DNA of 62,231 nt from positions 1 through 62,231 of the forward strand of contig JBFMDH010000041.1 in assembly GCA_040754075.1 (NCBI GenBank). The letters are read 5' to 3'. The notes below the pieces were generated by a model. It saw nothing but the letters and a program-made list of their open reading frames with translations, did no database searches and had not been told where the DNA came from. A program made the translations under genes and the position numbers. Positions 1-62,231 of this stretch are shown here, piece by piece. How positions within the stretch are numbered: position 1 is the stretch's first letter; each line of letters begins with the position of its first letter. The DNA is from Acidobacteriota bacterium. Its GTDB lineage: Bacteria; Acidobacteriota; Blastocatellia; UBA7656.

Positions 1-171
1 GTGGTCAATTGGTGTATCATAGATGGCATCAGGGATGTCCTCCGTAATTGAATTTGGCAAAATGATTTTATCAACTACGGTTCAAAACATCCCTTTCAAC
101 TTTTTCAACTCAATACTCAGGTTAAGTAACGATTAAAAATCCAAACAATTTTTTTCAGGCAACTGACGCTG

Positions 172-1470
172 CTATTTTAATATCGCCTGAAAACTTTTTT
201 GTGCGGCTTCAATGGTTCTTTCAATCAACGTTTCTGAATGCTGAATTGAAATGAATGCACATTCAAATTGCGAAGGCGCGAGGTAAACGCCTTCTTCGAG
301 CATGGCACGGAAAAACTTCCCGTAAAGTTCGGTATTGGCAAGTTTCGCGGTATTCCAATTAACCACCGGTTCATTAGCGAAAAAGGCGGTCATCATCGAA
401 CCTACACGATTGCTGGTCATCGCAATCCCCGCTTGCATTGCAGCATCTTTTAATCCCGCTTCAAGTTGTGCGCTTCGTCGTTCCAATAAATCGTAAGGGT
501 TTAACTCTTTCAATAATTTTAAAGTGACCAAACCTGCCGTAACCGCTAAGGGATTTCCTGAAAGCGTACCGGCTTGATAAACTCCGCCGGTTGGAGCCAC
601 AAAATCCATAATCTCATTTCTCCCGCCAAAGGCAGCGGCTGGCAGTCCTCCACCGATGATTTTTCCGAGACAAGTTAAATCGGGTTTCACGTTATAAAGC
701 GCCTGCGCGCCACCAAAAGCCACACGGGAACCGGTCATCACCTCATCAAAAATTAACAGCGCCCCATATTGAGCGGTAATTTCCCGGACAGCTTTCAAGT
801 ATCCTTGCCGTGGTGGGACACAGCCCATATTTCCGGCAATCGGTTCAATAATCACACAGGCAATTTCATTTCCCTGCTCGGAAAATATTTCGCGTAATTC
901 CGCTTCATCATTAAATTGGGCAACAATCGTGTGCCTGGCAAAATCTGCGGGAACGCCTGCGCTATCCGGGGTGCCAAAGGTTGCCAATCCCGAACCGGCT
1001 TTCACCAACAGGCTGTCAGAATGACCGTGATAGCAGCCTTCAAATTTAATGATTTTATCGCGTCCGGTATAACCACGAGCCAGACGAATCGCGCTCATCG
1101 TCGCTTCGGTTCCTGAACTAACCAGACGAACCTTTTCGATTGCCGGGTATGCCTCAGAAATGATTTCGGCAATTTCAATTTCGATTTCCGTCGGCGCACC
1201 ATAACTGGTGCCATGCCTTAAAGCTTCATGCAGGGCATCAATCACCGCTGGATGCGAATGACCCAGAATCATTGGACCCCAGGAACCTACATAATCAATG
1301 TAGCGATTGCCATCAACATCTGTCACCAATGCCCCGTCGGCGTCTTTGATAAAGACCGGTTTTCTGCCGACTGCGCGAAAGGCGCGAACCGGGCTATTGA
1401 CCCCACCGGGAATTTTATGTTGAGCGCGTTCAAACAAGTCATCGGATTTTTTGGTTATGAGTTCAGACAT
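172..1470 (-). CDS. hemL: Glutamate-1-semialdehyde 2,1-aminomutase
   Basis: PLP enzyme of the C5 tetrapyrrole pathway; it converts glutamate-1-semialdehyde to 5-aminolevulinate in the cytosol. The protein is 432 aa, normal for the family. Class III aminotransferase landmarks are visible: the N-terminal [12 protein letters not shown] signature (about residues 20-31), SSGTEA for PLP phosphate binding near residue 119, the FDEVMTG aspartate (D242), and the Schiff-base lysine in [11 protein letters not shown] (K270). I chose ATG at 1470 over the upstream in-frame GTG at 1476 because that GTG forms part of a GAGGTGA ribosome site lying just before the ATG. It is transcribed away from mtnB, with a shared divergent intergenic region. 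Function is secure by family; the start is an inference. Confidence 0.96.
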
Positions 1471-1628
1471 TTTCACCTCGATTTTTTATTACAAGTCTAT
1501 TTGCGGATTTAAGAATGTTAATCATACAATCGCTTCTTGAATTGGTAAATTGCATCGCTTTTGAAAAGCATATCAATGACCTGTCTATGACCAAAAATAA
1601 CAAACTGAAAAACCGGCTTTTGGATAGA

Positions 1629-2246
1629 ATGTCGGTTCTCGAAAAAAATACCTTAGCCAAGTTATTGGAGAAGACCGGGCGCAATTTTTATAAGCGTGGG
1701 TGGGTATTGGGAACCAGCGGTAATTTCAGCACCGTTTTATGCGATGAACCTTTGGAGATAATGATTACCGCAAGCGGCGTTGATAAAGGCGATTTAGATG
1801 TGAACAAATTTTTAGTTATCAATTCCGAGGGTGAAGTAATTTCGGGAACCGGGTCGCCTTCGGCTGAAACCGCTTTACACCTGAAAATCGTTGAGCTAAA
1901 AAATGCGAAAGCTGTCTTACATACTCATTCCGTTTGGAGCACGATTCTTTCAAATACTTTTCGAGAAAATCGAGGCATCAAATTCGAGGGATTTGAAATG
2001 TTAAAAGGGTTAAGTGGCGTCACCACCCATGAGCATGAAGAATGGTTGCCGATAATTGAAAATTCGCAAAACTACTCTGAGTTAGCTGATACGTTGGAAA
2101 AAACTTTAATTGAACATCCTGCCTGTCATGGTGTTCTGTTGCACCAACATGGGCTTTACACCTGGGGAAATAATCTGGCGGAAGCCAAACGCCATATTGA
2201 AATCTTTGAATTTTTATTTGAAGTTAAGGGCAGAAGTCAGCAATAA
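1629..2246 (+). CDS. mtnB: Methylthioribulose-1-phosphate dehydratase
   Basis: Class II aldolase-fold zinc enzyme of the methionine salvage pathway. It dehydrates 5-methylthioribulose-1-phosphate to the diketo intermediate. The core features are GTSGNFS near the N-terminus, zinc histidines in HTHSVWS (H98 and H100), and the C-terminal HQHGLYTWG block. The frame is open upstream to an ATG at 1515, with another at 1587, but family members start close to the GTSGN block and are about 205 residues, so I chose the ATG at 1629 (205 aa). None of the three starts has a convincing ribosome site. It is first in a run with mtnD (16 nt downstream) and mtnC, which supports the assignment over other class II aldolases. 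Confidence 0.9.
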   Translation: MSVLEKNTLAKLLEKTGRNFYKRGWVLGTSGNFSTVLCDEPLEIMITASGVDKGDLDVNKFLVINSEGEVISGTGSPSAETALHLKIVELKNAKAVLHTHSVWSTILSNTFRENRGIKFEGFEMLKGLSGVTTHEHEEWLPIIENSQNYSELADTLEKTLIEHPACHGVLLHQHGLYTWGNNLAEAKRHIEIFEFLFEVKGRSQQ

Positions 2247-2261
2247 AGGAGGCAAACGGTT

Positions 2262-2825
2262 ATGGCAATATTAACGATTCCGGAAAATAACCTGACGATT
2301 AATGAGGTTTTGGAAATCAAAGAATATCTGGCAACCGTCGGAATTGAATTTGAACAATGGACACCGAATCATCCGCTTCCTGAAAACCCAACCAATGATG
2401 AGATACTTTCCGCTTATGAAGCCGAAATTGAAAATCTGAAAGTCAGAGGCGGTTATGTCACGGCTGATGTCATTAACATCACCCCGCAAACACCGGGCAT
2501 TGAAGCGATGCTTGCGAAATTCAATCGCGAACATTGGCATGATGAAGATGAAGTGCGGTTTATCATTCATGGTCGAGGTTTATTCCACATCAGACCGCAG
2601 GATGCGCCGGTGGTGGCAATCGAAGTCGAGGCTGGAGATTTGCTTCGCGTGCCCAGAGGCACTTTGCATTGGTTCAACCTTTGCGCCGAACGAGAAATTC
2701 GCGCCATCCGTTTATTTCAAGACCCGTCCGGGTGGACACCCAATTATACCGAGAGCGGAATCGATGCCAGATACGAACCGGTCTGTTTCGGCGTCGCGTA
2801 TCTACCCATCCCGAATGCGAGTTGA
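2262..2825 (+). CDS. mtnD: Acireductone dioxygenase
   Basis: Cupin-fold metalloenzyme of methionine salvage. With Fe it cleaves acireductone to the keto acid precursor of methionine plus formate; with Ni it makes CO and a different acid. The 187-aa length matches bacterial ARD. The metal ligands are clear: the HWHDEDE motif supplies H91, H93 and E97, and H136 lies in GTLHWF, the same spacing as in the Klebsiella enzyme. A strong AAAGGAGG ribosome site sits at 2245-2252, ten bases before the ATG. It lies between mtnB and mtnC and almost touches both, so the three are probably cotranscribed. Which metal is used cannot be told from sequence. Confidence 0.96.
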
Positions 2826-2828
2826 TTG

Positions 2829-3587
2829 ATGAACCGCGAAACCTTTAGTCAATCCATCAATACCATTCTTCTGGACATTGAAGGCACGACGACACCGGTT
2901 GATTTTGTCTATCAAACCCTTTTCCCTTTCGCTCGAAAGCATTTTAAATCCTATCTTGAGCAGAATATTCTGAACCCTGAAATTCAAGACGACCTGAAGC
3001 GGTTGCATCAGGAACAACTGAATGACACCAATGAAAACCTTGCCCCTCCGGAAATTCATCTTGAAAATCAGAGTTATGCGATTGACTCAGTGTTTCGTTA
3101 TCTTATTTGGTTGATGGACAGAGATAGAAAATCCCCGGCGTTGAAATCTTTGCAGGGAAAAATCTGGGAAGCCGGCTACCGAAACGGCGAGTTAACCGGC
3201 GAGGTGTTTGCCGATGTTCCAGTTGCTTTTCAACGCTGGCACAGCCAATCGAAAGCCATCTGCATTTATTCATCAGGAAGTGTGCTCGCTCAAAAATTAA
3301 TTTTTTCACATACTCGGTACGGCGATTTGACTCGATATATATCAAATTATTTCGACACCGCTGTCGGCGGGAAAAAGGCGACAGCGAGTTACCAACAAAT
3401 CCTCCGGAGTTTAAAAGTTCCCCCTGATAGGCTTCTGTTCATTTCCGATGTGATTGAAGAACTTGATGCCGCAAGAGCAAGTGGATTACCAACAAGTTGT
3501 TCAGTTCGTCCGGGAAACTCTCCGGTTTTCACTTTTAACCATCACCCGATGATTTATAGTTTCGATGAAGTTTTTCCTGACCTTTAA
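2829..3587 (+). CDS. mtnC: Enolase-phosphatase E1
   Basis: HAD-superfamily enzyme of methionine salvage. It enolises and then dephosphorylates 2,3-diketo-5-methylthiopentyl-1-phosphate to give the acireductone used by MtnD. The HAD nucleophile motif is near the N-terminus as LLDIEGTTTPVDFVY, with the nucleophile D16 and the family-typical E18 instead of a second aspartate. Later motifs are YSSGSV (motif II) and FISDVIEELDAAR (motif III/IV). The ATG at 2829 lies three bases after the mtnD stop; a TTG at 2826 is an in-frame alternative. The 252-aa length is normal. The mtnA and mtnP genes of the pathway are not in this window. Confidence 0.95.
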   Translation: MNRETFSQSINTILLDIEGTTTPVDFVYQTLFPFARKHFKSYLEQNILNPEIQDDLKRLHQEQLNDTNENLAPPEIHLENQSYAIDSVFRYLIWLMDRDRKSPALKSLQGKIWEAGYRNGELTGEVFADVPVAFQRWHSQSKAICIYSSGSVLAQKLIFSHTRYGDLTRYISNYFDTAVGGKKATASYQQILRSLKVPPDRLLFISDVIEELDAARASGLPTSCSVRPGNSPVFTFNHHPMIYSFDEVFPDL

Positions 3588-3592
3588 CCCCA

Positions 3593-4072
3593 ATGAAAGC
3601 TAAACATCATTTTTGGACATCGCTATTGACCGGTAGTGGGCTTTACCTTTTGAGTGGTTCCTGGACATCAATTGCAGGCGCACTGGTTGGTGGATTTTTA
3701 ATCGATGCCGATCATATTGTGGATCAATTGTGGTCAATCAAACGCCACTCACCACATATGAAAAAGATTCCTGAGATGTCACCCAAACAATTCAGTTTAA
3801 AAACTCTCTACATCAAATTTTTGCGCAGAAGAAAATTATTACGGCTGCCGTTAATTTTTCATGGATACGAATTCCTGTTGCTCTTCACTGTCCTGCTATT
3901 TTCGATAAAATCGCCCTTTTTTATTGGCTTTTTTGTTGGTTATGGATTGCATCTCGGACTTGATTTATACCGCCATGCTCACGAATTGAAATCGCTGTGG
4001 TTCTATTCGCTCGCCTATCGCGCCTATCACGGATTTAAACGGGAACAATTGGTAAAAGAAAATTATTTATAA
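3593..4072 (+). CDS. YdjM-like inner-membrane metal-dependent hydrolase family protein
   Basis: A 159-residue integral membrane protein resembling the YdjM/DUF457 'membrane-bound metal-dependent hydrolase' family. Visible features are an N-terminal HH pair (residues 5-6), a glycine-rich membrane segment ending in the DADH motif (about residues 38-41), and further hydrophobic segments with conserved H and D residues (HLGLDLYRHAH). The family is presumed to bind metal through these residues, but its substrate is unknown. The gene starts five bases after mtnC and could ride on the same transcript. There is no evidence that it takes part in methionine salvage. The stop codon overlaps the left arm of an inverted repeat. 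Confidence 0.7.
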   Translation: MKAKHHFWTSLLTGSGLYLLSGSWTSIAGALVGGFLIDADHIVDQLWSIKRHSPHMKKIPEMSPKQFSLKTLYIKFLRRRKLLRLPLIFHGYEFLLLFTVLLFSIKSPFFIGFFVGYGLHLGLDLYRHAHELKSLWFYSLAYRAYHGFKREQLVKENYL

Positions 4073-4128
4073 GGGCGATTTCGGTCGCTTGTTGTCAGTA
4101 TTGTCCATCATCACCTATAATCGCCCTT
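4071..4128. repeat. 10-bp inverted repeat between two genes
   Basis: AAGGGCGATT at 4071-4080 and its exact reverse complement AATCGCCCTT at 4119-4128 enclose 38 bases. The left arm covers the upstream stop codon; the right arm ends four bases before the GTG start of the next gene. No T-run follows, so it is not a classical intrinsic terminator. It may be a weak terminator or a structure that masks the downstream start, which has no obvious ribosome site. Confidence 0.5.
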
Positions 4129-4132
4129 CGCA

Positions 4133-6040
4133 GTGACCACGCCAACTAACAAACGCGAGATTCCATATCTTTTATTTATCGTTGCTTCTTTTGTCTTTGG
4201 ATTAACCTTTTCCTGGCAACGTTGGGGCAACCCGCTCGTAGACTGTGGACGAGAGATGAATCAACCGTTGCGCATTGCCGAAGGGCAAATGCTCTATTCA
4301 GATATCCGGCATATCTACGGACCTTTCTCGCCTTATCTGAATGCATTACTGTTTAAAATCTTTTCACCGTCGCTGAATGTGCTTTACACATCGGGAATCA
4401 TTACGGCTTTAATTATTATATTTTTGAGTTACTGGCTCTCGCGTCAAATCATGAGTCGGATTGCGGCTTTGGCTTCCACGCTGGCGATTATGTGGTTATG
4501 CGGGTTTAAACAGGCGGGAAATTATTTTTTGCCTTACTCCTACGGAGCACTGCACGCTTGCGCCCTGGGATTAATTTCACTTTTTTTCCTGGTAAATGCG
4601 GTGAAAACCACTGCCCCAACCAAGGAATCTGAAAAACATCAATCAATCCTGACCCGCAGATTTTTTTCAAACCACCTCGTCTGGTTATTTTTAGCCGGGG
4701 TGTTTGCAGGGTTTACGCTGTTGGCAAAAACCGAAATGGGGATTGCTGCCGTCGCCACAGGTATCATTGCCGGGGGAATACTGAATTATCCCAATTTGAA
4801 TAAATCGCTAAAATCAATCGCCTGCTTTTTTTTCCCAGCCTTACTCATCATCTCAGGGGTTTATGGATTTTTTATTGCCCAGGTAGGTTGGCAGGTTGTC
4901 TCGAATGAAAATTTCATCTTTTTTCAACATGTTCCGCCGGAGTTGGTCTATTTTAACCGGCGCATGTCGGGGCTGGATAAACCACTGGATTCAATTATTT
5001 CAATCATCGGTTCGTTGTTGCGTTTAGCCTTTTTAGCTGTTGCCATCGTCATCGTCAGTCAATTGATAACCTATAAAAAGGATAAACAGAGCGCCTCGGC
5101 AAATATCCCGCTCGCAGATGCCGGACAGGTTCAAATCATCTATCTGTGGGGACTCCTATTTTTATCAATAACGGTTATTTTTACGCTGTCATTTACCGGC
5201 ATCATGCAATGGGATAACGGACCCTATTTAGCGATGCCCATTCTCTTAATCGGGTCGATGGTCATCATCATTAAAGGTTATCTGAAAGAAATTTCCGCCA
5301 GAGGTTTTGCCCACCAGCACACCTTAATTGTTATCCTCTTCTCCGGGTATGCGCTCATCAGTTTATCGCGTGTCATTTTACGGGTGCGCAGTGGCGGAGC
5401 TTACAGTTCCTATCTACTTCCGGTTTCGGTAATCTTATTTACCTATATTCTGGCATATCAACTGCCCGGATTAATCAAGAATCCCAAAACCCGAATAATC
5501 GCCCGCAATATCACCATAGCCTTGATTTTGAGTGATGCGATTCTGACCTCATTTTTATTGGCGTATCGCTACCGGCAGAAAAATACCTATCCGATTATTA
5601 CTGAACGCGGAACCATTGTCGCCGTCAACGATTTGGGAATCGCCTTTGATAAAGCCATCGAATATATCAACCGCGAATCCGATGAAAATGATTATGTGGC
5701 GGTGATGCCTGAAGGAACTTCTTTAAATTTCTTTACCAGACGCGCCAATCCATTGAGAGAAGAAATCACTACCCCGGGTTTTCTGGACGCCGAAGGTGAG
5801 GAGCGAACCATTAAAAGGTTAGCCGAAACTCAAACCAAACTAATCTTGATTGCCAATCGCGCAACTTCGGAATTCGGGCCAATCCGTTTTGGTCGCGATT
5901 ACAATCAACGATTAATGCAATGGATTAAAGACCATTATGAAGAGAGTGAAGTTTTAGGACCCGTCGATAATCAGGATTTGCAAATCGGTGACCCGATTTT
6001 CTTCTTGAAAGCTTACCGGCGAAAAACCTCGTCAATGTAA
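4133..6040 (+). CDS. Polytopic membrane protein, GT-C glycosyltransferase-like
   Basis: A 635-residue protein with about ten to twelve hydrophobic segments and a soluble C-terminal part (from about residue 490). After the first membrane segment comes a loop with DCGREMNQPLRIAEGQ and YSDIRHIYGPFSPYLNALLF. Acidic residues followed by a 'YGPF/YGP' pattern are typical of ArnT/PMT-like (GT39/GT83, GT-C fold) enzymes that use lipid-linked sugars. The specific sugar and acceptor cannot be inferred. The start is GTG without a clear ribosome site, just behind an inverted repeat. It is convergent with the PQQ-propeller gene. A membrane protein of unknown function remains possible. Confidence 0.65.
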   Translation: MTTPTNKREIPYLLFIVASFVFGLTFSWQRWGNPLVDCGREMNQPLRIAEGQMLYSDIRHIYGPFSPYLNALLFKIFSPSLNVLYTSGIITALIIIFLSYWLSRQIMSRIAALASTLAIMWLCGFKQAGNYFLPYSYGALHACALGLISLFFLVNAVKTTAPTKESEKHQSILTRRFFSNHLVWLFLAGVFAGFTLLAKTEMGIAAVATGIIAGGILNYPNLNKSLKSIACFFFPALLIISGVYGFFIAQVGWQVVSNENFIFFQHVPPELVYFNRRMSGLDKPLDSIISIIGSLLRLAFLAVAIVIVSQLITYKKDKQSASANIPLADAGQVQIIYLWGLLFLSITVIFTLSFTGIMQWDNGPYLAMPILLIGSMVIIIKGYLKEISARGFAHQHTLIVILFSGYALISLSRVILRVRSGGAYSSYLLPVSVILFTYILAYQLPGLIKNPKTRIIARNITIALILSDAILTSFLLAYRYRQKNTYPIITERGTIVAVNDLGIAFDKAIEYINRESDENDYVAVMPEGTSLNFFTRRANPLREEITTPGFLDAEGEERTIKRLAETQTKLILIANRATSEFGPIRFGRDYNQRLMQWIKDHYEESEVLGPVDNQDLQIGDPIFFLKAYRRKTSSM

Positions 6041-6065
6041 CCGCGAAGTTTTTCGATTATCGTTC

Positions 6066-7418
6066 TCATTTATCCGATAACTTTTTGATGCAATAGAGAT
6101 TTTTTTCCCCACGCAAAAAAAGTTTTCCATTGGCTATTGCCGGTGAAGCATAAACCGGTTCATCAATAGAATTGACACTGATGACCTGGGGTGAGGCACC
6201 GGCTTTTAAAATGAACGCATCGCCATCTTCACTAATCATTAACAGCTTTTCATCAAAAGCGGTTAATGATGCGGTAAATTGAGCGGCAATCGGCAACCTC
6301 GCCTGATAAATCAATTTTCCGGTTTTGGCTTCAAGACAGGTGAGCACTCCTGTATCAGTAACCAGATATAAATATTCACCATAGAGAATCGGCGAAGGAA
6401 CGTAGGCGGTTGCTTTATCGAATTGCCAGACAAGATTTGGGGTATTGGCTAAATCGCCTTTTCCGCCCAACCGAATCGCAAGGGCGCGTTTGGCTTCGCT
6501 GCCTGCCGAAACATAAACCATATTGTGACCCGTGACCGGACTGGGAATGGCATTGCTTTCAACACCCGGTGCGCGCCATATTTCTTTACCCGTCGCCGGG
6601 TCATAAGCGATCACACTTTCCGCGCCACTGGTCACCAGTTCAAAGTGATTTTCAACTTTAATGATTAAAGGTGTCGCCCAACTTCTACGATGGGTTCGCT
6701 GCACTCGCCAGATTGGCTTGCCGGTTTGTTTATCAAAAGCGGCAAGAAATGAAGTCTCCCCGTATTCCTGGTCACATTGAAGAATCACAAGGTTTTCAAA
6801 CAAAACCGGTGAAGTCCCAGGTCCCAGACCGCCTTTGGCAATGTTTCCAAAAGCGGTTTTCCACACACGTTTTCCTTCAAAGTCATAACAAAATAGCCCT
6901 TCAGCCTCTAATGACAGGTACACAAATTTCCCATCAGTAACCGGAGTGGTCGAGGCATAGGTATTTTTCCGATGGCGATTATCGAGAACTCTACCTTCGT
7001 GAACCGTTTTATCCCAGATGACTTTTCCTGATTCGCTATCGAGACAAATCAGTTTGATCGCATGACTATGGTCAGCGCCAACACTATCGGGATGACGGTA
7101 TTCTTGCCCTTTATGAATGTGGCGAATGGCTTCGGCACCCGGAATGATTTGCCCTTCGATAGAGGTCGTTAAAAAAATACGGTTGCCCCAGACGATTGGC
7201 GATGAATGTCCGCGCCCTTTAATTGCCGTTCTCCAAGCGATGTTTTTTGTCGCATTCCATTCTGTCGGCAGATTGGTTTCGGTTGATATACCACTACCAT
7301 CATTCCCTCGCCAACCCGTCCAATTGCCGTTTTGTCCAGAAACCATTATCGAAAACTGACTCACTAAAACCAACAATGAGGTTATAGAAATCAATTTGCT
7401 TAATCGAAGTTTCATCAT
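6066..7418 (-). CDS. Secreted PQQ-like beta-propeller protein
   Basis: A 450-residue exported protein with an N-terminal signal peptide (hydrophobic stretch about residues 8-27, ending near VSGQ). Repeated propeller blades follow of the type 'G.RIFLTT', 'WDKTVHEG', 'VYLSLEAEGLFCYD' and 'GKEIWRAPG', characteristic of PQQ_2/BamB-like WD-type propellers. The N-terminal WTGWRGNDGSGIS motif is common in the planctomycete/acidobacterial 'outer membrane biogenesis protein BamB-like' group. True PQQ or metal ligands of alcohol dehydrogenases were not recognised, so enzymatic activity should not be assumed. Two adjacent ATG codons (7418 and 7415) can start it. It is 20 nt downstream of hutU on the same strand, so it may be read through from that gene. 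Confidence 0.8.
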   Translation of the reverse strand: MMKLRLSKLISITSLLVLVSQFSIMVSGQNGNWTGWRGNDGSGISTETNLPTEWNATKNIAWRTAIKGRGHSSPIVWGNRIFLTTSIEGQIIPGAEAIRHIHKGQEYRHPDSVGADHSHAIKLICLDSESGKVIWDKTVHEGRVLDNRHRKNTYASTTPVTDGKFVYLSLEAEGLFCYDFEGKRVWKTAFGNIAKGGLGPGTSPVLFENLVILQCDQEYGETSFLAAFDKQTGKPIWRVQRTHRRSWATPLIIKVENHFELVTSGAESVIAYDPATGKEIWRAPGVESNAIPSPVTGHNMVYVSAGSEAKRALAIRLGGKGDLANTPNLVWQFDKATAYVPSPILYGEYLYLVTDTGVLTCLEAKTGKLIYQARLPIAAQFTASLTAFDEKLLMISEDGDAFILKAGASPQVISVNSIDEPVYASPAIANGKLFLRGEKNLYCIKKLSDK

Positions 7419-7438
7419 CTTTTCAAATAGAAAACCGG

Positions 7439-9103
7439 CTACTTTGTGCGCTCTATCATTGGAATTTTTATGCCCTTTTCCTGGGCGGTTTTCTTTGCGT
7501 CTTCGTATCCGGCGTCTACATGACGCGCCACACCAATCCCCGGGTCATTGGTTAAAACCCGGTTCAATCGCTTTGCGCCATCTGCGGTGCCGTCGGCTAC
7601 GCTCACTTGCCCTGCATGTAGGGAATACCCGATGCCAACCCCGCCGCCGTTATGAATCGAAACCCAACTCGCCCCGGATGCGGTATTCAACAAAGCATTT
7701 AAAAGCGGCCAATCAGCGATGGCATCCGAACCATCCAACATCGCTTCGGTTTCGCGGAAAGGTGAGGCGACCGAACCGGTATCTAAATGATCACGACCGA
7801 TCACCACAGGGGCTTCGATTTTGCCGGTTTTTACTAAATCATTTATCGCTTCTCCGAATTCCGCGCGTTCACCATAGCCTAGCCAGCAGATACGCGCCGG
7901 CAATCCTTGAAATTTGACGCGCTCGCGCGCCAGGCGTAACCACCTTGCCAACACTTCATCATCGGGGAAGAGTTCAAGCGCGAGATTGTCGGTGATTTCT
8001 ATATCTTTGGGATTGCCTGAAAGCGCCGCCCAACGAAATGGACCTCTACCTTCACAAAAAAGCGGACGAATATATTCAGGCACAAAGCCCGGAATGTCAT
8101 AAGCATTTTCAACGCCAACCTGTTTTGCCTGAGTGCGGATATTGTTGCCGTAATCGAAAGTTATCGCCCCCAGCTTTTGTAATTCAAGCATAGCGCGGAC
8201 GTGTTCACCCATCGCATTCATCGAACGGCGGATATACTCATCCGGGTCGGAATTCCTGAGTTCTTCGGCATCTTCAAGCGCCAGCCCATTGGGAACATAG
8301 CCATTCAGCGCATCGTGGGCGCTGGTCTGGTCTGTCAAAATATCGGGCACGATATTGCGCCGCACCAATTCCGGTAAGATGTCAGCGCAATTGCCAACCA
8401 AGCCGACCGAGATGGCTTCTTCACGACTTTCGGCATCATTTAACAGATTCAATGCTTCATCCAATGAATAAGCAATCAAATCGCAATAACCGGTTTTCAA
8501 TCTTTTTTCAATTCTCTGCGGGTCAACGTCGATTCCTAAAAACCGCGCTCCGTTCATCGTAGCCGCTAGCGGTTGAGCGCCACCCATCCCGCCCATGCCA
8601 CCCGAAACAATCAATTTATTTTTTAGCGACCCATTGAAATGTTTTTTTCCCGACGCCGCGAAAGTTTCAAACGTCCCCTGAACGATGCCCTGACTGCCGA
8701 TATAAATCCAACTCCCGGCAGTCATCTGCCCGTACATCATCAAACCCAATTTTTCGAGTCGATGAAATTCATCCCAATTCGACCACTGTCCAACCAGATT
8801 GGAATTCGCCAGCAACACTCTCGGCGCATATTCATGGGTACGAAAAATACCTACGGGTTTACCCGATTGAACCAGCAAGGTTTCATCATTTTCCAGTTCA
8901 CGAAGTGATTGAACGATGGCATCAAATGCCTGCCAGTTACGCGCCGCTTTCCCGACACCGCCATAAACAATTAAATCATCAGGGCGTTCGGCTACCTCCT
9001 GGTCGAGATTATTCATGAGCATTCTCAGTGCCGCTTCCTGGTGCCATCCCTTACAACTGATCCGGCTGCCGCGTGGCGCGCTCACTTTTTTTCTGTCGTG
9101 CAT
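7439..9103 (-). CDS. hutU: Urocanate hydratase
   Basis: Second enzyme of histidine degradation. It uses tightly bound NAD+ to convert urocanate to imidazolone propionate. The 554-aa length is typical. Diagnostic stretches include the N-terminal [29 protein letters not shown], the glycine-rich NAD site [30 protein letters not shown], and the catalytic cysteine in [13 protein letters not shown]. The ATG at 9103 is preceded by a G-rich ribosome site (GGGGTC). hutH lies about 0.7 kb upstream on the same strand, but a gene on the opposite strand sits between them, so they are probably separate transcription units. hutI and hutF/hutG are not in the window. Confidence 0.98.
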
Positions 9104-9264
9104 ATTTAAGACCCCGTTTCATGAAAAAAATCACCCTTATAGGGAATTGATTCTACGTTTTTTTAATAGTATCTTTACATCGGATAGCATTGAAATCGAA
9201 AATATTTTGGAAACCTCATCACAGCGATTGCGTTACAAAAAATTGAGTTGAAGAGGTAAATGTT

Positions 9265-9588
9265 ATGACCCCCACAAGAGAACTATTTTTAGATCGCAGA
9301 CTTTTCTTCTATGTCATTCTGGTTATCATCATGTCCGGTTATGATGCCGTTGCCACCATGCAGCACATTGGTCGCGGGGTTGCAGCCGAAGGCAATCCGT
9401 TGATGGAATCGCTGATTGAACGAAGCGCGCTGCTTTTTTTCTTCGTTAAAATGGCGATAACCACCTTTTGCATGTACGTCTTTTATCGTTTTTCTCATAA
9501 AAAAGCCGCGAGAATCGGCATCCAAACGGCTGTCGGGCTTTATTCTCTTCTCTGTGTTTACCATTCAATGATTATTTTGTTTGGTTAA
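9265..9588 (+). CDS. DUF5658-like small membrane protein
   Basis: A 107-residue protein with about three hydrophobic helices. The first segment contains GYDAVATMQHIGRG followed by AEGNPLME, a pattern resembling the DUF5658 family (an aspartate in the first helix and an 'E.NPLM' motif). The family's function is unknown. The ATG has a GAAGAGG ribosome site ten bases upstream. It is divergent from hutU and convergent with hutH, sitting between the two histidine-degradation genes. No link to histidine use can be shown. Confidence 0.7.
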   Translation: MTPTRELFLDRRLFFYVILVIIMSGYDAVATMQHIGRGVAAEGNPLMESLIERSALLFFFVKMAITTFCMYVFYRFSHKKAARIGIQTAVGLYSLLCVYHSMIILFG

Positions 9589-9597
9589 ACCGATTTG

Positions 9598-9689
9598 TAG
9601 TCTGTTGCTCCCTGATGATGATTAGCAGCCGCTCAATGCTTTAAGGTGATCATCACTTTCTTGCCCCCAAGACAAGGGGCAACAGACTA
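9598..9689. repeat. Nested inverted repeats in a convergent intergenic region
   Basis: TAGTCTGTTGC (9598-9608) pairs perfectly with GCAACAGACTA (9679-9689). Inside, TTGCCCC (9661-9667) pairs with GGGGCAA (9676-9682), which shares bases with the outer right arm, so the two stems exclude one another. A third match, TGATGATGA against TGATCATCA, lies within. The element sits between the 3' ends of the DUF5658 gene and hutH. It could be a bidirectional terminator, a small RNA or a degenerate repeat element. No long T-run is present. Confidence 0.5.
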
Positions 9690-9791
9690 GAATTTTATTC
9701 CTCAGCCTATTTAACGCTTCATAAATTTCCTCAAATAATTTTAAATCTTCAAAATCTGAACTTATCGGTAAGGTGATGAACCTATGGTTTT

Positions 9792-11300
9792 TTAAAGATT
9801 ATCTACATCACCATTCAATTTCTGGATCAGTGGTTTTAGAGATTCAATATAATCAGCCAACACACAATCTTTTTCAATAAAGGGCACAATTTTACGCGCT
9901 TGAGAAACCACATTTTCGAGTTTGGGGCTGGTCTTTAAGGGGCGCAAAAATTCCAACCCTTGGGCGGCACACAATAGTTCAATAGCCAAAATGGTTTCAA
10001 CATTCTTAACGATATGAGCGAACTTTAAAGCCGAAGTCATACCCATGCTGACGTGGTCTTCTTTGTTTGCCGAAGTCGGAAGGTTGGTCACTGATGCGGG
10101 ATGCGCCAGGACATTATTTTCGGCAATCAGTGAAACGGCTGCAACCTGCGCAATCATCATCCCCGAATTGGTTCCGGCTTTCGGTGTTAAAAATGCCGGT
10201 AGCCCCGAAAGATCCGGATTAACCAGACGCTCAACCCGGCGTTCGGCAATGGTTCCCAAATCCGCCACTGCCACTGCCGCATAATCCAAGGTCAAGGCAA
10301 TTGGTTCGCCATGAAAATTTCCGCCGGAAATCACTTCTTCGGATTCCGCAAAAATTAAAGGATTATCGGTGGCGCTATTGATTTCAATTTCCAAAATCCG
10401 TCGCGCGTGATTGATGGCATCGCGAACTGCGCCGTGAACCTGTGGCATACAACGCAATGAATACGCATCCTGAACTCGCGGATCAACGTGTTTGTCACGG
10501 TGCGATTCGCGAATCTCGCTTCCTTCAACCAATTCGCGTAACCGCCTGGCACTATTCATCTGTCCCGGATGTGGACGAACCGCTTGAATTTTATAATCAA
10601 ACGCCACCGGCGTTCCCTTTAAGGCTTCAAGCGATAATGCGCCGGTCACATCCGCAGCATCCGTTAGTCTTTCGGCGGCAAGCAATGCCAATGAACCTAC
10701 TGCTGTCATGGCTTGGGTGCCATTTAAAAGGGCAATCCCTTCTTTCGCTTCGAGCGTGAGCGGTTGAATGCCAGCCGCAAAAAGCGCCTCACGCGCAGCC
10801 ATTCTCTTTCCTTGATAGATGACTTCCCCTTCACCGATGACCACGATAGCGAGATGGGCAAGCGGGGCAAGGTCGCCGGAGGCACCAACCGAACCTCGCG
10901 ATGGAACAATAGGGTGGATTCCGGCATTCAGCATTTGCAAAATGGTATCAATAACCAAGGCACGACAACCTGAAAAACCTTTGGCTAAAACATTGGCGCG
11001 ATGCAGCATCATGGCGCGAACAATTCGTTCACTGAGCGGTTCACCAACGCCGCAACAATGCGAACGGACGAGATTGATTTGTAATTCGCGAAGTTTATCA
11101 GCAGGGATGGAAACATCCGCTAGTTTGCCAAAACCCGTGTTGATGCCATAAACCACATCGCCACGAGAGACAATGTCTTCGACAAATTTACGCGCCCGGT
11201 CAATACGCGGGCGAGCCGATGGCGCAAGCCTTACATCGGCTCCGTCGGCAACCAGTTCAGTTTGTTCAAGGGTTAAAGATGCTCCGTCAATTTCGATCAT
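9792..11300 (-). CDS. hutH: Histidine ammonia-lyase
   Basis: First enzyme of histidine degradation; it removes ammonia from L-histidine to give urocanate, the substrate of HutU. The electrophilic MIO cofactor forms from the Ala-Ser-Gly triad, seen here at residues 140-142 in GSVGASGDLAPLAHL. YGINTGFGKLADV near residue 51 supplies the catalytic tyrosine loop, and FHGEPIALTLD and QDAYSLRCMPQVHG are also conserved. I start it at ATG 11300 (502 aa, normal length). A TTG at 11318 would add six residues, and neither has a clear ribosome site. It follows the HAS-barrel-like gene by 29 nt on the same strand and may share its transcript. Confidence 0.98.
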   Translation of the reverse strand: MIEIDGASLTLEQTELVADGADVRLAPSARPRIDRARKFVEDIVSRGDVVYGINTGFGKLADVSIPADKLRELQINLVRSHCCGVGEPLSERIVRAMMLHRANVLAKGFSGCRALVIDTILQMLNAGIHPIVPSRGSVGASGDLAPLAHLAIVVIGEGEVIYQGKRMAAREALFAAGIQPLTLEAKEGIALLNGTQAMTAVGSLALLAAERLTDAADVTGALSLEALKGTPVAFDYKIQAVRPHPGQMNSARRLRELVEGSEIRESHRDKHVDPRVQDAYSLRCMPQVHGAVRDAINHARRILEIEINSATDNPLIFAESEEVISGGNFHGEPIALTLDYAAVAVADLGTIAERRVERLVNPDLSGLPAFLTPKAGTNSGMMIAQVAAVSLIAENNVLAHPASVTNLPTSANKEDHVSMGMTSALKFAHIVKNVETILAIELLCAAQGLEFLRPLKTSPKLENVVSQARKIVPFIEKDCVLADYIESLKPLIQKLNGDVDNL

Positions 11301-11329
11301 ATGTTTATAAAAGTGCAAGGAATTTTAAT

Positions 11330-11923
11330 CTATAACGACTTATTTTGAAAAACCTGTTGCCAGGTTAAAGTGCGGCGCAGTAGACGAATCTCGGCTAGCG
11401 AGGTCTCGCTAAATAATTCTTCGAGTTTATCTAGCACCGCAAGAAGAAGTTGCGGCGCGAATTGTCGCCCATGCGTGATCACTTGCGAATAGTAGTGCAA
11501 CACCAGTTTATCTTCGCGTCCGCAGTGAAAGGATTTAATATCGGCGTCGCTCATGGTGAAGACTTCTGAATTAACCGGCACCACCGAACGCGGTATGCCT
11601 TGTTTGATTTCGCCGTTTTCATCTACCCAGCCGATGAGCAAAATGCCAATCAGCACCCCTTGTTCATTCAATAAATCCGGGCTGAATACCGCGTTCATAT
11701 TAAGCGACCCGGAAAGCCGCGGCCCGAGCCTGCCGAATTCGGGATTCACCAATTGCGAATTATAAATCAACCCGTAGGTCGTCGAATGTTCGCTGGGTAT
11801 AAAAACGAAACGGGCAAAATGGTAATCTTCAACCTCTGGAGGCACAGCGGATTCCAAGCCATCCAATACCCGCGCAACATAATCAACGTGGGAATTTGAC
11901 TTTACAATTTTTGCTATCTTCAT
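11330..11923 (-). CDS. HAS-barrel-like domain protein
   Basis: A 197-residue soluble protein. The N-terminal half (MKIAKIVKSNSHVDYVARVL, then FARFVFIPSEHSTTYGLIYNS and VLIGILLIGWVD) resembles the stand-alone HAS-barrel proteins of cyanobacteria and related bacteria. The HAS-barrel is the small beta-barrel shared by HerA-type DNA translocases and ATP synthase subunits. The C-terminal third is helical (LLAVLDKLEELF...RRTLTWQQVF). In HerA systems the barrel contacts the nuclease NurA, and a NurA-like gene lies 3 kb away on the same strand, which fits but does not prove a link. No HerA ATPase is present here. The assignment rests on sequence pattern only. Confidence 0.5.
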   Translation of the reverse strand: MKIAKIVKSNSHVDYVARVLDGLESAVPPEVEDYHFARFVFIPSEHSTTYGLIYNSQLVNPEFGRLGPRLSGSLNMNAVFSPDLLNEQGVLIGILLIGWVDENGEIKQGIPRSVVPVNSEVFTMSDADIKSFHCGREDKLVLHYYSQVITHGRQFAPQLLLAVLDKLEELFSETSLAEIRLLRRTLTWQQVFQNKSL

Positions 11924-11928
11924 TTGTC

Positions 11929-11987
11929 TTGGGTTAATCCGAATTAGAGTTTTACTAAATCAGCATTCTACTTTCTGATTAACCCAA
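11929..11987 (-). promoter_or_regulatory. Inverted repeat covering the ribosome-binding region of the HAS-barrel gene
   Basis: TTGGGTTAATC (11929-11939) and GATTAACCCAA (11977-11987) form an 11-bp perfect inverted repeat. Read on the minus strand, the second arm ends five bases before the ATG at 11923, over the ribosome-binding region. A second possible stem, GAGTTTT (11947-11953) with AAAACTC (11986-11992), shares bases with the first. A translation-controlling hairpin, or a terminator for the upstream M48 gene, are the two readings. Confidence 0.4.
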
Positions 11988-12022
11988 AACTCAACGCCGT
12001 TATCTCGCTGAAGCCTCACCCG

Positions 12023-14869
12023 CTATGCCTTTTTGTAAATTGGTTGAGGTAATTTTCTTTCCCTGTAAACGTTTGATGAGAGTTCCCCCATCCATTTGAA
12101 TATCGGTCTGCGGTCATAACGATGAATATCGTATAGGTAAGCAACCGGGTTTCTCCGGGCAATGAATGCTCTGGATTCGTGGTGCCGTTGAATCACCGAT
12201 TGAAAATAACTTTCCATCGAATTTTCAAAGACCACCCCGTTCCCAAGATAAGCAACAGCTTCCTCGCGGAAATTTATATGAGCGTCAAAAAGTTCTTCAA
12301 CTCCCGAATCGGGTTTGCACTCGCCAATTCTTCGCGGCATGCGTCGCGCGCATATCACCCCGTTCGGCTCCATATTCGATGTCGTCATAGTCCAATCAGT
12401 GCCGACCAGACTGGATATAGAGCAATAGACCGGTGTCACACTCAAACCCTGCGAAGCACATTGCACCACCTCTGCATAACATCTTTCGGTTGGATGAATG
12501 AATAGTCGACCGACCCCTTTGAGTGTCATTTCAACATCATTTTCGGTCGAATAATCCTGACAAAACTCAAACCCCAATGCAGTCAATTCCGCCGTGTACC
12601 GCTCATATTCCGCTAAATCCAAACCGGGAAAATCCGCTGCCTGCGTCTGAATGATTTTGATATGCGTCGGCGAACCTTTCCCTAGTTTTTGCTTAAACGA
12701 ATAACACGACCAGAGGAAAACCACGACGCCGGTCGCCATTGCGAATAACGGTTTGGGAATGTGATATTGCATCAATTGTTTGTGTAGAAAAAATGCCGCC
12801 ACGATGTAGCCACCGACCAAACCGATAAACGCTTTTTGCAAAGGTAAGTTGAATACCGGTAGCGGTTTTTTCTTGGTCGCGCCTGAGGGTTTAACAAATT
12901 GCTGCACCGGCGATGCGGATTTTGCATCAGCCGTTAAAGCCTGGTTACTTGATGCAACGGTTGCCGTCATCGAATACATTTCATCGGCTTCGTCAGGAAC
13001 ATTGAGCAGCGCGTCCACACGCTCCTGCGAAATCATATAATTTTTCGCAAGCGCATTGATGCGTTGCATACTGGACGGGTGAGTCAACAAATTTTCATCT
13101 GCCTTGCTCCAATTCATCGGTAATAAACTTAACCGCGATAACTTTACTAATCCGGTTATCATCGCTTCCGGGTCGCCGGTTACGGTTGCTGCAAAAGCAT
13201 CGGCGGAATATTCCATTCGCCGCGAGACCATCAAAACCAGCAATGAACCTATCGCCATACAGATGGGAACCGCTAAATCCGAACGCTGAATCGAATAAAT
13301 CGCCAGATAAAGTTGCGGAGAAGTGACGGCAAAAGAAGTAACAGCGGTTATCAATATCGGCAATAAGAACATGGGAATCAGAATGGTGGCAAGCCAGATG
13401 ATGGTTAGGATGCGCGGATGATGCAATCGCAAATGGCCGATTTCGTGTCCCACCACCGCATCCACTTCGCGTTTACTGAGTCGCTTTAATAAAAACTCAT
13501 TCAAAAAGACGGTGTTATTTATCGTGGCGCAGGCATTCGCCGTTTTATTTTTTTGTTCGGGAACCACATAAACTTCTTTCAAATTGACCCCTGCCCGCAT
13601 GGCAATTTCATAAATCCTGTCTCTGAGCGGCGCAACAATCAACGAGTGAGCTTCCGGGCTATCACCTTTCCCTTGCAATGGTTTCGTTGCGATTTTGAAA
13701 AAATGCCCAATCGCAAAATAAGCAATGGCAGTTTTCCAGTTTCCCGCAACGATTTCGCCGATTCCCGCAAACAACAAAACCAGCGGCAACAAAGTGCCAA
13801 AGGTCATGGCAAGGCTCTCTCTGATAAACTTTTTCAGTTTGCCTTCTTTATTCGGGCTTGCTTCTTCGGTTTCCAGAAACCGATTGAGCGCCGCTTTGCA
13901 AATCAAAATACAAGTGGTCGGCGGCAGAAGATAGAGCATAAAATACCAAACCATATTGACCGGTGCGCTACGACTGGCAAAGAATGCCCAGAGAGCGCGA
14001 AAGCCAATTAATGAACCGCCAATCCACCAGACGAACGGATAAGTGAATGATAATGCGTTGATGATGTGAAATGCCGCGTAACGCGCCGCCATCGCTTCGC
14101 ACCCCGAACGCAAAATGGCTCGCCGTTTCCATATCACAAACAGTATGGGTAAAAAAAACAGCAAGCCCAGTGCGAGGCAACGTTTGACAATCCAGATCGT
14201 CGGATACCCGAAAGCTATTGAGATGGTTTTCATTGGTACATCATCGCCGGCGGTTGACAGTAGGTAATAATGCTGCCCGTCGGGAACCAACAGTGGGTGT
14301 TCCCGATACTCATCCCGTGTACAATCTGTGTAATCGGTTTCGGGGTGGGTGACGCCAACCGAAAGGTTTTGAATGCCCATCCCGGCAAGAACTTTTTGCA
14401 ACGCCGAAAATTCCAGTTCGCCTTTTATTAAATAGCCTTCTTGTGAAAAGGCTCGCTTCGCGCTACCGCTTAAGTAATAAATCTTGCCCTTTTTACTATC
14501 ATCGGTCGGGGGTTGCCCATTTTCGCTTTCTTCTAAACCCGCTTCATCCAACGCTTCCAACTCTTCGTCAGTATAGTCTTCATCGTCAAAATAAGGACGA
14601 TTGCCCTCTTTAAGTTGAACTCCCGTAGCATCCTGAATCGCTTGTTTTTGCTCTTCGGTTATGGCATCAAATACCCAAACACTAAAATGAATTTGGTAAT
14701 TGCCGTTCTTTTTGACATCAACCTGAATGGTTGCGTTCCCTTTCGGACGTTCCTTTTTTTCCGCGCCTTCCTGGCTGAATGCTTGAAGCGGGAAACCGCA
14801 CAATAAAAAACCGACCAATAAGTATTTGCTGAATAATCGAATCCGTTTGCAGCAGGTGAGGTTTATCAT
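12023..14869 (-). CDS. Large membrane-bound M48 family zinc metallopeptidase
   Basis: A 948-residue protein. It has a signal peptide or first membrane segment (about residues 14-32), then a secreted region to about residue 215 with an acidic stretch at 95-125, then several membrane helices (about 225-390). The M48/Ste24-like catalytic domain follows: the zinc motif HEIGH (residues 475-479) and the third ligand E553 in RRMEYSADAFA. Two more hydrophobic segments flank this, and a long C-terminal region (about 700-948) begins with a further membrane pair. M48 peptidases of the HtpX/Ste24 type clip membrane proteins, and the catalytic set is complete here. The flanking N- and C-terminal domains are far larger than in HtpX (about 290 aa) and were not recognised. 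GGAGTGA precedes the ATG. Confidence 0.82.
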   Translation of the reverse strand: MINLTCCKRIRLFSKYLLVGFLLCGFPLQAFSQEGAEKKERPKGNATIQVDVKKNGNYQIHFSVWVFDAITEEQKQAIQDATGVQLKEGNRPYFDDEDYTDEELEALDEAGLEESENGQPPTDDSKKGKIYYLSGSAKRAFSQEGYLIKGELEFSALQKVLAGMGIQNLSVGVTHPETDYTDCTRDEYREHPLLVPDGQHYYLLSTAGDDVPMKTISIAFGYPTIWIVKRCLALGLLFFLPILFVIWKRRAILRSGCEAMAARYAAFHIINALSFTYPFVWWIGGSLIGFRALWAFFASRSAPVNMVWYFMLYLLPPTTCILICKAALNRFLETEEASPNKEGKLKKFIRESLAMTFGTLLPLVLLFAGIGEIVAGNWKTAIAYFAIGHFFKIATKPLQGKGDSPEAHSLIVAPLRDRIYEIAMRAGVNLKEVYVVPEQKNKTANACATINNTVFLNEFLLKRLSKREVDAVVGHEIGHLRLHHPRILTIIWLATILIPMFLLPILITAVTSFAVTSPQLYLAIYSIQRSDLAVPICMAIGSLLVLMVSRRMEYSADAFAATVTGDPEAMITGLVKLSRLSLLPMNWSKADENLLTHPSSMQRINALAKNYMISQERVDALLNVPDEADEMYSMTATVASSNQALTADAKSASPVQQFVKPSGATKKKPLPVFNLPLQKAFIGLVGGYIVAAFFLHKQLMQYHIPKPLFAMATGVVVFLWSCYSFKQKLGKGSPTHIKIIQTQAADFPGLDLAEYERYTAELTALGFEFCQDYSTENDVEMTLKGVGRLFIHPTERCYAEVVQCASQGLSVTPVYCSISSLVGTDWTMTTSNMEPNGVICARRMPRRIGECKPDSGVEELFDAHINFREEAVAYLGNGVVFENSMESYFQSVIQRHHESRAFIARRNPVAYLYDIHRYDRRPIFKWMGELSSNVYRERKLPQPIYKKA

Positions 14870-14895
14870 GGTTCACTCCGATGAGGCGTTCGTGC

Positions 14896-14912
14896 AAACC
14901 TGTTTCAGGTTT
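14896..14912. other. Small perfect hairpin upstream of the M48 gene
   Basis: AAACCTG-TTT-CAGGTTT forms a 7-bp stem with a 3-base loop 27 bases upstream of the M48 start codon, so it probably lies in that gene's 5' leader. The rest of the 205-nt gap (14870-15074) includes CAGAAAG (14939-14945) repeated as CTTTCTG before a run of eight T on the + strand. No gene is visible on the + strand to use it as a terminator. Confidence 0.35.
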
Positions 14913-15074
14913 TAAGAACTTTTTAGTTGCAGAAAGTCGCTAAGATTTAGGCGATAAATTGAAAGTTTAGTCTTTCTGTTTTTTTTGATTCAGGGGCAAT
15001 GGAAGATAAATCGGATAATCGGTACAACGACACGATTATATTTGATAACCGACTGGCTGCAAGACAAATTATTT

Positions 15075-16334
15075 TTAACGCCGTTGTGATTTGCTGATGG
15101 CTTTTCGCGCGCGGGTGAATTGAAATCCGTTGCGTTCGGCGAACTCTTGAAAAATCGCATAAAACCTCTCACGGTCTTGCTGGGTGATGACCGCTGTCGC
15201 GTCCGCCGCTTCGATGACATAGGGATAACCGTTTCCCACAATCACTTCACCTCTAATGATATTCAACACATATTCCAGCAACCCTTTTTCATAAACCCAC
15301 ATTGGCACATCGATTCTTGAGGGTGGAGCATCAGCAGTGGTTTTCAAGTAAACAAATCCAAGGTCTCGTCGCCAGGTTTCACCATACTGTTCGAGAATCC
15401 CGGCTCTGGCGCAGCGAAACAAAGGCGTTCGATCACCCCATTTCATCTGCCGGGTTAAAAGCGCTGCGTCCTGCAATTTCGGCGATTCATTTAAGTCGGG
15501 AAAAATTGTGATTAACAAATTCACCAGGTCACGCGCCATACTCGTGTCAATGTAACCGATGACCGGAATGCCGGTTTCTTTGGATTTATCGAGTAACGCG
15601 ATGATTTCATTCACATAAAAATCGCGTTGCGATTCGGGCAACAATTCAGCAAAAGAGATGACCAATAAATTATCAAAAAAAACCACCGGCGGTTGGGTCG
15701 CGTCAAAACCACTTTCCAAGGTTTTCGTCATGAATTTTTTAATCGCTTCGATTTCCAAGGCATAGCGGCGTTGTTGCACGGCTTGAAAGGATGCCTCTAT
15801 ATCGCCTGCGGTTCTCACCATCACTTCATCGGGCGATAAAATCTCAAAGGTCGTGTCTTTGATGTATGTGCCTTCGGTTCGATGCGGATTTTCAAACCAG
15901 CCGGTTTGTACAGCCGCAAGCGGTATTGAAAAATCTTTGGTGGGCATTAATTGACTGCCATCGGCTGCGAAGGTTGTGTGATTCAACAACGTAACATAAG
16001 CCCATTCCCGCGCTTCTTCCCGGTTAGCAAATGATTTTTCAAAAGCAAGCACCATTGATTCGGCGGAATAAAACTCTTCGGTTGGGATGGCTCCCGATGG
16101 TCTATTGGTTTCCGCCAGCAATTCCGTGATGGTTTCCTTATTCATTCCAACCAGATTTTCGAGTGCTGCCCGATAGGTGGCAATTTGCTCATTCAATTCC
16201 CGTTGATAGAGCACAAATTGACCGACGGAATTTTCTAAAGCGGTTAAAATTTTTTCCCGAAAAATCATAAATAAGGTTGTGGCAGCAGCAGTATAGCGGA
16301 GGGATTTCTGTATGTCATTCCTGAGCGCCTTCAT
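15075..16334 (-). CDS. NurA-domain nuclease-like protein
   Basis: A 419-residue soluble protein. The motif TTFAADGSQLMP (D125) matches the conserved 'DGS' metal-binding motif I of the NurA nuclease fold. Later VVFFDNLLVISF, VIGYIDTSMARDLVN and FVYLKT resemble the remaining strands of that fold. NurA degrades DNA in a metal-dependent way and normally works with the HerA translocase in end resection or phage defence. HerA is absent here. ATG 16334 gives 419 aa; a second ATG at 16268 (MIFREKIL, 397 aa) starts at the position where many relatives begin and is a good alternative. It is divergent from the AAA+ ATPase gene, with a shared 84-bp promoter region. Confidence 0.68.
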   Translation of the reverse strand: MKALRNDIQKSLRYTAAATTLFMIFREKILTALENSVGQFVLYQRELNEQIATYRAALENLVGMNKETITELLAETNRPSGAIPTEEFYSAESMVLAFEKSFANREEAREWAYVTLLNHTTFAADGSQLMPTKDFSIPLAAVQTGWFENPHRTEGTYIKDTTFEILSPDEVMVRTAGDIEASFQAVQQRRYALEIEAIKKFMTKTLESGFDATQPPVVFFDNLLVISFAELLPESQRDFYVNEIIALLDKSKETGIPVIGYIDTSMARDLVNLLITIFPDLNESPKLQDAALLTRQMKWGDRTPLFRCARAGILEQYGETWRRDLGFVYLKTTADAPPSRIDVPMWVYEKGLLEYVLNIIRGEVIVGNGYPYVIEAADATAVITQQDRERFYAIFQEFAERNGFQFTRARKAISKSQRR

Positions 16335-16342
16335 CCAGCGGG

Positions 16343-16371
16343 TTTACAGGCTGTCTTTACGAAGTTATAAC
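16343..16371 (+). promoter_or_regulatory. Candidate sigma-70 promoter for the AAA+ ATPase gene
   Basis: TTTACA (16343-16348) and TATAAC (16366-16371) are separated by 17 bases and lie about 50 bp upstream of the ATG at 16419. This is a pattern match by eye in the short divergent gap, with no further support. Confidence 0.35.
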
Positions 16372-16418
16372 TTTTGTGAGTATTATTCCCAGTCGATTTT
16401 TATTTGAGGTTAAATCAA

Positions 16419-17879
16419 ATGACATTGCCTGCAACCCTCGGAGAATTAAAACAACAACCTTCCCTCGTCAATCTTTACCGGCACCGCTCGGTAAAAGATG
16501 AGATGCGCCAAAATTTAATCATCAAACTGCGAGGCAGCGAACCCATTTTTCCGGGAATTGTCGGTTATGACGACACTGTCGTTCCGCAAATCATCAATGC
16601 CATTCTTTCACGTCATAATTTCATTTTGCTGGGTCTTCGCGGACAAGCCAAAAGCCGCATTCTGCGCGAACTGACGAACCTGCTGGATGACCGTATCCCG
16701 GCAATTGAAGGCAGTGAAATCAATGACAATCCATTTTCGCCAATCAGCAAATATGGAAAAACCATTGTTAATTCGCTGGGTGATGATACGCCGATTGTCT
16801 GGTTGGATAGAGATGCCCGTTATGTTGAAAAGCTGGCAACCCCGGATGTCACCATCGCGGATTTAATCGGCGACCTCGACCCGATTAAAGCGGCACGCGG
16901 CGGGCATTTGCTCTCTGATGAACTGACGATTCATTACGGCTTATTGCCGCGCGCCAATCGCGGATTATTCGCCATCAATGAATTGCCAGACCTCGCCGGC
17001 AAAGTGCAGGTCGGACTATTCAACATCATGCAGGAAGGCGATATTCAAATTAAAGGCTACCCGATTCGTTTGCCGCTCGATGTAATGCTGGTGTTTTCCG
17101 CTAACCCCGAAGATTACACAGCACGCGGCAAAATCATCACACCGCTCAAAGATCGCATCGGTTCCGAAATCGTTACGCATTACCCGGTGACAGTTGAAGA
17201 AGGTATGGAAATCACCCGGCAGGAAGCCTGGACGCATCGCGACGAGAGAATTCACCTGCCGGAATTTATCTCACGCACAATTGAACAAATCGCATTTGAA
17301 GCGCGCAAAGACCAGCGCGTTGATAAACGCTCAGGGGTGAGTCAACGCCTGTCAATCTCGGTGATGGAAAATGTCATTTCCAATGCCGAGCGGCGCGCGC
17401 TCATCAATCGCGAAGAAAAAATCGTCCCCCGCATCAGCGATATTTTCGCGGCTTTACCGGCAATCACCGGCAAACTCGAACTCGAATATGAAGGCGAACA
17501 AAAAGGCGCAGCCAACATTGCTCGCGAGTTGATTAAAAACGCCGTCGGCAAAACTTTTGAAACCTATTTCGACCACATCGATTGCAGCGAAATCATTGCC
17601 TGGTTCAACGATGGCGGGGCGCTTAGGGTTGGCGATACAGACAGCACGGAACTCTGTTTATCGGGGCTTCGCAGAATTTCCGGTTTAATCAATGCTGCTA
17701 CACAATCCGGTATGGCAACCAACAAAGACGTGACGGTTGCGGTGTGCGAGTTAATCCTTGAAGGCTTACATGCGCAAAAGAAAATTTCCCGGAGCGAAGA
17801 ACGCGGCTATCGCGCGGTTAAAAAAGAAACCCGCTCACAAAATTATGAACCGTTCAACCGGTCAAGAAGAATCAATTAG
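16419..17879 (+). CDS. Magnesium-chelatase-type AAA+ ATPase (MoxR/BchI-like)
   Basis: A 486-residue AAA+ protein. The P-loop is GLRGQAKS (residues 72-79), a variant of GxxGxGKS with alanine before the lysine. The Walker B region reads GLFAINELPDL, where asparagine replaces the usual aspartate; from memory this INEL form is typical of this subfamily. LVFSANPEDYT is sensor 1, and KDRIGSEIVTHYP gives the arginine-finger region. Such ATPases act as remodelling chaperones with a VWA-domain partner, as BchI acts with BchD. The VWA gene is 1.1 kb downstream on the same strand. I chose ATG 16419 because TGAGGT at 16405-16410 is well placed; the TTG at 16404 is part of that region. Target unknown. Confidence 0.85.
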   Translation: MTLPATLGELKQQPSLVNLYRHRSVKDEMRQNLIIKLRGSEPIFPGIVGYDDTVVPQIINAILSRHNFILLGLRGQAKSRILRELTNLLDDRIPAIEGSEINDNPFSPISKYGKTIVNSLGDDTPIVWLDRDARYVEKLATPDVTIADLIGDLDPIKAARGGHLLSDELTIHYGLLPRANRGLFAINELPDLAGKVQVGLFNIMQEGDIQIKGYPIRLPLDVMLVFSANPEDYTARGKIITPLKDRIGSEIVTHYPVTVEEGMEITRQEAWTHRDERIHLPEFISRTIEQIAFEARKDQRVDKRSGVSQRLSISVMENVISNAERRALINREEKIVPRISDIFAALPAITGKLELEYEGEQKGAANIARELIKNAVGKTFETYFDHIDCSEIIAWFNDGGALRVGDTDSTELCLSGLRRISGLINAATQSGMATNKDVTVAVCELILEGLHAQKKISRSEERGYRAVKKETRSQNYEPFNRSRRIN

Positions 17880-17945
17880 GATTCAGGATTCAGGGTTTAT
17901 GGAGTAGAATTTTTCCAAAGAATTAACAAGTTTCGGAGAAAAAGG

Positions 17946-18170
17946 ATGACAAATTTACTTGAGCGGATAACCATAAATCCCGAGCAATGCGGAGGGCGAC
18001 CTTGTATTCGCGGGATGCGAATCCGTGTGATTGATATATTGGATTTGTTTGCTGCAGGGCTAAGTGCAGATGAAATCCTTGCAGAAATGCCTGACCTTGA
18101 AGCTGATGATTTGAAAGCGGCATTGCATTATGCCTCCCAAAAAATTGATCATCCAATTATTGCAGCATGA
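17946..18170 (+). CDS. DUF433 antitoxin-like protein
   Basis: A 74-residue protein with the DUF433 hallmarks: RITINPEQCGGRPCIRGMRIRV, then a helical DNA-binding segment (DILDLFAAGLSADEILAEMP) and LKAALHYASQ. DUF433 proteins are predicted antitoxins with a winged or three-helix DNA-binding fold. A ribosome site (GGAGAAAAAGG) precedes the ATG. It overlaps the next gene by four bases (ATGA), the usual coupling of an antitoxin with its toxin. Such pairs often repress their own promoter, and the 66-bp gap upstream would hold it. Confidence 0.82.
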   Translation: MTNLLERITINPEQCGGRPCIRGMRIRVIDILDLFAAGLSADEILAEMPDLEADDLKAALHYASQKIDHPIIAA

Positions 18171-18505
18171 CAATTTGGGTTGATGCACAATTATCGCCTG
18201 CCATTGCTAACTGGCTTCGCTTGCGATTTGGAATTACAGCATACGCATTGCGGGATTTGGGTCTGCGCGATTCAACTGGTCGCCAAATATTTCTTGAAGC
18301 CAAGAATTCCAAGGCATTGATTATCACTAAAGATAGTGATTTTTTGAGATTGATTAATGAATTAGGTTCGCCTCCAAAAGTTATTTGGCTCACTTGTGGA
18401 AATACATCAAACGCAAGGTTGAAAGAAATTTTAGAAAAGCATTTAGAAACAGCCATTGAGCTTTTAGAAGGAGGCGAGGATTTAATAGAAATCAATGGAA
18501 ATTGA
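18167..18505 (+). CDS. DUF5615 PIN-like toxin
   Basis: A 112-residue protein of the DUF5615 (Mut7-C-like, PIN-like) family. Acidic residues expected in the PIN metal site are visible: D6 in IWVDAQLSP, D30/D35 in LRDLGLRDSTG, and the ITKDSDFLRL block (D56, D58). PIN-domain toxins cleave RNA, but activity of this family is inferred by fold. It pairs with the DUF433 gene just upstream through an ATGA overlap. The pair, together with the DinB gene, separates the AAA+ ATPase gene from its VWA partner. Confidence 0.82.
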   Translation: MTIWVDAQLSPAIANWLRLRFGITAYALRDLGLRDSTGRQIFLEAKNSKALIITKDSDFLRLINELGSPPKVIWLTCGNTSNARLKEILEKHLETAIELLEGGEDLIEINGN

Positions 18506-18533
18506 AATTTAGAGTTACATAACAAGGTATGCA

Positions 18534-18980
18534 ATGACACCTGAATTTATCAACGATTTCAGAAACACCATTTCGCAGGCTTATGAAGGGTTGCGAAAAA
18601 TTGATGAAGCGCAAGCCGCCGCCAAACCCGAAGCCGATCAATGGTCAATCAAAGAACTCATCGGTCATTTGCTTGACTCAGCATCCAATAATCACCAACG
18701 CATTGTTCGTCTGCAAATTTTTGATGCCATCGAATTCCCTTTTTATCAACAAGACGATTTCGTCCGCATCAACGATTATCAAAACGAAAGCTGGGAATTT
18801 TTATTGGCATTCTGGCGGCTTTACAACCTTCACCTGCTGCACATCATAGAAAAAGTTGATCGAACCAAACTGGAAAACATCTGGCTCACATCCGATGAGC
18901 GAAAATTATCGCTCGCTTATATCATCGAAGATTACCTGAAACATTTGAAGCATCATTTGTCACAGATTGCCGAAAGATAG
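18534..18980 (+). CDS. DinB-family putative metalloenzyme
   Basis: A 148-residue four-helix protein. Metal-binding histidines of the DinB/YfiT superfamily are recognisable: H51 in WSIKELIGHLLDSASNNHQRIV and the C-terminal HLKHHLSQIAE pair. QWSIKELIGHLLDS is the typical 'WS.KEILGHL.D' signature. Members include thiol-dependent S-transferases, and this one could be one, but no substrate can be named. It lies eight bases upstream of the VWA gene and may be cotranscribed with it. Confidence 0.8.
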   Translation: MTPEFINDFRNTISQAYEGLRKIDEAQAAAKPEADQWSIKELIGHLLDSASNNHQRIVRLQIFDAIEFPFYQQDDFVRINDYQNESWEFLLAFWRLYNLHLLHIIEKVDRTKLENIWLTSDERKLSLAYIIEDYLKHLKHHLSQIAER

Positions 18981-18988
18981 CTATCGTT

Positions 18989-20251
18989 ATGCCGTTTACC
19001 AAATATTCAAAATGGAATGGGGTGGATTGGGAGTCGTTAGACCTGAATGATTTGATGGATAAGCTCTCGGAATTTTTCATGCAGAGCGGGTTTGATGACC
19101 CCTATTTTATGTATGGCAATGAACAGGACACCTCGCTTGATGCTTTGCGTGAAGCGATTATGGACGCGCTGCTCAACGAAAGCTTGCTTTCGCCGGAAGA
19201 ACTCGACCAGTTTTATGATGAAAAGGGCAATCTCAAAATGGATGCCTTGAACGAACTCATCGATAAATTGATTGAACGCTTGATTGATGAAGGCTACATT
19301 CGCACAGAACAACCATCGTCAGGCACGCCGCAGGAAACCCAGGTCACTTCGCAAGGCGGGCAGACGGGTAAAGCGCAGGACGCATCCATCCAATTTGAAG
19401 TCACCGACAAAGGTTTGGATTTTCTCGGTTATAAAACTTTAAAAGAACTGGTTGCCTCGCTTGGCAAAGCCTCATTCGGTCGTCACGATACCAATCACCT
19501 GGCAACTGATATTGAAGCGAGTGATGCCGCAAAACGCTATGAATTCGGCGATGTGTTAAACCTGGATGTCAGCGCCACTTTGAAATCGGCTATTGGTCGC
19601 GAAGGCTTAGGTGTGCCAATCAATCTGGAGTACGGGGATTTGATGGTGCATCAAGCCGAGTATAAAAGTTCCTGCGCCACGGTGTTGATGCTTGATTGTT
19701 CGCATTCGATGATTCTGTATGGTGAAGACCGCTTCACGCCCGCCAAACGGGTTGCCGTCGCTTTGTCACATTTGATTCGCACGCAATATCCCGGCGATTC
19801 CCTTCGAGTAGTTCTCTTTCATGATTCCGCCGAAGAAATCCCCTTGTCACAGGTTGCGCGGGTTCAGGTCGGTCCCTATCACACCAACACGCTCGAAGGT
19901 TTGCGACTGGCAAGGCGTATCCTCAACGGGCAACGGAAAGATATGAAGCAAATCATCATGATTACCGACGGCAAACCCTCGGCGATGACTATGGAAGACG
20001 GGCGGATTTATAAAAATTCGATGGGGCTTGACCCGATGATTTTAAGAGAAACCTTTAAAGAGGTCGCCAATTGTCGTCGCAGCGGAATTTTAATCAATAC
20101 CTTTATGCTTGCAGATGATTATTATTTAATCGAATTCGTTAAAAAAATCACCGAGATTTGTCGCGGCAAGGCTTATTTCACAACCACGATGACCCTGGGG
20201 CAATATATTTTGATGGATTATGTGCGGCGACAAACCAAACGTATCCATTAA
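18989..20251 (+). CDS. VWA-domain protein, partner of the AAA+ ATPase
   Basis: A 420-residue soluble protein. The N-terminal half is helical and acidic, with a Gly/Gln-rich linker near residues 108-130. The C-terminal half is a von Willebrand A domain with an intact [13 protein letters not shown] gives the DxSxS triad (D236, S238, S240), T250 lies in RFTPAKR, and [10 protein letters not shown] gives the distal aspartate. This arrangement matches the BchD/CobT-like partners of chelatase-type ATPases, which use the metal site to bind substrate or regulate the ATPase. The ATPase gene is upstream, separated by a toxin-antitoxin pair and a DinB gene. The complex's target is unknown. Confidence 0.85.
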
Positions 20252-20320
20252 AAATTGAAACCGATTCAACAATTTCATCCGTAAGAGATATATCCCACTC
20301 AAAACTTTAAAGGAGCAGAT

Positions 20321-21475
20321 ATGCGAAAACTGATTCTCTTTTCGCTCGCCTGGTTACTTGGCTTGTTGGCAAGTTACCGCGTGCTTGCAGAGACTAAACC
20401 TATGACCATCATATTTGACGAAAAGCCGACAACGGTAAACGTGATGATTTCACCAACGAAAGATGTTTGGGTCACGATGAAGGATTTAACCTTGGCGACC
20501 CGTTACGTTGTTAAACCCCAAGGGATTTGTCGTGATGAACTCTGTTTCCCGATTCCTAAAAATCGCAAGACGCAATTTGTCATGAAACAGGGCAAAACCG
20601 AATGGTTCAATGTTTCAGAATTTGCGCGCCTGGTTAAACAACCGGTCGCCTTCGACGAAAAACATTCGGTCTATTATTTCGGTCCCAGACCGGACGCCCA
20701 GAATGCTCATCTCGAATCTTTGGAAGCGCCAAATTTCACTTTGCCCGATTTAAACGGTAAAAAACATTCGCTCACCGATTTTCGCGGCAAAAAGGTAATG
20801 CTCATCACCTGGGCTTCGTGGTGAGGATGCCGGTTCGATTTGCCAGGCTGGCAAAAACTTTACGCCGAATTGAAAGAAAAAAATTTTGAAATTATTTCCG
20901 TTGCCCAAGACACTGGCGGGGCAAAAGACGCCGCCCCGTGGATAACCAAAACCCCGCTTGAATACACCGTCCTGATTGATGAGACGCACCTGATTACCAG
21001 ACTTTTCGACATGGTCAATGTGCCAACCGCCGTGTGGATAAACGAAGAGGGTCGCATCGTTCGCCCCAATGAAGTTGCCTATGTCGATAATCGTTATAAA
21101 GTGATGACCGGGTTGGATGCCGAAGAATATTTGAATGCCATACGTGATTGGGCAAGTAATGGCGACAAAAGCGAATTCGTATTCAGCGAGGCAGAGTTGA
21201 AAGAGCGACTCGCTCCGCAAAAGGTAGAACACGCGCTGGCATCGGCAGAATTTGCCCTTGCCGAATATTTATCGCATAAAGGATTGGCTGAGGATGCGAT
21301 TGCGCACTATAAGGAGGCGCAACGTCTGAACCCCGATAACTGGAACTATAAACGGCAGGCGTGGGCGCTTACCAATGCTGAACGGGATTACGGAACCAAC
21401 TGGGGCAAGGAAGTTCAAAAACAACAATCAGCCGGTAAACCTTATTATGCTCCGAGAAAATTAAAGAAGCGATAG
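20321..21475 (+). CDS. Secreted thioredoxin-like selenoprotein (TlpA/ResA type), UGA read as Sec
   Basis: One 384-codon gene interrupted by an in-frame TGA at 20822-20824. It has a signal peptide (residues 1-23), an N-terminal domain to about 120 resembling a copper-amine-oxidase N-terminal fold (with C70 and C75), a thioredoxin/redoxin domain (about 133-285), and a C-terminal TPR-like pair (about 310-365). The TGA falls in LITWASW-U-GCRFDLPGW, exactly where TlpA/ResA-type proteins carry the first active-site cysteine, so it would be Sec168 with Cys170. After the TGA the frame runs 216 sense codons of coherent thioredoxin sequence (EIISVAQDT, NVPTAVWINEEGRIVR) to a TAG. A SECIS-like hairpin follows the TGA. 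A nonsense-mutated gene is the alternative; the hairpin and intact frame argue against it. Role: periplasmic thiol-disulfide exchange, by family. Confidence 0.75.
20825..20863 (+). promoter_or_regulatory. Candidate bacterial SECIS element
   Basis: TTTGCCA (20839-20845) and TGGCAAA (20849-20855) form a perfect 7-bp stem around the apical loop GGC, or a 6-bp stem around AGGCT. The loop begins 22 bases after the last base of the UGA. An internal loop and GTT/AAC pairs may extend the stem. Bacterial SECIS hairpins lie right after the UGA within the coding region, with a short loop carrying a G at its start about 16-37 bases downstream, as in E. coli fdhF. This element fits that description and would recruit SelB. 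Confidence 0.65.
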
Positions 21476-22013
21476 ACTAATCGGTTGGATAATCCGGGTG
21501 AGGGGCAAGTGTAAGCGGTGACTTCCCCTCACCGAAATCCCCCGAAAAACTTTAACAAATAACCCAAACAGGTGGTTGATTGTGGGTTTATTTTCGAGTA
21601 TACTCCCGCTGCTAGCTTAGACAAATTACCTCCCATTTATCTTGGTCGTATACAAAATCTCTCCTACGTATACTGCCTCCCGCTAGCTAGGACGAATCGC
21701 CCACAGAGGCTGAATTACCATTAAAACGAGAAGGGGGTTGCAGGGTATGTCCCCCAAAAATACATTAACAACTCAGCTCAATCCACTGAATTTTTCAGGA
21801 TTCAATCGCTCATTTTACCTATATCTCCAACAGCACAGCACGAGCATTGAGTTGTTACTTCGCTCATTTTTATTTGATTACCACCATAGATGCGTAATCT
21901 TTGGAATGATTCTTAGCTTATCCCTTTCGATTGGTTCGGAACATTCACTACCGCATTTAATGCGAGATAGTTAAATTCCTGAAAATCATTTTAGTGAAAA
22001 GGAGTACCCCCAC
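21476..22013 (+). promoter_or_regulatory. 538-nt intergenic region and leader ahead of the Flp pilin gene
   Basis: The region starts with a strong hairpin (GGTGAGGGG at 21497-21505 with CCCCTCACC at 21525-21533) that may end the selenoprotein transcript, though no T-run follows. AACCCA/TGGGTT at 21561-21588 forms a second small stem. Two imperfect direct repeats containing TATACT, CCCGCT and AGCT-AG-GAC-AAT follow at about 21599-21632 and 21669-21698. A GGGGG...CCCCC stem lies at 21733-21755, and the near-palindrome CGCATTTAATGCG at 21953-21965. A 75-codon reading frame from 21747 is not convincing as a gene. Pilin ribosome site: AAAAGGAG at 21997-22004. Repeats and stems suggest a regulated leader. 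Confidence 0.5.
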
Positions 22014-22181
22014 ATGAAAAACCTGATTATCCGATTCCTCACAGAAGACTCAGGTCAGGATATTATTGAGTATGCGCTCATGATTGTTCTGGTCGCCTTA
22101 ACTGTTGCTGGTTTGACACCTGGTGTGGATAGCGCAGTAAGTAACGTCTTCTCGGCTGCTGTCAGTTCCCTCGCATTGTAA
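22014..22181 (+). CDS. flp: Flp/Fap-type pilin
   Basis: A 55-residue prepilin starting MKNLIIRFLTEDSGQ. The class III signal has a short basic leader followed by G14-Q15-D16, the conserved glutamate E19 and Y20, and then a hydrophobic helix (ALMIVLVALTVAGL), as in Flp1 major pilins. The expected cleavage is after G14 by the prepilin peptidase encoded just downstream. It is the probable major subunit of the Tad pilus. An excellent ribosome site AAAAGGAG lies nine bases before the ATG. A single pilin gene is visible. Confidence 0.93.
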   Translation: MKNLIIRFLTEDSGQDIIEYALMIVLVALTVAGLTPGVDSAVSNVFSAAVSSLAL

Positions 22182-22258
22182 ATAAACTTTACGAGAGAAC
22201 GACACCAAGCTTCACCATTGGATTGGGTATTAGCCTTGGGCTATTACTCAATCCCCCA

Positions 22259-22783
22259 ATGGCGAACCCAGTGATAAAAATTTTCATACTGGCAAGTGTG
22301 ACAGCGGCAGGCATTTGGGATTTGCGGTATCGGCGAATCCCCAACTGGCTCATCGTGCTGACGGTTTTGCTTTCTCTAAGCTGGCATTCATTTCATGATG
22401 GGCTATCTGGTTTGTGGACAAGTTCGCTCGGCTTGATTGTCGGACTGGCATTCCTCTTTCCCATATATTTAATGCGCGGAATTGGTGCCGGGGACGTTAA
22501 GTTGATGGGCGCGCTTGGAGCGGCAGTTACCTTTAAACATATTTTTACCCTGTTTGTGATTTCTGCCATCATTGCCGGAATAATGGCAATCTTTCAGGCA
22601 ATATGGTCAAAAGCCCTGCTTAAAACGGTTAAAAATATGGGTAGGTTAGGCAAGCATGTTTTACTTGGTCGCCTGAAACCTCACGCAGAGTTGAACATTG
22701 ATAATGACCACGCTTTGAAAATTCCTTTTGGGGTCTCGGTGACTTTTGCGACTTGGTTATTTGTCTTTTTTGGAAGGCAATAA
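22259..22783 (+). CDS. tadV: Prepilin peptidase (TadV/CpaA)
   Basis: A 174-residue integral membrane aspartic peptidase of the A24 family, the minimal TadV/CpaA type without the methylase domain. The two catalytic aspartates are in WDLRYRRIPNW and GAGDVKLMGALGA. It removes the leader peptides of Flp and of the TadE/F pseudopilins in the inner membrane. I use ATG 22259; the frame is open to a TTG at 22223, and neither has a clear ribosome site. The stop codon shares its last base with the ATG of the next gene (TAATG), which couples their translation. Confidence 0.92.
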   Translation: MANPVIKIFILASVTAAGIWDLRYRRIPNWLIVLTVLLSLSWHSFHDGLSGLWTSSLGLIVGLAFLFPIYLMRGIGAGDVKLMGALGAAVTFKHIFTLFVISAIIAGIMAIFQAIWSKALLKTVKNMGRLGKHVLLGRLKPHAELNIDNDHALKIPFGVSVTFATWLFVFFGRQ

Positions 22784-23220
22784 TGAACCGATATACGCAA
22801 AAATCCAGGCAACGCGGCGCTTCGGTAATCGAAGGCGCGCTGGTCTTACTGCTGCTCTTTACTTTGATTTTTACCATCATCGAAGCCGGGCGCATGTTCA
22901 ATGTGCAAAATGTTGTCACCAATGCCGCGCGTGAAGGCGCGCGCTATGCAGTGGTTCCCAATACCGGTACTTCAACCCTCCAACCGGACGCAGATATTCG
23001 TACTCGTGTAACCGCTTTCATGCAATCTTCTTCTATCGAAGGGGCAACGATAACCATCAATGACGGAGCCGGGATAGCTACCCCTGTGGTTATCAACGGA
23101 ATCGAATTTACCAAAGTTCAGGTGTCTGTCCCTTATAGCTTTTTGTCTTTGCCGCTACTGGGCAATATCAGTTTGAACATTAGAGGAACCTCATTGATGC
23201 GCAATGAAACCAGTCCTTAA
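22783..23220 (+). CDS. tadE: TadE-type pseudopilin
   Basis: A 145-residue protein with the TadE signature: a short basic leader, RGASVIEGALVLLLLFTLIFTIIEAGRMF as leader/membrane helix (G12 just before the processing site, E17 at the conserved position), then NVVTNAAREGARYAVV. It is an inner-membrane/periplasmic minor pilin of the Tad system. The ATG at 22783 is supported by GGAAGG six bases upstream. Its last 17 bases overlap the next pseudopilin gene, a sign of tight translational coupling. Confidence 0.88.
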   Translation: MNRYTQKSRQRGASVIEGALVLLLLFTLIFTIIEAGRMFNVQNVVTNAAREGARYAVVPNTGTSTLQPDADIRTRVTAFMQSSSIEGATITINDGAGIATPVVINGIEFTKVQVSVPYSFLSLPLLGNISLNIRGTSLMRNETSP

Positions 23221-23716
23221 ACAAGTGAATAGAAATTGGCGCGGGGAACGCGGCGCGATGGTGATTGAATTAGCCTTAATCCTGCCGTTTCTCCTGGTCT
23301 TGTTTGTGGTAATTGTTGATTTAGGACTACTGATTCGAGAGTATCAAATTCTTCAAAATGCCGCGCGTGAGGGTGCGCGTTTCTCTTCCTTGCCCCAAAA
23401 CTGTATTGCCTGTCGTCCGGTAAATTGTAGTGATTGCCTGGGTGGTTGCAATGCCGCGAATTGTCAAACCCAGGCGCAAATCACCGCTTCAATAAAAACC
23501 AGAGTTGTAACTTATCTCAGTCAGGAAGGCATTACGATAACTGAAAATGATGTGACGGTGAATCAAGGCTATACCATCTCAATCGGTGGGGTGTTCTCAA
23601 CCGCATCAGAAATCGTCGTTACTCATAATCGCCCATTATTGATTGAGGATGTTTTCTTTTTACAAGGCAATGCCGTCAACCTTCGCGGAAGCGCAGTTTT
23701 TCGGAATTTATATTGA
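23204..23716 (+). CDS. Second TadE/TadF-type pseudopilin with a cysteine cluster
   Basis: A 170-residue paralogue of the preceding pseudopilin: RGAMVIELALILPFLLVLF is the leader/membrane region and NAAREGARFSS the conserved block after it. Unlike its neighbour, it carries six cysteines in 23 residues (about 64-86) with spacing CxxC-x4-CxxC-x3-C-x4-C. In the periplasm these could form disulfides or bind metal; neither is shown. The start lies inside the upstream gene. It may correspond to TadF in the classical locus. Confidence 0.85.
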   Translation: MKPVLKQVNRNWRGERGAMVIELALILPFLLVLFVVIVDLGLLIREYQILQNAAREGARFSSLPQNCIACRPVNCSDCLGGCNAANCQTQAQITASIKTRVVTYLSQEGITITENDVTVNQGYTISIGGVFSTASEIVVTHNRPLLIEDVFFLQGNAVNLRGSAVFRNLY

Positions 23717-23755
23717 AGTTTTCCTCACCATTTTTGGAGAACAGGAGGCATGATT

Positions 23756-24715
23756 ATGAATAGAAATCGCATGATAATTTTAGCTTTGTTTGCCATCCTG
23801 ATGAGTGTCGTGGTGGCTTTCCTCGCCTATCGTATGCTCCAGAATCGCTTTGATCCCTCTCAAGATACCATTCAGATTATTGTCGCATTGGAAAAGATTC
23901 CGGTTGGAACCCGGCTCACCGAACAGCAATTGCGGCTTACGACCTGGCCCGCGAATGCTTCACCGGAAGGCAGTTTTAAAGACCCGCAACAGTTAATCGG
24001 ACGCGGTGTCATCGTTCCATTAACCGCCAACGAACCGATACTGGAAACCAAACTCGCACCCAAAGAAGCCGGCGCGGGGTTGACTACGGTAATTCCTGAA
24101 GGGATGCGTGCTGTTTCCGTAAAAGTTGATGATGTGACCGGAGTCGCTGGTTTCGTGACTCCCGGAACTCATGTTGATGTCATCGCTGTCGGTTCGGTTG
24201 AAGGTCGTGATGGCGACCTATCGAAAGTTTTTCTGGAGAACATCGAGGTGCTGGCAGCAGGACAAAATGTCGAAAGAGATGCTCAAGGCAAACCACTCAA
24301 TAACGTTCAAGTGGTCACCTTGTTGGTGACTCCGGCTGATGCTCAAAAACTGGTGCTGGCTTCGGTTGAAAGTCGTATCCGTTTGGCGCTTCGCAATCCA
24401 CTCGATACTGAACAAGCCAATCCGATTGCCTCAAGCAAAACCGGCATTTATACGGGGAGTTCGACGACCTCATCGCCATCTTCGTCACCGGCTGCTGCAC
24501 CAACAACCGAGCCGGCTCCGGTTAAATACAAACCCGTTGTGGTCAGAGTCGCGCCGAGAAAACCTGTCGCTCCCAAACCTGTGGTGACGATACCGCCACC
24601 GACAACCGCCGCCACCCCTCCACCCCAGCCAACCAAAATTACGGTTGAGGTGGAACTGATAAAGGGAGACAAGCGAGAGACTCGGATTTTTGAAAAACAG
24701 CCACCCAATAATTAG
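23756..24715 (+). CDS. cpaB: Flp pilus assembly protein CpaB (RcpC)
   Basis: A 319-residue protein with one N-terminal membrane anchor, an SAF domain (about residues 37-100, VALEKIPVGTRLTEQQL), the RcpC/CpaB domain (GMRAVSVKVDDVTGVAGFVTPGTHVDVIAV; LLVTPADAQKLVLASVE), a long Pro/Thr/Ala/Ser-rich linker (about 225-285), and the terminal VEVELIKGDKRETRIF typical of the family. It acts in the periplasm near the secretin, probably binding peptidoglycan through SAF. Of two nearby ATGs I chose 23756, which lies seven bases after AGGAGG (23743-23748); the ATG at 23750 is too close. Confidence 0.92.
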   Translation: MNRNRMIILALFAILMSVVVAFLAYRMLQNRFDPSQDTIQIIVALEKIPVGTRLTEQQLRLTTWPANASPEGSFKDPQQLIGRGVIVPLTANEPILETKLAPKEAGAGLTTVIPEGMRAVSVKVDDVTGVAGFVTPGTHVDVIAVGSVEGRDGDLSKVFLENIEVLAAGQNVERDAQGKPLNNVQVVTLLVTPADAQKLVLASVESRIRLALRNPLDTEQANPIASSKTGIYTGSSTTSSPSSSPAAAPTTEPAPVKYKPVVVRVAPRKPVAPKPVVTIPPPTTAATPPPQPTKITVEVELIKGDKRETRIFEKQPPNN

Positions 24716-24753
24716 CGCAGGAAACACGCTGCAAAAGGAGAAAATATCTGCCT

Positions 24754-26184
24754 ATGAAAAAACGCACAGGTGTTATCCTCATCTTAATACATCTGTTCAC
24801 GGTTTCTGTGGGAATGGCGCAATCATCACCCGGCGTGGAAATATCCCAACAGCGCACCCGAACCGTCAACAGACCACATATCAACAGCGCCAACGAAATC
24901 AATTTGCAGGGCGCGGAAGAACCCATCACGTTAAGGGTGTTCGCCAATAAATCTCTGGTCTTACGCTCGCCCGAACCCTTGAAACGGGTCTCGGTTACCG
25001 ACCCGGCAATTGCTTCGGCAATCATTGTGTCACCCAATCAAGTCTTGATTCATGGACTGACGCCCGGCAATGTCACGCTCATTCTCTGGGACGATAAAGA
25101 ACGCACACGCTCTTTTGATTTACAAGTGCAACTCGACATCAGCGGTTTGCGGGAAGTATTTCAACAAGTTTTTCCGGGTGAAAATATTCAAGTCAGTCAG
25201 GCTGATTCGTCAATCATTCTCACCGGCATCGTGTCTTCAAAAGAGGTCGCAGACCGCGCCGTGGCGCTTGCCCAAACGCGCGTGAAGAACGTCGTCAATG
25301 TGCTTGGCATTCCGGCAACTCAGGGAGAGATATTGTTACAGGTGCGGTTTGCCGAAGTTGACCGCTCAGCCATTCAACAACTGGGATTGAATGTGTTCAG
25401 CACCGGCGCTGGTCAAACCGTAGGAACGGTTTCTACTCAACAATTCGGTCAGACCCGGGCTGCCGATGTCACCGGCAGAATCCCTGGTCAAAGTGAAGGT
25501 TTTGAAAGCACCTTCACGCTAAGCGACCTTTTAAATGTGTTTATTTTTCGACCGGATTTGAATTTGGGGATAACCTTGCGCGCTTTGCAACAGCGCAATC
25601 TGTTACAGATTCTCGCCGAACCGAATTTGATGGCGCTCGATGGTCGGGAAGCCAGTTTCCTCGCCGGTGGTGAATTTCCCTTCCCGGTCGTGCAAACCGC
25701 AACCGGGCTGAATGCCGTAACCATCATCTTTAAAGAATTCGGTGTGCGCTTGAAATTTACCCCGAATATCTTGCCCGACGGCAAGATTCGATTGAAAGTC
25801 GCGCCGGAAGTCAGCGCCCTTGATTTTGCCAATGCCTTGACGATTTCCGGTTTTCTGGTTCCGGCAATTTCATCGCGTCGCGCAGAAACCGAAATTGAAT
25901 TGCGCGACGGGCAGAGTTTCGCCATCGCCGGTTTGATTGATAATCGGTTGACCGAAATCAGCTCAAAAATCCCCGGTCTCGGCGATATACCGATTATTGG
26001 AAAACTTTTCAAAAGCAAAAGCGTCAATCGCAGTAACACGGAATTATTGGTTATGGTGACCCCGAAATTGGTGAAGCCTTTATCACCCGGGCAAGTGCCA
26101 TCATTGCCAACCTTTCCGAAAAGCTTTTTGGACAAGGACAAATTTGATGGGAAAGTGGGCGTTCCCCCACCGAAAAACAATTAA
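24754..26184 (+). CDS. cpaC: Tad secretin CpaC (RcpA)
   Basis: A 476-residue outer-membrane secretin. It has a signal peptide (about residues 1-22), a pilus-formation N-terminal domain (ANKSLVLRSPEPLKRVSVTD), a BON-like segment (IILTGIVSSKEVADRAVALAQ, about 150-180), and the secretin core (ILAEPNLMALDGREASFLAGGEFPFPV; SSKIPGLGDIPIIGKLFKS) near residues 285-430. It forms the channel through which the pilus leaves the cell. AAGGAG lies upstream of the ATG. The gene follows cpaB closely, and the pair is the conserved RcpC-RcpA order. Confidence 0.95.
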   Translation: MKKRTGVILILIHLFTVSVGMAQSSPGVEISQQRTRTVNRPHINSANEINLQGAEEPITLRVFANKSLVLRSPEPLKRVSVTDPAIASAIIVSPNQVLIHGLTPGNVTLILWDDKERTRSFDLQVQLDISGLREVFQQVFPGENIQVSQADSSIILTGIVSSKEVADRAVALAQTRVKNVVNVLGIPATQGEILLQVRFAEVDRSAIQQLGLNVFSTGAGQTVGTVSTQQFGQTRAADVTGRIPGQSEGFESTFTLSDLLNVFIFRPDLNLGITLRALQQRNLLQILAEPNLMALDGREASFLAGGEFPFPVVQTATGLNAVTIIFKEFGVRLKFTPNILPDGKIRLKVAPEVSALDFANALTISGFLVPAISSRRAETEIELRDGQSFAIAGLIDNRLTEISSKIPGLGDIPIIGKLFKSKSVNRSNTELLVMVTPKLVKPLSPGQVPSLPTFPKSFLDKDKFDGKVGVPPPKNN

Positions 26185-26220
26185 CGGTTAAAGGAATTGC
26201 CATCGGGAAGGAGTTGTACC

Positions 26221-27417
26221 ATGCCCAAACATCAAAATGAACGCGGATATACCTTAGTGGTGGTTGCTGCTTGTTTATTTTTATTCTTGGGATTTGCGGG
26301 ATTAGCAGTTGATGTCAGCATCGCGTCAAGCGCGCGCACCCAGGCGCAACGTGCCGCCGATGCCGCAGCCCTTGCCGGAGCGTTTACCTTTATCAATACG
26401 CCAACCGCAACGCAACCGGCAACCGCAACGAACGCGGCGACAGAAACGGCAATCAACAATGTGATATTGGGAACCCCGATTGCGGCAGGCGAGGTGACGG
26501 TTGCGGTTGATACCAATAATCGAAGAGTGACAGTGACCATTGCCCATTCCCAAAGCACCTATTTCGCAGATGCACTGGGGCAATCGACAACCAACATCAG
26601 CGCCACCGGGATTGCCGAAGCCTCCAATAGCGCGACCGGTTCAGGCAACGTCAAACCCTTCTTTATTCCCAACACCGCTCTCTATGTTTCAAACAACGGA
26701 AGTGATACGGCTTGTACGCCATGTACAACAAGTCCGCCTAACATTCTCATTGATCCGCAAACGCGCCAAACGACAAACTGGGCATTAACTCAAATTGCCT
26801 CCGGTAACAATCGTTTTACAGTCAAACCGCAAAATCCGGGGAATGCCTTGCGACCAGGTCAATTTTACCTGATTGATTTTGGGGGTACGCAGCCGGGCGA
26901 TCTTGATGAGATTATCTCCAGCTTTATTTCAGACCCGCGATTTTGTGATACCACCTATTCGGTGCTGACTGGCAATCATGTTGGTCCCGTCAATCAGGGA
27001 ATTAGCACTATGATCGGTTGCGGACAGGGGAATGTAGATAATCGGGATATTTATGTCGCACCGGGACAATACCGACGACCCGATGGAAATATTTACAGCA
27101 CCAGCAGAGCGTTGTTTACCGCGCCGGTTTGGGATGTTTGCAACGCCTCTTTTGGAGGCACTCCTTTTTGCCCAACTGCTGATTTTCCGGGAGGCACACA
27201 ACCTCAATTACAAATAATCGGATTTGCTTTAATTTTCCTGGAAGGCTTTCAAAACAATGCCAATCAAGCACCGAGTTGTAATGGCAATGATGCCGTCGGG
27301 CGAGTGGTTGGGGTTTGGGGATGCCAAGGCAATGGCGGTGGCGGTGGCGGCGGGGGCATTGACCCTACGGAAACCGGACCCTACGCAATTCCCTTGCGTT
27401 TAGTCAGGGTTCCCTAA
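26221..27417 (+). CDS. tadG: TadG-like pilus-associated protein
   Basis: A 398-residue protein with one N-terminal membrane helix in the TadG/TadE_2 style: RGYTLVVVAACLFLFLGFAGLAVDVSIASSARTQAQRAADAAALAGA. The 'D.....R...Q.AADAAALAGA' motif is diagnostic. The remainder is periplasmic, with a Gly-run of eight near the C-terminus and a few cysteines. TadG is thought to anchor or terminate the pilus at the inner membrane. I use ATG 26221, which follows GGGAAGGAG at a good distance. It lacks a recognisable VWA domain. Confidence 0.85.
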   Translation: MPKHQNERGYTLVVVAACLFLFLGFAGLAVDVSIASSARTQAQRAADAAALAGAFTFINTPTATQPATATNAATETAINNVILGTPIAAGEVTVAVDTNNRRVTVTIAHSQSTYFADALGQSTTNISATGIAEASNSATGSGNVKPFFIPNTALYVSNNGSDTACTPCTTSPPNILIDPQTRQTTNWALTQIASGNNRFTVKPQNPGNALRPGQFYLIDFGGTQPGDLDEIISSFISDPRFCDTTYSVLTGNHVGPVNQGISTMIGCGQGNVDNRDIYVAPGQYRRPDGNIYSTSRALFTAPVWDVCNASFGGTPFCPTADFPGGTQPQLQIIGFALIFLEGFQNNANQAPSCNGNDAVGRVVGVWGCQGNGGGGGGGGIDPTETGPYAIPLRLVRVP

Positions 27418-27474
27418 ATTTATTCAATCAAATTGATTTTTTGCACTCATAAGGTTCGGAAGTAAAACAGAAGT

Positions 27475-28647
27475 ATGACAGCTACAGAAATCACTATCGG
27501 AATTATCTCTCCATCAGAGGAGACCAGAGAGACGTTACGCATTCAAGTGGGGGCGACCGGATTAGCTACGGTCAAAATCGAGTTGGAACAATACTGCTTG
27601 ACCATCGGTGACCGGGCTTCGCGGCAATTACTCGAAGCGTCACCCGACATCATCATCGTGGATATGGATAGCACCCAATCGGCATTGCAAACCTTACATT
27701 TTTTACATAAGGCTGTACCCGATACCTGGCTATTCGTGCTTTCCACGTCCAACGACCCGCAACTGATTATCGAAACCATGCGAACCGGGGTACGCGAGTT
27801 TTTCGCCAAACCGCTGCACCCACGCAATCTTTCGCAAGCTATCGGACGTTACATCTCTGAACAACAACGACGCACCAAAGAGGCAGGAAAAATATATTGT
27901 GTGACCTCGGCTAAAGGGGGCGTTGGCGCTACCGCTTTATCCATTAACATCGCAACCTCGTTGGCAGTCAATCCCGACGCCCATGTCGCTTTGATTGATT
28001 TAAGTGGCCCGATTGGTGATGCCGCCACCAACCTGAATTTGAAACCCCAATTTACCATCACCGACGTGTTGCAATCAGCTTCCCGTTTAGACCCGGTTTT
28101 ATTGGAGAGTTTCACATCGCGTGCCAATGGGGTTTCGGTTCTGGCAGGTCCTCGCGAATTCAATCCCAATATTTTGTATAGCGTCGATGCCATCGGCAAA
28201 GTGTTGGATGTCGCCACGCAAACCTACACCCAGACGATTATCGATTTGTCATCATCATTGAATAAAGATTATTTACAAATCATCACCGGCATGGCGTCGA
28301 AAGTGGTGGTGGTGCTCACCCCGGAATTGCCCGCCATTATGCGCACCGAAAGATTGCTCAGATTTTTATCATCCATCGGGGCAACCGATAAATTGCGAGT
28401 GGTGTTAAATCGTCAACGAAAATCGGATGAAATTTCCGAAAGTGAAATTGAAAAAGCCTTGAAACGTTCGGTGAATTGGAAATTGCCGAATAATTATAAA
28501 GGCGCAATTCAAGCGATCAATACCGGCGAGCCGGTGGTCACCGCAAACCACTCTGACCTCGCCTCCAGTTATCGTACATTGGCTTATCAACTGGCGGAAC
28601 TTCCACTGCCAGAGAAGAAAACCGGGTTCTTAAAATTTTTCTCATAA
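27475..28647 (+). CDS. cpaE: CpaE/TadZ, ParA-like pilus localisation ATPase
   Basis: A 390-residue protein. Residues 1-130 form a response-regulator-like receiver (IIIVDMDST, LFVLSTSND, REFFAKP), as in TadZ. Residues 140-385 are a MinD/ParA-type ATPase with the deviant Walker A SAKGGVGATALS and ALIDLSGPIGD as the switch region. The P-loop ends GVGAT instead of GKT, so ATP hydrolysis may be weak or absent, which is common in TadZ. It positions the pilus machine at a cell site. The ATG is preceded by a modest ribosome site. A 57-nt gap separates it from tadG. Confidence 0.92.
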   Translation: MTATEITIGIISPSEETRETLRIQVGATGLATVKIELEQYCLTIGDRASRQLLEASPDIIIVDMDSTQSALQTLHFLHKAVPDTWLFVLSTSNDPQLIIETMRTGVREFFAKPLHPRNLSQAIGRYISEQQRRTKEAGKIYCVTSAKGGVGATALSINIATSLAVNPDAHVALIDLSGPIGDAATNLNLKPQFTITDVLQSASRLDPVLLESFTSRANGVSVLAGPREFNPNILYSVDAIGKVLDVATQTYTQTIIDLSSSLNKDYLQIITGMASKVVVVLTPELPAIMRTERLLRFLSSIGATDKLRVVLNRQRKSDEISESEIEKALKRSVNWKLPNNYKGAIQAINTGEPVVTANHSDLASSYRTLAYQLAELPLPEKKTGFLKFFS

Positions 28648-28684
28648 GTTGCAGCTTCATCGCTGATGCAGGAGGGGAACGACC

Positions 28685-29971
28685 ATGTTTGCCACAGATT
28701 ATCGAGAACTCAAAGCGAATTTACATTCTAAAATCCTCAATGAGATTGACCTTGAGAGTTTAAATCGCTCCGGCGAAGAAGCCGGGCGCGAGCAGGTCGG
28801 GTTGATTATTCGCGACATGTTACAACGCGAAAAAACCCCGCTCTCGCAAACCGAACGGGAAAAAATCGTGCGCGAAATTTTAGATGAATTATTCGGTTAT
28901 GGCCCGATTCAACCTTTGCTTGATGATCCCTCGATTGCCGATATTTTAGTGAATGGCGCAAATATCATTTATATAGAGCGCAATGGTATGTTGGAAAAAA
29001 CCGATGTTACCTTTAATGATGACCAACATCTGATGCGCATCATCGAGCGTATCGTTTCGCGAGTCGGTCGGCGGGTTGATGAATCTTCACCGATGGTCGA
29101 TGCGCGGTTACCGGATGGTTCACGTGTCAATGCGATTATCCCCCCGCTTGCTCTCGACGGCCCAACCCTATCCATCCGCCGATTTGGTCGAGACCCGTTA
29201 ACCGCAGACGATTTACTCGGCAACGGAACGCTCAGTGTGCCGATGCTCGAATTATTAAAGGCTGTGGTCATTGGCAAACTTAATATTCTGATTTCCGGTG
29301 GAACCGGCGCGGGAAAGACCACGTTGCTGAATGTGCTTTCTGCGTTTATTCCTGAGAAAGAGCGCATCATCACTATAGAAGATGCTGCCGAACTCCAATT
29401 AAAACAGGAACACGTCGTGCGCCTGGAAACTCGTCCGCCCAATATCGAAGGCAAAGGGTCGGTAAAACAACGGCAACTGGTTATCAATACCTTGCGTATG
29501 CGTCCAGACCGCATCGTGGTTGGTGAGGTTCGCGGCGAAGAGGCGCTCGATATGTTGCAGGCGATGAACACCGGGCACGAAGGTTCGATGACTACCATCC
29601 ATTCCAACAGTCCGCGTGATGCCTTGAGCCGATTGGAAACTATGGTGGCAATGGCAAACCTGAATTTGCCGGATAAAGCGATACGCCAGCAAATTTCTTC
29701 GGCAATTAATCTTGTCGTGCAAATTACCCGGTTGACCGATGGCACCCGCAAAGTAACCAGTATTTCGGAAATCACCGGGATGGAAGGCGCAATCGTAACC
29801 ATGCAGGATTTATTTATTTTTGAGCGGCAAGGGTACGATGCCAATAATCGTGTGCGTGGCAGATTAAGACCTACGGGAATTCGCCCCAAATTTAGCGAAA
29901 AACTTTTGGCTGCCGGAATACGGTTGCCAATGGATATGTTTGAAACCAATTTGCTCAATGCAGCAGACTGA
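28685..29971 (+). CDS. cpaF: Pilus assembly ATPase CpaF/TadA
   Basis: A 428-residue secretion ATPase of the VirB11/CpaF group that powers pilus assembly at the inner membrane. It has the N-terminal helical domain, [23 protein letters not shown], the P-loop [13 protein letters not shown], Asp box TIEDAAELQ, Walker [17 protein letters not shown] and His box [14 protein letters not shown] strong ribosome site (GCAGGAGGGG) precedes the ATG. All catalytic motifs are intact. The likely membrane partners TadB and TadC follow directly. Confidence 0.97.
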
Positions 29972-29994
29972 TTTGATTGAAGAGGTAAGGGGTT

Positions 29995-30969
29995 ATGATT
30001 GCAATTTTGACAGTGTTGATTTTTTTTATCACGCTCAGTCTCCTCCTGAGCGGAATGTATTTTTTCATTGAAATACCCGCAGCCAAAAAAAGAATGCAAA
30101 TGCGTTTAGGAGCGATTCAAGAATCGGCATTTCAATCTTCACCCAACCCTGAAGTCGTATTGCTTCGGGATGCCGTTTTAAATCAGATTCCCATCTTCAG
30201 TCGTCTGTTGATGAAGATTCCCATCACCGGCAAATTACAACTGTATATCGAACAATCGGCATTGAAGATTACCGTCGAAACGCTGTTGATGATTGCGATG
30301 GCGGTTGCCGTTATCGTTTTTTTACTCGTGAGCTTTATTGCCAGCTTACCAATGTTAGTCGGGCTGGCGCTTGCCTTACTGAGCGGCGCGATTCCGTTTG
30401 CGGTCGTGGCTTTTTATCGACAACGCCGATTTTCAAAATTTGAAGAACTTTTCCCGGATGCCATCGATATGCTGGCGCGCGCGGTTCGCGCCGGACATGC
30501 CTTCACCACCAGTTTTGAACTCATCGCGCGGGAAATGCCTGAGCCATTGGCGGGCGAATTCAAAATCACTTTTGAACAACAAAATCTGGGAATGCCGCTG
30601 AAAGAAGCTTTACACAACTTAACCGTAAGGATGCCGTTGACCGATGTGTTTTTTTTCACTTCCGCGCTGCAAATCCAACGGGAATCCGGCGGCAATCTGG
30701 CGGAAATTCTCGATAATCTTTCACACGTCATTCGTGAACGCTTCAAAATTTTGCGCCAGGTTAGAGTGGTGACCGCCCAAGGACGCATGACGCTTTACCT
30801 GTTGATGGCGCTAACGCCGGGATTCACTTTCCTGATGTATCTGAGAAACCCCAAATATGTCGGACGATTGTTTACCGACCCGCTCGGTCAAAAAGCCTTG
30901 GCAGTCGGGGTGATACTGCAAATCATCGGGTTTTTAATTATCCGAAAAATTATCCGTATTAAAGTTTAG
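29995..30969 (+). CDS. tadB: Tad inner-membrane platform protein TadB
   Basis: A 324-residue polytopic protein with a GspF/T2SSF domain. It has an N-terminal helix, two helices around residues 95-140, the cytoplasmic FEELFPDAIDMLARAVRAGHAFTTSFELIA block typical of TadB, and a C-terminal helix pair. It forms the membrane platform on which CpaF acts. AAGAGGTAAGGGG precedes the ATG. The next gene begins 11 bases after its stop. Confidence 0.94.
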   Translation: MIAILTVLIFFITLSLLLSGMYFFIEIPAAKKRMQMRLGAIQESAFQSSPNPEVVLLRDAVLNQIPIFSRLLMKIPITGKLQLYIEQSALKITVETLLMIAMAVAVIVFLLVSFIASLPMLVGLALALLSGAIPFAVVAFYRQRRFSKFEELFPDAIDMLARAVRAGHAFTTSFELIAREMPEPLAGEFKITFEQQNLGMPLKEALHNLTVRMPLTDVFFFTSALQIQRESGGNLAEILDNLSHVIRERFKILRQVRVVTAQGRMTLYLLMALTPGFTFLMYLRNPKYVGRLFTDPLGQKALAVGVILQIIGFLIIRKIIRIKV

Positions 30970-30980
30970 AGGTGACCACG

Positions 30981-31895
30981 ATGAGTCTTACTCTCTTAGC
31001 CGTTATTTTAGGGGTACTGGCATTTCTCATTATTTTCAGTTTAGCCATGCTGCTTTTCAGCAAGCGGCGAAACCTGGAAGAGCGCGTCGGGCAAAGTCTT
31101 CCACAATCGAACCAACGGAGATTCGACTGGCGCAACTACATGAAACGGGCTGAAGGATTGTTTAAACCGCTTGGCGACATCATTCCGCGTTCCCCCGAAG
31201 AGATGTCGCGCCAGGAAAAACGGCTTATGCACGCTGGCATTCGTCACAAAGATGGGCCCGTATTATTTTACGGGGTCAAATTGGCGCTGGCGATTATCCT
31301 TTTTATAACCTTCAATCTGACCAGCTATCCTGACTCCATCATTTTACGAATCCTTCTATCGCTATTGTTAGGCGCAGCAATCCCGGATATTTGGCTTTCT
31401 ACGAAAAGTCGAAACCGTCAGGAACGCATCCAACTGGCGATTCCTGATGTCCTTGATTTAACCGTGGTCTGTGTAGAGGCGGGCTTAGGGTTAGACCAAT
31501 CGTTGCTGCGAATTGGGCATGAACTTCGTTTGGTTCACCCGGCAATGAGCGAAGAATTACGATTATATAATTTGGAAGTTAGTGCCGGTCGAAGCCGCGC
31601 CGATGCGCTACGAAATTTAGCCCATCGAACTAATGTCGATGATTTGAAGGCATTGGTCGCGGTGCTCATCCAGACCGACCGTTTCGGAACCGGCATCGCC
31701 CAATCGCTGCGCGTGTTTTCGGATTCATTGCGCACCAAGCGTCGTCAACGGGCTGAAGAACGCGCCGCGAAAACCGCTGTGAAAATGGTTCCGGTTTTGG
31801 TGTTTTTTATTTTTCCCGCCATCTTTATCGTGGTGGTATTCCCGGCATTCCTGGCAATCATTCGTGATTTATTACCGAAAATCGGTGGGCATTAA
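30981..31895 (+). CDS. tadC: Tad inner-membrane platform protein TadC
   Basis: A 304-residue GspF/T2SSF-domain protein, the second half of the Tad platform. The conserved IPDVLDLTVVCVEAGLGLDQSLLRIGHEL and SLRTKRRQRAEERAAKTAVKMVPVLVFFIFPAIFIVVVFPA segments are diagnostic. I chose ATG 30981, since GAGG at 30969-30972 is the ribosome site; the GTG at 30972 overlaps it and is unlikely to be the start. Confidence 0.94.
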   Translation: MSLTLLAVILGVLAFLIIFSLAMLLFSKRRNLEERVGQSLPQSNQRRFDWRNYMKRAEGLFKPLGDIIPRSPEEMSRQEKRLMHAGIRHKDGPVLFYGVKLALAIILFITFNLTSYPDSIILRILLSLLLGAAIPDIWLSTKSRNRQERIQLAIPDVLDLTVVCVEAGLGLDQSLLRIGHELRLVHPAMSEELRLYNLEVSAGRSRADALRNLAHRTNVDDLKALVAVLIQTDRFGTGIAQSLRVFSDSLRTKRRQRAEERAAKTAVKMVPVLVFFIFPAIFIVVVFPAFLAIIRDLLPKIGGH

Positions 31896-31940
31896 ATTGC
31901 AGTTTAGCAGGTCATTCAATCTAAATTGGAGGAAACGTAC

Positions 31941-32030
31941 ATGTCAACATTTCAAGTAATCTGTTTAATCCTGGCTGCATTCGTGCTGATGATTATCATC
32001 GTCCGTCGGCGCAGCAAATCAAGAAGTTAA
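31941..32030 (+). CDS. 29-residue single-pass membrane peptide in the Tad locus
   Basis: A short frame starting MSTFQVICLI and ending RRRSKSRS. It has one hydrophobic helix of about 18 residues followed by a strongly basic tail, which predicts N-out/C-in topology. TTGGAGG sits nine bases before the ATG, a better ribosome site than many neighbours have. It lies 45 bases after tadC and 22 before the DUF192 gene. It is too short for homology assignment. A small accessory subunit of the TadBC platform is possible, but that is inference. Confidence 0.6.
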   Translation: MSTFQVICLILAAFVLMIIIVRRRSKSRS

Positions 32031-32052
32031 TCTGACGACGGCTAAATCATCG

Positions 32053-32430
32053 GTGTCCAGATTCAGAGTTTTTAATCGCACCAAAAATACGCTTCTGGCT
32101 TTGGAGGTCGAAAAAGCCGCGACCTCCTGGAGCCGCATAAAAGGCTTGCTTGGTCGAAGGGCGGATGAATTTTCCGTTGGTAAAGGATTATGGATTTTGC
32201 CTTCGCAAGGGGTTCACACCATCGGCATGAAGTTTCCGATTGATGTGGTTTACCTGGATTCAAAATTTCGTGTGGTACACCTTTATCAGCAACTGTCGCC
32301 CTTTCGGATAGCTGCCCTGAAATCGGCAGCCAGAAGCGTCATCGAATTGCCAGCAGGAGTTTTGGCACTAACCCAAACGGCTGTGGGAGACCTTTTGGAA
32401 ATCAGCGAAACCAACGCTGAAGGAGGGTAA
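32053..32430 (+). CDS. DUF192 protein
   Basis: A 125-residue protein of the DUF192/UPF0127 family: TSWSRIKGLLGRRADEFSVGKGLWILPSQGVHTIGMKFPIDVVYLD and the terminal VIELPAGVLALT are the conserved parts. The family forms a small beta-barrel of unknown function and is often exported; no signal peptide is visible here. The start is GTG (SRFRVFNRTKN follows). Its stop is one base before the next ATG. DUF192 genes recur beside Tad genes in some genomes, so a role in the pilus is plausible. Confidence 0.85.
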   Translation: MSRFRVFNRTKNTLLALEVEKAATSWSRIKGLLGRRADEFSVGKGLWILPSQGVHTIGMKFPIDVVYLDSKFRVVHLYQQLSPFRIAALKSAARSVIELPAGVLALTQTAVGDLLEISETNAEGG

Positions 32431-32431
32431 C

Positions 32432-33832
32432 ATGAAACGTTTTGGAATTGCCGGAATGCTAATTATGGCGCTTGTTTTCGGGCTTTTGTCGGGATGTAAG
32501 AAACGCAAGTCGGTTGCCATAACCCCTCGTGCCCCTGCGGCGACCACCCCTTATCAATCCGCTGATCCGGCGGATTTATCGGAGTACATCAGAACCGTTT
32601 TAAAAATATCTCAGGAAAATACGGTTGCCTCGGAAGAAAAACTGGCTGAGTTGTTAAAAGCCAAACCGCAACTGGTGGCTTTGATTCAGGTCGCCGGTGC
32701 CAATGCGCGGGACATCCAATCTCGAACTCTACTTGCTGAAGCCTACTTTAAAGCAGGGCTTCATCGACATGCCTTTCAACTTTATCAGGAAATCAAAACC
32801 ATCGCTCCGCAAGACCCGATTGCGGATTTGGGGTTAGCAAAAATATGGAATGAATGGGGCGATTACGCGCTGGCTTCTCAACACGCCGAAGCAGCTTTGC
32901 GCTTAGCTCCCGATTCGGTCAAGGGTTTGGAATTGCTGGGCAAAATAAAATTGCAAACCAATGATCTCGATGGCGCGATTTCAAGCTTTTTATCAGCCAT
33001 CCAGCTTGCACCCGATAATGGCTCACTCTATGCCAACGCCGGTTATGTGTACCTTGCGCGGGGTGATTTTCAACCGGCACGGTATTACCTGGAACGAGCG
33101 GTAAATCTTGAACCGTTTCTCCCGGAAGCGCAAAATAATCTGGGCATCACGCTGGGACATCTCGGCGATTATCCAAACGCGCTGAGAGCTTTCACGATTG
33201 CCAATGGACGGGTCGCCGGATTGAATAATTTAGGGGTTGTTTATATGGAACAACGTCAATGGGCAGATGCTTGCAAGGCGTTTCGCCAAGCGTTAGCCAT
33301 TGACCCGACCTATCAAAAAGCGCGAAAGAATCTTATCGAAGCGGAAAAACGCATTCCTTCACCGACGGTAATTGAGTTGAAACCATTTTCAGAAACCAGC
33401 AGCGGAATCGTTCACTTAAAACCCAGTACCAGTCAAACCATTGCTTCCGGTCAATTCAAACAAGGTGTACAGGTCATCGGAGAAAAGGTCGAGACCCGCG
33501 CTAAACCCAAGCCCCTCGCCCTATCCGGTTCTACAAACCGTGTCTCCATTGCCTTTCATGATGCGGTTGCAAGATTGAAAAACCGTCGTTATGCAGAGGC
33601 GTTGGAAATGTTCAATTGGCTTCTCAGACAATATTCCGAGCCGGAAACCGTCAGCGTTTGCCAATATTGGATAGGCGAATGTTATTGGGGTTTGGGCGAC
33701 AAAGCGAAAGCTCGCCTGGCATTCAGTCGCGTGGTCGCTTATGGCAATGCTACAAAGCGACGCGATGCGCTATTGATGCTCAAGCGCATTGCCAATGCCG
33801 AGCGCCTTGTGACTAAAACTGCCAAGGGTTGA
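32432..33832 (+). CDS. tadD: TadD-like TPR lipoprotein
   Basis: A 466-residue lipoprotein. The lipobox LLSGC puts the acylated cysteine at residue 22. About six tetratricopeptide repeats occupy residues 90-310 (LLAEAYFKAGLHRHAFQLYQ; AGYVYLARGDFQPARYYLERAV; LNNLGVVYMEQRQWADACKAF). After a low-complexity linker, a C-terminal YbgF/CpoB-like repeat pair follows (RYAEALEMFNWLLRQYSEPE; CYWGLGDKAKARLAF). TadD is the outer-membrane pilotin-like lipoprotein that helps the secretin. It is longer than usual TadD (about 250-300 aa) because of the C-terminal part. GGAGG lies seven bases before the ATG. Confidence 0.85.
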   Translation: MKRFGIAGMLIMALVFGLLSGCKKRKSVAITPRAPAATTPYQSADPADLSEYIRTVLKISQENTVASEEKLAELLKAKPQLVALIQVAGANARDIQSRTLLAEAYFKAGLHRHAFQLYQEIKTIAPQDPIADLGLAKIWNEWGDYALASQHAEAALRLAPDSVKGLELLGKIKLQTNDLDGAISSFLSAIQLAPDNGSLYANAGYVYLARGDFQPARYYLERAVNLEPFLPEAQNNLGITLGHLGDYPNALRAFTIANGRVAGLNNLGVVYMEQRQWADACKAFRQALAIDPTYQKARKNLIEAEKRIPSPTVIELKPFSETSSGIVHLKPSTSQTIASGQFKQGVQVIGEKVETRAKPKPLALSGSTNRVSIAFHDAVARLKNRRYAEALEMFNWLLRQYSEPETVSVCQYWIGECYWGLGDKAKARLAFSRVVAYGNATKRRDALLMLKRIANAERLVTKTAKG

Positions 33833-33984
33833 AGCCATAAATTTTTGCACCAATGAATTGCCGATTAATCGCTGGTTTCAAACTGGCAGAACTTATCAAA
33901 GCGATTGGAGGCACATCAAACATTTTTGACAATAAACCGAACTGATTAAATCCCGCTGAATGCGGCTAAGAAGGTGGTAGCAGT

Positions 33985-34338
33985 ATGATGAAAGCCAAAT
34001 GGGAGAAATTAATCAAAAAAAATATGTCCACAGTCAACGGAGAGAAACACATCTACAGACCGAATAAAGGAATAACCGTAAACATACTACTTGGTGGCGG
34101 GGAGTTCAGCATGCGTTCGCAAAATCTCGAACCCGCTTCCCCAAGCGGTTACTGTTCATTGACGGAGACCAACTTCGACATCGCTCTGGATATTTCCCAG
34201 GAAGATTTTTTGCTGGTTCACAAATTTGTTCCTGATATATCGACGCCGAATGTGAAACATACTCATCATATTCCCTGGGAAATGATTGTTGATATTATCA
34301 TCAGCGAACGGGTAGACCATAAGGAAGTGATGATTTGA
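33985..34338 (+). CDS. Hypothetical protein downstream of the Tad genes
   Basis: A 117-residue soluble protein that I do not recognise. It has a basic N-terminus (MMKAKWEKLIKKN), a glycine-rich ILLGGGEFSM, and a C-terminal half with HTHHIPWEMIVDIIISE. No signal peptide or membrane segment is seen. AAGAAGG provides a ribosome site. Its stop overlaps the TTG start of the next gene, which suggests coupling. The 152-nt gap before it (33833-33984) holds nothing I can identify. Confidence 0.6.
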   Translation: MMKAKWEKLIKKNMSTVNGEKHIYRPNKGITVNILLGGGEFSMRSQNLEPASPSGYCSLTETNFDIALDISQEDFLLVHKFVPDISTPNVKHTHHIPWEMIVDIIISERVDHKEVMI

Positions 34339-35144
34339 AATTCCCAGGCGATTGGGCAATGCCTGGTTCGTTGTGGAAGGGTAAAGCACAAACCGATCTC
34401 ATGAAATTGTGGGAAGCAAAAAATATTCCGGTCGTTATTTCACGCTGGCTCATCGGTCTTCTTTTTCTGGTGATTATCTTAGGGTTCACCCAAATCACCA
34501 AGGGTGCATTGATGCAAGATAATCAAAACGATTGGCAAGCCATCGTCAAAACGGATTCACTGAACATCTACACCGAAGCCTCAACTCAAAGTGCCGTGGT
34601 TAAATCTCTGAAAAAGGGAGATGTGGTCATTATCGCTTTAGAGATTGTCAGCATGGAGGGAACCTGGTGTGGCGTTCGTGAGGTTGCTCAAGTAAAAGTG
34701 ACCGGATATGTGCGCGATGTTTTTTTAGAGCGCAATCCTGACACGCAATTAACTGCCTGGCAATATCTGCCGCCACCCCCGCCACCGGAAGAGGTGAAGC
34801 CCGAAGAAATTAAACCCAACGACGCCAAAAAAGAAAATCGCAGAGTGTGGATACCGATTCGTAAAACCGAAGTCAAACACGAATTGGATAAATTGTTCAT
34901 TTCCAAATATGGGCGAACCCTTCCCGTAAGCGCCTTCGGTCAAACCGTTCTACATACGAGCTTGAATTATGACCACCGGAATTCATTCGATATTGCCGTG
35001 CATCCGGACAGCGCCGAAGGGCGAACCATTATCACCTACTTACGCGGAAAAGGTTTGCCATTTATTGTCTTTCGTAGCGCCGTGCGCGGTTCAGCCACCG
35101 GTCCCCATATTCACGTTGGCAACCCCTCCCCCAGAATGTATTGA
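34335..35144 (+). CDS. SH3-domain protein with a C-terminal zinc-peptidase-like module
   Basis: A 269-residue protein. It has a membrane anchor or signal at about residues 35-55, a bacterial SH3 domain (TDSLNIYTEASTQSAVVKSLKKGD...GYVRDVFLE, about 70-135), a Pro-rich linker (PPPPPPEEVKPEE), and a C-terminal module (about 170-269) with HRNSFDIAVHPDSAEG and ATGPHIHVG. The D near the first His plus a terminal HxH recall LAS/M23-type peptidoglycan peptidases, but spacing differs from both, so activity is uncertain. The start is TTG with AAGGAAG eight bases upstream and a 4-base overlap with the preceding gene. It could open cell wall for the pilus or act independently. Confidence 0.6.
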   Translation: MKFPGDWAMPGSLWKGKAQTDLMKLWEAKNIPVVISRWLIGLLFLVIILGFTQITKGALMQDNQNDWQAIVKTDSLNIYTEASTQSAVVKSLKKGDVVIIALEIVSMEGTWCGVREVAQVKVTGYVRDVFLERNPDTQLTAWQYLPPPPPPEEVKPEEIKPNDAKKENRRVWIPIRKTEVKHELDKLFISKYGRTLPVSAFGQTVLHTSLNYDHRNSFDIAVHPDSAEGRTIITYLRGKGLPFIVFRSAVRGSATGPHIHVGNPSPRMY

Positions 35145-35293
35145 ACTCAACAGGATGAGAACATCGCTTTTGTTGATTGATGAAAACCTTCATCAGGCAA
35201 AACATCGACGAGTTAAATAATCGAGGTGAAGTATTCGGTGGCGAATGTCCGGGATAGGCTTGAGAATTTTAACTGGCGAAACATCTATAATCC

Positions 35294-36895
35294 ATGATGA
35301 AAAATAAAATTTTTATCTGGCTGATGCCATCAATTGGGGATGTCCTCTTTTTAAGAATATTGTTCAATATTCTTACGGTTGGAACGGCGCTGTTATACGA
35401 TGGGGATACCGGCTGGCATTTGATAACCGGCGAAAATATTTTAAAGACCTGGCAAATTCCTTTTCACGACCCCTACTCGCACACCTTACCTGAAACTGCA
35501 TGGACAGCCCACGAATGGTTAGCCGAAGTTATTTTTGCTTTCATCCATCGATGGATGGGATTAAATGGAGTGGTGATATTTTCGGCTATTCTAATCGCTT
35601 TAACCTACTTTCTGCTTTATCGCTTTTTGCTCTTTAGAAAAGTCAGTCCGATGATCGCCGTATTTTTTACGGCAATCGGCGCGTGGGCATCTTCACTGCA
35701 CTGGTTGGCGCGTCCGCATATTTTCTCTTTTTTATTTACCTTGGCTTTTTTCATCATTTTGGAACTGCATCAGCGTGAGGGAATAAATTATTTAAAGTTT
35801 TTACCGGTTTTAATGTTGGTTTGGGTCAACCTGCATGGTGGATATATCTTCGGATTGATGCTGGTGGGAATTTATCTGGGTGGCAATTTAATTATTGCTC
35901 TTACCATTTCAGAAAGGCGTGAAGCCGCCAAAAAATCCTGCAAGTCACTCGCCATGATTTTTGGCATTACGTTACTGGCTACCTTCTGCAATCCACAGGG
36001 ACCGGCGATTCTCTATTTTCCATTTCATCTCATCGGACGGCAATTCATTATGGATAATGTGGCTGAATGGTTATCGCCAAATTTTCACAAACATGGTGTA
36101 TTTGAATTTGTATTGCTTTTTTATCTTGGAATTTTAATTTTTTCAAAACGAAAGCCGGGGTTAATCGAAAGTTTGCTGGTTTTGCTGCTTGTTCATATGT
36201 CTCTTTACTCAGCCAGATACATTCCACTTCTAGGGCTAATTGTCACCCCGATGGCTGCCATACGATTTACTGAAGTTTTTGACGGACTTATCAATTATGT
36301 AACATCAGTTAAATTAATTGGTGAATTGCGAGAAATATTCTTAAAAATTTCTGCCAACATTACCTCATTGGAAACCCGCTTTAATAAACATCTCTGGATA
36401 TGGGTTGGCATTCTGGGGTGTTTGGCAATTGCATTAAACGGCGGAAAATTAGGAGGCAAACAACTGTGGGCTTTTCAACACGACAAAAGCCGTTTCCCTG
36501 TAGAAGCGATGGAGTTTGTCTTACAAAATGAAATCCCCGGAAGGATGTTCAACAATGATAGTTGGGGTGGCTATATCATTTATAAAAGCTACCCCAACTA
36601 TAAAGTGTTCATGGATGGGCGTTCAGATATGTACGGCGTCCCTTTGCTTAAAGAATACGTCAAAGTCGCAACTGCTCAACTCGGATATGAAGAAGTATTG
36701 GATAAGTATGATATAAGTTGGGTCATGTTCAATGCCAATTCACCCATCTGCCAACTGCTCATAGCAAGCGGGAAATGGAAACTGGTTTATGCCGACACCA
36801 CGGCTAACATTTTATTAAAAGATACTCCCAAAAATCAGGGACTCATAATTCAGCATAAAGATGTTGTTTTTTTGCCCAAAGATGATAAGGATTAA
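35294..36895 (+). CDS. Polytopic membrane protein, GT-C-like
   Basis: A 533-residue protein with about ten to twelve hydrophobic segments and a soluble tail from about residue 395. The first loop contains YDGDTGWHLITGENIL, HDPYSHTLPETAWTAHEWLAEV. Aspartates after the first helix resemble the GT-C catalytic loop. Further features are WLARPHIFSFLF and WVNLHGGYIFG. The tail (FNNDSWGGYIIYKSYPNYKVFMDGRSDMYG) is typical of a widespread uncharacterised bacterial family. Sugar and acceptor are unknown. It is convergent with the paralogous pair that follows. Confidence 0.6.
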   Translation: MMKNKIFIWLMPSIGDVLFLRILFNILTVGTALLYDGDTGWHLITGENILKTWQIPFHDPYSHTLPETAWTAHEWLAEVIFAFIHRWMGLNGVVIFSAILIALTYFLLYRFLLFRKVSPMIAVFFTAIGAWASSLHWLARPHIFSFLFTLAFFIILELHQREGINYLKFLPVLMLVWVNLHGGYIFGLMLVGIYLGGNLIIALTISERREAAKKSCKSLAMIFGITLLATFCNPQGPAILYFPFHLIGRQFIMDNVAEWLSPNFHKHGVFEFVLLFYLGILIFSKRKPGLIESLLVLLLVHMSLYSARYIPLLGLIVTPMAAIRFTEVFDGLINYVTSVKLIGELREIFLKISANITSLETRFNKHLWIWVGILGCLAIALNGGKLGGKQLWAFQHDKSRFPVEAMEFVLQNEIPGRMFNNDSWGGYIIYKSYPNYKVFMDGRSDMYGVPLLKEYVKVATAQLGYEEVLDKYDISWVMFNANSPICQLLIASGKWKLVYADTTANILLKDTPKNQGLIIQHKDVVFLPKDDKD

Positions 36896-36917
36896 ACCCT
36901 TTCCACATTCTGAAAGG

Positions 36918-38576
36918 TTACTTTGCAGAAGCCTGAATAAGATAAATGACACACCGCCCATCACTAGAGGTAAAAACCGGAAAAAATAAATGAGGAGATT
37001 CCTTTATAAGTAATTTATAAGCTTTTTGATATTCATCCGCTTGTGATTCTAATTCCAAATCTGTTGATGTAAGTATCAAATATTTGACATTGTTTTTAGT
37101 AATGAGGTTATTGATTATTACTTTTTTTTCTTCCAAATCAGACTGATTCCCTACAATTTTCCCTCCATCTTTTAAGGGAGATGACCGGATTGCTTTACGA
37201 TTGGTGTACAGATAGTACAGCGGGTCGCGATAACACATAAGAATATCATCTTGTTCGGTATTTTCAGTTAGCCAATATATCGCCTCTAAATCTTCGTTGG
37301 CTCGTTCAATATATTTTTTCTTTAGAGATGTGACCGAATAATAGACGCCTAATCCATAATAAGTGGCACCAAATCCGATGATTACACTAATGATTATAAA
37401 GATGACCCCAACACTCATTCCACCGGAGATGGTCAACCCTGCACTGACCTCTTTTCTTAATAACATCGCTAAATTTAAAAGTTCCAAGATGAGAAATAAA
37501 ATTAGAAAGGGCAGGATTGGCACCAGAAAGCGATCATAGGCTGAATAGGGCCAGATCAATTGAAGCGCGAGATAAGTCAAAACATAAAAATGCAGTAACC
37601 GAAATCCCTTTGATGATATTTGCCTGATGAATCCGATTATTGTGAAAATTAGAGTAAGAAACAACAAAATGACAACCAGAATAATCTGTTCAGGACTGTA
37701 ATTTTGTATCCAACTATAAGGCATTCCTAAGCAGGTTAGCGGAATTGAGACGACAACAAGCATTAAAATATTTTTACCAATAATTGATAAAAATGTGACC
37801 CCGTATGATTGCCCAGTCTGTACCTGTGCATCTTGAATAACATTATTCAACGTTTGGAAATAGCTTTCATAGTAGGCGGCATTCGCCCCTCCGTCCGTAG
37901 GTTTATTCATGTATCCCCAAATTACCCAAGTCGCAATTAAGGCGCATCCGATTGTAATGGGGATTAACCCTCGCCGAAGTTTCCCACGAAAAAAATAATA
38001 TAAGACAACAGACCATAAAATCGTTATACCAGTTGACCGGGTTAAAAATCCCAGTCCAATGATTACGCCAACAAAAATTCCTTTTACCCAATTCCATTCC
38101 TTTTTTTCATACTCTTCTGCCAGGTATAAAGCCCCTATTGAAATCGCCGTATAAAACATTTCCACATAAATTCCCGAAGATAAAATAATCGTCCGCAAGT
38201 TAATGGCAAATACGGCAATAGTAATTACAGCAATCAATTTAGAAGAATAATCTTGTTTGGTGAGGTAATACCAAATTATAAAAAATGAGAGCAGGCTAAC
38301 TATTGCTGATAAGCTCATCATCGCGGGTATATTGTCGGGAAAGGTGGGGTTTACCCGCCAGATTAATGATAATAAAAAAGGATGGAGTGGAGGAGATTTT
38401 GTCTGTACAGGCTCTCCGGGCAAACTGATAATTCGATACCCTTGATCTGTCGCTAAAGATTTTGCTGTTGCCACATAAACGGCATCGTCGTGGTAAAATC
38501 CAAAACTAAGCGGAGTGATTGCGTTAATGTAAATCGCAAAGGCAACAACCATTATTGTAAGCAACCCTTTTTTCAT
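36918..38576 (-). CDS. GT39-like membrane glycosyltransferase, paralogue A
   Basis: A 552-residue polytopic protein. The first periplasmic loop begins FGFYHDDAVYVATAKSLATD, where the DD pair after helix 1 is the hallmark of GT-C/PMT (ArnT-like) enzymes. It is followed by GYRIISLPGEPVQTKSPPLHPFLLSL. About ten further helices and a soluble tail with MCYRDPLYYLYTNRKAIRSSP follow. Such enzymes transfer sugars from lipid carriers outside the membrane. It overlaps its upstream neighbour by four bases (ATGA) and is clearly its paralogue. The pair looks more AT-rich than flanking genes, possibly from a separate origin. Confidence 0.72.
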   Translation of the reverse strand: MKKGLLTIMVVAFAIYINAITPLSFGFYHDDAVYVATAKSLATDQGYRIISLPGEPVQTKSPPLHPFLLSLIWRVNPTFPDNIPAMMSLSAIVSLLSFFIIWYYLTKQDYSSKLIAVITIAVFAINLRTIILSSGIYVEMFYTAISIGALYLAEEYEKKEWNWVKGIFVGVIIGLGFLTRSTGITILWSVVLYYFFRGKLRRGLIPITIGCALIATWVIWGYMNKPTDGGANAAYYESYFQTLNNVIQDAQVQTGQSYGVTFLSIIGKNILMLVVVSIPLTCLGMPYSWIQNYSPEQIILVVILLFLTLIFTIIGFIRQISSKGFRLLHFYVLTYLALQLIWPYSAYDRFLVPILPFLILFLILELLNLAMLLRKEVSAGLTISGGMSVGVIFIIISVIIGFGATYYGLGVYYSVTSLKKKYIERANEDLEAIYWLTENTEQDDILMCYRDPLYYLYTNRKAIRSSPLKDGGKIVGNQSDLEEKKVIINNLITKNNVKYLILTSTDLELESQADEYQKAYKLLIKESPHLFFPVFTSSDGRCVIYLIQASAK

Positions 38577-40207
38577 TTTGTCTCTTCAATAATTTTGTAG
38601 ATTTCACACCGTTCGTCTGTTGTTTGAAAGACACGAACAAAGGTCTCCTGATTTTGTTCAATTAATTTCCTGTAGGTTGTTCTATAAAGCTCACCGTCAT
38701 TTTCAAATTCAAAATCGGTCGAAGATAATATTAAATATCGAGCGTGGTTCTCTCGTATAATACGAAAGAGCGCCTGCCCTATCTCCGTTTCAGATACATT
38801 TGTGCTTACCAAATTTCCCCCCTCCTTCAACGGAGTAGAGCGAGTTGCTTTACGACCTGTGTACATGAAGTAGAGAGGATCATGGTAACAAACCAAAACA
38901 TCAGAAACCTCTGTATGATTTTTTATCCAGCGAATGGATTCTGAATCCTCCAACACGCTACTACTTAATTTGTTTGAACTTCTCAGGCTACCCCCAATTC
39001 CCTTCGAGTAATTGACGAATCCAACGATCAAAATACTGATGAGCATTACTCCTAAGAAAAAAGCAATCAATTTATTCAGGGTTGTTTTTCCAAGTGTTAG
39101 TTCTTTGTGAACAAGTAAGGTTAAAGTTTCTATGCCTTGAATAAAAAACAATAGTAGAAAGGGAAGTAATGGCATCAAAAAGCGATCATACGCGCGATAT
39201 GGCCAAATTAAATGCAGACCCAGATAGAAGAGAATATAAAAATGGAGGAAGCGAATCTCTTTTTTAAAAGTTTGACAGAAACTCACGATCACAAAAACAG
39301 CAGCAAAACCGAAATGCATAATATATTCTTTCGATGCCCCAATACACACCAGTGGTATTGCTGCTAATAAACCAATAGCATTTTTGACAACTATTTTTAT
39401 TAAAATCAGGATTACAGGGTATCCTGTTTGGTGTTGTACATCGTCTATCACATTGCCCAAGGTTTGGAGATAGGATTCAAAATAAGCCGTGTTAACGCCA
39501 GCAAAGGTCGGCATGTTTAAGTAGCCCCAAACCACCCAACTGACAATAAAGATATTCGCAATAATTAAAGGTATTCCTGCCTGAAGGAATTTTTTATGAT
39601 AAAAAAAAAGTGCTCCAACCGTACCAATTAACGCGATACCCGGAGACCGCGTTAAAGATGTTAAACCTATGACAATTCCAACAAATATCCCATTGAACCT
39701 GGATATTTCGTTCTTTTCATATTTCTCGGCAAGATATAACCCTGTAATTGAAATTGCAGAATAAACCATTTCCGTATAAATACCGCAGGAAAGAACGATG
39801 GTACGCCAGTTAAGAGCTGTTAAACCGATAATAATCAGGGCTCGCCATTTTGTCGCATATCCCAACCCCGTTAAATAAATCCATACAATCACCAGAGAAA
39901 AAATGGCAAACAAAACCGACATATTCATCATTAAAACAAGATTTGTGGGGAAATCGGGATTAATCCGCCAAATTAATGAGAGGAGGAGCGGATGCAAGGG
40001 TGGCGATTTAGTCTGTACAGGTTCATTGGGCAAACTGATGATTCGATAGCCCTGTCCGGTAGCCAGCGCTTTGGCTGTTACAACATAAATACTATCATCG
40101 TGATAATAACCAAAACTGTTCGGGCTAATTGAATAAATGTATAAGAACGACGCCACGACTAAAACGAGAGCCAGATATAACTCAGGTAGGGTGAAAATTT
40201 TTCTCAT
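38573..40207 (-). CDS. GT39-like membrane glycosyltransferase, paralogue B
   Basis: A 544-residue paralogue of the adjacent gene. It shares YHDDSIYVVTAKALATGQGY, LPNEPVQTKSPPLHP, the GIYTEM.YSAIS helix and the tail motif VCYHDPLYFMYTGRKATRS. The DD of the first loop is intact. The tandem order and ATGA overlap point to a local duplication followed by divergence, and to joint expression. Acceptor and donor cannot be told from sequence. Confidence 0.72.
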   Translation of the reverse strand: MRKIFTLPELYLALVLVVASFLYIYSISPNSFGYYHDDSIYVVTAKALATGQGYRIISLPNEPVQTKSPPLHPLLLSLIWRINPDFPTNLVLMMNMSVLFAIFSLVIVWIYLTGLGYATKWRALIIIGLTALNWRTIVLSCGIYTEMVYSAISITGLYLAEKYEKNEISRFNGIFVGIVIGLTSLTRSPGIALIGTVGALFFYHKKFLQAGIPLIIANIFIVSWVVWGYLNMPTFAGVNTAYFESYLQTLGNVIDDVQHQTGYPVILILIKIVVKNAIGLLAAIPLVCIGASKEYIMHFGFAAVFVIVSFCQTFKKEIRFLHFYILFYLGLHLIWPYRAYDRFLMPLLPFLLLFFIQGIETLTLLVHKELTLGKTTLNKLIAFFLGVMLISILIVGFVNYSKGIGGSLRSSNKLSSSVLEDSESIRWIKNHTEVSDVLVCYHDPLYFMYTGRKATRSTPLKEGGNLVSTNVSETEIGQALFRIIRENHARYLILSSTDFEFENDGELYRTTYRKLIEQNQETFVRVFQTTDERCEIYKIIEETK

Positions 40208-40344
40208 TCTGTGAACTGCGGCTTAACAACCGATGGTTATGTTTCGTATAAAACAAAATCCTTCCTTTGAAAGTGAATCATCGCTATTTCCCCTCTATTG
40301 AATAATGCTCAGGTTGAGTATTTACTCACATTTCCAGAGCATTT

Positions 40345-41346
40345 TTATTTCGTCGTTGGTGGGCTGACTTTTATTGAATCATTTTCGCGCGTCAGATTAT
40401 AAGCGGCTACCCCTCCACCGATGGCGGCAGCTACGCCAACCACAATCCATCCATTTCTGGATTTATTGGAATAAGAATCGACTTCGATTTGTCCTGTCCA
40501 GGTGTCGCCCGTCGCTTCGATCACCGCGGTTACTGAGGTCGTGCCTTTGGTTCGTCCGGCATTAAATGGAACCGTCGCAATTCCTTCGTTATTGGTTAAT
40601 GTGGAAAAAGTCGTGCTTGCCATCGTTCCCAATCCCAAAGTTCCCAATCCTTTGACGGTTGACGGAGCTAATGAAAACATGACTGGCACTTCAGCCAGCG
40701 GCTTATTATTTTCATCCCTAATCTGCACACGAATATTGCTCAATTGTCCGTAGGGCACTTTATAAGTATCACCTCGACCTACTGCCTGAATGGTATATTT
40801 TTTTTGCCGATAACCGGCTTCAACGGTCAGGTTCCCTTCGGTTAATTCATATGAAGCCCTGCCTTCTTTAATGTCGATATGAAACCTGGCACCCGGCGTA
40901 GAAGTGAAAACCAGACCACCCGCTTGAATAAACCCTGTGGCATTTTTATTCAAAGCTACAGAAATCTCTCCACTCATCAATGAGGCAATTAATACACCAC
41001 CTTTTTGCTCGCTCGGTGATTGATGGTTGGTCGCCAATCGAACCAACGTTCCTCTGGCGAGTTTTACTTGTCCGATTGTATCCATCTCTACCAGTGTGCG
41101 CCCTTGACCATGTAACAGGTCGCCGTTCCAAATCGCTCGTTCACCCCAAACTTGCCGACCGTTGATGGTTAATGAACTGTGACGGATGATCTCGCCTTTC
41201 ACAACGCCAATCGGCGCAACAGTCGCTATGGCATACAACCGTATCAGATTTTCCTCATCCCGATTATCTGCAAAGGTGAGTTTTGGGATTAGCATTATGG
41301 TTAATGCGGCGATCAGCAATAGAACGAGTGAATGTTTAGTTTGCAT
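40345..41346 (-). CDS. FecR-domain and Ig-like secreted/membrane protein
   Basis: A 333-residue protein. It has a signal peptide (about residues 5-26), then a FecR-like domain (LLHGQGRTLVEMDTIGQVKLARGTLVRLATN; GLVFTSTPGARFHIDIKEGRASYELTEGNLTVEA), an Ig-like/Big-1-type domain (IRVQIRDENNKPLAEVPVMFSLAP...NNEGIATVPFNAGRTKGTTSVTA), and a C-terminal glycine-rich hydrophobic helix (GWIVVGVAAAIGGGVAAYNL). No sigma factor or TonB receptor accompanies it, so it is not a classical FecIR regulator. I use ATG 41346, after GAAGAGG; an upstream ATG at 41370 would include that ribosome site. It lies downstream of the beta-helix gene on the same strand. Confidence 0.75.
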   Translation of the reverse strand: MQTKHSLVLLLIAALTIMLIPKLTFADNRDEENLIRLYAIATVAPIGVVKGEIIRHSSLTINGRQVWGERAIWNGDLLHGQGRTLVEMDTIGQVKLARGTLVRLATNHQSPSEQKGGVLIASLMSGEISVALNKNATGFIQAGGLVFTSTPGARFHIDIKEGRASYELTEGNLTVEAGYRQKKYTIQAVGRGDTYKVPYGQLSNIRVQIRDENNKPLAEVPVMFSLAPSTVKGLGTLGLGTMASTTFSTLTNNEGIATVPFNAGRTKGTTSVTAVIEATGDTWTGQIEVDSYSNKSRNGWIVVGVAAAIGGGVAAYNLTRENDSIKVSPPTTK

Positions 41347-41385
41347 CTTCCACCTCTTCTCTTTTGACATATGGCGATATTCGCC

Positions 41386-44300
41386 TCACTGGCGTATTTT
41401 CCTGCCGGTTGCCGGTTTTTGCGCTAGCGGGAAATTCGTGAGATTGATTCCCGGTAAAAGTAATTTATTAGCAAGCCAATCTTGTTGAAAAATTGCGGAT
41501 TCGAGAATCAGGTTGGCAGTATCTCCGGGTACGGAATTTGCCGAAACATTCGATTCACTATCAAACACCGTCACCTTTATGCCAACTATCCCTTTGTTAT
41601 CCTTTGCACCGGTGAATCGTTGAACGACTGTGAAACTTTGTCCTCGAACAAAGTTTCCATTGCTGACCAGCGGCGCCAAATCAACGCTCAATTCCTGTTG
41701 CACGAGACGACCATCTTTATCAAAAAATTGATAACTGGCGCGATTCACATCCAGGTTGGGGTCATAGATGGTATATTCAACAATGAATTCATCATCAACT
41801 CGCGCGAAGGTTACCAGCGGTCCACGTCTTGGCGCTTCCGGGTGTGTGAGCACCACATCTTTGATCAGCCTTGCAAAAATATTAACCTCAATTCCTGCGC
41901 CACTACTCAATCGAAAAGTGATTCTGGACGAAATCGTATCCGGTAAAACTTGAATCGCCGGGAGACCTCGGATCGCGCGGTTCCGGGTTGGGATTATCGG
42001 GTTGAAAATCACCCGGAATTTCGCCTTTTGCCCCGGATTGATGGTTAGGTGTTTGAGAATTTCCATCTTCGTTAATGCCCCATCGGTGCTGACGATATAG
42101 ACCGGGAAAAGGTCTTTATCATCCGGGTCGCCGATTCTCCCATTATTCACATCGTTTCCAAGTCGCCTGACGGATTCAAGCGATAGCGTAAAGGTCGCGC
42201 AACCGGTATTTTCCACTGTCAAATTGCGCCCCTGCTGTTTAATCTCTTTTTTATTTTTGGCGCGCGCCGCTACCGGTCCATATTCAAGCGCAGCGCCACC
42301 GCCTTCAATGATCAGCGAAGCCTCTGTATGTCCCACAACCGTTAATGAAAAGCTACAGGTTGCGCGACTGCCACGCGCATCGGTCGCCACACAATTTATT
42401 AAAGTGGTTCCGACCGGGAATGTTGAACCGGGTGGGGGCGTACAGGTAACTGTCGCACCGGGGCAATTATCGAAGGCTCTCGGCAAGGCATAACTTACAA
42501 CGGGCGTACATTGACTCGATGTAGTCGTGACCATCAGATTGGCTGGACAAGCGATGCTCAATGGTTCCGTATCATTGATGATGACCGAGAACGAACAGCT
42601 TGCCGTCGCGCCACCGGAATCGGTTGCCGTGCAGGTTACGTTCGTCGTTCCGACAACAAAAGAAGCACCCGAAGGTGGTGAACATAGAACCGCTACACCC
42701 GGACAGTTATCATTGACCAAAACCGAATAAGGGACGATGGCGGCACATTGTCCCGGGTCATTGGAGCGGGTAATGGTTCCCGGACAGGTGATTGTCGGAT
42801 TCGGATTGAGCGCCAGTAATGATACCGTGGCGATATTATTGCCCGACAGCGGGTCAGGGGTTGTCGCGCTAAACACTGTTGCGGTATTCCCGATTAGTGT
42901 GCCATTTGCAATCGTACAACCTAATCGGGCAACGATGGTGATGACCGCGCTGGTTCCGGGTGGAAACGATGCAAACGTCACCGTTCGATTAGTGCCCGTT
43001 CCTGAACAGACGCCTCCACCCGATGCATTACACGATAAGATTGAAACGTTTGAAGGGAATGAATCGGTCAGCGTAACCGATGAAGCAATGTTGGGTCCCG
43101 CATTGGAAACCAGAATGGTTTTGGTAAATTCCGACCCGGTTTGAGCCGAAACCGGCATGGTAATCAACACACTTAAATCCGCAGGTTGTCCGCCTGCCAA
43201 GCCACCTACTTGAATACCGCGACAAAATTCCGAAGTGTTATTGGCAGAATCCGTTGCCGTTGCAGTAATCACTTTCCCCTGCGCGATGCTACCCGGAATC
43301 GTAACATTGAAACTGGCATTGCCACTCGCATCAGTTATTACGCTGGTGAACCCCAGGAACGTTTCTCCTTCACCAAATCCTGAGGGGTTGGAAAAGTTAT
43401 TGGAAAAAAATTCAATTCTAAATGTTCCATTGGGAAAACTGTTGAAGGTTCCCTGGATTGAGGTGCTGCCACCCGCACTGTTTGCAGTAGTCAAAACTGG
43501 AAAATTCTGCACATTATTCGCACCGTTATCAGCATCCCCAACGTCATTCGGAGTCACTCCATTGTTGCCCAAATCAATGCCCAGCGAACTGTTGCTAAAA
43601 ATGGCATTGGATAAAATCGCGTTACTCACACCCGATACCACCGCAACCCCGTTGCTGCCATTAAACGCAATGGTGTTACTGGCATTCAACGCGGCTGAGC
43701 CAATCGCATTACTCCCTGCCCCGTTGATTAGTACCCCGTTTTGCGAATTACCCAAAGCAAGCGTGCCGCCGGCATCCGTCCCAATAAAATTGCCGCGTAT
43801 CTGGTTTCCGGTTGCCGGTGCGCCAAATAATTGTATGCCATTCCGATTGGATGAAATGACATTGCGCGCAGCAGTCGTGGTGCCCCCTATGGAATTTCCC
43901 GCTCCTGAAATGAAGATGCCATCCAGGGTGTTGCCCACCGCGACGCTTCCTGAAACCGATGTTCCGATAAAATTGCCTTCAATGGAATTGCCATTGCCAC
44001 TGATGGCGATGCCGTTTCCGTTAAAGCGGTTGATGACTAATCCTCTCACCACACAATTGGCAGCCGTGATGGTTAACCCGCTGGTTGCCCCGGCACTGAT
44101 TCCATTCAGTTCGATGACAGGAGTTCCGGCAAACCCGGGCTGAGTGGTTCCGTTTATGGTGACTGCCTCAGTGATATCCGGGAGTGGGCTTAATGGCGAG
44201 ATGGTAAAGGGAGCGATTCCCGGAATATTGAAATTGATGATGTCCGCACCGGGATTGGTATTCGCATCAATGATCGCTCTTCTTAATGAACCCGGTGTGG

Positions 44301-44481
44301 GGTTGAGATTGTCCCCATTATCGTTGGTTGTCGTCACGGTGAAGGTGACGATTGCCGACACCCTTGGACTTTGGCTCTGGATTATCAAAAACAACCCAAG
44401 CACCAAACTTAAACCCAATACCCCTCGCTGCCAAACTAACTGTTTGAATAGCAGTGAGCGGATTTTCGGAATCAGTAACAT
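41386..44481 (-). CDS. Secreted beta-helix protein with DUF11 and HYR domains
   Basis: A 1031-residue exported protein. The signal segment (about residues 18-42) is followed by VTTTNDNGDNLNPTPGSLRRAIIDAN, the 'CSLREAI'-type N-terminus of large surface proteins. A right-handed parallel beta-helix follows (about 90-290; repeated NGIAISGNGNSIEGNFIGT-like rungs). Then come a DUF11 domain (about 430-555; VSNAGPNIASSVTLTDSFPS), two HYR repeats (about 560-730; CPGTITRSNDPGQCAAIV and CTATDSGGATASCSF with paired cysteines), and a C-terminal Ig-like region. The function is probably surface adhesion or a structural role; no catalytic site is recognised. GGAGG lies upstream of the start. Confidence 0.82.
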   Translation of the reverse strand: MLLIPKIRSLLFKQLVWQRGVLGLSLVLGLFLIIQSQSPRVSAIVTFTVTTTNDNGDNLNPTPGSLRRAIIDANTNPGADIINFNIPGIAPFTISPLSPLPDITEAVTINGTTQPGFAGTPVIELNGISAGATSGLTITAANCVVRGLVINRFNGNGIAISGNGNSIEGNFIGTSVSGSVAVGNTLDGIFISGAGNSIGGTTTAARNVISSNRNGIQLFGAPATGNQIRGNFIGTDAGGTLALGNSQNGVLINGAGSNAIGSAALNASNTIAFNGSNGVAVVSGVSNAILSNAIFSNSSLGIDLGNNGVTPNDVGDADNGANNVQNFPVLTTANSAGGSTSIQGTFNSFPNGTFRIEFFSNNFSNPSGFGEGETFLGFTSVITDASGNASFNVTIPGSIAQGKVITATATDSANNTSEFCRGIQVGGLAGGQPADLSVLITMPVSAQTGSEFTKTILVSNAGPNIASSVTLTDSFPSNVSILSCNASGGGVCSGTGTNRTVTFASFPPGTSAVITIVARLGCTIANGTLIGNTATVFSATTPDPLSGNNIATVSLLALNPNPTITCPGTITRSNDPGQCAAIVPYSVLVNDNCPGVAVLCSPPSGASFVVGTTNVTCTATDSGGATASCSFSVIINDTEPLSIACPANLMVTTTSSQCTPVVSYALPRAFDNCPGATVTCTPPPGSTFPVGTTLINCVATDARGSRATCSFSLTVVGHTEASLIIEGGGAALEYGPVAARAKNKKEIKQQGRNLTVENTGCATFTLSLESVRRLGNDVNNGRIGDPDDKDLFPVYIVSTDGALTKMEILKHLTINPGQKAKFRVIFNPIIPTRNRAIRGLPAIQVLPDTISSRITFRLSSGAGIEVNIFARLIKDVVLTHPEAPRRGPLVTFARVDDEFIVEYTIYDPNLDVNRASYQFFDKDGRLVQQELSVDLAPLVSNGNFVRGQSFTVVQRFTGAKDNKGIVGIKVTVFDSESNVSANSVPGDTANLILESAIFQQDWLANKLLLPGINLTNFPLAQKPATGRKIRQ

Positions 44482-44818
44482 ACCGAAACCTCCTTCGTCG
44501 AGTTCATACCTAAAAAGAGGGGTAAACGTAATCTATGAATTGAATCGGGTGCAGTCCTATAATCTGCACTTCAGTAGTTTTATGATTCCCTGCCGGTATC
44601 AAAATTTATTCTTTTCTGACTGGAGGGAGGTATTTCCAGGGATGAATAAGGTAATTGAATTTTGATTCGCTTAAATGCTGTTTTCCAGAAATGCATCTGG
44701 GATGATTGCCGATTAAAAATTTAGTGTGTTAATTGCGAGCTATGAATTAAGAAAAAGTGGATAGCGTGTGCGCGAGGTGACGGGTGAGCAAGGTAGTTGA
44801 ATTGATTCCCACTTTTTC
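44482..44818. other. 337-nt gap between the beta-helix and FG-GAP genes
   Basis: It should contain the promoter of the beta-helix gene, but no convincing -35/-10 pair stood out. Near its end a 12-bp perfect inverted repeat begins (separate entry). No gene-like frame with a ribosome site was found. Confidence 0.4.
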
Positions 44819-44820
44819 TT
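44749..44820 (-). terminator. Possible terminator after the FG-GAP gene
   Basis: AAGAAAAAGTGG (44749-44760) is the exact reverse complement of CCACTTTTTCTT (44809-44820). The right arm overlaps the stop codon of the FG-GAP gene, and on the minus strand the second arm carries the T-run. The loop is long (48 bases) and GC-rich inside, so an intrinsic terminator is possible but not typical. Confidence 0.4.
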
Positions 44821-46078
44821 ATTGTTTTTCGACCCAAACATCTTTCGTTTGGGTTATTGGATTCCGGTCTTCTTCAAACGAAACCCATAAAAGATAACCC
44901 CCAATTCCATAGTTATCTTTGCGCGTAAAGGTGCCTTCCTTATTGCCAAATATTACCGAAAGCCCACCGCCGAAATCATAAGCGCCATTTCCAATCACGA
45001 TATCGAGAATATTATCGCCATCTACATCGCATAGAAAAACGCAGTGGGTGGCATACCCGGAAAGGAAACGATTATTAATTAAAAACTTGTTTTCATTCCT
45101 GCCAAGTAAAACTGTTATCGAACCGGCATAGTTTGGATAGTCGCCGGAACTGGCTACAACTATATCCATAATGCCATCATAATTCAAGTCGCCGGTCGTT
45201 GCGCAAACTCTGCCTTTGGATAATGGATACGCCAGCGCGCTTTCCGATTCCGAACCATCATTTTGAAAACCAAAACTAATCGCCAGTGTTCCGGTTTGGC
45301 GATTCGCTTCGATGACATCGGGCTTACCATCATGATTCAAATCCGCCACGAAAACTCCCAGTTGATTTTTACTTTTCATCAGGGAAACGCCTCTAAGGAA
45401 AAGCCCATTGCCTTTGCCCCAATAAAACGTGATGGTGTGGTTAAAAGAGCTGGCAACAGCAAAATCCATTTTCCCATCGCCATTAAAATCAGCAGCCGAG
45501 AAATAATTGGGGAGCGGGTGTGTCGGGTAATCGGTGAATAATCGAAATGTCGCCTCGCCGGTTCCTAAAAAGATTGAAACCGAATTGCCATAACGATTGG
45601 CTACCATTAAATCAACAGTCCGGTCATTATTTAAATCGGCTACAGCAAGCGAAAAAGGTATAGCACCCGTGGAATAATCAGTCTTTTTAATAAAGCGACC
45701 ATCCCCGGTGCCAACAAAAATGGAAATCGTGTTACTCCCGGAATTGGCGATAACCATATCGAGTTTTTTATCGTTATTGAGGTCGCCCAGAACGACCGCT
45801 TGCGGAACCAGACCGGTGGCATAACTGCCTTTCAGACCGAAAGCGCCTTTGCCGTTATTCGCCAAAATGGTTATTGAGTTATTCTGGCGATTGACGGCGA
45901 CGATCTCGGGTTTGTTATCACCGTTCAGGTCACCCAGGGCTAATGCCTGACGCCCTTCGCCGATTCCCAATAATAGCGCCTCACCGTTGTTTGATTTTTC
46001 AAAGGTGGTCAGCGATTGCGTGTCCGATTCCACACAAAATAAGATTGAAATGCTTAGGGATAAAAGTAGACGCTTCAT
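44819..46078 (-). CDS. Secreted FG-GAP/VCBS repeat protein
   Basis: A 419-residue exported protein with a signal peptide (about residues 1-20, ending near VESDTQS). About six FG-GAP/VCBS-type repeats of a beta-propeller follow, each with the calcium-binding pattern D-x-N-x-D-x-xxD: GDLNGDNKPEIVAVN, GDLNNDKKLDMVIAN, ADLNNDRTVDLMVAN, ADFNGDGKMDFAVAS, ADLNHDGKPDVIEAN, CDVDGDNILDIVIGN. Integrin-like propellers of this kind bind ligands or carry enzymatic partners, but no extra catalytic domain is seen. Confidence 0.85.
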   Translation of the reverse strand: MKRLLLSLSISILFCVESDTQSLTTFEKSNNGEALLLGIGEGRQALALGDLNGDNKPEIVAVNRQNNSITILANNGKGAFGLKGSYATGLVPQAVVLGDLNNDKKLDMVIANSGSNTISIFVGTGDGRFIKKTDYSTGAIPFSLAVADLNNDRTVDLMVANRYGNSVSIFLGTGEATFRLFTDYPTHPLPNYFSAADFNGDGKMDFAVASSFNHTITFYWGKGNGLFLRGVSLMKSKNQLGVFVADLNHDGKPDVIEANRQTGTLAISFGFQNDGSESESALAYPLSKGRVCATTGDLNYDGIMDIVVASSGDYPNYAGSITVLLGRNENKFLINNRFLSGYATHCVFLCDVDGDNILDIVIGNGAYDFGGGLSVIFGNKEGTFTRKDNYGIGGYLLWVSFEEDRNPITQTKDVWVEKQ

Positions 46079-46126
46079 TCCATCTTCCCCACGACGGTTT
46101 CACGCATTCTACCGGTCATCTTTGGA

Positions 46127-47458
46127 TTATGAGTAGCGTATCCAGCGACCCAGTTCAATCAAGCTTGGGCGTTTACCATACATCAAAATTCCAATTCGGT
46201 AAATCCTTCCAACCATCCAGACTGAAGCGAGAATCGTTATCAACATTCCCACCATCGCCAGCGCCACTTGATAAATCGGCGGATTGATCATGGCAACCCG
46301 CATCATCATCAAGGTTGGGGCAAAAAACGGAATCATTGAAAGAATGGTTGAAAGGGTACTGTCGGGATTGGTCATGACCAAAGGGAATAATATCACCGGA
46401 ACGACAACTAATAGCGTGACCGGCATCTGCACCTGTTGAGCGTCTTCTTCATTTGAAACAATAGCTCCTACCAAAGCATAAAGTGACGCATAAAGGAAGT
46501 ATCCGAGAATAAAGAAAAGCACAAAGTAAATAATCAGGCTGATGGGAATTTGCGGTAACGGGATGCCCTGATTGACGAACACTGAAGCGCCAAAAACCAA
46601 AACCAATGCCAAACATAAAATCCAAATCGCATATTGAGTTAATCCCACCAAGCCAATGCCAATTAATTTTCCCATCATTAACTCAAAGGGTTTTACTGAG
46701 GAAATCAGAACTTCAACGATACGCGATTGCTTCTCTTCGATTACGCCGCGCATCACAAAAATTCCGTAGAACAAGGTTGTAATATAGATAAAAAACAGCA
46801 TCACCATACCGACTGCAAAACGTGGAATGCCTTTCTCTTCTTCCCCACGCGGATTGCGCCTCTGCATTTGTACAGGTTTCAGATATTCCTCAAGATTCGC
46901 TTTATTGAATCCCGCCTGCGCAAGGCGACGTTCTTTAATCACATCATTGATGGTGCTTTCAACAATCGCCACCGCCAGGTCACTGGGATTTTTTGCATAG
47001 TATTCGAGCGGTTGTCCACTCAATGCCTCTTTAGGAATGACCAGAACCGCTTCATTGGATTTTTGTTCAATCCGTTTAATGGGTTCACTCATTAAATCAG
47101 CCAATTGGCTAGCTTCCTGAACGACAACTCTTGTTAGCGTGAATTGCAGGTTACCCAATCCCCGTTTTTCATCCAGCGAAGCATCCTGACCATCATTTTT
47201 GTTGCCGGTGGTTGAGAACAGCGATTTGCGGTTTTGTGATTCCAACCGGTTTTTTATTTCCGAAAAAAATTGCTCATCCCCGCTTAGATCAAACACCGTA
47301 ATCGAGCGACTGCCTTTACTTCGATCAGCCAAAAAAGTTGGCAAGATTGCCAGCGCGAGAATAAATAACGGGCTGAGAAAGGTGCCTATAACAAAAGCTT
47401 TTGACCGCACACGTGTAAGATATTCGCGTTTGATTATGATTAAAATATTTCTCATCAT
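46127..47458 (-). CDS. ABC-2 type transporter permease (NatB-like)
   Basis: A 443-residue permease: one N-terminal helix (AFVIGTFLSPLFILALAIL), a large extracytoplasmic domain (about residues 45-220), then five to six helices (FAVGMVMLFFIYITTLFYGIFVMRGVIEEKQSRIVEVLISSVKPFELMMGK is the conserved entry). This is the ABC2_membrane_3/NatB arrangement of Na+ or unknown-substrate exporters. It begins immediately after the stop of the ATPase gene (TGAATGATG), with GAGG well placed for the second ATG at 47455. The substrate is not inferable. Confidence 0.85.
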   Translation of the reverse strand: MMRNILIIIKREYLTRVRSKAFVIGTFLSPLFILALAILPTFLADRSKGSRSITVFDLSGDEQFFSEIKNRLESQNRKSLFSTTGNKNDGQDASLDEKRGLGNLQFTLTRVVVQEASQLADLMSEPIKRIEQKSNEAVLVIPKEALSGQPLEYYAKNPSDLAVAIVESTINDVIKERRLAQAGFNKANLEEYLKPVQMQRRNPRGEEEKGIPRFAVGMVMLFFIYITTLFYGIFVMRGVIEEKQSRIVEVLISSVKPFELMMGKLIGIGLVGLTQYAIWILCLALVLVFGASVFVNQGIPLPQIPISLIIYFVLFFILGYFLYASLYALVGAIVSNEEDAQQVQMPVTLLVVVPVILFPLVMTNPDSTLSTILSMIPFFAPTLMMMRVAMINPPIYQVALAMVGMLITILASVWMVGRIYRIGILMYGKRPSLIELGRWIRYS

Positions 47459-48370
47459 TCACCTCTTATTCCCATTCGTTCGTTTAACGGATTCGATAAA
47501 AATATCGGTCAAGGAAGGTTCAACCAGTTCAAACCGGTATATTCGCGCCCCGGCGCTCACCGCCTGTTGCAAGAGGATTTGCGCATCGACACCATCATTG
47601 AGTACCAGTTCGGAATAATTCGCAAAACGTTTTTGCTGTTTAATCATCTCTTCGGATAAAAAATCCCTCTCGCTTTCATAATCGATGATCACCGTATTTT
47701 TACCGAAACTGCGTTTCACCTCTTTCAAACTTCCAATCAGTACCTTTTTTGACTGGTTGATCAGACAAATGTCATCACACATCTGTTCGACCTGTTCCAT
47801 CTGATGGGTCGAAAACAGGATGGTTTTCCCTCTTTGTTTCATCTCAAGAATGATTTTTTTTAATTCATCGGTGCTAACCGGGTCGAGTCCTGAGAAAGGT
47901 TCGTCAAGAATTAAAATATCCGGTTCATGAATAATCGTAGAAACAAACTGCGCCTTTTGTTGCATCCCTTTAGACATCTCCACTGGCGTTTTGTTTTTCC
48001 AATTGCCAATTTCCAAACGCTCAAGCCAATAAGTGGCGCGGCGGTCAGCTTCTTTTGCCTCAATGCCCTTTAAGCTGGCAAAAAAAATCAATTGTTCACC
48101 GACCTTCATTTTTTTATAAAGTCCGCGCTCTTCCGGCAAATACCCCAAGCGTTGTTGGATTTCAGGAGTGATATGATTGCCTAACACTTTTATCTCACCT
48201 TCATCAGGTGCGGTAATGTTGACAATCATTCTTATCGAAGTCGTTTTACCTGCGCCATTCGGTCCCAGAAACCCAAAGATGGTTCCCTGCTTGACCGTAA
48301 ACGAGAGATCATCAACCGCAACAAACTCATCGAAGCGTTTGGTGACGTGATTGAGTTCAACAATATTCAT
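47459..48370 (-). CDS. ABC transporter ATP-binding protein (NatA-like)
   Basis: A 303-residue ATPase with Walker A GPNGAGKTTS (residues 36-45), the Q-loop near YLPEERGLYKKM, signature MSKGMQQKAQF, Walker B ILILDEPFSGLDPVS, and the H-loop in STHQMEQVE. The C-terminal extension (about 215-303) is the DUF4162 domain found in NatA/drug-export ATPases. It pairs with the adjacent permease as an exporter. The signature differs from LSGGQ (SKGMQ), as is normal in this subfamily. Confidence 0.9.
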   Translation of the reverse strand: MNIVELNHVTKRFDEFVAVDDLSFTVKQGTIFGFLGPNGAGKTTSIRMIVNITAPDEGEIKVLGNHITPEIQQRLGYLPEERGLYKKMKVGEQLIFFASLKGIEAKEADRRATYWLERLEIGNWKNKTPVEMSKGMQQKAQFVSTIIHEPDILILDEPFSGLDPVSTDELKKIILEMKQRGKTILFSTHQMEQVEQMCDDICLINQSKKVLIGSLKEVKRSFGKNTVIIDYESERDFLSEEMIKQQKRFANYSELVLNDGVDAQILLQQAVSAGARIYRFELVEPSLTDIFIESVKRTNGNKR

Positions 48371-48466
48371 TCTGGTTCCCCACTTAAAATTTTTCGGTTT
48401 GACGTGATGCTTTTGGAATGGCTGACAAACCTGATGAGATACGGGAAATTTACAAAATTCAAGAAA

Positions 48467-48946
48467 TTATTCGGTGTCCCTCACCTGATGAACTCTTGAA
48501 CCCACCGGATTAAAATTTCGGGTCGTATGTTCGGTAACACTTGACACCGCAATCGGCGGTGCAGGCAGAGATGGCGAGGTAATAGGGTTTTGATTTTTTT
48601 GCGCTCTGGTCATTAATGGATGCAAGTCACGCTGATGGTTTTTGGCAACTCCAAGTAATCGCGACAACAATCTGATCAATAACACATCGATGGTCACGGT
48701 TGCCGAAACGAAGAAAAATGCCAGAAGCATCAATCCATCCTTATCGAAATTATCGTGGGCAAGTCCACTCATTGCCGCTAGCGGGATGGCAAATCCACAA
48801 ATGGTAATGAAAGCGATGACTGCCAGGAATGTTCCCACCCCAAGGACTGAAACGGTTTTTTGATTTACCGGGTTTAAATTCGCGCCACACTGTTTGCAAT
48901 AATTGACGCCTTCATTATTTTCAAAAGCACAAGTTGGACAAAACAT
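48467..48946 (-). CDS. Zinc-ribbon membrane protein, paralogue 1
   Basis: A 159-residue protein. The N-terminal zinc ribbon is CPTCAFENNEGVNYCKQCG (two CxxC pairs, residues 3-21). Two hydrophobic helices follow (about 33-60 and 72-93), then a cytoplasmic tail that ends with PPIAVSSVTEHTTRNFNP. The tail motif is nearly identical to that of the upstream paralogue. The role is unknown; the ribbon may mediate protein contacts. The two genes are nine bases apart and probably cotranscribed. Confidence 0.72.
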   Translation of the reverse strand: MFCPTCAFENNEGVNYCKQCGANLNPVNQKTVSVLGVGTFLAVIAFITICGFAIPLAAMSGLAHDNFDKDGLMLLAFFFVSATVTIDVLLIRLLSRLLGVAKNHQRDLHPLMTRAQKNQNPITSPSLPAPPIAVSSVTEHTTRNFNPVGSRVHQVRDTE

Positions 48947-48955
48947 ATTTGCTCC

Positions 48956-49468
48956 TTATTCGTGAACCTTCTCACCTTGAAATGGCATGCGGTTGAAATT
49001 CCGCGTCGTGTGTTCGGTAACGCTGGTTACGCCAATGGGTGGCGGTTGAAATTGTGGTGGAGGCTGAATGGTTGTCGCTTTTTTTCTATTTTGGAAAGAC
49101 CGTTTTCCCTCTTGTGGGAGATTCATCAATTTTGATAATAAGCGTAGAAGAAGGAAAGTGGTCGCGAAAATCGTCAATGACCCAAATACAATCATTGGAA
49201 TCGCGACCGGAAGATTTTGTTCAAAATTGGTGCGTTCGGGATTAAGGTACGAAGGTGTCATCAGTTTGGTAACGAATGAAAAAATGATTCCCATTCCGCC
49301 CAGTGTGATAATTACCGCCGCCGCCGATAAAAACAGCGACGCCCACCCGACATTGGCAACCACCGGGAGAGGTTCTTCCATTGGTTTGGTTGGTGATAAA
49401 TTGGCACCACAACGATTGCAATACTGCATTCCGACAGTTGCCTCAACTCCACAAGTCGAACAAAACAT
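48956..49468 (-). CDS. Zinc-ribbon membrane protein, paralogue 2
   Basis: A 170-residue protein of the same design: zinc ribbon CSTCGVEATVGMQYCNRCG (residues 3-21), two membrane helices (about 40-66 and 88-113), and a tail with PPIGVTSVTEHTTRNFN. The membrane regions have diverged more than the ribbon and the tail motif, which suggests those ends are under constraint. A GAGG-like ribosome site precedes the ATG. It is divergent from the acyl-CoA dehydrogenase gene. Confidence 0.72.
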   Translation of the reverse strand: MFCSTCGVEATVGMQYCNRCGANLSPTKPMEEPLPVVANVGWASLFLSAAAVIITLGGMGIIFSFVTKLMTPSYLNPERTNFEQNLPVAIPMIVFGSLTIFATTFLLLRLLSKLMNLPQEGKRSFQNRKKATTIQPPPQFQPPPIGVTSVTEHTTRNFNRMPFQGEKVHE

Positions 49469-49666
49469 AGTTCCTCGCTTTCCTATTCAAACCTATCGGT
49501 TGGTTGGATTTTTATTTATATTCCAAAGAGATCGATTACCCTATGATTACGTTTACTCCAGAATTCAGGTTGCACCCAATTAACAATTATTCAAAGACCC
49601 GATTCACTCTTGAAAACCGCCGAATTTTTGTTGAAAAGCCAGTATTTTAAGGATTATCTCCAAAAC

Positions 49667-49695
49667 TTGCGATGATTTTTTCAGCGTGTTAGATT
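49667..49695 (+). promoter_or_regulatory. Candidate sigma-70 promoter for acyl-CoA dehydrogenase
   Basis: TTGCGA (49667-49672) and TAGATT (49690-49695) are spaced by 17 bases, about 45 bp before the ATG at 49740. This is a pattern match in a 271-bp divergent gap; no operator was recognised. Confidence 0.35.
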
Positions 49696-49739
49696 CAAAT
49701 CGTCATCATTCACCCCCACATTAACAGGAGAATAATTTT

Positions 49740-50921
49740 ATGTCACAGTCAGCGCCAAAAATATCTGATAACACGATTCGCCCTCTTACCTCACTGAGCG
49801 AAGAAGAAAATCTATTTCGCCAATCGGTTCGTGAATTTGCCGAACAACAAATCCGCCCACTGGTCTCTGAGATGGATGAAAAAGGAAAATTTTCACCTGA
49901 ACTCATCTCACAATTTTTTGATCTGGGGTTGATGGGTATCGCCATCCCCGAAGAGTATGGTGGACAAGGCGGCTCATTTTTTAATGCGATTATCGCTGTT
50001 GAAGAACTCTCTCGCGTTGACCCCTCCGCAGGTGTCATTGTTGATGTGCAAAACACTCTGGTAAACAACGCCATTTTGCTTTGGGGAACCGAAGAACAGA
50101 AGAAAAAATATTGCGCCAAACTTTCAACCGATACCGTCGGCGCCTATGCGTTATCTGAGGCGGGTTCCGGCAGCGACGCTTTTGCGCTGGCAACCCGCGC
50201 CGAGGATAAAGGCGATCATTATTTATTGAATGGGCAAAAACTCTGGATTACAAATGGCGGTGAAGCCGGACTTTTCATCGTGTTTGCCACTATTGACCTC
50301 ACCAAAGGTTATCGCGGGATTACCGGTTTTATCGTTGAACGCGATTTCAAAGGATTCACCGTTGGCAAAAAAGAGAATAAACTCGGCATCCGCGCCAGCT
50401 CCACTACTGAACTGATTTTAGAAGATTGCATGGTTCCCAAAGAAAATGTCCTGGGTGAAGTTGGCAAAGGTTACAAGATTGCCATTGAAACCTTGAATGA
50501 AGGTCGCATCGGCATCGGTTCGCAAATGGTTGGACTCGCCCAGGGGGCGCTCGATTACGGCGTCAGTTACACCAAAGAACGGCAACAATTCGGACAATCA
50601 ATTGCCAAATTTCAGGGTGTGCAATTCCAAATTGCGCAAATCGCCACCGAACTCGAAGCCGCAAGACTGATGGTCTATAACGCCGCGCGTTTGAAAGACG
50701 CCGGTGAAGATTATGTAAAAGAAGCCGCGATGGCAAAACTGTTCACCTCGCAGGTTGCCGAACATGTAACCTCACAGGTGGTTGAACTCTACGGCGGTTA
50801 CGGTTACACCAAAGATTACCCTGCGGAAAAATATTACCGGGATGCCAAGATCGGAAAGATTTACGAGGGCACCTCAAACATGCAATTGAACACCATCGCC
50901 AAAATTGTTCTCGGTGTTTAA
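49740..50921 (+). CDS. Acyl-CoA dehydrogenase (short-chain/butyryl type)
   Basis: A 393-residue FAD enzyme that introduces the alpha-beta double bond in acyl-CoA during beta-oxidation or butyrate/amino-acid catabolism. The three-domain ACAD architecture is clear: N-terminal helices with MGIAIPEEYGGQG, the FAD/substrate region AYALSEAGSGSDAFALATRA and LNGQKLWITNGGEAGLF, and the C-terminal ELYGGYGYTKDYPAEKYYRDAKIGKIYEGTSNMQL, which holds the expected catalytic glutamate (IYEGT). ACAGGAG precedes the ATG. An intrinsic terminator follows, so it is probably monocistronic. Exact chain-length specificity is uncertain. Confidence 0.93.
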   Translation: MSQSAPKISDNTIRPLTSLSEEENLFRQSVREFAEQQIRPLVSEMDEKGKFSPELISQFFDLGLMGIAIPEEYGGQGGSFFNAIIAVEELSRVDPSAGVIVDVQNTLVNNAILLWGTEEQKKKYCAKLSTDTVGAYALSEAGSGSDAFALATRAEDKGDHYLLNGQKLWITNGGEAGLFIVFATIDLTKGYRGITGFIVERDFKGFTVGKKENKLGIRASSTTELILEDCMVPKENVLGEVGKGYKIAIETLNEGRIGIGSQMVGLAQGALDYGVSYTKERQQFGQSIAKFQGVQFQIAQIATELEAARLMVYNAARLKDAGEDYVKEAAMAKLFTSQVAEHVTSQVVELYGGYGYTKDYPAEKYYRDAKIGKIYEGTSNMQLNTIAKIVLGV

Positions 50922-50946
50922 TGAGATACTGAATTTTATATCGACT

Positions 50947-50996
50947 AACGCAGGCTGAAACTCGCTGAGACTCCGGTATTCAACCTGCGTTTTATT
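50947..50996 (+). terminator. Rho-independent terminator after acyl-CoA dehydrogenase
   Basis: AACGCAGG (50947-50954) pairs with CCTGCGTT (50984-50991), extended by CTGAA with TTCAA across one mismatch. The stem is followed by TTTATTTTA. It begins 26 bases after the stop codon. Confidence 0.75.
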
Positions 50997-51012
50997 TTAC
51001 TGAGGAATCGCT

Positions 51013-51540
51013 ATGACAGCCCAAAATCAATTCACCATTCGTTATGCAAAACCTGAAGACGCATTCGTCCTATCCGAATTGGCTACGAAAACCTTTTACG
51101 ATACCTTTGCTAAAGACAATTCACCGGAAGATATGAACGCTTACCTCGCGGAATCATTAAATCCCTCGGAAATGGCGGTAGAGATTTCTGATGCCAGTTT
51201 CATTTCTTTCCTGATTGAGAAAGGTTCTATCGCCGTGGGTTATGCGCAACTGCATACAGGTGATGCGCCGGAGTGTATTCACAGCGAAAACCCCATCGAA
51301 CTTGCACGTATTTATGTTAGCCAGGATTTTATCGGTTCAGGCGTTGGCGCAAAATTAATGCAGCGGTGTTTGGATGAAGCCAAATCCTTAGGACACCAAT
51401 CCATTTACCTCGGCGTTTGGGAGCACAACCTAAAGGCTCAGTCGTTTTATCAAAAATGGGGTTTTCAAAAGGTTGGCGAACATCCCTTTAAACTGGGCAA
51501 CGATATGCAAACCGATTGGATTATGGAAAAACTTCTTTAA
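51013..51540 (+). CDS. GNAT family N-acetyltransferase
   Basis: A 175-residue acetyl-CoA-dependent acyltransferase. It begins IRYAKPEDAFVLSELATKTF, the usual beta1-alpha1 of GNAT. Motif A is ELARIYVSQDFIGSGVGAKLMQRCLDEAKSLG with the (Q/R)xxGxG/A acetyl-CoA loop (about residues 110-120). Motif B is YLGVWEHNLKAQSFYQKWGFQKVGEHPF. The substrate is unknown; it may be a small molecule, amine or protein N-terminus. ACTGAGGAA is its ribosome site. Confidence 0.88.
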   Translation: MTAQNQFTIRYAKPEDAFVLSELATKTFYDTFAKDNSPEDMNAYLAESLNPSEMAVEISDASFISFLIEKGSIAVGYAQLHTGDAPECIHSENPIELARIYVSQDFIGSGVGAKLMQRCLDEAKSLGHQSIYLGVWEHNLKAQSFYQKWGFQKVGEHPFKLGNDMQTDWIMEKLL

Positions 51541-51666
51541 TCCATTCTTCCCGCAAATTTATTATTCCTTTCGGTGGTTTCATCATCGCCTGGATTTTTA
51601 CTAAATAATCCCGGATAATCGCCTGCAATCCAGCTTCTCATTTTCAAAAAATTCTCGAGGAAATTG

Positions 51667-54129
51667 ATGGGGACGGTTCTACAAGACATCAGCTTCGGCA
51701 TCCGCGCGTTACTTAAAAAACCGGGATTGACGATTGTTGCGATTTTATCACTGGCTATCGGTATTGGCGCAAATAGCGCGATTTTTACGGTCACCAATGC
51801 GCTGTTACTCAGTTCATTGGGATATAAAGATGCTGATCGTTTGGCGATTTTATGGAATCGCTCGCCCGGATTGAATATCGACCAGGACTGGTTTTCATTG
51901 GGTCAATATCTGGATATAAAAAGCGAAAATCAGGTGTTCGATGAAGTCGCAGTAACGATTGGTGGAAGTTACAACTTCACAGGGCATGGAATCCCCGAAC
52001 ACATTGAAGGCGCGCAGGTCTCTTCATCAATATTTTCGCTTTTCGGAGTTGAACCATTTCGAGGGCGGATTTTTTCACCCGAAGAGGATGAAAAAGGCAA
52101 AGCCACGACGGTCATTCTCAGTCATGGTTTTTGGCTCAGGCGATTTGGCGGGGATGCGGATACAATCGGAAAATCACTCGTTTTAAACGATAAAAGTTAC
52201 ACCATCGTCGGCGTGATGCCCGCAGAGTTTGTTTTGAATAAAGAACTCATGCCAACGGTGAGTGGCATTTTAAAAGCCGACATCCTGTTGCCCTTGACGG
52301 TCAACGAAAGCGACAGAAGCAAAAGAGACGGCGAAGATTTTAATATTTTTGCCAAACTGAAAAGCGGGGTTTCGATTGCGAAGGCTCAAGAGGATATGAA
52401 TGCCATCGCTGAACAAATGAAGCAGCAATATCCGCAAAATTATCCGTCAAATGGCGGGCTGACCATCAGTGTGGTTCCTTTGCTTGAACAGGTCGTCGGA
52501 GATATTCGCCTGCCGCTTTACATTTTATCCGGGGCGGTTATTTGCGTTCTGTTAATTGCCTGCGCCAATGTCGCAAATCTCCTGCTGGCGCGGGCTGCCA
52601 CACGCCAGAAAGAGATGGCGATTCGCTCGGCAATCGGTGCCAGTCGCTTACGGATTATTCGCCAATTGCTCATTGAAAGTTTGCTCCTATCAATCGTTGG
52701 TGGCTGCATCGGTTTAGGATTTTCTTATATGGCAATTAAAGTTGTTCAAATTTATGGCTCGGCAAATATTCCCCGTTTAAATGACATCGAAATCAACGAA
52801 CGGGTTTTGCTATTTACCATTTTCATTTCATTTCTTACCGGTATTATTTTCGGCTTGGTTCCGGCATTAAGAGCGACACGCGTTGATTTAAACAACGTCT
52901 TAAAAGATGGCGGACGCAGTTCGAGTGGTACTGGGAGTTTCGGTCGTGGGCATTACAAACTCACCAATTTACTGGTTATTTCTGAAGTCGCTTTATCATT
53001 GGTTCTCTTGATTGCTGCCGGACTCCTGATTCGCAGTTACCAGCGAATCGAACAAGCCAATCTTGGGTTTAATCCCCGAAATGTCCTTTCACTTCGACTT
53101 TCACTACCAAGCACCCGTTACAACACACCTGACAGTGTTATCGCTTTTTATAAACGGCTGGATGAAAAAGTAAAAGAATTACCGGGCATCCAAAATGTCG
53201 CATCAAGCTATCTGTTACCGCTCAGTTCAAATTCGGCAGGATGGGAACCGACCGTGATTGACGGTTATGTTCCAAAACCCGGTGAGGATTTAATCATCTC
53301 TACGGTTAATTTCATCGCGCCGGAATATTTCAGCGCGATGGGTATTCGATTAATCAAAGGGCGACCTTTCGATGAACGCGATATCAAAGGCGCTCAGGAG
53401 GTCGCGATTGTCAATGAACACCTCGCACAAAGATTCTGGCCCGGTGAAGAAGCGATTGGCAAACGTGTCCAACGCGCTAACGCTGGCACCTGGCGAACCG
53501 TGATTGGAGTGGTGAGTAACCAAAAAGAGTTTAGTCTGGAAAGCGAACCACCAATAACCGTTTATTATCCCATCAACCAATTTCCAATCAGGAGCCGCTA
53601 TTTGGTGGTTAAATCCTCAAACAATTCCACAGAATTAATTAAAGCTGTCTCTTCTACAATTCAAGAGATTGACCCGGAGCTTCCGATTTATGATGTAAAT
53701 ACAATGGAACAACGGCTATCGGATTCCCTGGCGAAAAGACGATTCGCTATGTATTTACTTTTTGTGTTCGCGGTGTTTGCGCTGTTGCTTGCAATCATCG
53801 GTATCTACGGCGTCATTTCATACTGGGTCAATCAGCGCACCCATGAAATCGGCATCCGTATGGCGCTTGGCGCAGAACAAAAAGACATTTTAAAACTGGT
53901 GGTAGGTCAGGCAATGGCGCTAATCCTAATCGGTATCGGCGTTGGTTTACTGGGCGCATTCGGATTGGCTCCTGTGCTATCGAGTTTACTTTTCGGCATC
54001 AGCGCCACAGATAAAATGACCTTTTTAATCATCTCTTTGACTCTGGCAATCGTTGGTTTGATTGCCAGTTTTTTACCGGCAAGGCGCGCAGCCAAAGTCG
54101 CACCGGTTATCGCACTACATTATGAGTGA
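51667..54129 (+). CDS. Acidobacterial duplicated orphan permease (ADOP), MacB-like
   Basis: An 820-residue permease made of two MacB_PCD plus FtsX units. The N-terminal VLQDISFGIRALLKKPGLTIVAILSLAIGIGANSAIFTVTNALLL is the ADOP signature. Helices lie around residues 20-45 and 285-400 for the first FtsX unit. A second helix near 430-460 starts repeat two, followed by a periplasmic domain and a final FtsX unit (690-810, NQRTHEIGIRMALGAEQKDIL). No ATPase gene adjoins it, hence 'orphan'. It was named for its abundance in Acidobacteria. I use ATG 51667 with GAGGAAA upstream, not the TTG at 51664. Substrate unknown. Confidence 0.92.
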   Translation: MGTVLQDISFGIRALLKKPGLTIVAILSLAIGIGANSAIFTVTNALLLSSLGYKDADRLAILWNRSPGLNIDQDWFSLGQYLDIKSENQVFDEVAVTIGGSYNFTGHGIPEHIEGAQVSSSIFSLFGVEPFRGRIFSPEEDEKGKATTVILSHGFWLRRFGGDADTIGKSLVLNDKSYTIVGVMPAEFVLNKELMPTVSGILKADILLPLTVNESDRSKRDGEDFNIFAKLKSGVSIAKAQEDMNAIAEQMKQQYPQNYPSNGGLTISVVPLLEQVVGDIRLPLYILSGAVICVLLIACANVANLLLARAATRQKEMAIRSAIGASRLRIIRQLLIESLLLSIVGGCIGLGFSYMAIKVVQIYGSANIPRLNDIEINERVLLFTIFISFLTGIIFGLVPALRATRVDLNNVLKDGGRSSSGTGSFGRGHYKLTNLLVISEVALSLVLLIAAGLLIRSYQRIEQANLGFNPRNVLSLRLSLPSTRYNTPDSVIAFYKRLDEKVKELPGIQNVASSYLLPLSSNSAGWEPTVIDGYVPKPGEDLIISTVNFIAPEYFSAMGIRLIKGRPFDERDIKGAQEVAIVNEHLAQRFWPGEEAIGKRVQRANAGTWRTVIGVVSNQKEFSLESEPPITVYYPINQFPIRSRYLVVKSSNNSTELIKAVSSTIQEIDPELPIYDVNTMEQRLSDSLAKRRFAMYLLFVFAVFALLLAIIGIYGVISYWVNQRTHEIGIRMALGAEQKDILKLVVGQAMALILIGIGVGLLGAFGLAPVLSSLLFGISATDKMTFLIISLTLAIVGLIASFLPARRAAKVAPVIALHYE

Positions 54130-54141
54130 AAATATAAATAC

Positions 54142-54170
54142 CAACCTGTTAATGTTCACCTCGCAGGTTG
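54142..54170 (+). other. Hairpin downstream of the ADOP gene
   Basis: CAACCTG (54142-54148) and CAGGTTG (54164-54170) form a 7-bp stem 13 bases after the stop codon. The following sequence (CAGAATTTATT) is only moderately T-rich, so this is at best a weak terminator. Confidence 0.35.
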
Positions 54171-54210
54171 CAGAATTTATTGATTATTTAACAGCCGATG
54201 AAAATTTAAA

Positions 54211-54639
54211 ATGCGAAATTATTTTCTTCCGATAATCCTGGCGGTAGGGGGTGGAATCCTCTATCACGTCGCGCAAAAAACCGTACCAAAAGATGCGAAC
54301 CCGATTTTTGCTTTAATCATCGCCTATCTATCGAGTCTTCTGGTAGTCACGGTCTGCTTTTTCATCTTCAACCCCCATCAACCGATTTTACCTGAATTAA
54401 AAAATCTACATTGGGCAATGGTGGGGATTGGCATCGGAGCGGCGGCAATTGAAATCGGTTTTTTATTCGCCTATCGCGCGGGTTGGCGAATCAATTCAAC
54501 CAATCTTTATGTCAACATTGCGATAACCTTGATTTTGATTCCGATTGGTCTGCTATGGTTTAGAGAATCGCTGTCACGCTGGAATGTTACAGGTATCATC
54601 TTGTGTATACTTGGGTTGATTTTACTTTCAAAACGGTAA
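54211..54639 (+). CDS. Small DMT-superfamily (EamA-like) membrane protein
   Basis: A 142-residue protein with about four to five helices, the size of a half EamA unit. GIGIGAAAIEIGFLFAYRAGW and SLSRWNVTGIILCILGLILLSKR are typical of DMT/EamA C-terminal repeats. It would transport small metabolites, probably as a homodimer. It is convergent with rlmN, with only one base between the stops. Confidence 0.75.
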   Translation: MRNYFLPIILAVGGGILYHVAQKTVPKDANPIFALIIAYLSSLLVVTVCFFIFNPHQPILPELKNLHWAMVGIGIGAAAIEIGFLFAYRAGWRINSTNLYVNIAITLILIPIGLLWFRESLSRWNVTGIILCILGLILLSKR

Positions 54640-54640
54640 T

Positions 54641-55708
54641 TCAACCGCTCGCCTGATGACGGGCGGCAAGCTGCCCACATGCCGCTGAAATATCCTGACC
54701 GCGAGGGCGACGAATAAACGCAGGTAAACCTGCGGCTACCAATATTTTTTGAAATTCTAAAATCCGTTCCATCGGTGAAGAGAGATAAGGAAGTTCCGGC
54801 GCGGGGTTATGCGGAATTAAATTCACTTTGGCTTTGATATTGGCTAACAGGCGAACCAATGCGTGTGCATCCTTATCGCTATCGTTAATATTTTTCAGCA
54901 TTACATATTCAAAGGTTAATCGTTCGCGTTCATCAAGCGGGTAGTTGCGACACGCTGCCATTAATTCACTCAATGGATATTTCCGGTTAATAGGAAACAG
55001 TTGATTTCTAATTTCGTCATTGGGAGCGGAAAGCGAAATCGCCAACCTCGGTCGGATTTCTTCTTTGGCAAAATCATAAATGCGCGGCACGATACCCGCC
55101 GTCGAAACCGTGATTCGGCGCGGCGCGATGCCCAATCCTGCGGCATCGGTAAATAACCGAATCGCCTGCATCACATTCTCATAATTCAAAAACGGCTCGC
55201 CCATCCCCATCATTACAATGTTGGTTCCATGTGGCGGAAGGTTGCCTTCGCCGTAAACCTCATTCAAAACCAGGGTGATTTGCGAAACGATTTCACCGGC
55301 AGTCATATTGCGCTTTAACCCCAACACCCCGGTCATACAAAAATCACAGGCGAGCGGGCAACCGACCTGACTGGAAATACAGATGGTGTCGCGGAATTCT
55401 TCGGGCATAAAAACCGATTCAACCTCCTGCCCGTCTGCGAGTTTTAATAAGTAACGTCGGGTTCCATCGCTGGATGTAAAGATATTCTCAATTTGGGTGC
55501 GCGTGATTACGGCTTTATTTTTCAGGATTAGTCTGAGGGTTTTAGGGAGTTCAGTTATCGAATCAAATTCGGTAATTCGCCGGTGATAGATTGCCGAATA
55601 GATTTGTCTTCCGCGAAAGGGCTTCTCATCAAGTGAAATTAAAAATGCCTGCAACTCATCTTCGGTCATCCCACACAATTCGACCGGTGCTTTTTGAATT
55701 GTAATCAT
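54641..55708 (-). CDS. rlmN: 23S rRNA/tRNA adenine-C2 methyltransferase
   Basis: A 355-residue radical-SAM enzyme that methylates A2503 of 23S rRNA and A37 of some tRNAs. The [4Fe-4S] motif CPLACDFC gives C117, C121 and C124. QVGC before it and MGMGEPFLNYENV are the family blocks. The C-terminal methyl-carrying cysteine is in SAACGQLA near residue 344. ATG 55708 is preferred over a TTG three bases upstream. Confidence 0.96.
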   Translation of the reverse strand: MITIQKAPVELCGMTEDELQAFLISLDEKPFRGRQIYSAIYHRRITEFDSITELPKTLRLILKNKAVITRTQIENIFTSSDGTRRYLLKLADGQEVESVFMPEEFRDTICISSQVGCPLACDFCMTGVLGLKRNMTAGEIVSQITLVLNEVYGEGNLPPHGTNIVMMGMGEPFLNYENVMQAIRLFTDAAGLGIAPRRITVSTAGIVPRIYDFAKEEIRPRLAISLSAPNDEIRNQLFPINRKYPLSELMAACRNYPLDERERLTFEYVMLKNINDSDKDAHALVRLLANIKAKVNLIPHNPAPELPYLSSPMERILEFQKILVAAGLPAFIRRPRGQDISAACGQLAARHQASG

Positions 55709-55773
55709 CAAACACAGTATAGGATTGTCAGAAGCATAAAATCAAAAATCAATTTTTGTCGGCTTGATGGCAA

Positions 55774-56142
55774 TTAATGCTCAGCGGTTTTTTCCAACTC
55801 GCTGATTTTCGCCCTCAGCCAATCTTTCATGACTTCCTCCACCTCTTGTTGATTGTCTTTACTCTCCAATACCTCAATAGTTTCTCCCTTGGGATTCAGC
55901 GGAATATGATGGCAGGGTACTTTTTCATTCAACGATTCAACCGGCACAAAATCAATCAACAAACATTCCTGACAAGGGTGGCTTCTTTGCGGGTCTGCAA
56001 AATTAATACAGCTAAGCGAATCAAGAAAAATTGAGGTTGGCACTTGCGGGGTTTTAACCGAGCGCCCATATCCGCCTTTTTCCAAAAAGTTAAGTTCGGC
56101 TTTTAAGACTTCAAGAACATCCCGATCATCTGTTGACATCAT
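55774..56142 (-). CDS. Hypothetical protein with conserved Cys/His cluster
   Basis: A 122-residue soluble protein. It starts MMSTDDRDVLEVLKAELNFL, with GGAGGG seven bases before the ATG at 56142; the frame is open to 56217, but nothing supports the longer form. The middle holds SLSCINFADPQRSHPCQECLLIDFVP and then VPCHHIPLN: four cysteines and two histidines that could bind a metal. I have the impression of similar proteins in other Acidobacteria but cannot name a family. It is 65 bases upstream of rlmN on the same strand. Confidence 0.62.
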   Translation of the reverse strand: MMSTDDRDVLEVLKAELNFLEKGGYGRSVKTPQVPTSIFLDSLSCINFADPQRSHPCQECLLIDFVPVESLNEKVPCHHIPLNPKGETIEVLESKDNQQEVEEVMKDWLRAKISELEKTAEH

Positions 56143-56404
56143 GTGATTCCCTCCAAAAATAATGTATGAATACACTTCTACATTATTCATTGTGGGGTTA
56201 TTAACTGCACAAAACAATAATCAAACGGCATCATTTATTTGATTAAACGTACAATATACTCCTATTGGTTAATATCTGGTGTCGGTTTCACAAATGATGG
56301 CATAAACCGAGAGTCAAAGGGTTATTTAACTCCGCCAATCACTGATGCGAAATTTCATTACTGTCGTCTTGAAGCGATTTGCAGAACCATCCGACTTAAT
56401 TTTT

Positions 56405-59155
56405 TTATTTTTTAACCGCTTTCTGAACACTTTTTGCCTTCGGCAAACTTACCAAATTCGCGATTAATCGATAAGCTCCCATCACCCCGTTGGGCAGTTG
56501 CCGAAACCAGGCATAACCGGTGTAGACATAATTTCCTTTGCCATACTGCGCAATCACTTCCCCGCCCTTTTTATCGGTTTCACCCGGATCGTGGCTTGCA
56601 AGCAACGGTTTAAAATTCTCGTTCCATTCGGTTAAGAAATAAACTCCGCGTTCCTGTCCCCATCCTTCAAAATCTTTTTCAGTGATTTTATTCGGGAAGT
56701 TAAATAAAGGGTGTGCCGGTTCGAGGATGGCGACCTGGGCATTTTCATCGGTGACGCGCTCAAACCCCTGGGTTGGCATTTTGACCGGATAGGGCGCGAA
56801 ATTTCCCGTGGCATATTCATTTTTGTTGTATTGAACAATCAAGGTTCCACCGTTTTTAACGTATTCGAGCAAGCGTTTGTTATTGGCAATCACGTCAGGG
56901 CGAACTTCATAGACGCGAATGCCAGTCACAATAGTGTCATATTTATTCAAATCTCCGGATGCCACTTCTTTGGTATCCAGTATATGAACATCGACGCCTA
57001 ACCTGAGAAGCGCATTGGCAAATTCATCACCCGCGCCTTCGATAAAACCCACTTTTAAATTTTGTGCGACCGCAACGTCAAACACTTTTACTTTCGTTAC
57101 CGCCTCCTGATAAATCAATCGCGGTTCGATATGTGGATAGGCGATGAGTTGATAGCCTTTTGAAAAGCTTCTGCCATCAGTCGTTTTTGCAACTGTTTTG
57201 ATTTCGTAATCCCCCACCGGGCTATTCGCGGGAATTTTCAGGTTCAAGGTAAACGTAGCCTGTTCACCTTTGCGAGTTAAATCAAATACCGTATTTTCCG
57301 GTGAAATGCTCCACGAACCGCTCTTTATACCTGAAGGAAAATTCAGTTGCAGGCTTCCCGTCTGTTTATCTTTTGAGTTATTGGTCAAGGTCACGATAAT
57401 TTCGCGATTGGTTATTTTGTTCGAGGTCGGGCTAATCAATAGTGTCGGAGAAACCTTGACTGCGATTTCCGGGGCGACTTTCAATTCGCGCCGGATTTCT
57501 CCAAGCGCCTTATCTGCGAAGCGAAATTGCGCCGGTTGATGAATGGTTATTTTTTGCCCGCTGATTTCCAATTCAACTTGGGCGATGATGACTGGCTGAG
57601 CCTGCGGTTCAATCCCTATCCCTCCTTTACCGGCAACATACAAATCGCCGTTTCGGGGTTGCTTGAGCCAGTACGGTTCAGTAACTTCTGCAACCTTGGC
57701 AACCGTCACATTAAAATCCATTTGTTTGGTAAACCGAGTGCCGATAATCGAAGGACTGAGGGCTGAAGGTTCAATCAACCAATTGTCGGGGGTCTGTAAT
57801 TTAGCATTGGTTGTTGAAGCGAGTTTAAAAGCCAGATTATTTGCGGCATCGGCAGATTCATTGCCCGATAAATTCAGGTTGCGGTAAACCACAACACTTA
57901 CTTTGAATTTTTGACCCGGAACCACCATTTCATCGCTCGCCAGACAATCAACCACAATGCCTTCGGTTTTGGTTAATGCATCGGCAAAATCGTCTTCCTT
58001 TTGTCTTAATAAAAAATCCGTATTATAAAATTCATCCTCACTTAAATTATTTTTTGAAAGCGCCTCCCGAATGGCTCGAATGGTTTGCAACCCCCTGGCG
58101 ATTAACGGAGAGAGTTTACCGGTTTCATAAGGATTAAATTTTTCTTTTACTTCATCGGCAATTTTTTGTGCTTCGATTAATTGCGGGCGAATGCGATTTG
58201 CAGATTGCCCCGCAAAATCGGCAATACCAGCGAGCGAGACATCTATCCCGTCAAATACATCTTTGGGATTTTCAGTTTTTTCCACATTGCTATCCGCCAC
58301 TTTATAAAACGAATAACGGTCGCCTTTCAGTTGTAAAGCGCCCTGATCCTGTGACCGGTGCAGGCTTCTACCTTGCATGGCGATTTCAAAGTAGCTTCGA
58401 CCAAACAACGCATCGAATTGCCCTGTATTGATTGAAATGACTCCTTTTTCTTTAGAGGGTTCATTGCGCGGTTGTTGAAACCCGCCGGAACGAATAAAAA
58501 GTTTTTTGGCTTTCCAAGGTCTTAAACCTTCAGCAATCTGTTCGGGAAATTTCGTTGGATCACCGGCGTATTGATAGGCAATCGGTGTCAAATAACCCGA
58601 AGCCTGATGATGACCGTGACCATCACTGCTTGTACCGGTAAATACCGGAATAATCACCAAAGGTCTAAATTGGCGAATCACCCTGACCATATCTTTTAAT
58701 AATTCATCCTGGCTCCATTTCGATAACGCCTCTGCACGCGATTTACTGAATCCGAAATCATAGGCGCGAGTAAAAAATTGTTTCGCTCCATCAACTTGTC
58801 TTGCGGCTAATAACTCTTCGGTTCTAATCACCCCAAGTTTTTCATATAAATCGGAGCCAATCAGATTTTGTCCGCCATCGCCGCGCGTCAGTGCAAGATA
58901 AGCCGTGCGTGCCTGCCGTCCTCTGGCAAAATAAGCCAGCAATCCGCTGTCTTCATCATCGGGATGCGCGCCGGTATGAAGGACGCTGGCGATTGTCCCC
59001 AATTTTCTGATCGCTTCGCCTATGGCTGCGGCGTCAGGTTTTTGACGATTGCTTGCCCTGACAGAATATGGATTGCAGGGAATGAAGGAAAGAATCAGAT
59101 TAAACAAAATTCCATAGGTGATGAGCGTTGGTGTTTTTTTGATTAATAGGCGCAC
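56405..59155 (-). CDS. PIG-L/LmbE deacetylase fused to a C-terminal GATase-like domain
   Basis: A 916-residue exported protein: signal segment (about residues 8-33), then a PIG-L deacetylase domain (about 50-270) with the zinc motif AHPDDE (about 63-68) and HGHHQASG for the further histidine ligand. A helical linker follows (about 310-400), then a beta-rich region (about 400-690), and a C-terminal domain (about 700-905) resembling a ThuA/glutamine-amidotransferase-like fold (VGFIEGAGDEFANALLRLGVDVHILDTKE; YDTIVTGIRVYE; FVKNGGTLIVQYN-like). PIG-L enzymes remove N-acetyl groups from sugars. The start is GTG with GGGAG upstream. The natural substrate is unknown. Confidence 0.82.
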   Translation of the reverse strand: MRLLIKKTPTLITYGILFNLILSFIPCNPYSVRASNRQKPDAAAIGEAIRKLGTIASVLHTGAHPDDEDSGLLAYFARGRQARTAYLALTRGDGGQNLIGSDLYEKLGVIRTEELLAARQVDGAKQFFTRAYDFGFSKSRAEALSKWSQDELLKDMVRVIRQFRPLVIIPVFTGTSSDGHGHHQASGYLTPIAYQYAGDPTKFPEQIAEGLRPWKAKKLFIRSGGFQQPRNEPSKEKGVISINTGQFDALFGRSYFEIAMQGRSLHRSQDQGALQLKGDRYSFYKVADSNVEKTENPKDVFDGIDVSLAGIADFAGQSANRIRPQLIEAQKIADEVKEKFNPYETGKLSPLIARGLQTIRAIREALSKNNLSEDEFYNTDFLLRQKEDDFADALTKTEGIVVDCLASDEMVVPGQKFKVSVVVYRNLNLSGNESADAANNLAFKLASTTNAKLQTPDNWLIEPSALSPSIIGTRFTKQMDFNVTVAKVAEVTEPYWLKQPRNGDLYVAGKGGIGIEPQAQPVIIAQVELEISGQKITIHQPAQFRFADKALGEIRRELKVAPEIAVKVSPTLLISPTSNKITNREIIVTLTNNSKDKQTGSLQLNFPSGIKSGSWSISPENTVFDLTRKGEQATFTLNLKIPANSPVGDYEIKTVAKTTDGRSFSKGYQLIAYPHIEPRLIYQEAVTKVKVFDVAVAQNLKVGFIEGAGDEFANALLRLGVDVHILDTKEVASGDLNKYDTIVTGIRVYEVRPDVIANNKRLLEYVKNGGTLIVQYNKNEYATGNFAPYPVKMPTQGFERVTDENAQVAILEPAHPLFNFPNKITEKDFEGWGQERGVYFLTEWNENFKPLLASHDPGETDKKGGEVIAQYGKGNYVYTGYAWFRQLPNGVMGAYRLIANLVSLPKAKSVQKAVKK

Positions 59156-59236
59156 AGGCTTACTCCCAATTTAATATCCACTGAAAGTTTCAAACGAATT
59201 TGTAATGCCGGGATGATAAAAGTTTTAGCGTCTTTA

Positions 59237-59265
59237 TTGACGCCCATCAAGTGCTACCATAGAAT
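59237..59265 (+). promoter_or_regulatory. Candidate sigma-70 promoter for the symporter operon
   Basis: TTGACG (59237-59242) and TAGAAT (59260-59265) with a 17-base spacer are one mismatch each from consensus. They lie 31 bp upstream of the small membrane protein's ATG (59297). Confidence 0.6.
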
Positions 59266-59296
59266 ATCGCAAATTTTCTGAATCAGGAGCGTTTTG

Positions 59297-59497
59297 ATGT
59301 CTGTTGAAGACCCGGAAAAGGATTCACCCAGTTTCAGTGAAAAAATAACTGATTATGTGCTCCTTCTACAGCAGGACGATGAAGAGCAACTGGGATTATG
59401 GTCAAGTTGGAAGCAGATTTACATCCTGGTTTTGGTTTACGGGTCACTGCAAATTCTCATTCTCTATTTCTTCACACGGATATTTAATCACCCATGA
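59297..59497 (+). CDS. Small single-pass membrane protein preceding the symporter
   Basis: A 66-residue protein: an acidic N-terminal half (SVEDPEKDSPSFSEKITDYVLLLQQDDEEQ) and one C-terminal helix (IYILVLVYGSLQILILYFFTRIF). CAGGAGC gives a ribosome site, and the stop overlaps the symporter ATG (ATGA), so their translation is coupled. Several sodium:solute symporters are encoded with a small membrane partner (for example DUF485 or DUF4212 proteins). This one matches neither by eye but has the same position. Confidence 0.65.
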   Translation: MSVEDPEKDSPSFSEKITDYVLLLQQDDEEQLGLWSSWKQIYILVLVYGSLQILILYFFTRIFNHP

Positions 59498-61200
59498 GAC
59501 TAGCTGACTGGATTATTTTTGCCCTTTACCTAGCACTTACGATTTTTGTTGGGATGTATAAAAGTCGTGAGGGAAAAGATGTAGAAAGTTATTTTTTGGG
59601 AAACCGTAGCATTCCCTGGTGGGCTGCGGGTCTTTCAGTGATGGCAACCCAAGCCAGCGCCATCACCTTTATTGGAACCACCGGACAAGCATTCAACGAT
59701 GGCATGCGGTTTATTCAGATTTATTTGCCGCTGCCAATCGTAGTGGTTTTGTTGTGCATCAGTTTCGTCCCATTTTTTTACCGGGCAAAAGTCTACACGG
59801 CTTATGAATATCTTGAACGGCGATTCGATACCAAAACCCGCGCGCTTACCAGTTTTCTGTTTCAGTGTTCAAGAGGGATGTCGGTTGGTATCGTGCTCTA
59901 TGCCCCATCTGTGGTTTTATCTGTGATTTTGGGGTGGAGTGAATTCTGGACCATTTTATTAATGGGGATTTCAACGATTTTATATACCACCTGGGGAGGG
60001 GTTCGAGCGGTTGTCTGGACAGACACTATGCAAATGCTCCTGATGTTCGTCGGGGTTTTTGTTGGTCTTTATTTAGTAATTGATGGTTTACCGCAGAACG
60101 TCACCTTTTCGGATGCAATTTATTTGGGCGGAGTTACGAATCATTGGAATGCCATAGACCTATCCATCGACCCGAAAAATCAATACACCCTGCTTTCCGG
60201 TTTATTGGGTGGGTTTTTCCTGATGCTCTCTTATTTCGGTTGCGACCAGAGTCAGGTTCAACGTTATATCACCGCCCGTTCATTAAAAGAGAGTCAAATG
60301 TCATTGATTATGACCGCGATTCTCAAAGTCCCAATGCAGTTTTTAATTTTAGCAACCGGCGTGTTTTTGATGGTGTTTTATCAATTTGAACATCACCCGA
60401 TTTTTTTTAATCCGGCTGAGGTTCAAAAAATCGAAACCAGCCAATCTGTTTCCGATGAAGTTCGGAAACAATTTCTAGACCTCAAGGCGGAATTCGACAC
60501 CGCTTTTGAAGATCGCAAAGCGGTCAGTAATCGTTTGCTGGAATCGCGAAAAAATGGCAATGCCGATGAAACCGCGCAGTTATTAAGGCAATTTGATTCG
60601 CTCAATAAAACGGTTGAAGAAAAACGCAAGGCGGCTGGGGCTATTATTAAAACCATCTCCAGCAGTAATGATGTCAACTATGTTTATCCCAGTTTTATTC
60701 TAAAATATGTACCAATTGGCATGTTAGGGTTAATGATTGCGGTAATTTTTGCGGCTGCGATGTCATCAATATCGGCTGAAGTTGCAGCGTTATCCAGCGC
60801 ATCAATGATTGATTTTTATAAACGGTTTTTCGTGAAGGATGTTTCCGAAACCCATTACTTTCGAGCCAGCCAGTTATTTACCCTTTTCTGGGGAATTTTT
60901 GCGACCGTCATCGCCACCTTTGCCGGTCGCTGGGGAACCTCGCTGGTTGAGACGGTCAATAAAGTGGGTTCCCATTTTTATGGGCCGATTCTTGGCGTAT
61001 TTTTATTGGGCTTTTTATTTAAACGAGCCAATGGAAACGGAGCATTCTGGGGAATTATTGCAGGGATGGGCGCAGTGATTTTCACCAGTTGGACGACCAA
61101 TATTGCCTGGTTATATTTGAATGCTATCGGCCCCTTTGTGGTGGTTATCACGGGCGTTGCAGTTTCGCTTTTGACGAAAAAGGCAGGTCGTGAAAGTTAA
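59494..61200 (+). CDS. Sodium:solute symporter (SSS family)
   Basis: A 568-residue transporter with about 13 helices. SSS hallmarks: SYFLGNRSIPWWAAGLSVMATQASAITFIG near the N-terminus, YTAYEYLERRFD, and the GLLGGFFLMLSYFGCDQSQVQRYI helix. A hydrophilic, heptad-like insert of about 90 residues (about 305-395; VRKQFLDLKAEFDTAFEDRKAV) separates two helices. Such inserts occur in some SGLT-like bacterial members. It imports a solute, perhaps a sugar or sialic-acid-like compound, with Na+; the identity is not resolved. It is coupled to the 66-aa protein upstream. Confidence 0.88.
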   Translation: MRLADWIIFALYLALTIFVGMYKSREGKDVESYFLGNRSIPWWAAGLSVMATQASAITFIGTTGQAFNDGMRFIQIYLPLPIVVVLLCISFVPFFYRAKVYTAYEYLERRFDTKTRALTSFLFQCSRGMSVGIVLYAPSVVLSVILGWSEFWTILLMGISTILYTTWGGVRAVVWTDTMQMLLMFVGVFVGLYLVIDGLPQNVTFSDAIYLGGVTNHWNAIDLSIDPKNQYTLLSGLLGGFFLMLSYFGCDQSQVQRYITARSLKESQMSLIMTAILKVPMQFLILATGVFLMVFYQFEHHPIFFNPAEVQKIETSQSVSDEVRKQFLDLKAEFDTAFEDRKAVSNRLLESRKNGNADETAQLLRQFDSLNKTVEEKRKAAGAIIKTISSSNDVNYVYPSFILKYVPIGMLGLMIAVIFAAAMSSISAEVAALSSASMIDFYKRFFVKDVSETHYFRASQLFTLFWGIFATVIATFAGRWGTSLVETVNKVGSHFYGPILGVFLLGFLFKRANGNGAFWGIIAGMGAVIFTSWTTNIAWLYLNAIGPFVVVITGVAVSLLTKKAGRES

Positions 61201-61245
61201 TCGAGCAGCAATAGCTGTAATCAAAAATCGGCGAATTAAATTGGG

Positions 61246-61608
61246 TTACTTCTTTTTGTTTTCATCATAGGCAGTAGTTTTTTCACCATATTGGTTTTTA
61301 TACCAATCTAATTCATTACTGAACCCCGCCTGACCTTTTTTAAAGGGTCGTAAACCTAACCCTGCACCAAAATAGCCTGCATGTGGTATTGGCCCATAAA
61401 CGGTTTTATCTCGATTGACGGTTTTCGATTCATCCTGATTAAAAGCTTTTTCATACCCTGCGGCAATGCCAAATCCTCTGGCACGGGCTTCGAGCTTTCG
61501 TGAAGGATGGTTGACTCTATCTTTGGTGATTGAAGAAAATTGCGGTTGCATTTTATTAGGCGTATCCGAACTGATGTCATCCTGGCTTTTTTTCTTGTCG
61601 GTCATCAT
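61246..61608 (-). CDS. Hypothetical hydrophilic protein
   Basis: A 120-residue very polar protein with no membrane segment and no family that I recognise. It is rich in Lys, Asp and Asn, starts MMTDKKKSQDDISSD, and contains a glycine/aromatic stretch (YGPIPHAGYFGAGLGLRPF). Low complexity suggests partial disorder. It is followed upstream, on the same strand, by a strong terminator, so it has its own promoter or depends on read-through. Confidence 0.5.
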   Translation of the reverse strand: MMTDKKKSQDDISSDTPNKMQPQFSSITKDRVNHPSRKLEARARGFGIAAGYEKAFNQDESKTVNRDKTVYGPIPHAGYFGAGLGLRPFKKGQAGFSNELDWYKNQYGEKTTAYDENKKK

Positions 61609-61618
61609 TTTATCTCTG

Positions 61619-61657
61619 TAAAAAAATAAGGGAGGATGAAATTCATCCTCCCTTATT
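61619..61657 (-). terminator. Strong Rho-independent terminator
   Basis: AATAAGGGAGGATGAA (61625-61640) and TTCATCCTCCCTTATT (61642-61657) form a 16-bp perfect stem with a minimal loop. Read on the minus strand it is followed by a run of T, so it ends the transcript of the secreted-protein gene at 61711-62231. Confidence 0.88.
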
Positions 61658-61710
61658 ATAAGGATTCGATAAAGATGAGCAAATGAAAAACCTTGCCCAT
61701 CTCTAAAGAA

Positions 61711-62231
61711 TTAGTTTTGTGATGGACAGCTTGCCGTGCAATTGAATGCCATAGAATCCCTTCCGGGTTTAGCTGTCGTTCCGATGTTGGTCACCACGAT
61801 TGAGCCAGGTATCTTGGCACAGACGCTCTGTCCCTTCACCTGAACTTGCGTGAACCGTCCTGCATTCGCAGCGTCAGCCTTCTTGAATTTCAACTTCGTG
61901 AACTGCGTTCCGCCAACTGTGACTTTCGCGCCGCTCTCGATGTTGCTTCCCGTGATGATCAGGATAAATCCGCCAGCATCGGTTCTCACCAACTGGCAGT
62001 TATTGATCAACGCGATATCGAAGTTTGACGTACATCCAGGTAGATTCGGGTTCGTAGTACAATCCGGTTGTTGCGTCGGCGGATTGTCACACTTGAAGGT
62101 GACCTGAACGCCCTGTTCATTACCCAACGCACATCCCGCCGGTGCTCCGGCAACTGCGGATGTCAGGTTGCGGCTCGTGCCGCCACTTCCCGTCACGAAG
62201 ATTAAGAACGTCTTCCCTGCATTCGCACTGC
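61711..62231 (-). CDS. Secreted IPT/TIG-like protein, 5' end outside the window
   Basis: The frame is open from the right edge of the window to a stop at 61711, giving at least 173 residues of the C-terminal part. It begins SANAGKTFLIFVTGSGGTSRNL. Features are a region with several cysteines (FKCDNPPTQQPDCTTNPNLPGC), then an Ig/IPT-TIG-like fold (FILIITGSNIESGAKVTVGGTQFTKLKF...AKIPGSIVVTN) and a C-terminal Cys pair. This resembles surface-protein modules. A GTG at 62196 could look like a start, but the sequence upstream is clearly coding. Confident only as a fragment. Confidence 0.65.
   Translation of the reverse strand, partial: SANAGKTFLIFVTGSGGTSRNLTSAVAGAPAGCALGNEQGVQVTFKCDNPPTQQPDCTTNPNLPGCTSNFDIALINNCQLVRTDAGGFILIITGSNIESGAKVTVGGTQFTKLKFKKADAANAGRFTQVQVKGQSVCAKIPGSIVVTNIGTTAKPGRDSMAFNCTASCPSQN

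Follow-up and report, generated by a model that had tools for sequence, protein, structure and literature searches.

The window, that is, the whole 62,231-nucleotide stretch analysed here (contig JBFMDH010000041.1 of an Acidobacteriota bacterium), carries a gene that very probably encodes an exported selenoprotein of the ResA/TlpA-like WAxxUGC_long family. In this reading, an in-frame UGA is decoded as selenocysteine (Sec) by means of a hairpin just downstream, and Sec168 pairs with Cys170 on a thioredoxin fold. The frame, the conserved TGA, the machinery genes, the co-varying hairpin and the predicted fold were computed, and from there we infer Sec insertion in the cell, export and the chemistry. 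The gene and its parts are the following:

20321..21475 (+): predicted selenoprotein gene, 384 codons including Sec, then TAG
20321..20389 (+): N-terminal hydrophobic segment, signal-peptide-like, called from sequence only
20393..20713 (+): N-terminal alpha/beta domain (pLDDT 91.6 when modelled separately by AF2)
20528..20530 (+): Cys70, invariant in 31/31 aligned proteins
20543..20545 (+): Cys75, invariant in 31/31 aligned proteins
20723..21061 (+): AhpC-TSA/redoxin (TlpA/ResA-like) thioredoxin domain (Pfam PF00578, 2.2e-20)
20822..20824 (+): TGA, predicted selenocysteine 168
20828..20830 (+): Cys170, the Sec partner in the UGC motif, invariant in 31/31
20839..20855 (+): SECIS-like hairpin (stem 20839-20844/20850-20855, loop 20845-20849)
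21188..21430 (+): helical TPR-like tail (weak TPR matches, helices in the model)
21473..21475 (+): TAG stop

A ribosome-binding-site-like AAGGAG, read directly from the sequence, lies at 20310..20315 (+) ahead of the ATG, and the lone interruption of the frame 20321-21475 (+) is the TGA at 20822-20824. The preliminary description had given this frame 167 codons before the TGA and 216 after it, ending in the TAG at 21473-21475; both the coordinates and the counts are right. It had also placed the TGA, after WASW, at the first active-site Cys of TlpA/ResA proteins. Distant CxxC proteins (L026, L028-L031 and L047) carry a TGC or TGT codon at the aligned position. The second active-site Cys is found at +2 (UGC) and not at +3 (UxxC). 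The residues around the TGA read WASW-U-G-C-RFDLPGWQ, and the redox motif, U168-G-C170, thus has one residue fewer than CxxC. Two more positions are likewise invariant in all 31 aligned proteins: residue 168, which is Sec except for the Cys of L055, and Pro235, which we take to be the position of the thioredoxin cis-Pro. A mechanical ORF list cuts the gene into two frames, and the case illustrates how such a list splits a TGA-containing selenoprotein gene.

The homologous codon was compared across 47 distinct family places, drawn from Acidobacteriota and from a Chloroflexota-like phylum (the phylum of G399, which holds L045). It is TGA in 46 of them and TGC in one, L055, which reads WASWCGCRQDL. 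The 47 places consist of the 30 in alignment A1, the window included, together with L067, L080, L071, L105-L117 and L055; the scripts that read the codon sought a TGA or a Cys codon only, and the places are not independent, L105-L116 all coming from one genus. Six loci (L048, L051, L058, L064, L065 and L078) had been removed as duplicates, judged on the 120 bases surrounding the codon; L048, from a genome (G331) of the same family as the window's own (G000), is identical to L041 in that region. L127, with one reported TGA that the scripts left unplaced, stands outside the 47. In the family matches of the genome searches, the in-frame stops were one TGA or none, with no TAA or TAG, and a scan of GTDB genomes gave seven loci, with TGA at the homologous codon in six and TGT in one, a distant CxxC protein. 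Two genomes hold two copies each, every copy with its own TGA (L053/L057 in G077, L054/L117 in G152).

With P0001 as the query, matches were obtained in 10 of 396 phylum genomes (E <= 1e-60) and 14 of 162 class genomes (E <= 1e-50), and with the model NF041054 in 23 of 396 phylum genomes (E <= 1e-40) and 13 of 400 genomes of the Chloroflexota-like phylum (E <= 1e-50). Among plasmid records, 161 had a match, none of which spanned 80% of the query. The 31-protein alignment used 31 of 33 references, leaving out L046, which is truncated, and L069; nor does it include L071 and L105-L117. Downstream of the TGA, pN/pS stayed under 1 in all 30 comparisons, and in 28 of the 30 it was lower than the upstream ratio, with synonymous sites near saturation. 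The preliminary description had proposed looking in homologues for TGA as opposed to TGC or TGT, with random substitutions after the TGA as a sign against its reading; the codon proved to be TGA at every one of the 47 places except L055, and the downstream part is constrained.

The genome (7.58 Mb in 68 contigs) encodes the machinery for Sec incorporation. Profile searches detected selB (383.5 bits against a cut-off of 242.25), selA (565.9 against 267.9) and selD (353.2 against 125), and tRNA-Sec scored 65.5 bits against a gathering threshold of 47; ARAGORN also reported a tRNA-SeC with the anticodon TCA. Thus selA, selB, selC and selD, for which the preliminary description had suggested a search, are all present. 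The selD gene (L011/L101, G000:C29:72690-73613, +) has its own in-frame TGA in SCAGUAAK. Two peroxiredoxin-like loci of the same genome also contain an in-frame TGA, in both cases at an apparent redox site: L038 (G000:C15:125843-126181, -), where it lies in KADTPGUTLEG, the Prx TxxU site, and L037 (G000:C2:280713-281105, +), where it lies in FYRGYWUPYCRK and the start of which looks signal-peptide-like by eye. The presence of selB does not discriminate, as it was also found in all eight tested class genomes that lack the selenoprotein gene and in the genome of the sole Cys member, L055; co-occurrence with selB was therefore dropped as a test of the Sec reading. Three gene-bearing entries, G398, G509 (89% complete) and G732, gave no selB match at E <= 1e-50.

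The hairpin that the preliminary description had reported downstream of the TGA is real. It has a 6-bp stem and a 5-nt loop, AGGCT (20845-20849), with G in the second position; 14 bases separate the TGA from the stem and 20 (20825-20844) from the loop. For bacterial SECIS elements, the legend of Fig 2 in PMC13188914 gives an apical loop of 3-9 nt, an upper stem of 4-16 bp, a G in the first two loop positions, 16-37 nt from the UGA to the apical loop and a minimum free energy of at most -7.5 kcal/mol. The loop AGGCU with G second, the stem of 6 bp and the distance of 20 nt all fall within these ranges. The folding energy of the hairpin itself is marginal: the 17 nt alone give -6.4 kcal/mol, as compared to the -7.5 of the rule, which may apply to a stretch of another length, and 28 of 200 shuffles were as good. 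Within 46 nt, the minimum belongs to a different fold (-10.7, z -0.16, 77 of 200 shuffles as good), and the centroid is the SECIS-like hairpin. An Rfam search of 20700-21000 returned only two matches, at 14.7 and 12.4 bits against gathering thresholds of 50 and 60.

The stem corresponds to columns 24-29 with 35-40 of the alignment (window 20839-20844 with 20850-20855), and is paired in 97.8% of cells over the 30 aligned sequences, where shuffles give 92.9% and slid versions 30-69%; L055, L067, L071, L080 and L105-L117 were read but are outside that alignment. The percentage paired, the cells changed on both sides (16) and the covariation score each exceeded all 500 shuffles. The pairs with a change on both sides (2, with 169 of 500 shuffles as high) and the further pair types (4, with 500 of 500 as high) did not, and relatedness inflates such counts; the separate events may be few. 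Pair 24-40 is CG in 14 sequences and UA in 12, and pair 25-39 is CG in 25 and UA in four. The changes at pair 25-39 are synonymous on both sides, exchanging CTG and TTG for Leu and CAG and CAA for Gln: CTG..CAG occurs in 24 of 30 rows and TTG..CAA, the form of the window, in four, with Leu and Gln kept. L049 has a C.A mismatch at this pair, and the Cys form, L055, has lost both inner pairs. Since the genome has the Sec machinery, the family shows a Sec/Cys replacement and a conserved TGA, and the SECIS-like hairpin co-varies, the assignment of Sec168 made in the preliminary description is supported.

The model of the full protein, built from 31 sequences with Cys put for Sec, reached a pLDDT of 92.3 and a pTM of 0.87. 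Its N-terminal segment contains a helix at residues 2-17, predicted at lower confidence. The middle domain is most similar to DsbE (3gl3, Z 18.3, rmsd 2.3, 140 aligned) and ResA (1st9, Z 17.8, rmsd 2.3, 136 aligned); TlpA (1jfu) follows at Z 15.4, level with AhpC and Bcp entries (15.4-15.8). In Pfam, AhpC-TSA is the best match, at 2.2e-20, and TPR matches are weak, with 27 of the 31 members showing TPR_2 at E values of 0.1 or below.

For the model of the N-terminal domain, 23 of the 31 members were used, and the eight short ones (L068, L070 and L072-L077) were left out. Foldseek found no match to it in the PDB at E <= 0.001, and a profile search of PDB sequences returned none up to E 10. The best VIA-align results were 5h3k (Z 6.6, rmsd 4.1, 96 aligned) and the N-domain of the Caf1A usher (Z 5.7, rmsd 2.9, 80 aligned), likenesses that may reflect only a common arrangement. 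Pfam matches were weak as well, with Cu_amine_oxidN1 in one of 23 members at E 0.065, and the window's own domain had no Pfam match. The N-terminal domain is without a clear solved relative among the PDB searches, and is a reasonable target for structure work.

The surroundings of the gene were compared in 21 stretches, each some 17-18 kb long (the window's and 20 others), keeping the longest of overlapping ORFs, by which real neighbours may be lost. Besides the gene's own two halves and ORFs antisense to it, as read from the coordinates, one family occurred in at least three stretches (4 of 21); we take it to be an AMP-dependent ligase. No recurrent neighbour in the 21 stretches points to a substrate. 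Downstream in the window, at 22223-26184, lie genes of the Tad/Flp-pilus kind, encoding a prepilin peptidase (Peptidase_A24), TadE and a secretin; none of these families was a neighbour of the gene in three or more of the 21 stretches.

Read mechanically, the TGA is a normal stop, and the ORF list splits the gene in two, as would be expected if a nonsense mutation or a sequencing error had broken it and the downstream part were decaying. The same TGA in 46 of the 47 family places and in two phyla, with constraint on the downstream part, leaves practically no probability to a broken gene, which we consider ruled out by the conservation of the TGA. The second frame of the list would also accommodate two products, a 167-residue secreted protein ending at the UGA and a separate C-terminal thioredoxin half from a downstream start such as the TTG at 20840. 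Such an arrangement is extremely improbable, given that the thioredoxin domain spans the TGA, that family members show TGA but no TAA or TAG within the gene, and that L055, with TGC, is one unbroken frame.

Even with Sec at residue 168, the hairpin might be a by-product of the conserved LPGWQ codons, another element directing Sec insertion. It overlaps five well-conserved residues, the energy of the 46-nt piece is no better than that of shuffles, and two of the five covariation measures are not above shuffles. The stem Leu, though, is YTG in 30 of 30 rows, as against other Leu codons at 440 of 1015 Leu positions elsewhere in the same frames; together with the paired synonymous changes and the reduced pairing in the Cys form, this makes the by-product reading very unlikely. 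As for the activity, the AhpC-TSA match and the structural matches to peroxiredoxins, AhpC and Bcp among them (Z about 14-16, on a par with TlpA), would fit a selenoprotein acting as an AhpC/TSA-type peroxidase and not as a thiol-disulfide oxidoreductase. We judge this unlikely, as the DsbE and ResA structures come first (Z 17-18) and as WASWUGC lies at a ResA-type site and not at the Prx TxxU site, which the genome has in L038.

For the selenoprotein reading, we propose the following outline. The hairpin at 20839-20855 would direct SelB, together with tRNA-Sec, to insert Sec at the UGA of 20822-20824, and the protein would then be exported. Sec168 and Cys170, with one Gly between them, would form a selenenylsulfide/selenol pair on the thioredoxin fold; the attack on the substrate would come from Sec168, with Cys170 as the resolving residue. 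Electron relay or the binding of a partner is a possible role for the Cys70/Cys75 pair, and partner binding one for the TPR-like tail. Most likely, the protein is an exported thiol-disulfide (selenenylsulfide) oxidoreductase, the roles of reductase, isomerase and peroxidase not being told apart here. Isomerase-like chemistry from the UGC site is thinkable at most. More specifically, and as a rather doubtful proposal, the protein could be a two-centre selenoenzyme in which the N-terminal Cys70-x4-Cys75 relays electrons to or from Sec168-Gly-Cys170, the one-residue spacing favouring isomerase-like chemistry over plain reduction.

The N-termini vary within the family. L055 and L052, members from the Acidobacteriota phylum, begin with RR-containing, Tat-like sequences (MDRRDFIQLGG and MQRRHFLWSLG), unlike the start of the window's protein. 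Eight Chloroflexota-like members (L068, L070 and L072-L077) seem, by the chosen start codons, to lack a signal peptide and to begin directly with the N-terminal domain, and so the cell compartment may differ between the two phyla.

The protein scores 312.1 bits with NF041054 (WAxxUGC_long, an NCBIfam equivalog described as 'ResA-like WAxxUGC motif-containing protein'), above its cut-off of 300, and has the WAxxUGC motif that the family requires, in the form WASWUGC. This model matches 31 of 31 aligned homologues at E <= 0.001, and its cut-off is passed in 19 of the 23 matching phylum genomes and 12 of the 13 in the Chloroflexota-like phylum. The motif and the long architecture are shared, but the window protein clears the cut-off by little, as against 565.5 bits for a Chloroflexota-like member, and some Acidobacteriota homologues fall below it. 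The window protein also has the N-terminal hydrophobic segment that the eight Chloroflexota-like members of NF041054 lack by their chosen start codons. The preliminary description had supposed that the combination of this N-terminal domain with a TPR-like tail might be undescribed; since NF041054 exists and the protein passes its cut-off, this does not hold. The protein is an added member of an already catalogued family, long form included.

Under other names, proteins of similar description appear in the literature. A GOS survey of 2008 lists 'Prx-like (UGC-containing)', pfam00578, with 46 sequences (PMC2398784), a 2022 review names a 'UGC-containing Prx-like protein' (PMC9312934), and a 2026 review a 'UGC-containing TlpA disulfide reductase family protein' (PMC13188914). 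An AhpC-TSA/TlpA domain and the UGC motif are common to these entries and to the window protein, the likeness being one of description and not of accession. The main text of PMC5029168, as far as accessible, contains no 'UGC-containing', 'TlpA' or 'Acidobacteri'. The family name 'WAxxUGC' was not found in the literature searched, in a search that was not exhaustive. To the catalogued family, the present gene adds a clean case that combines a Sec/Cys pair with a co-varying SECIS-like hairpin.

The active site of ResA, TlpA and DsbE/CcmG is CxxC. With the ResA model NF002854, the window protein scores 77.1 bits against a cut-off of 170, and it has U-G-C in place of the CxxC expected of ResA. The fold of the thioredoxin domain is common to ResA of Bacillus, TlpA, DsbE/CcmG and the window protein, which, unlike them, combines a U-G-C site with an N-terminal domain and a TPR-like tail.
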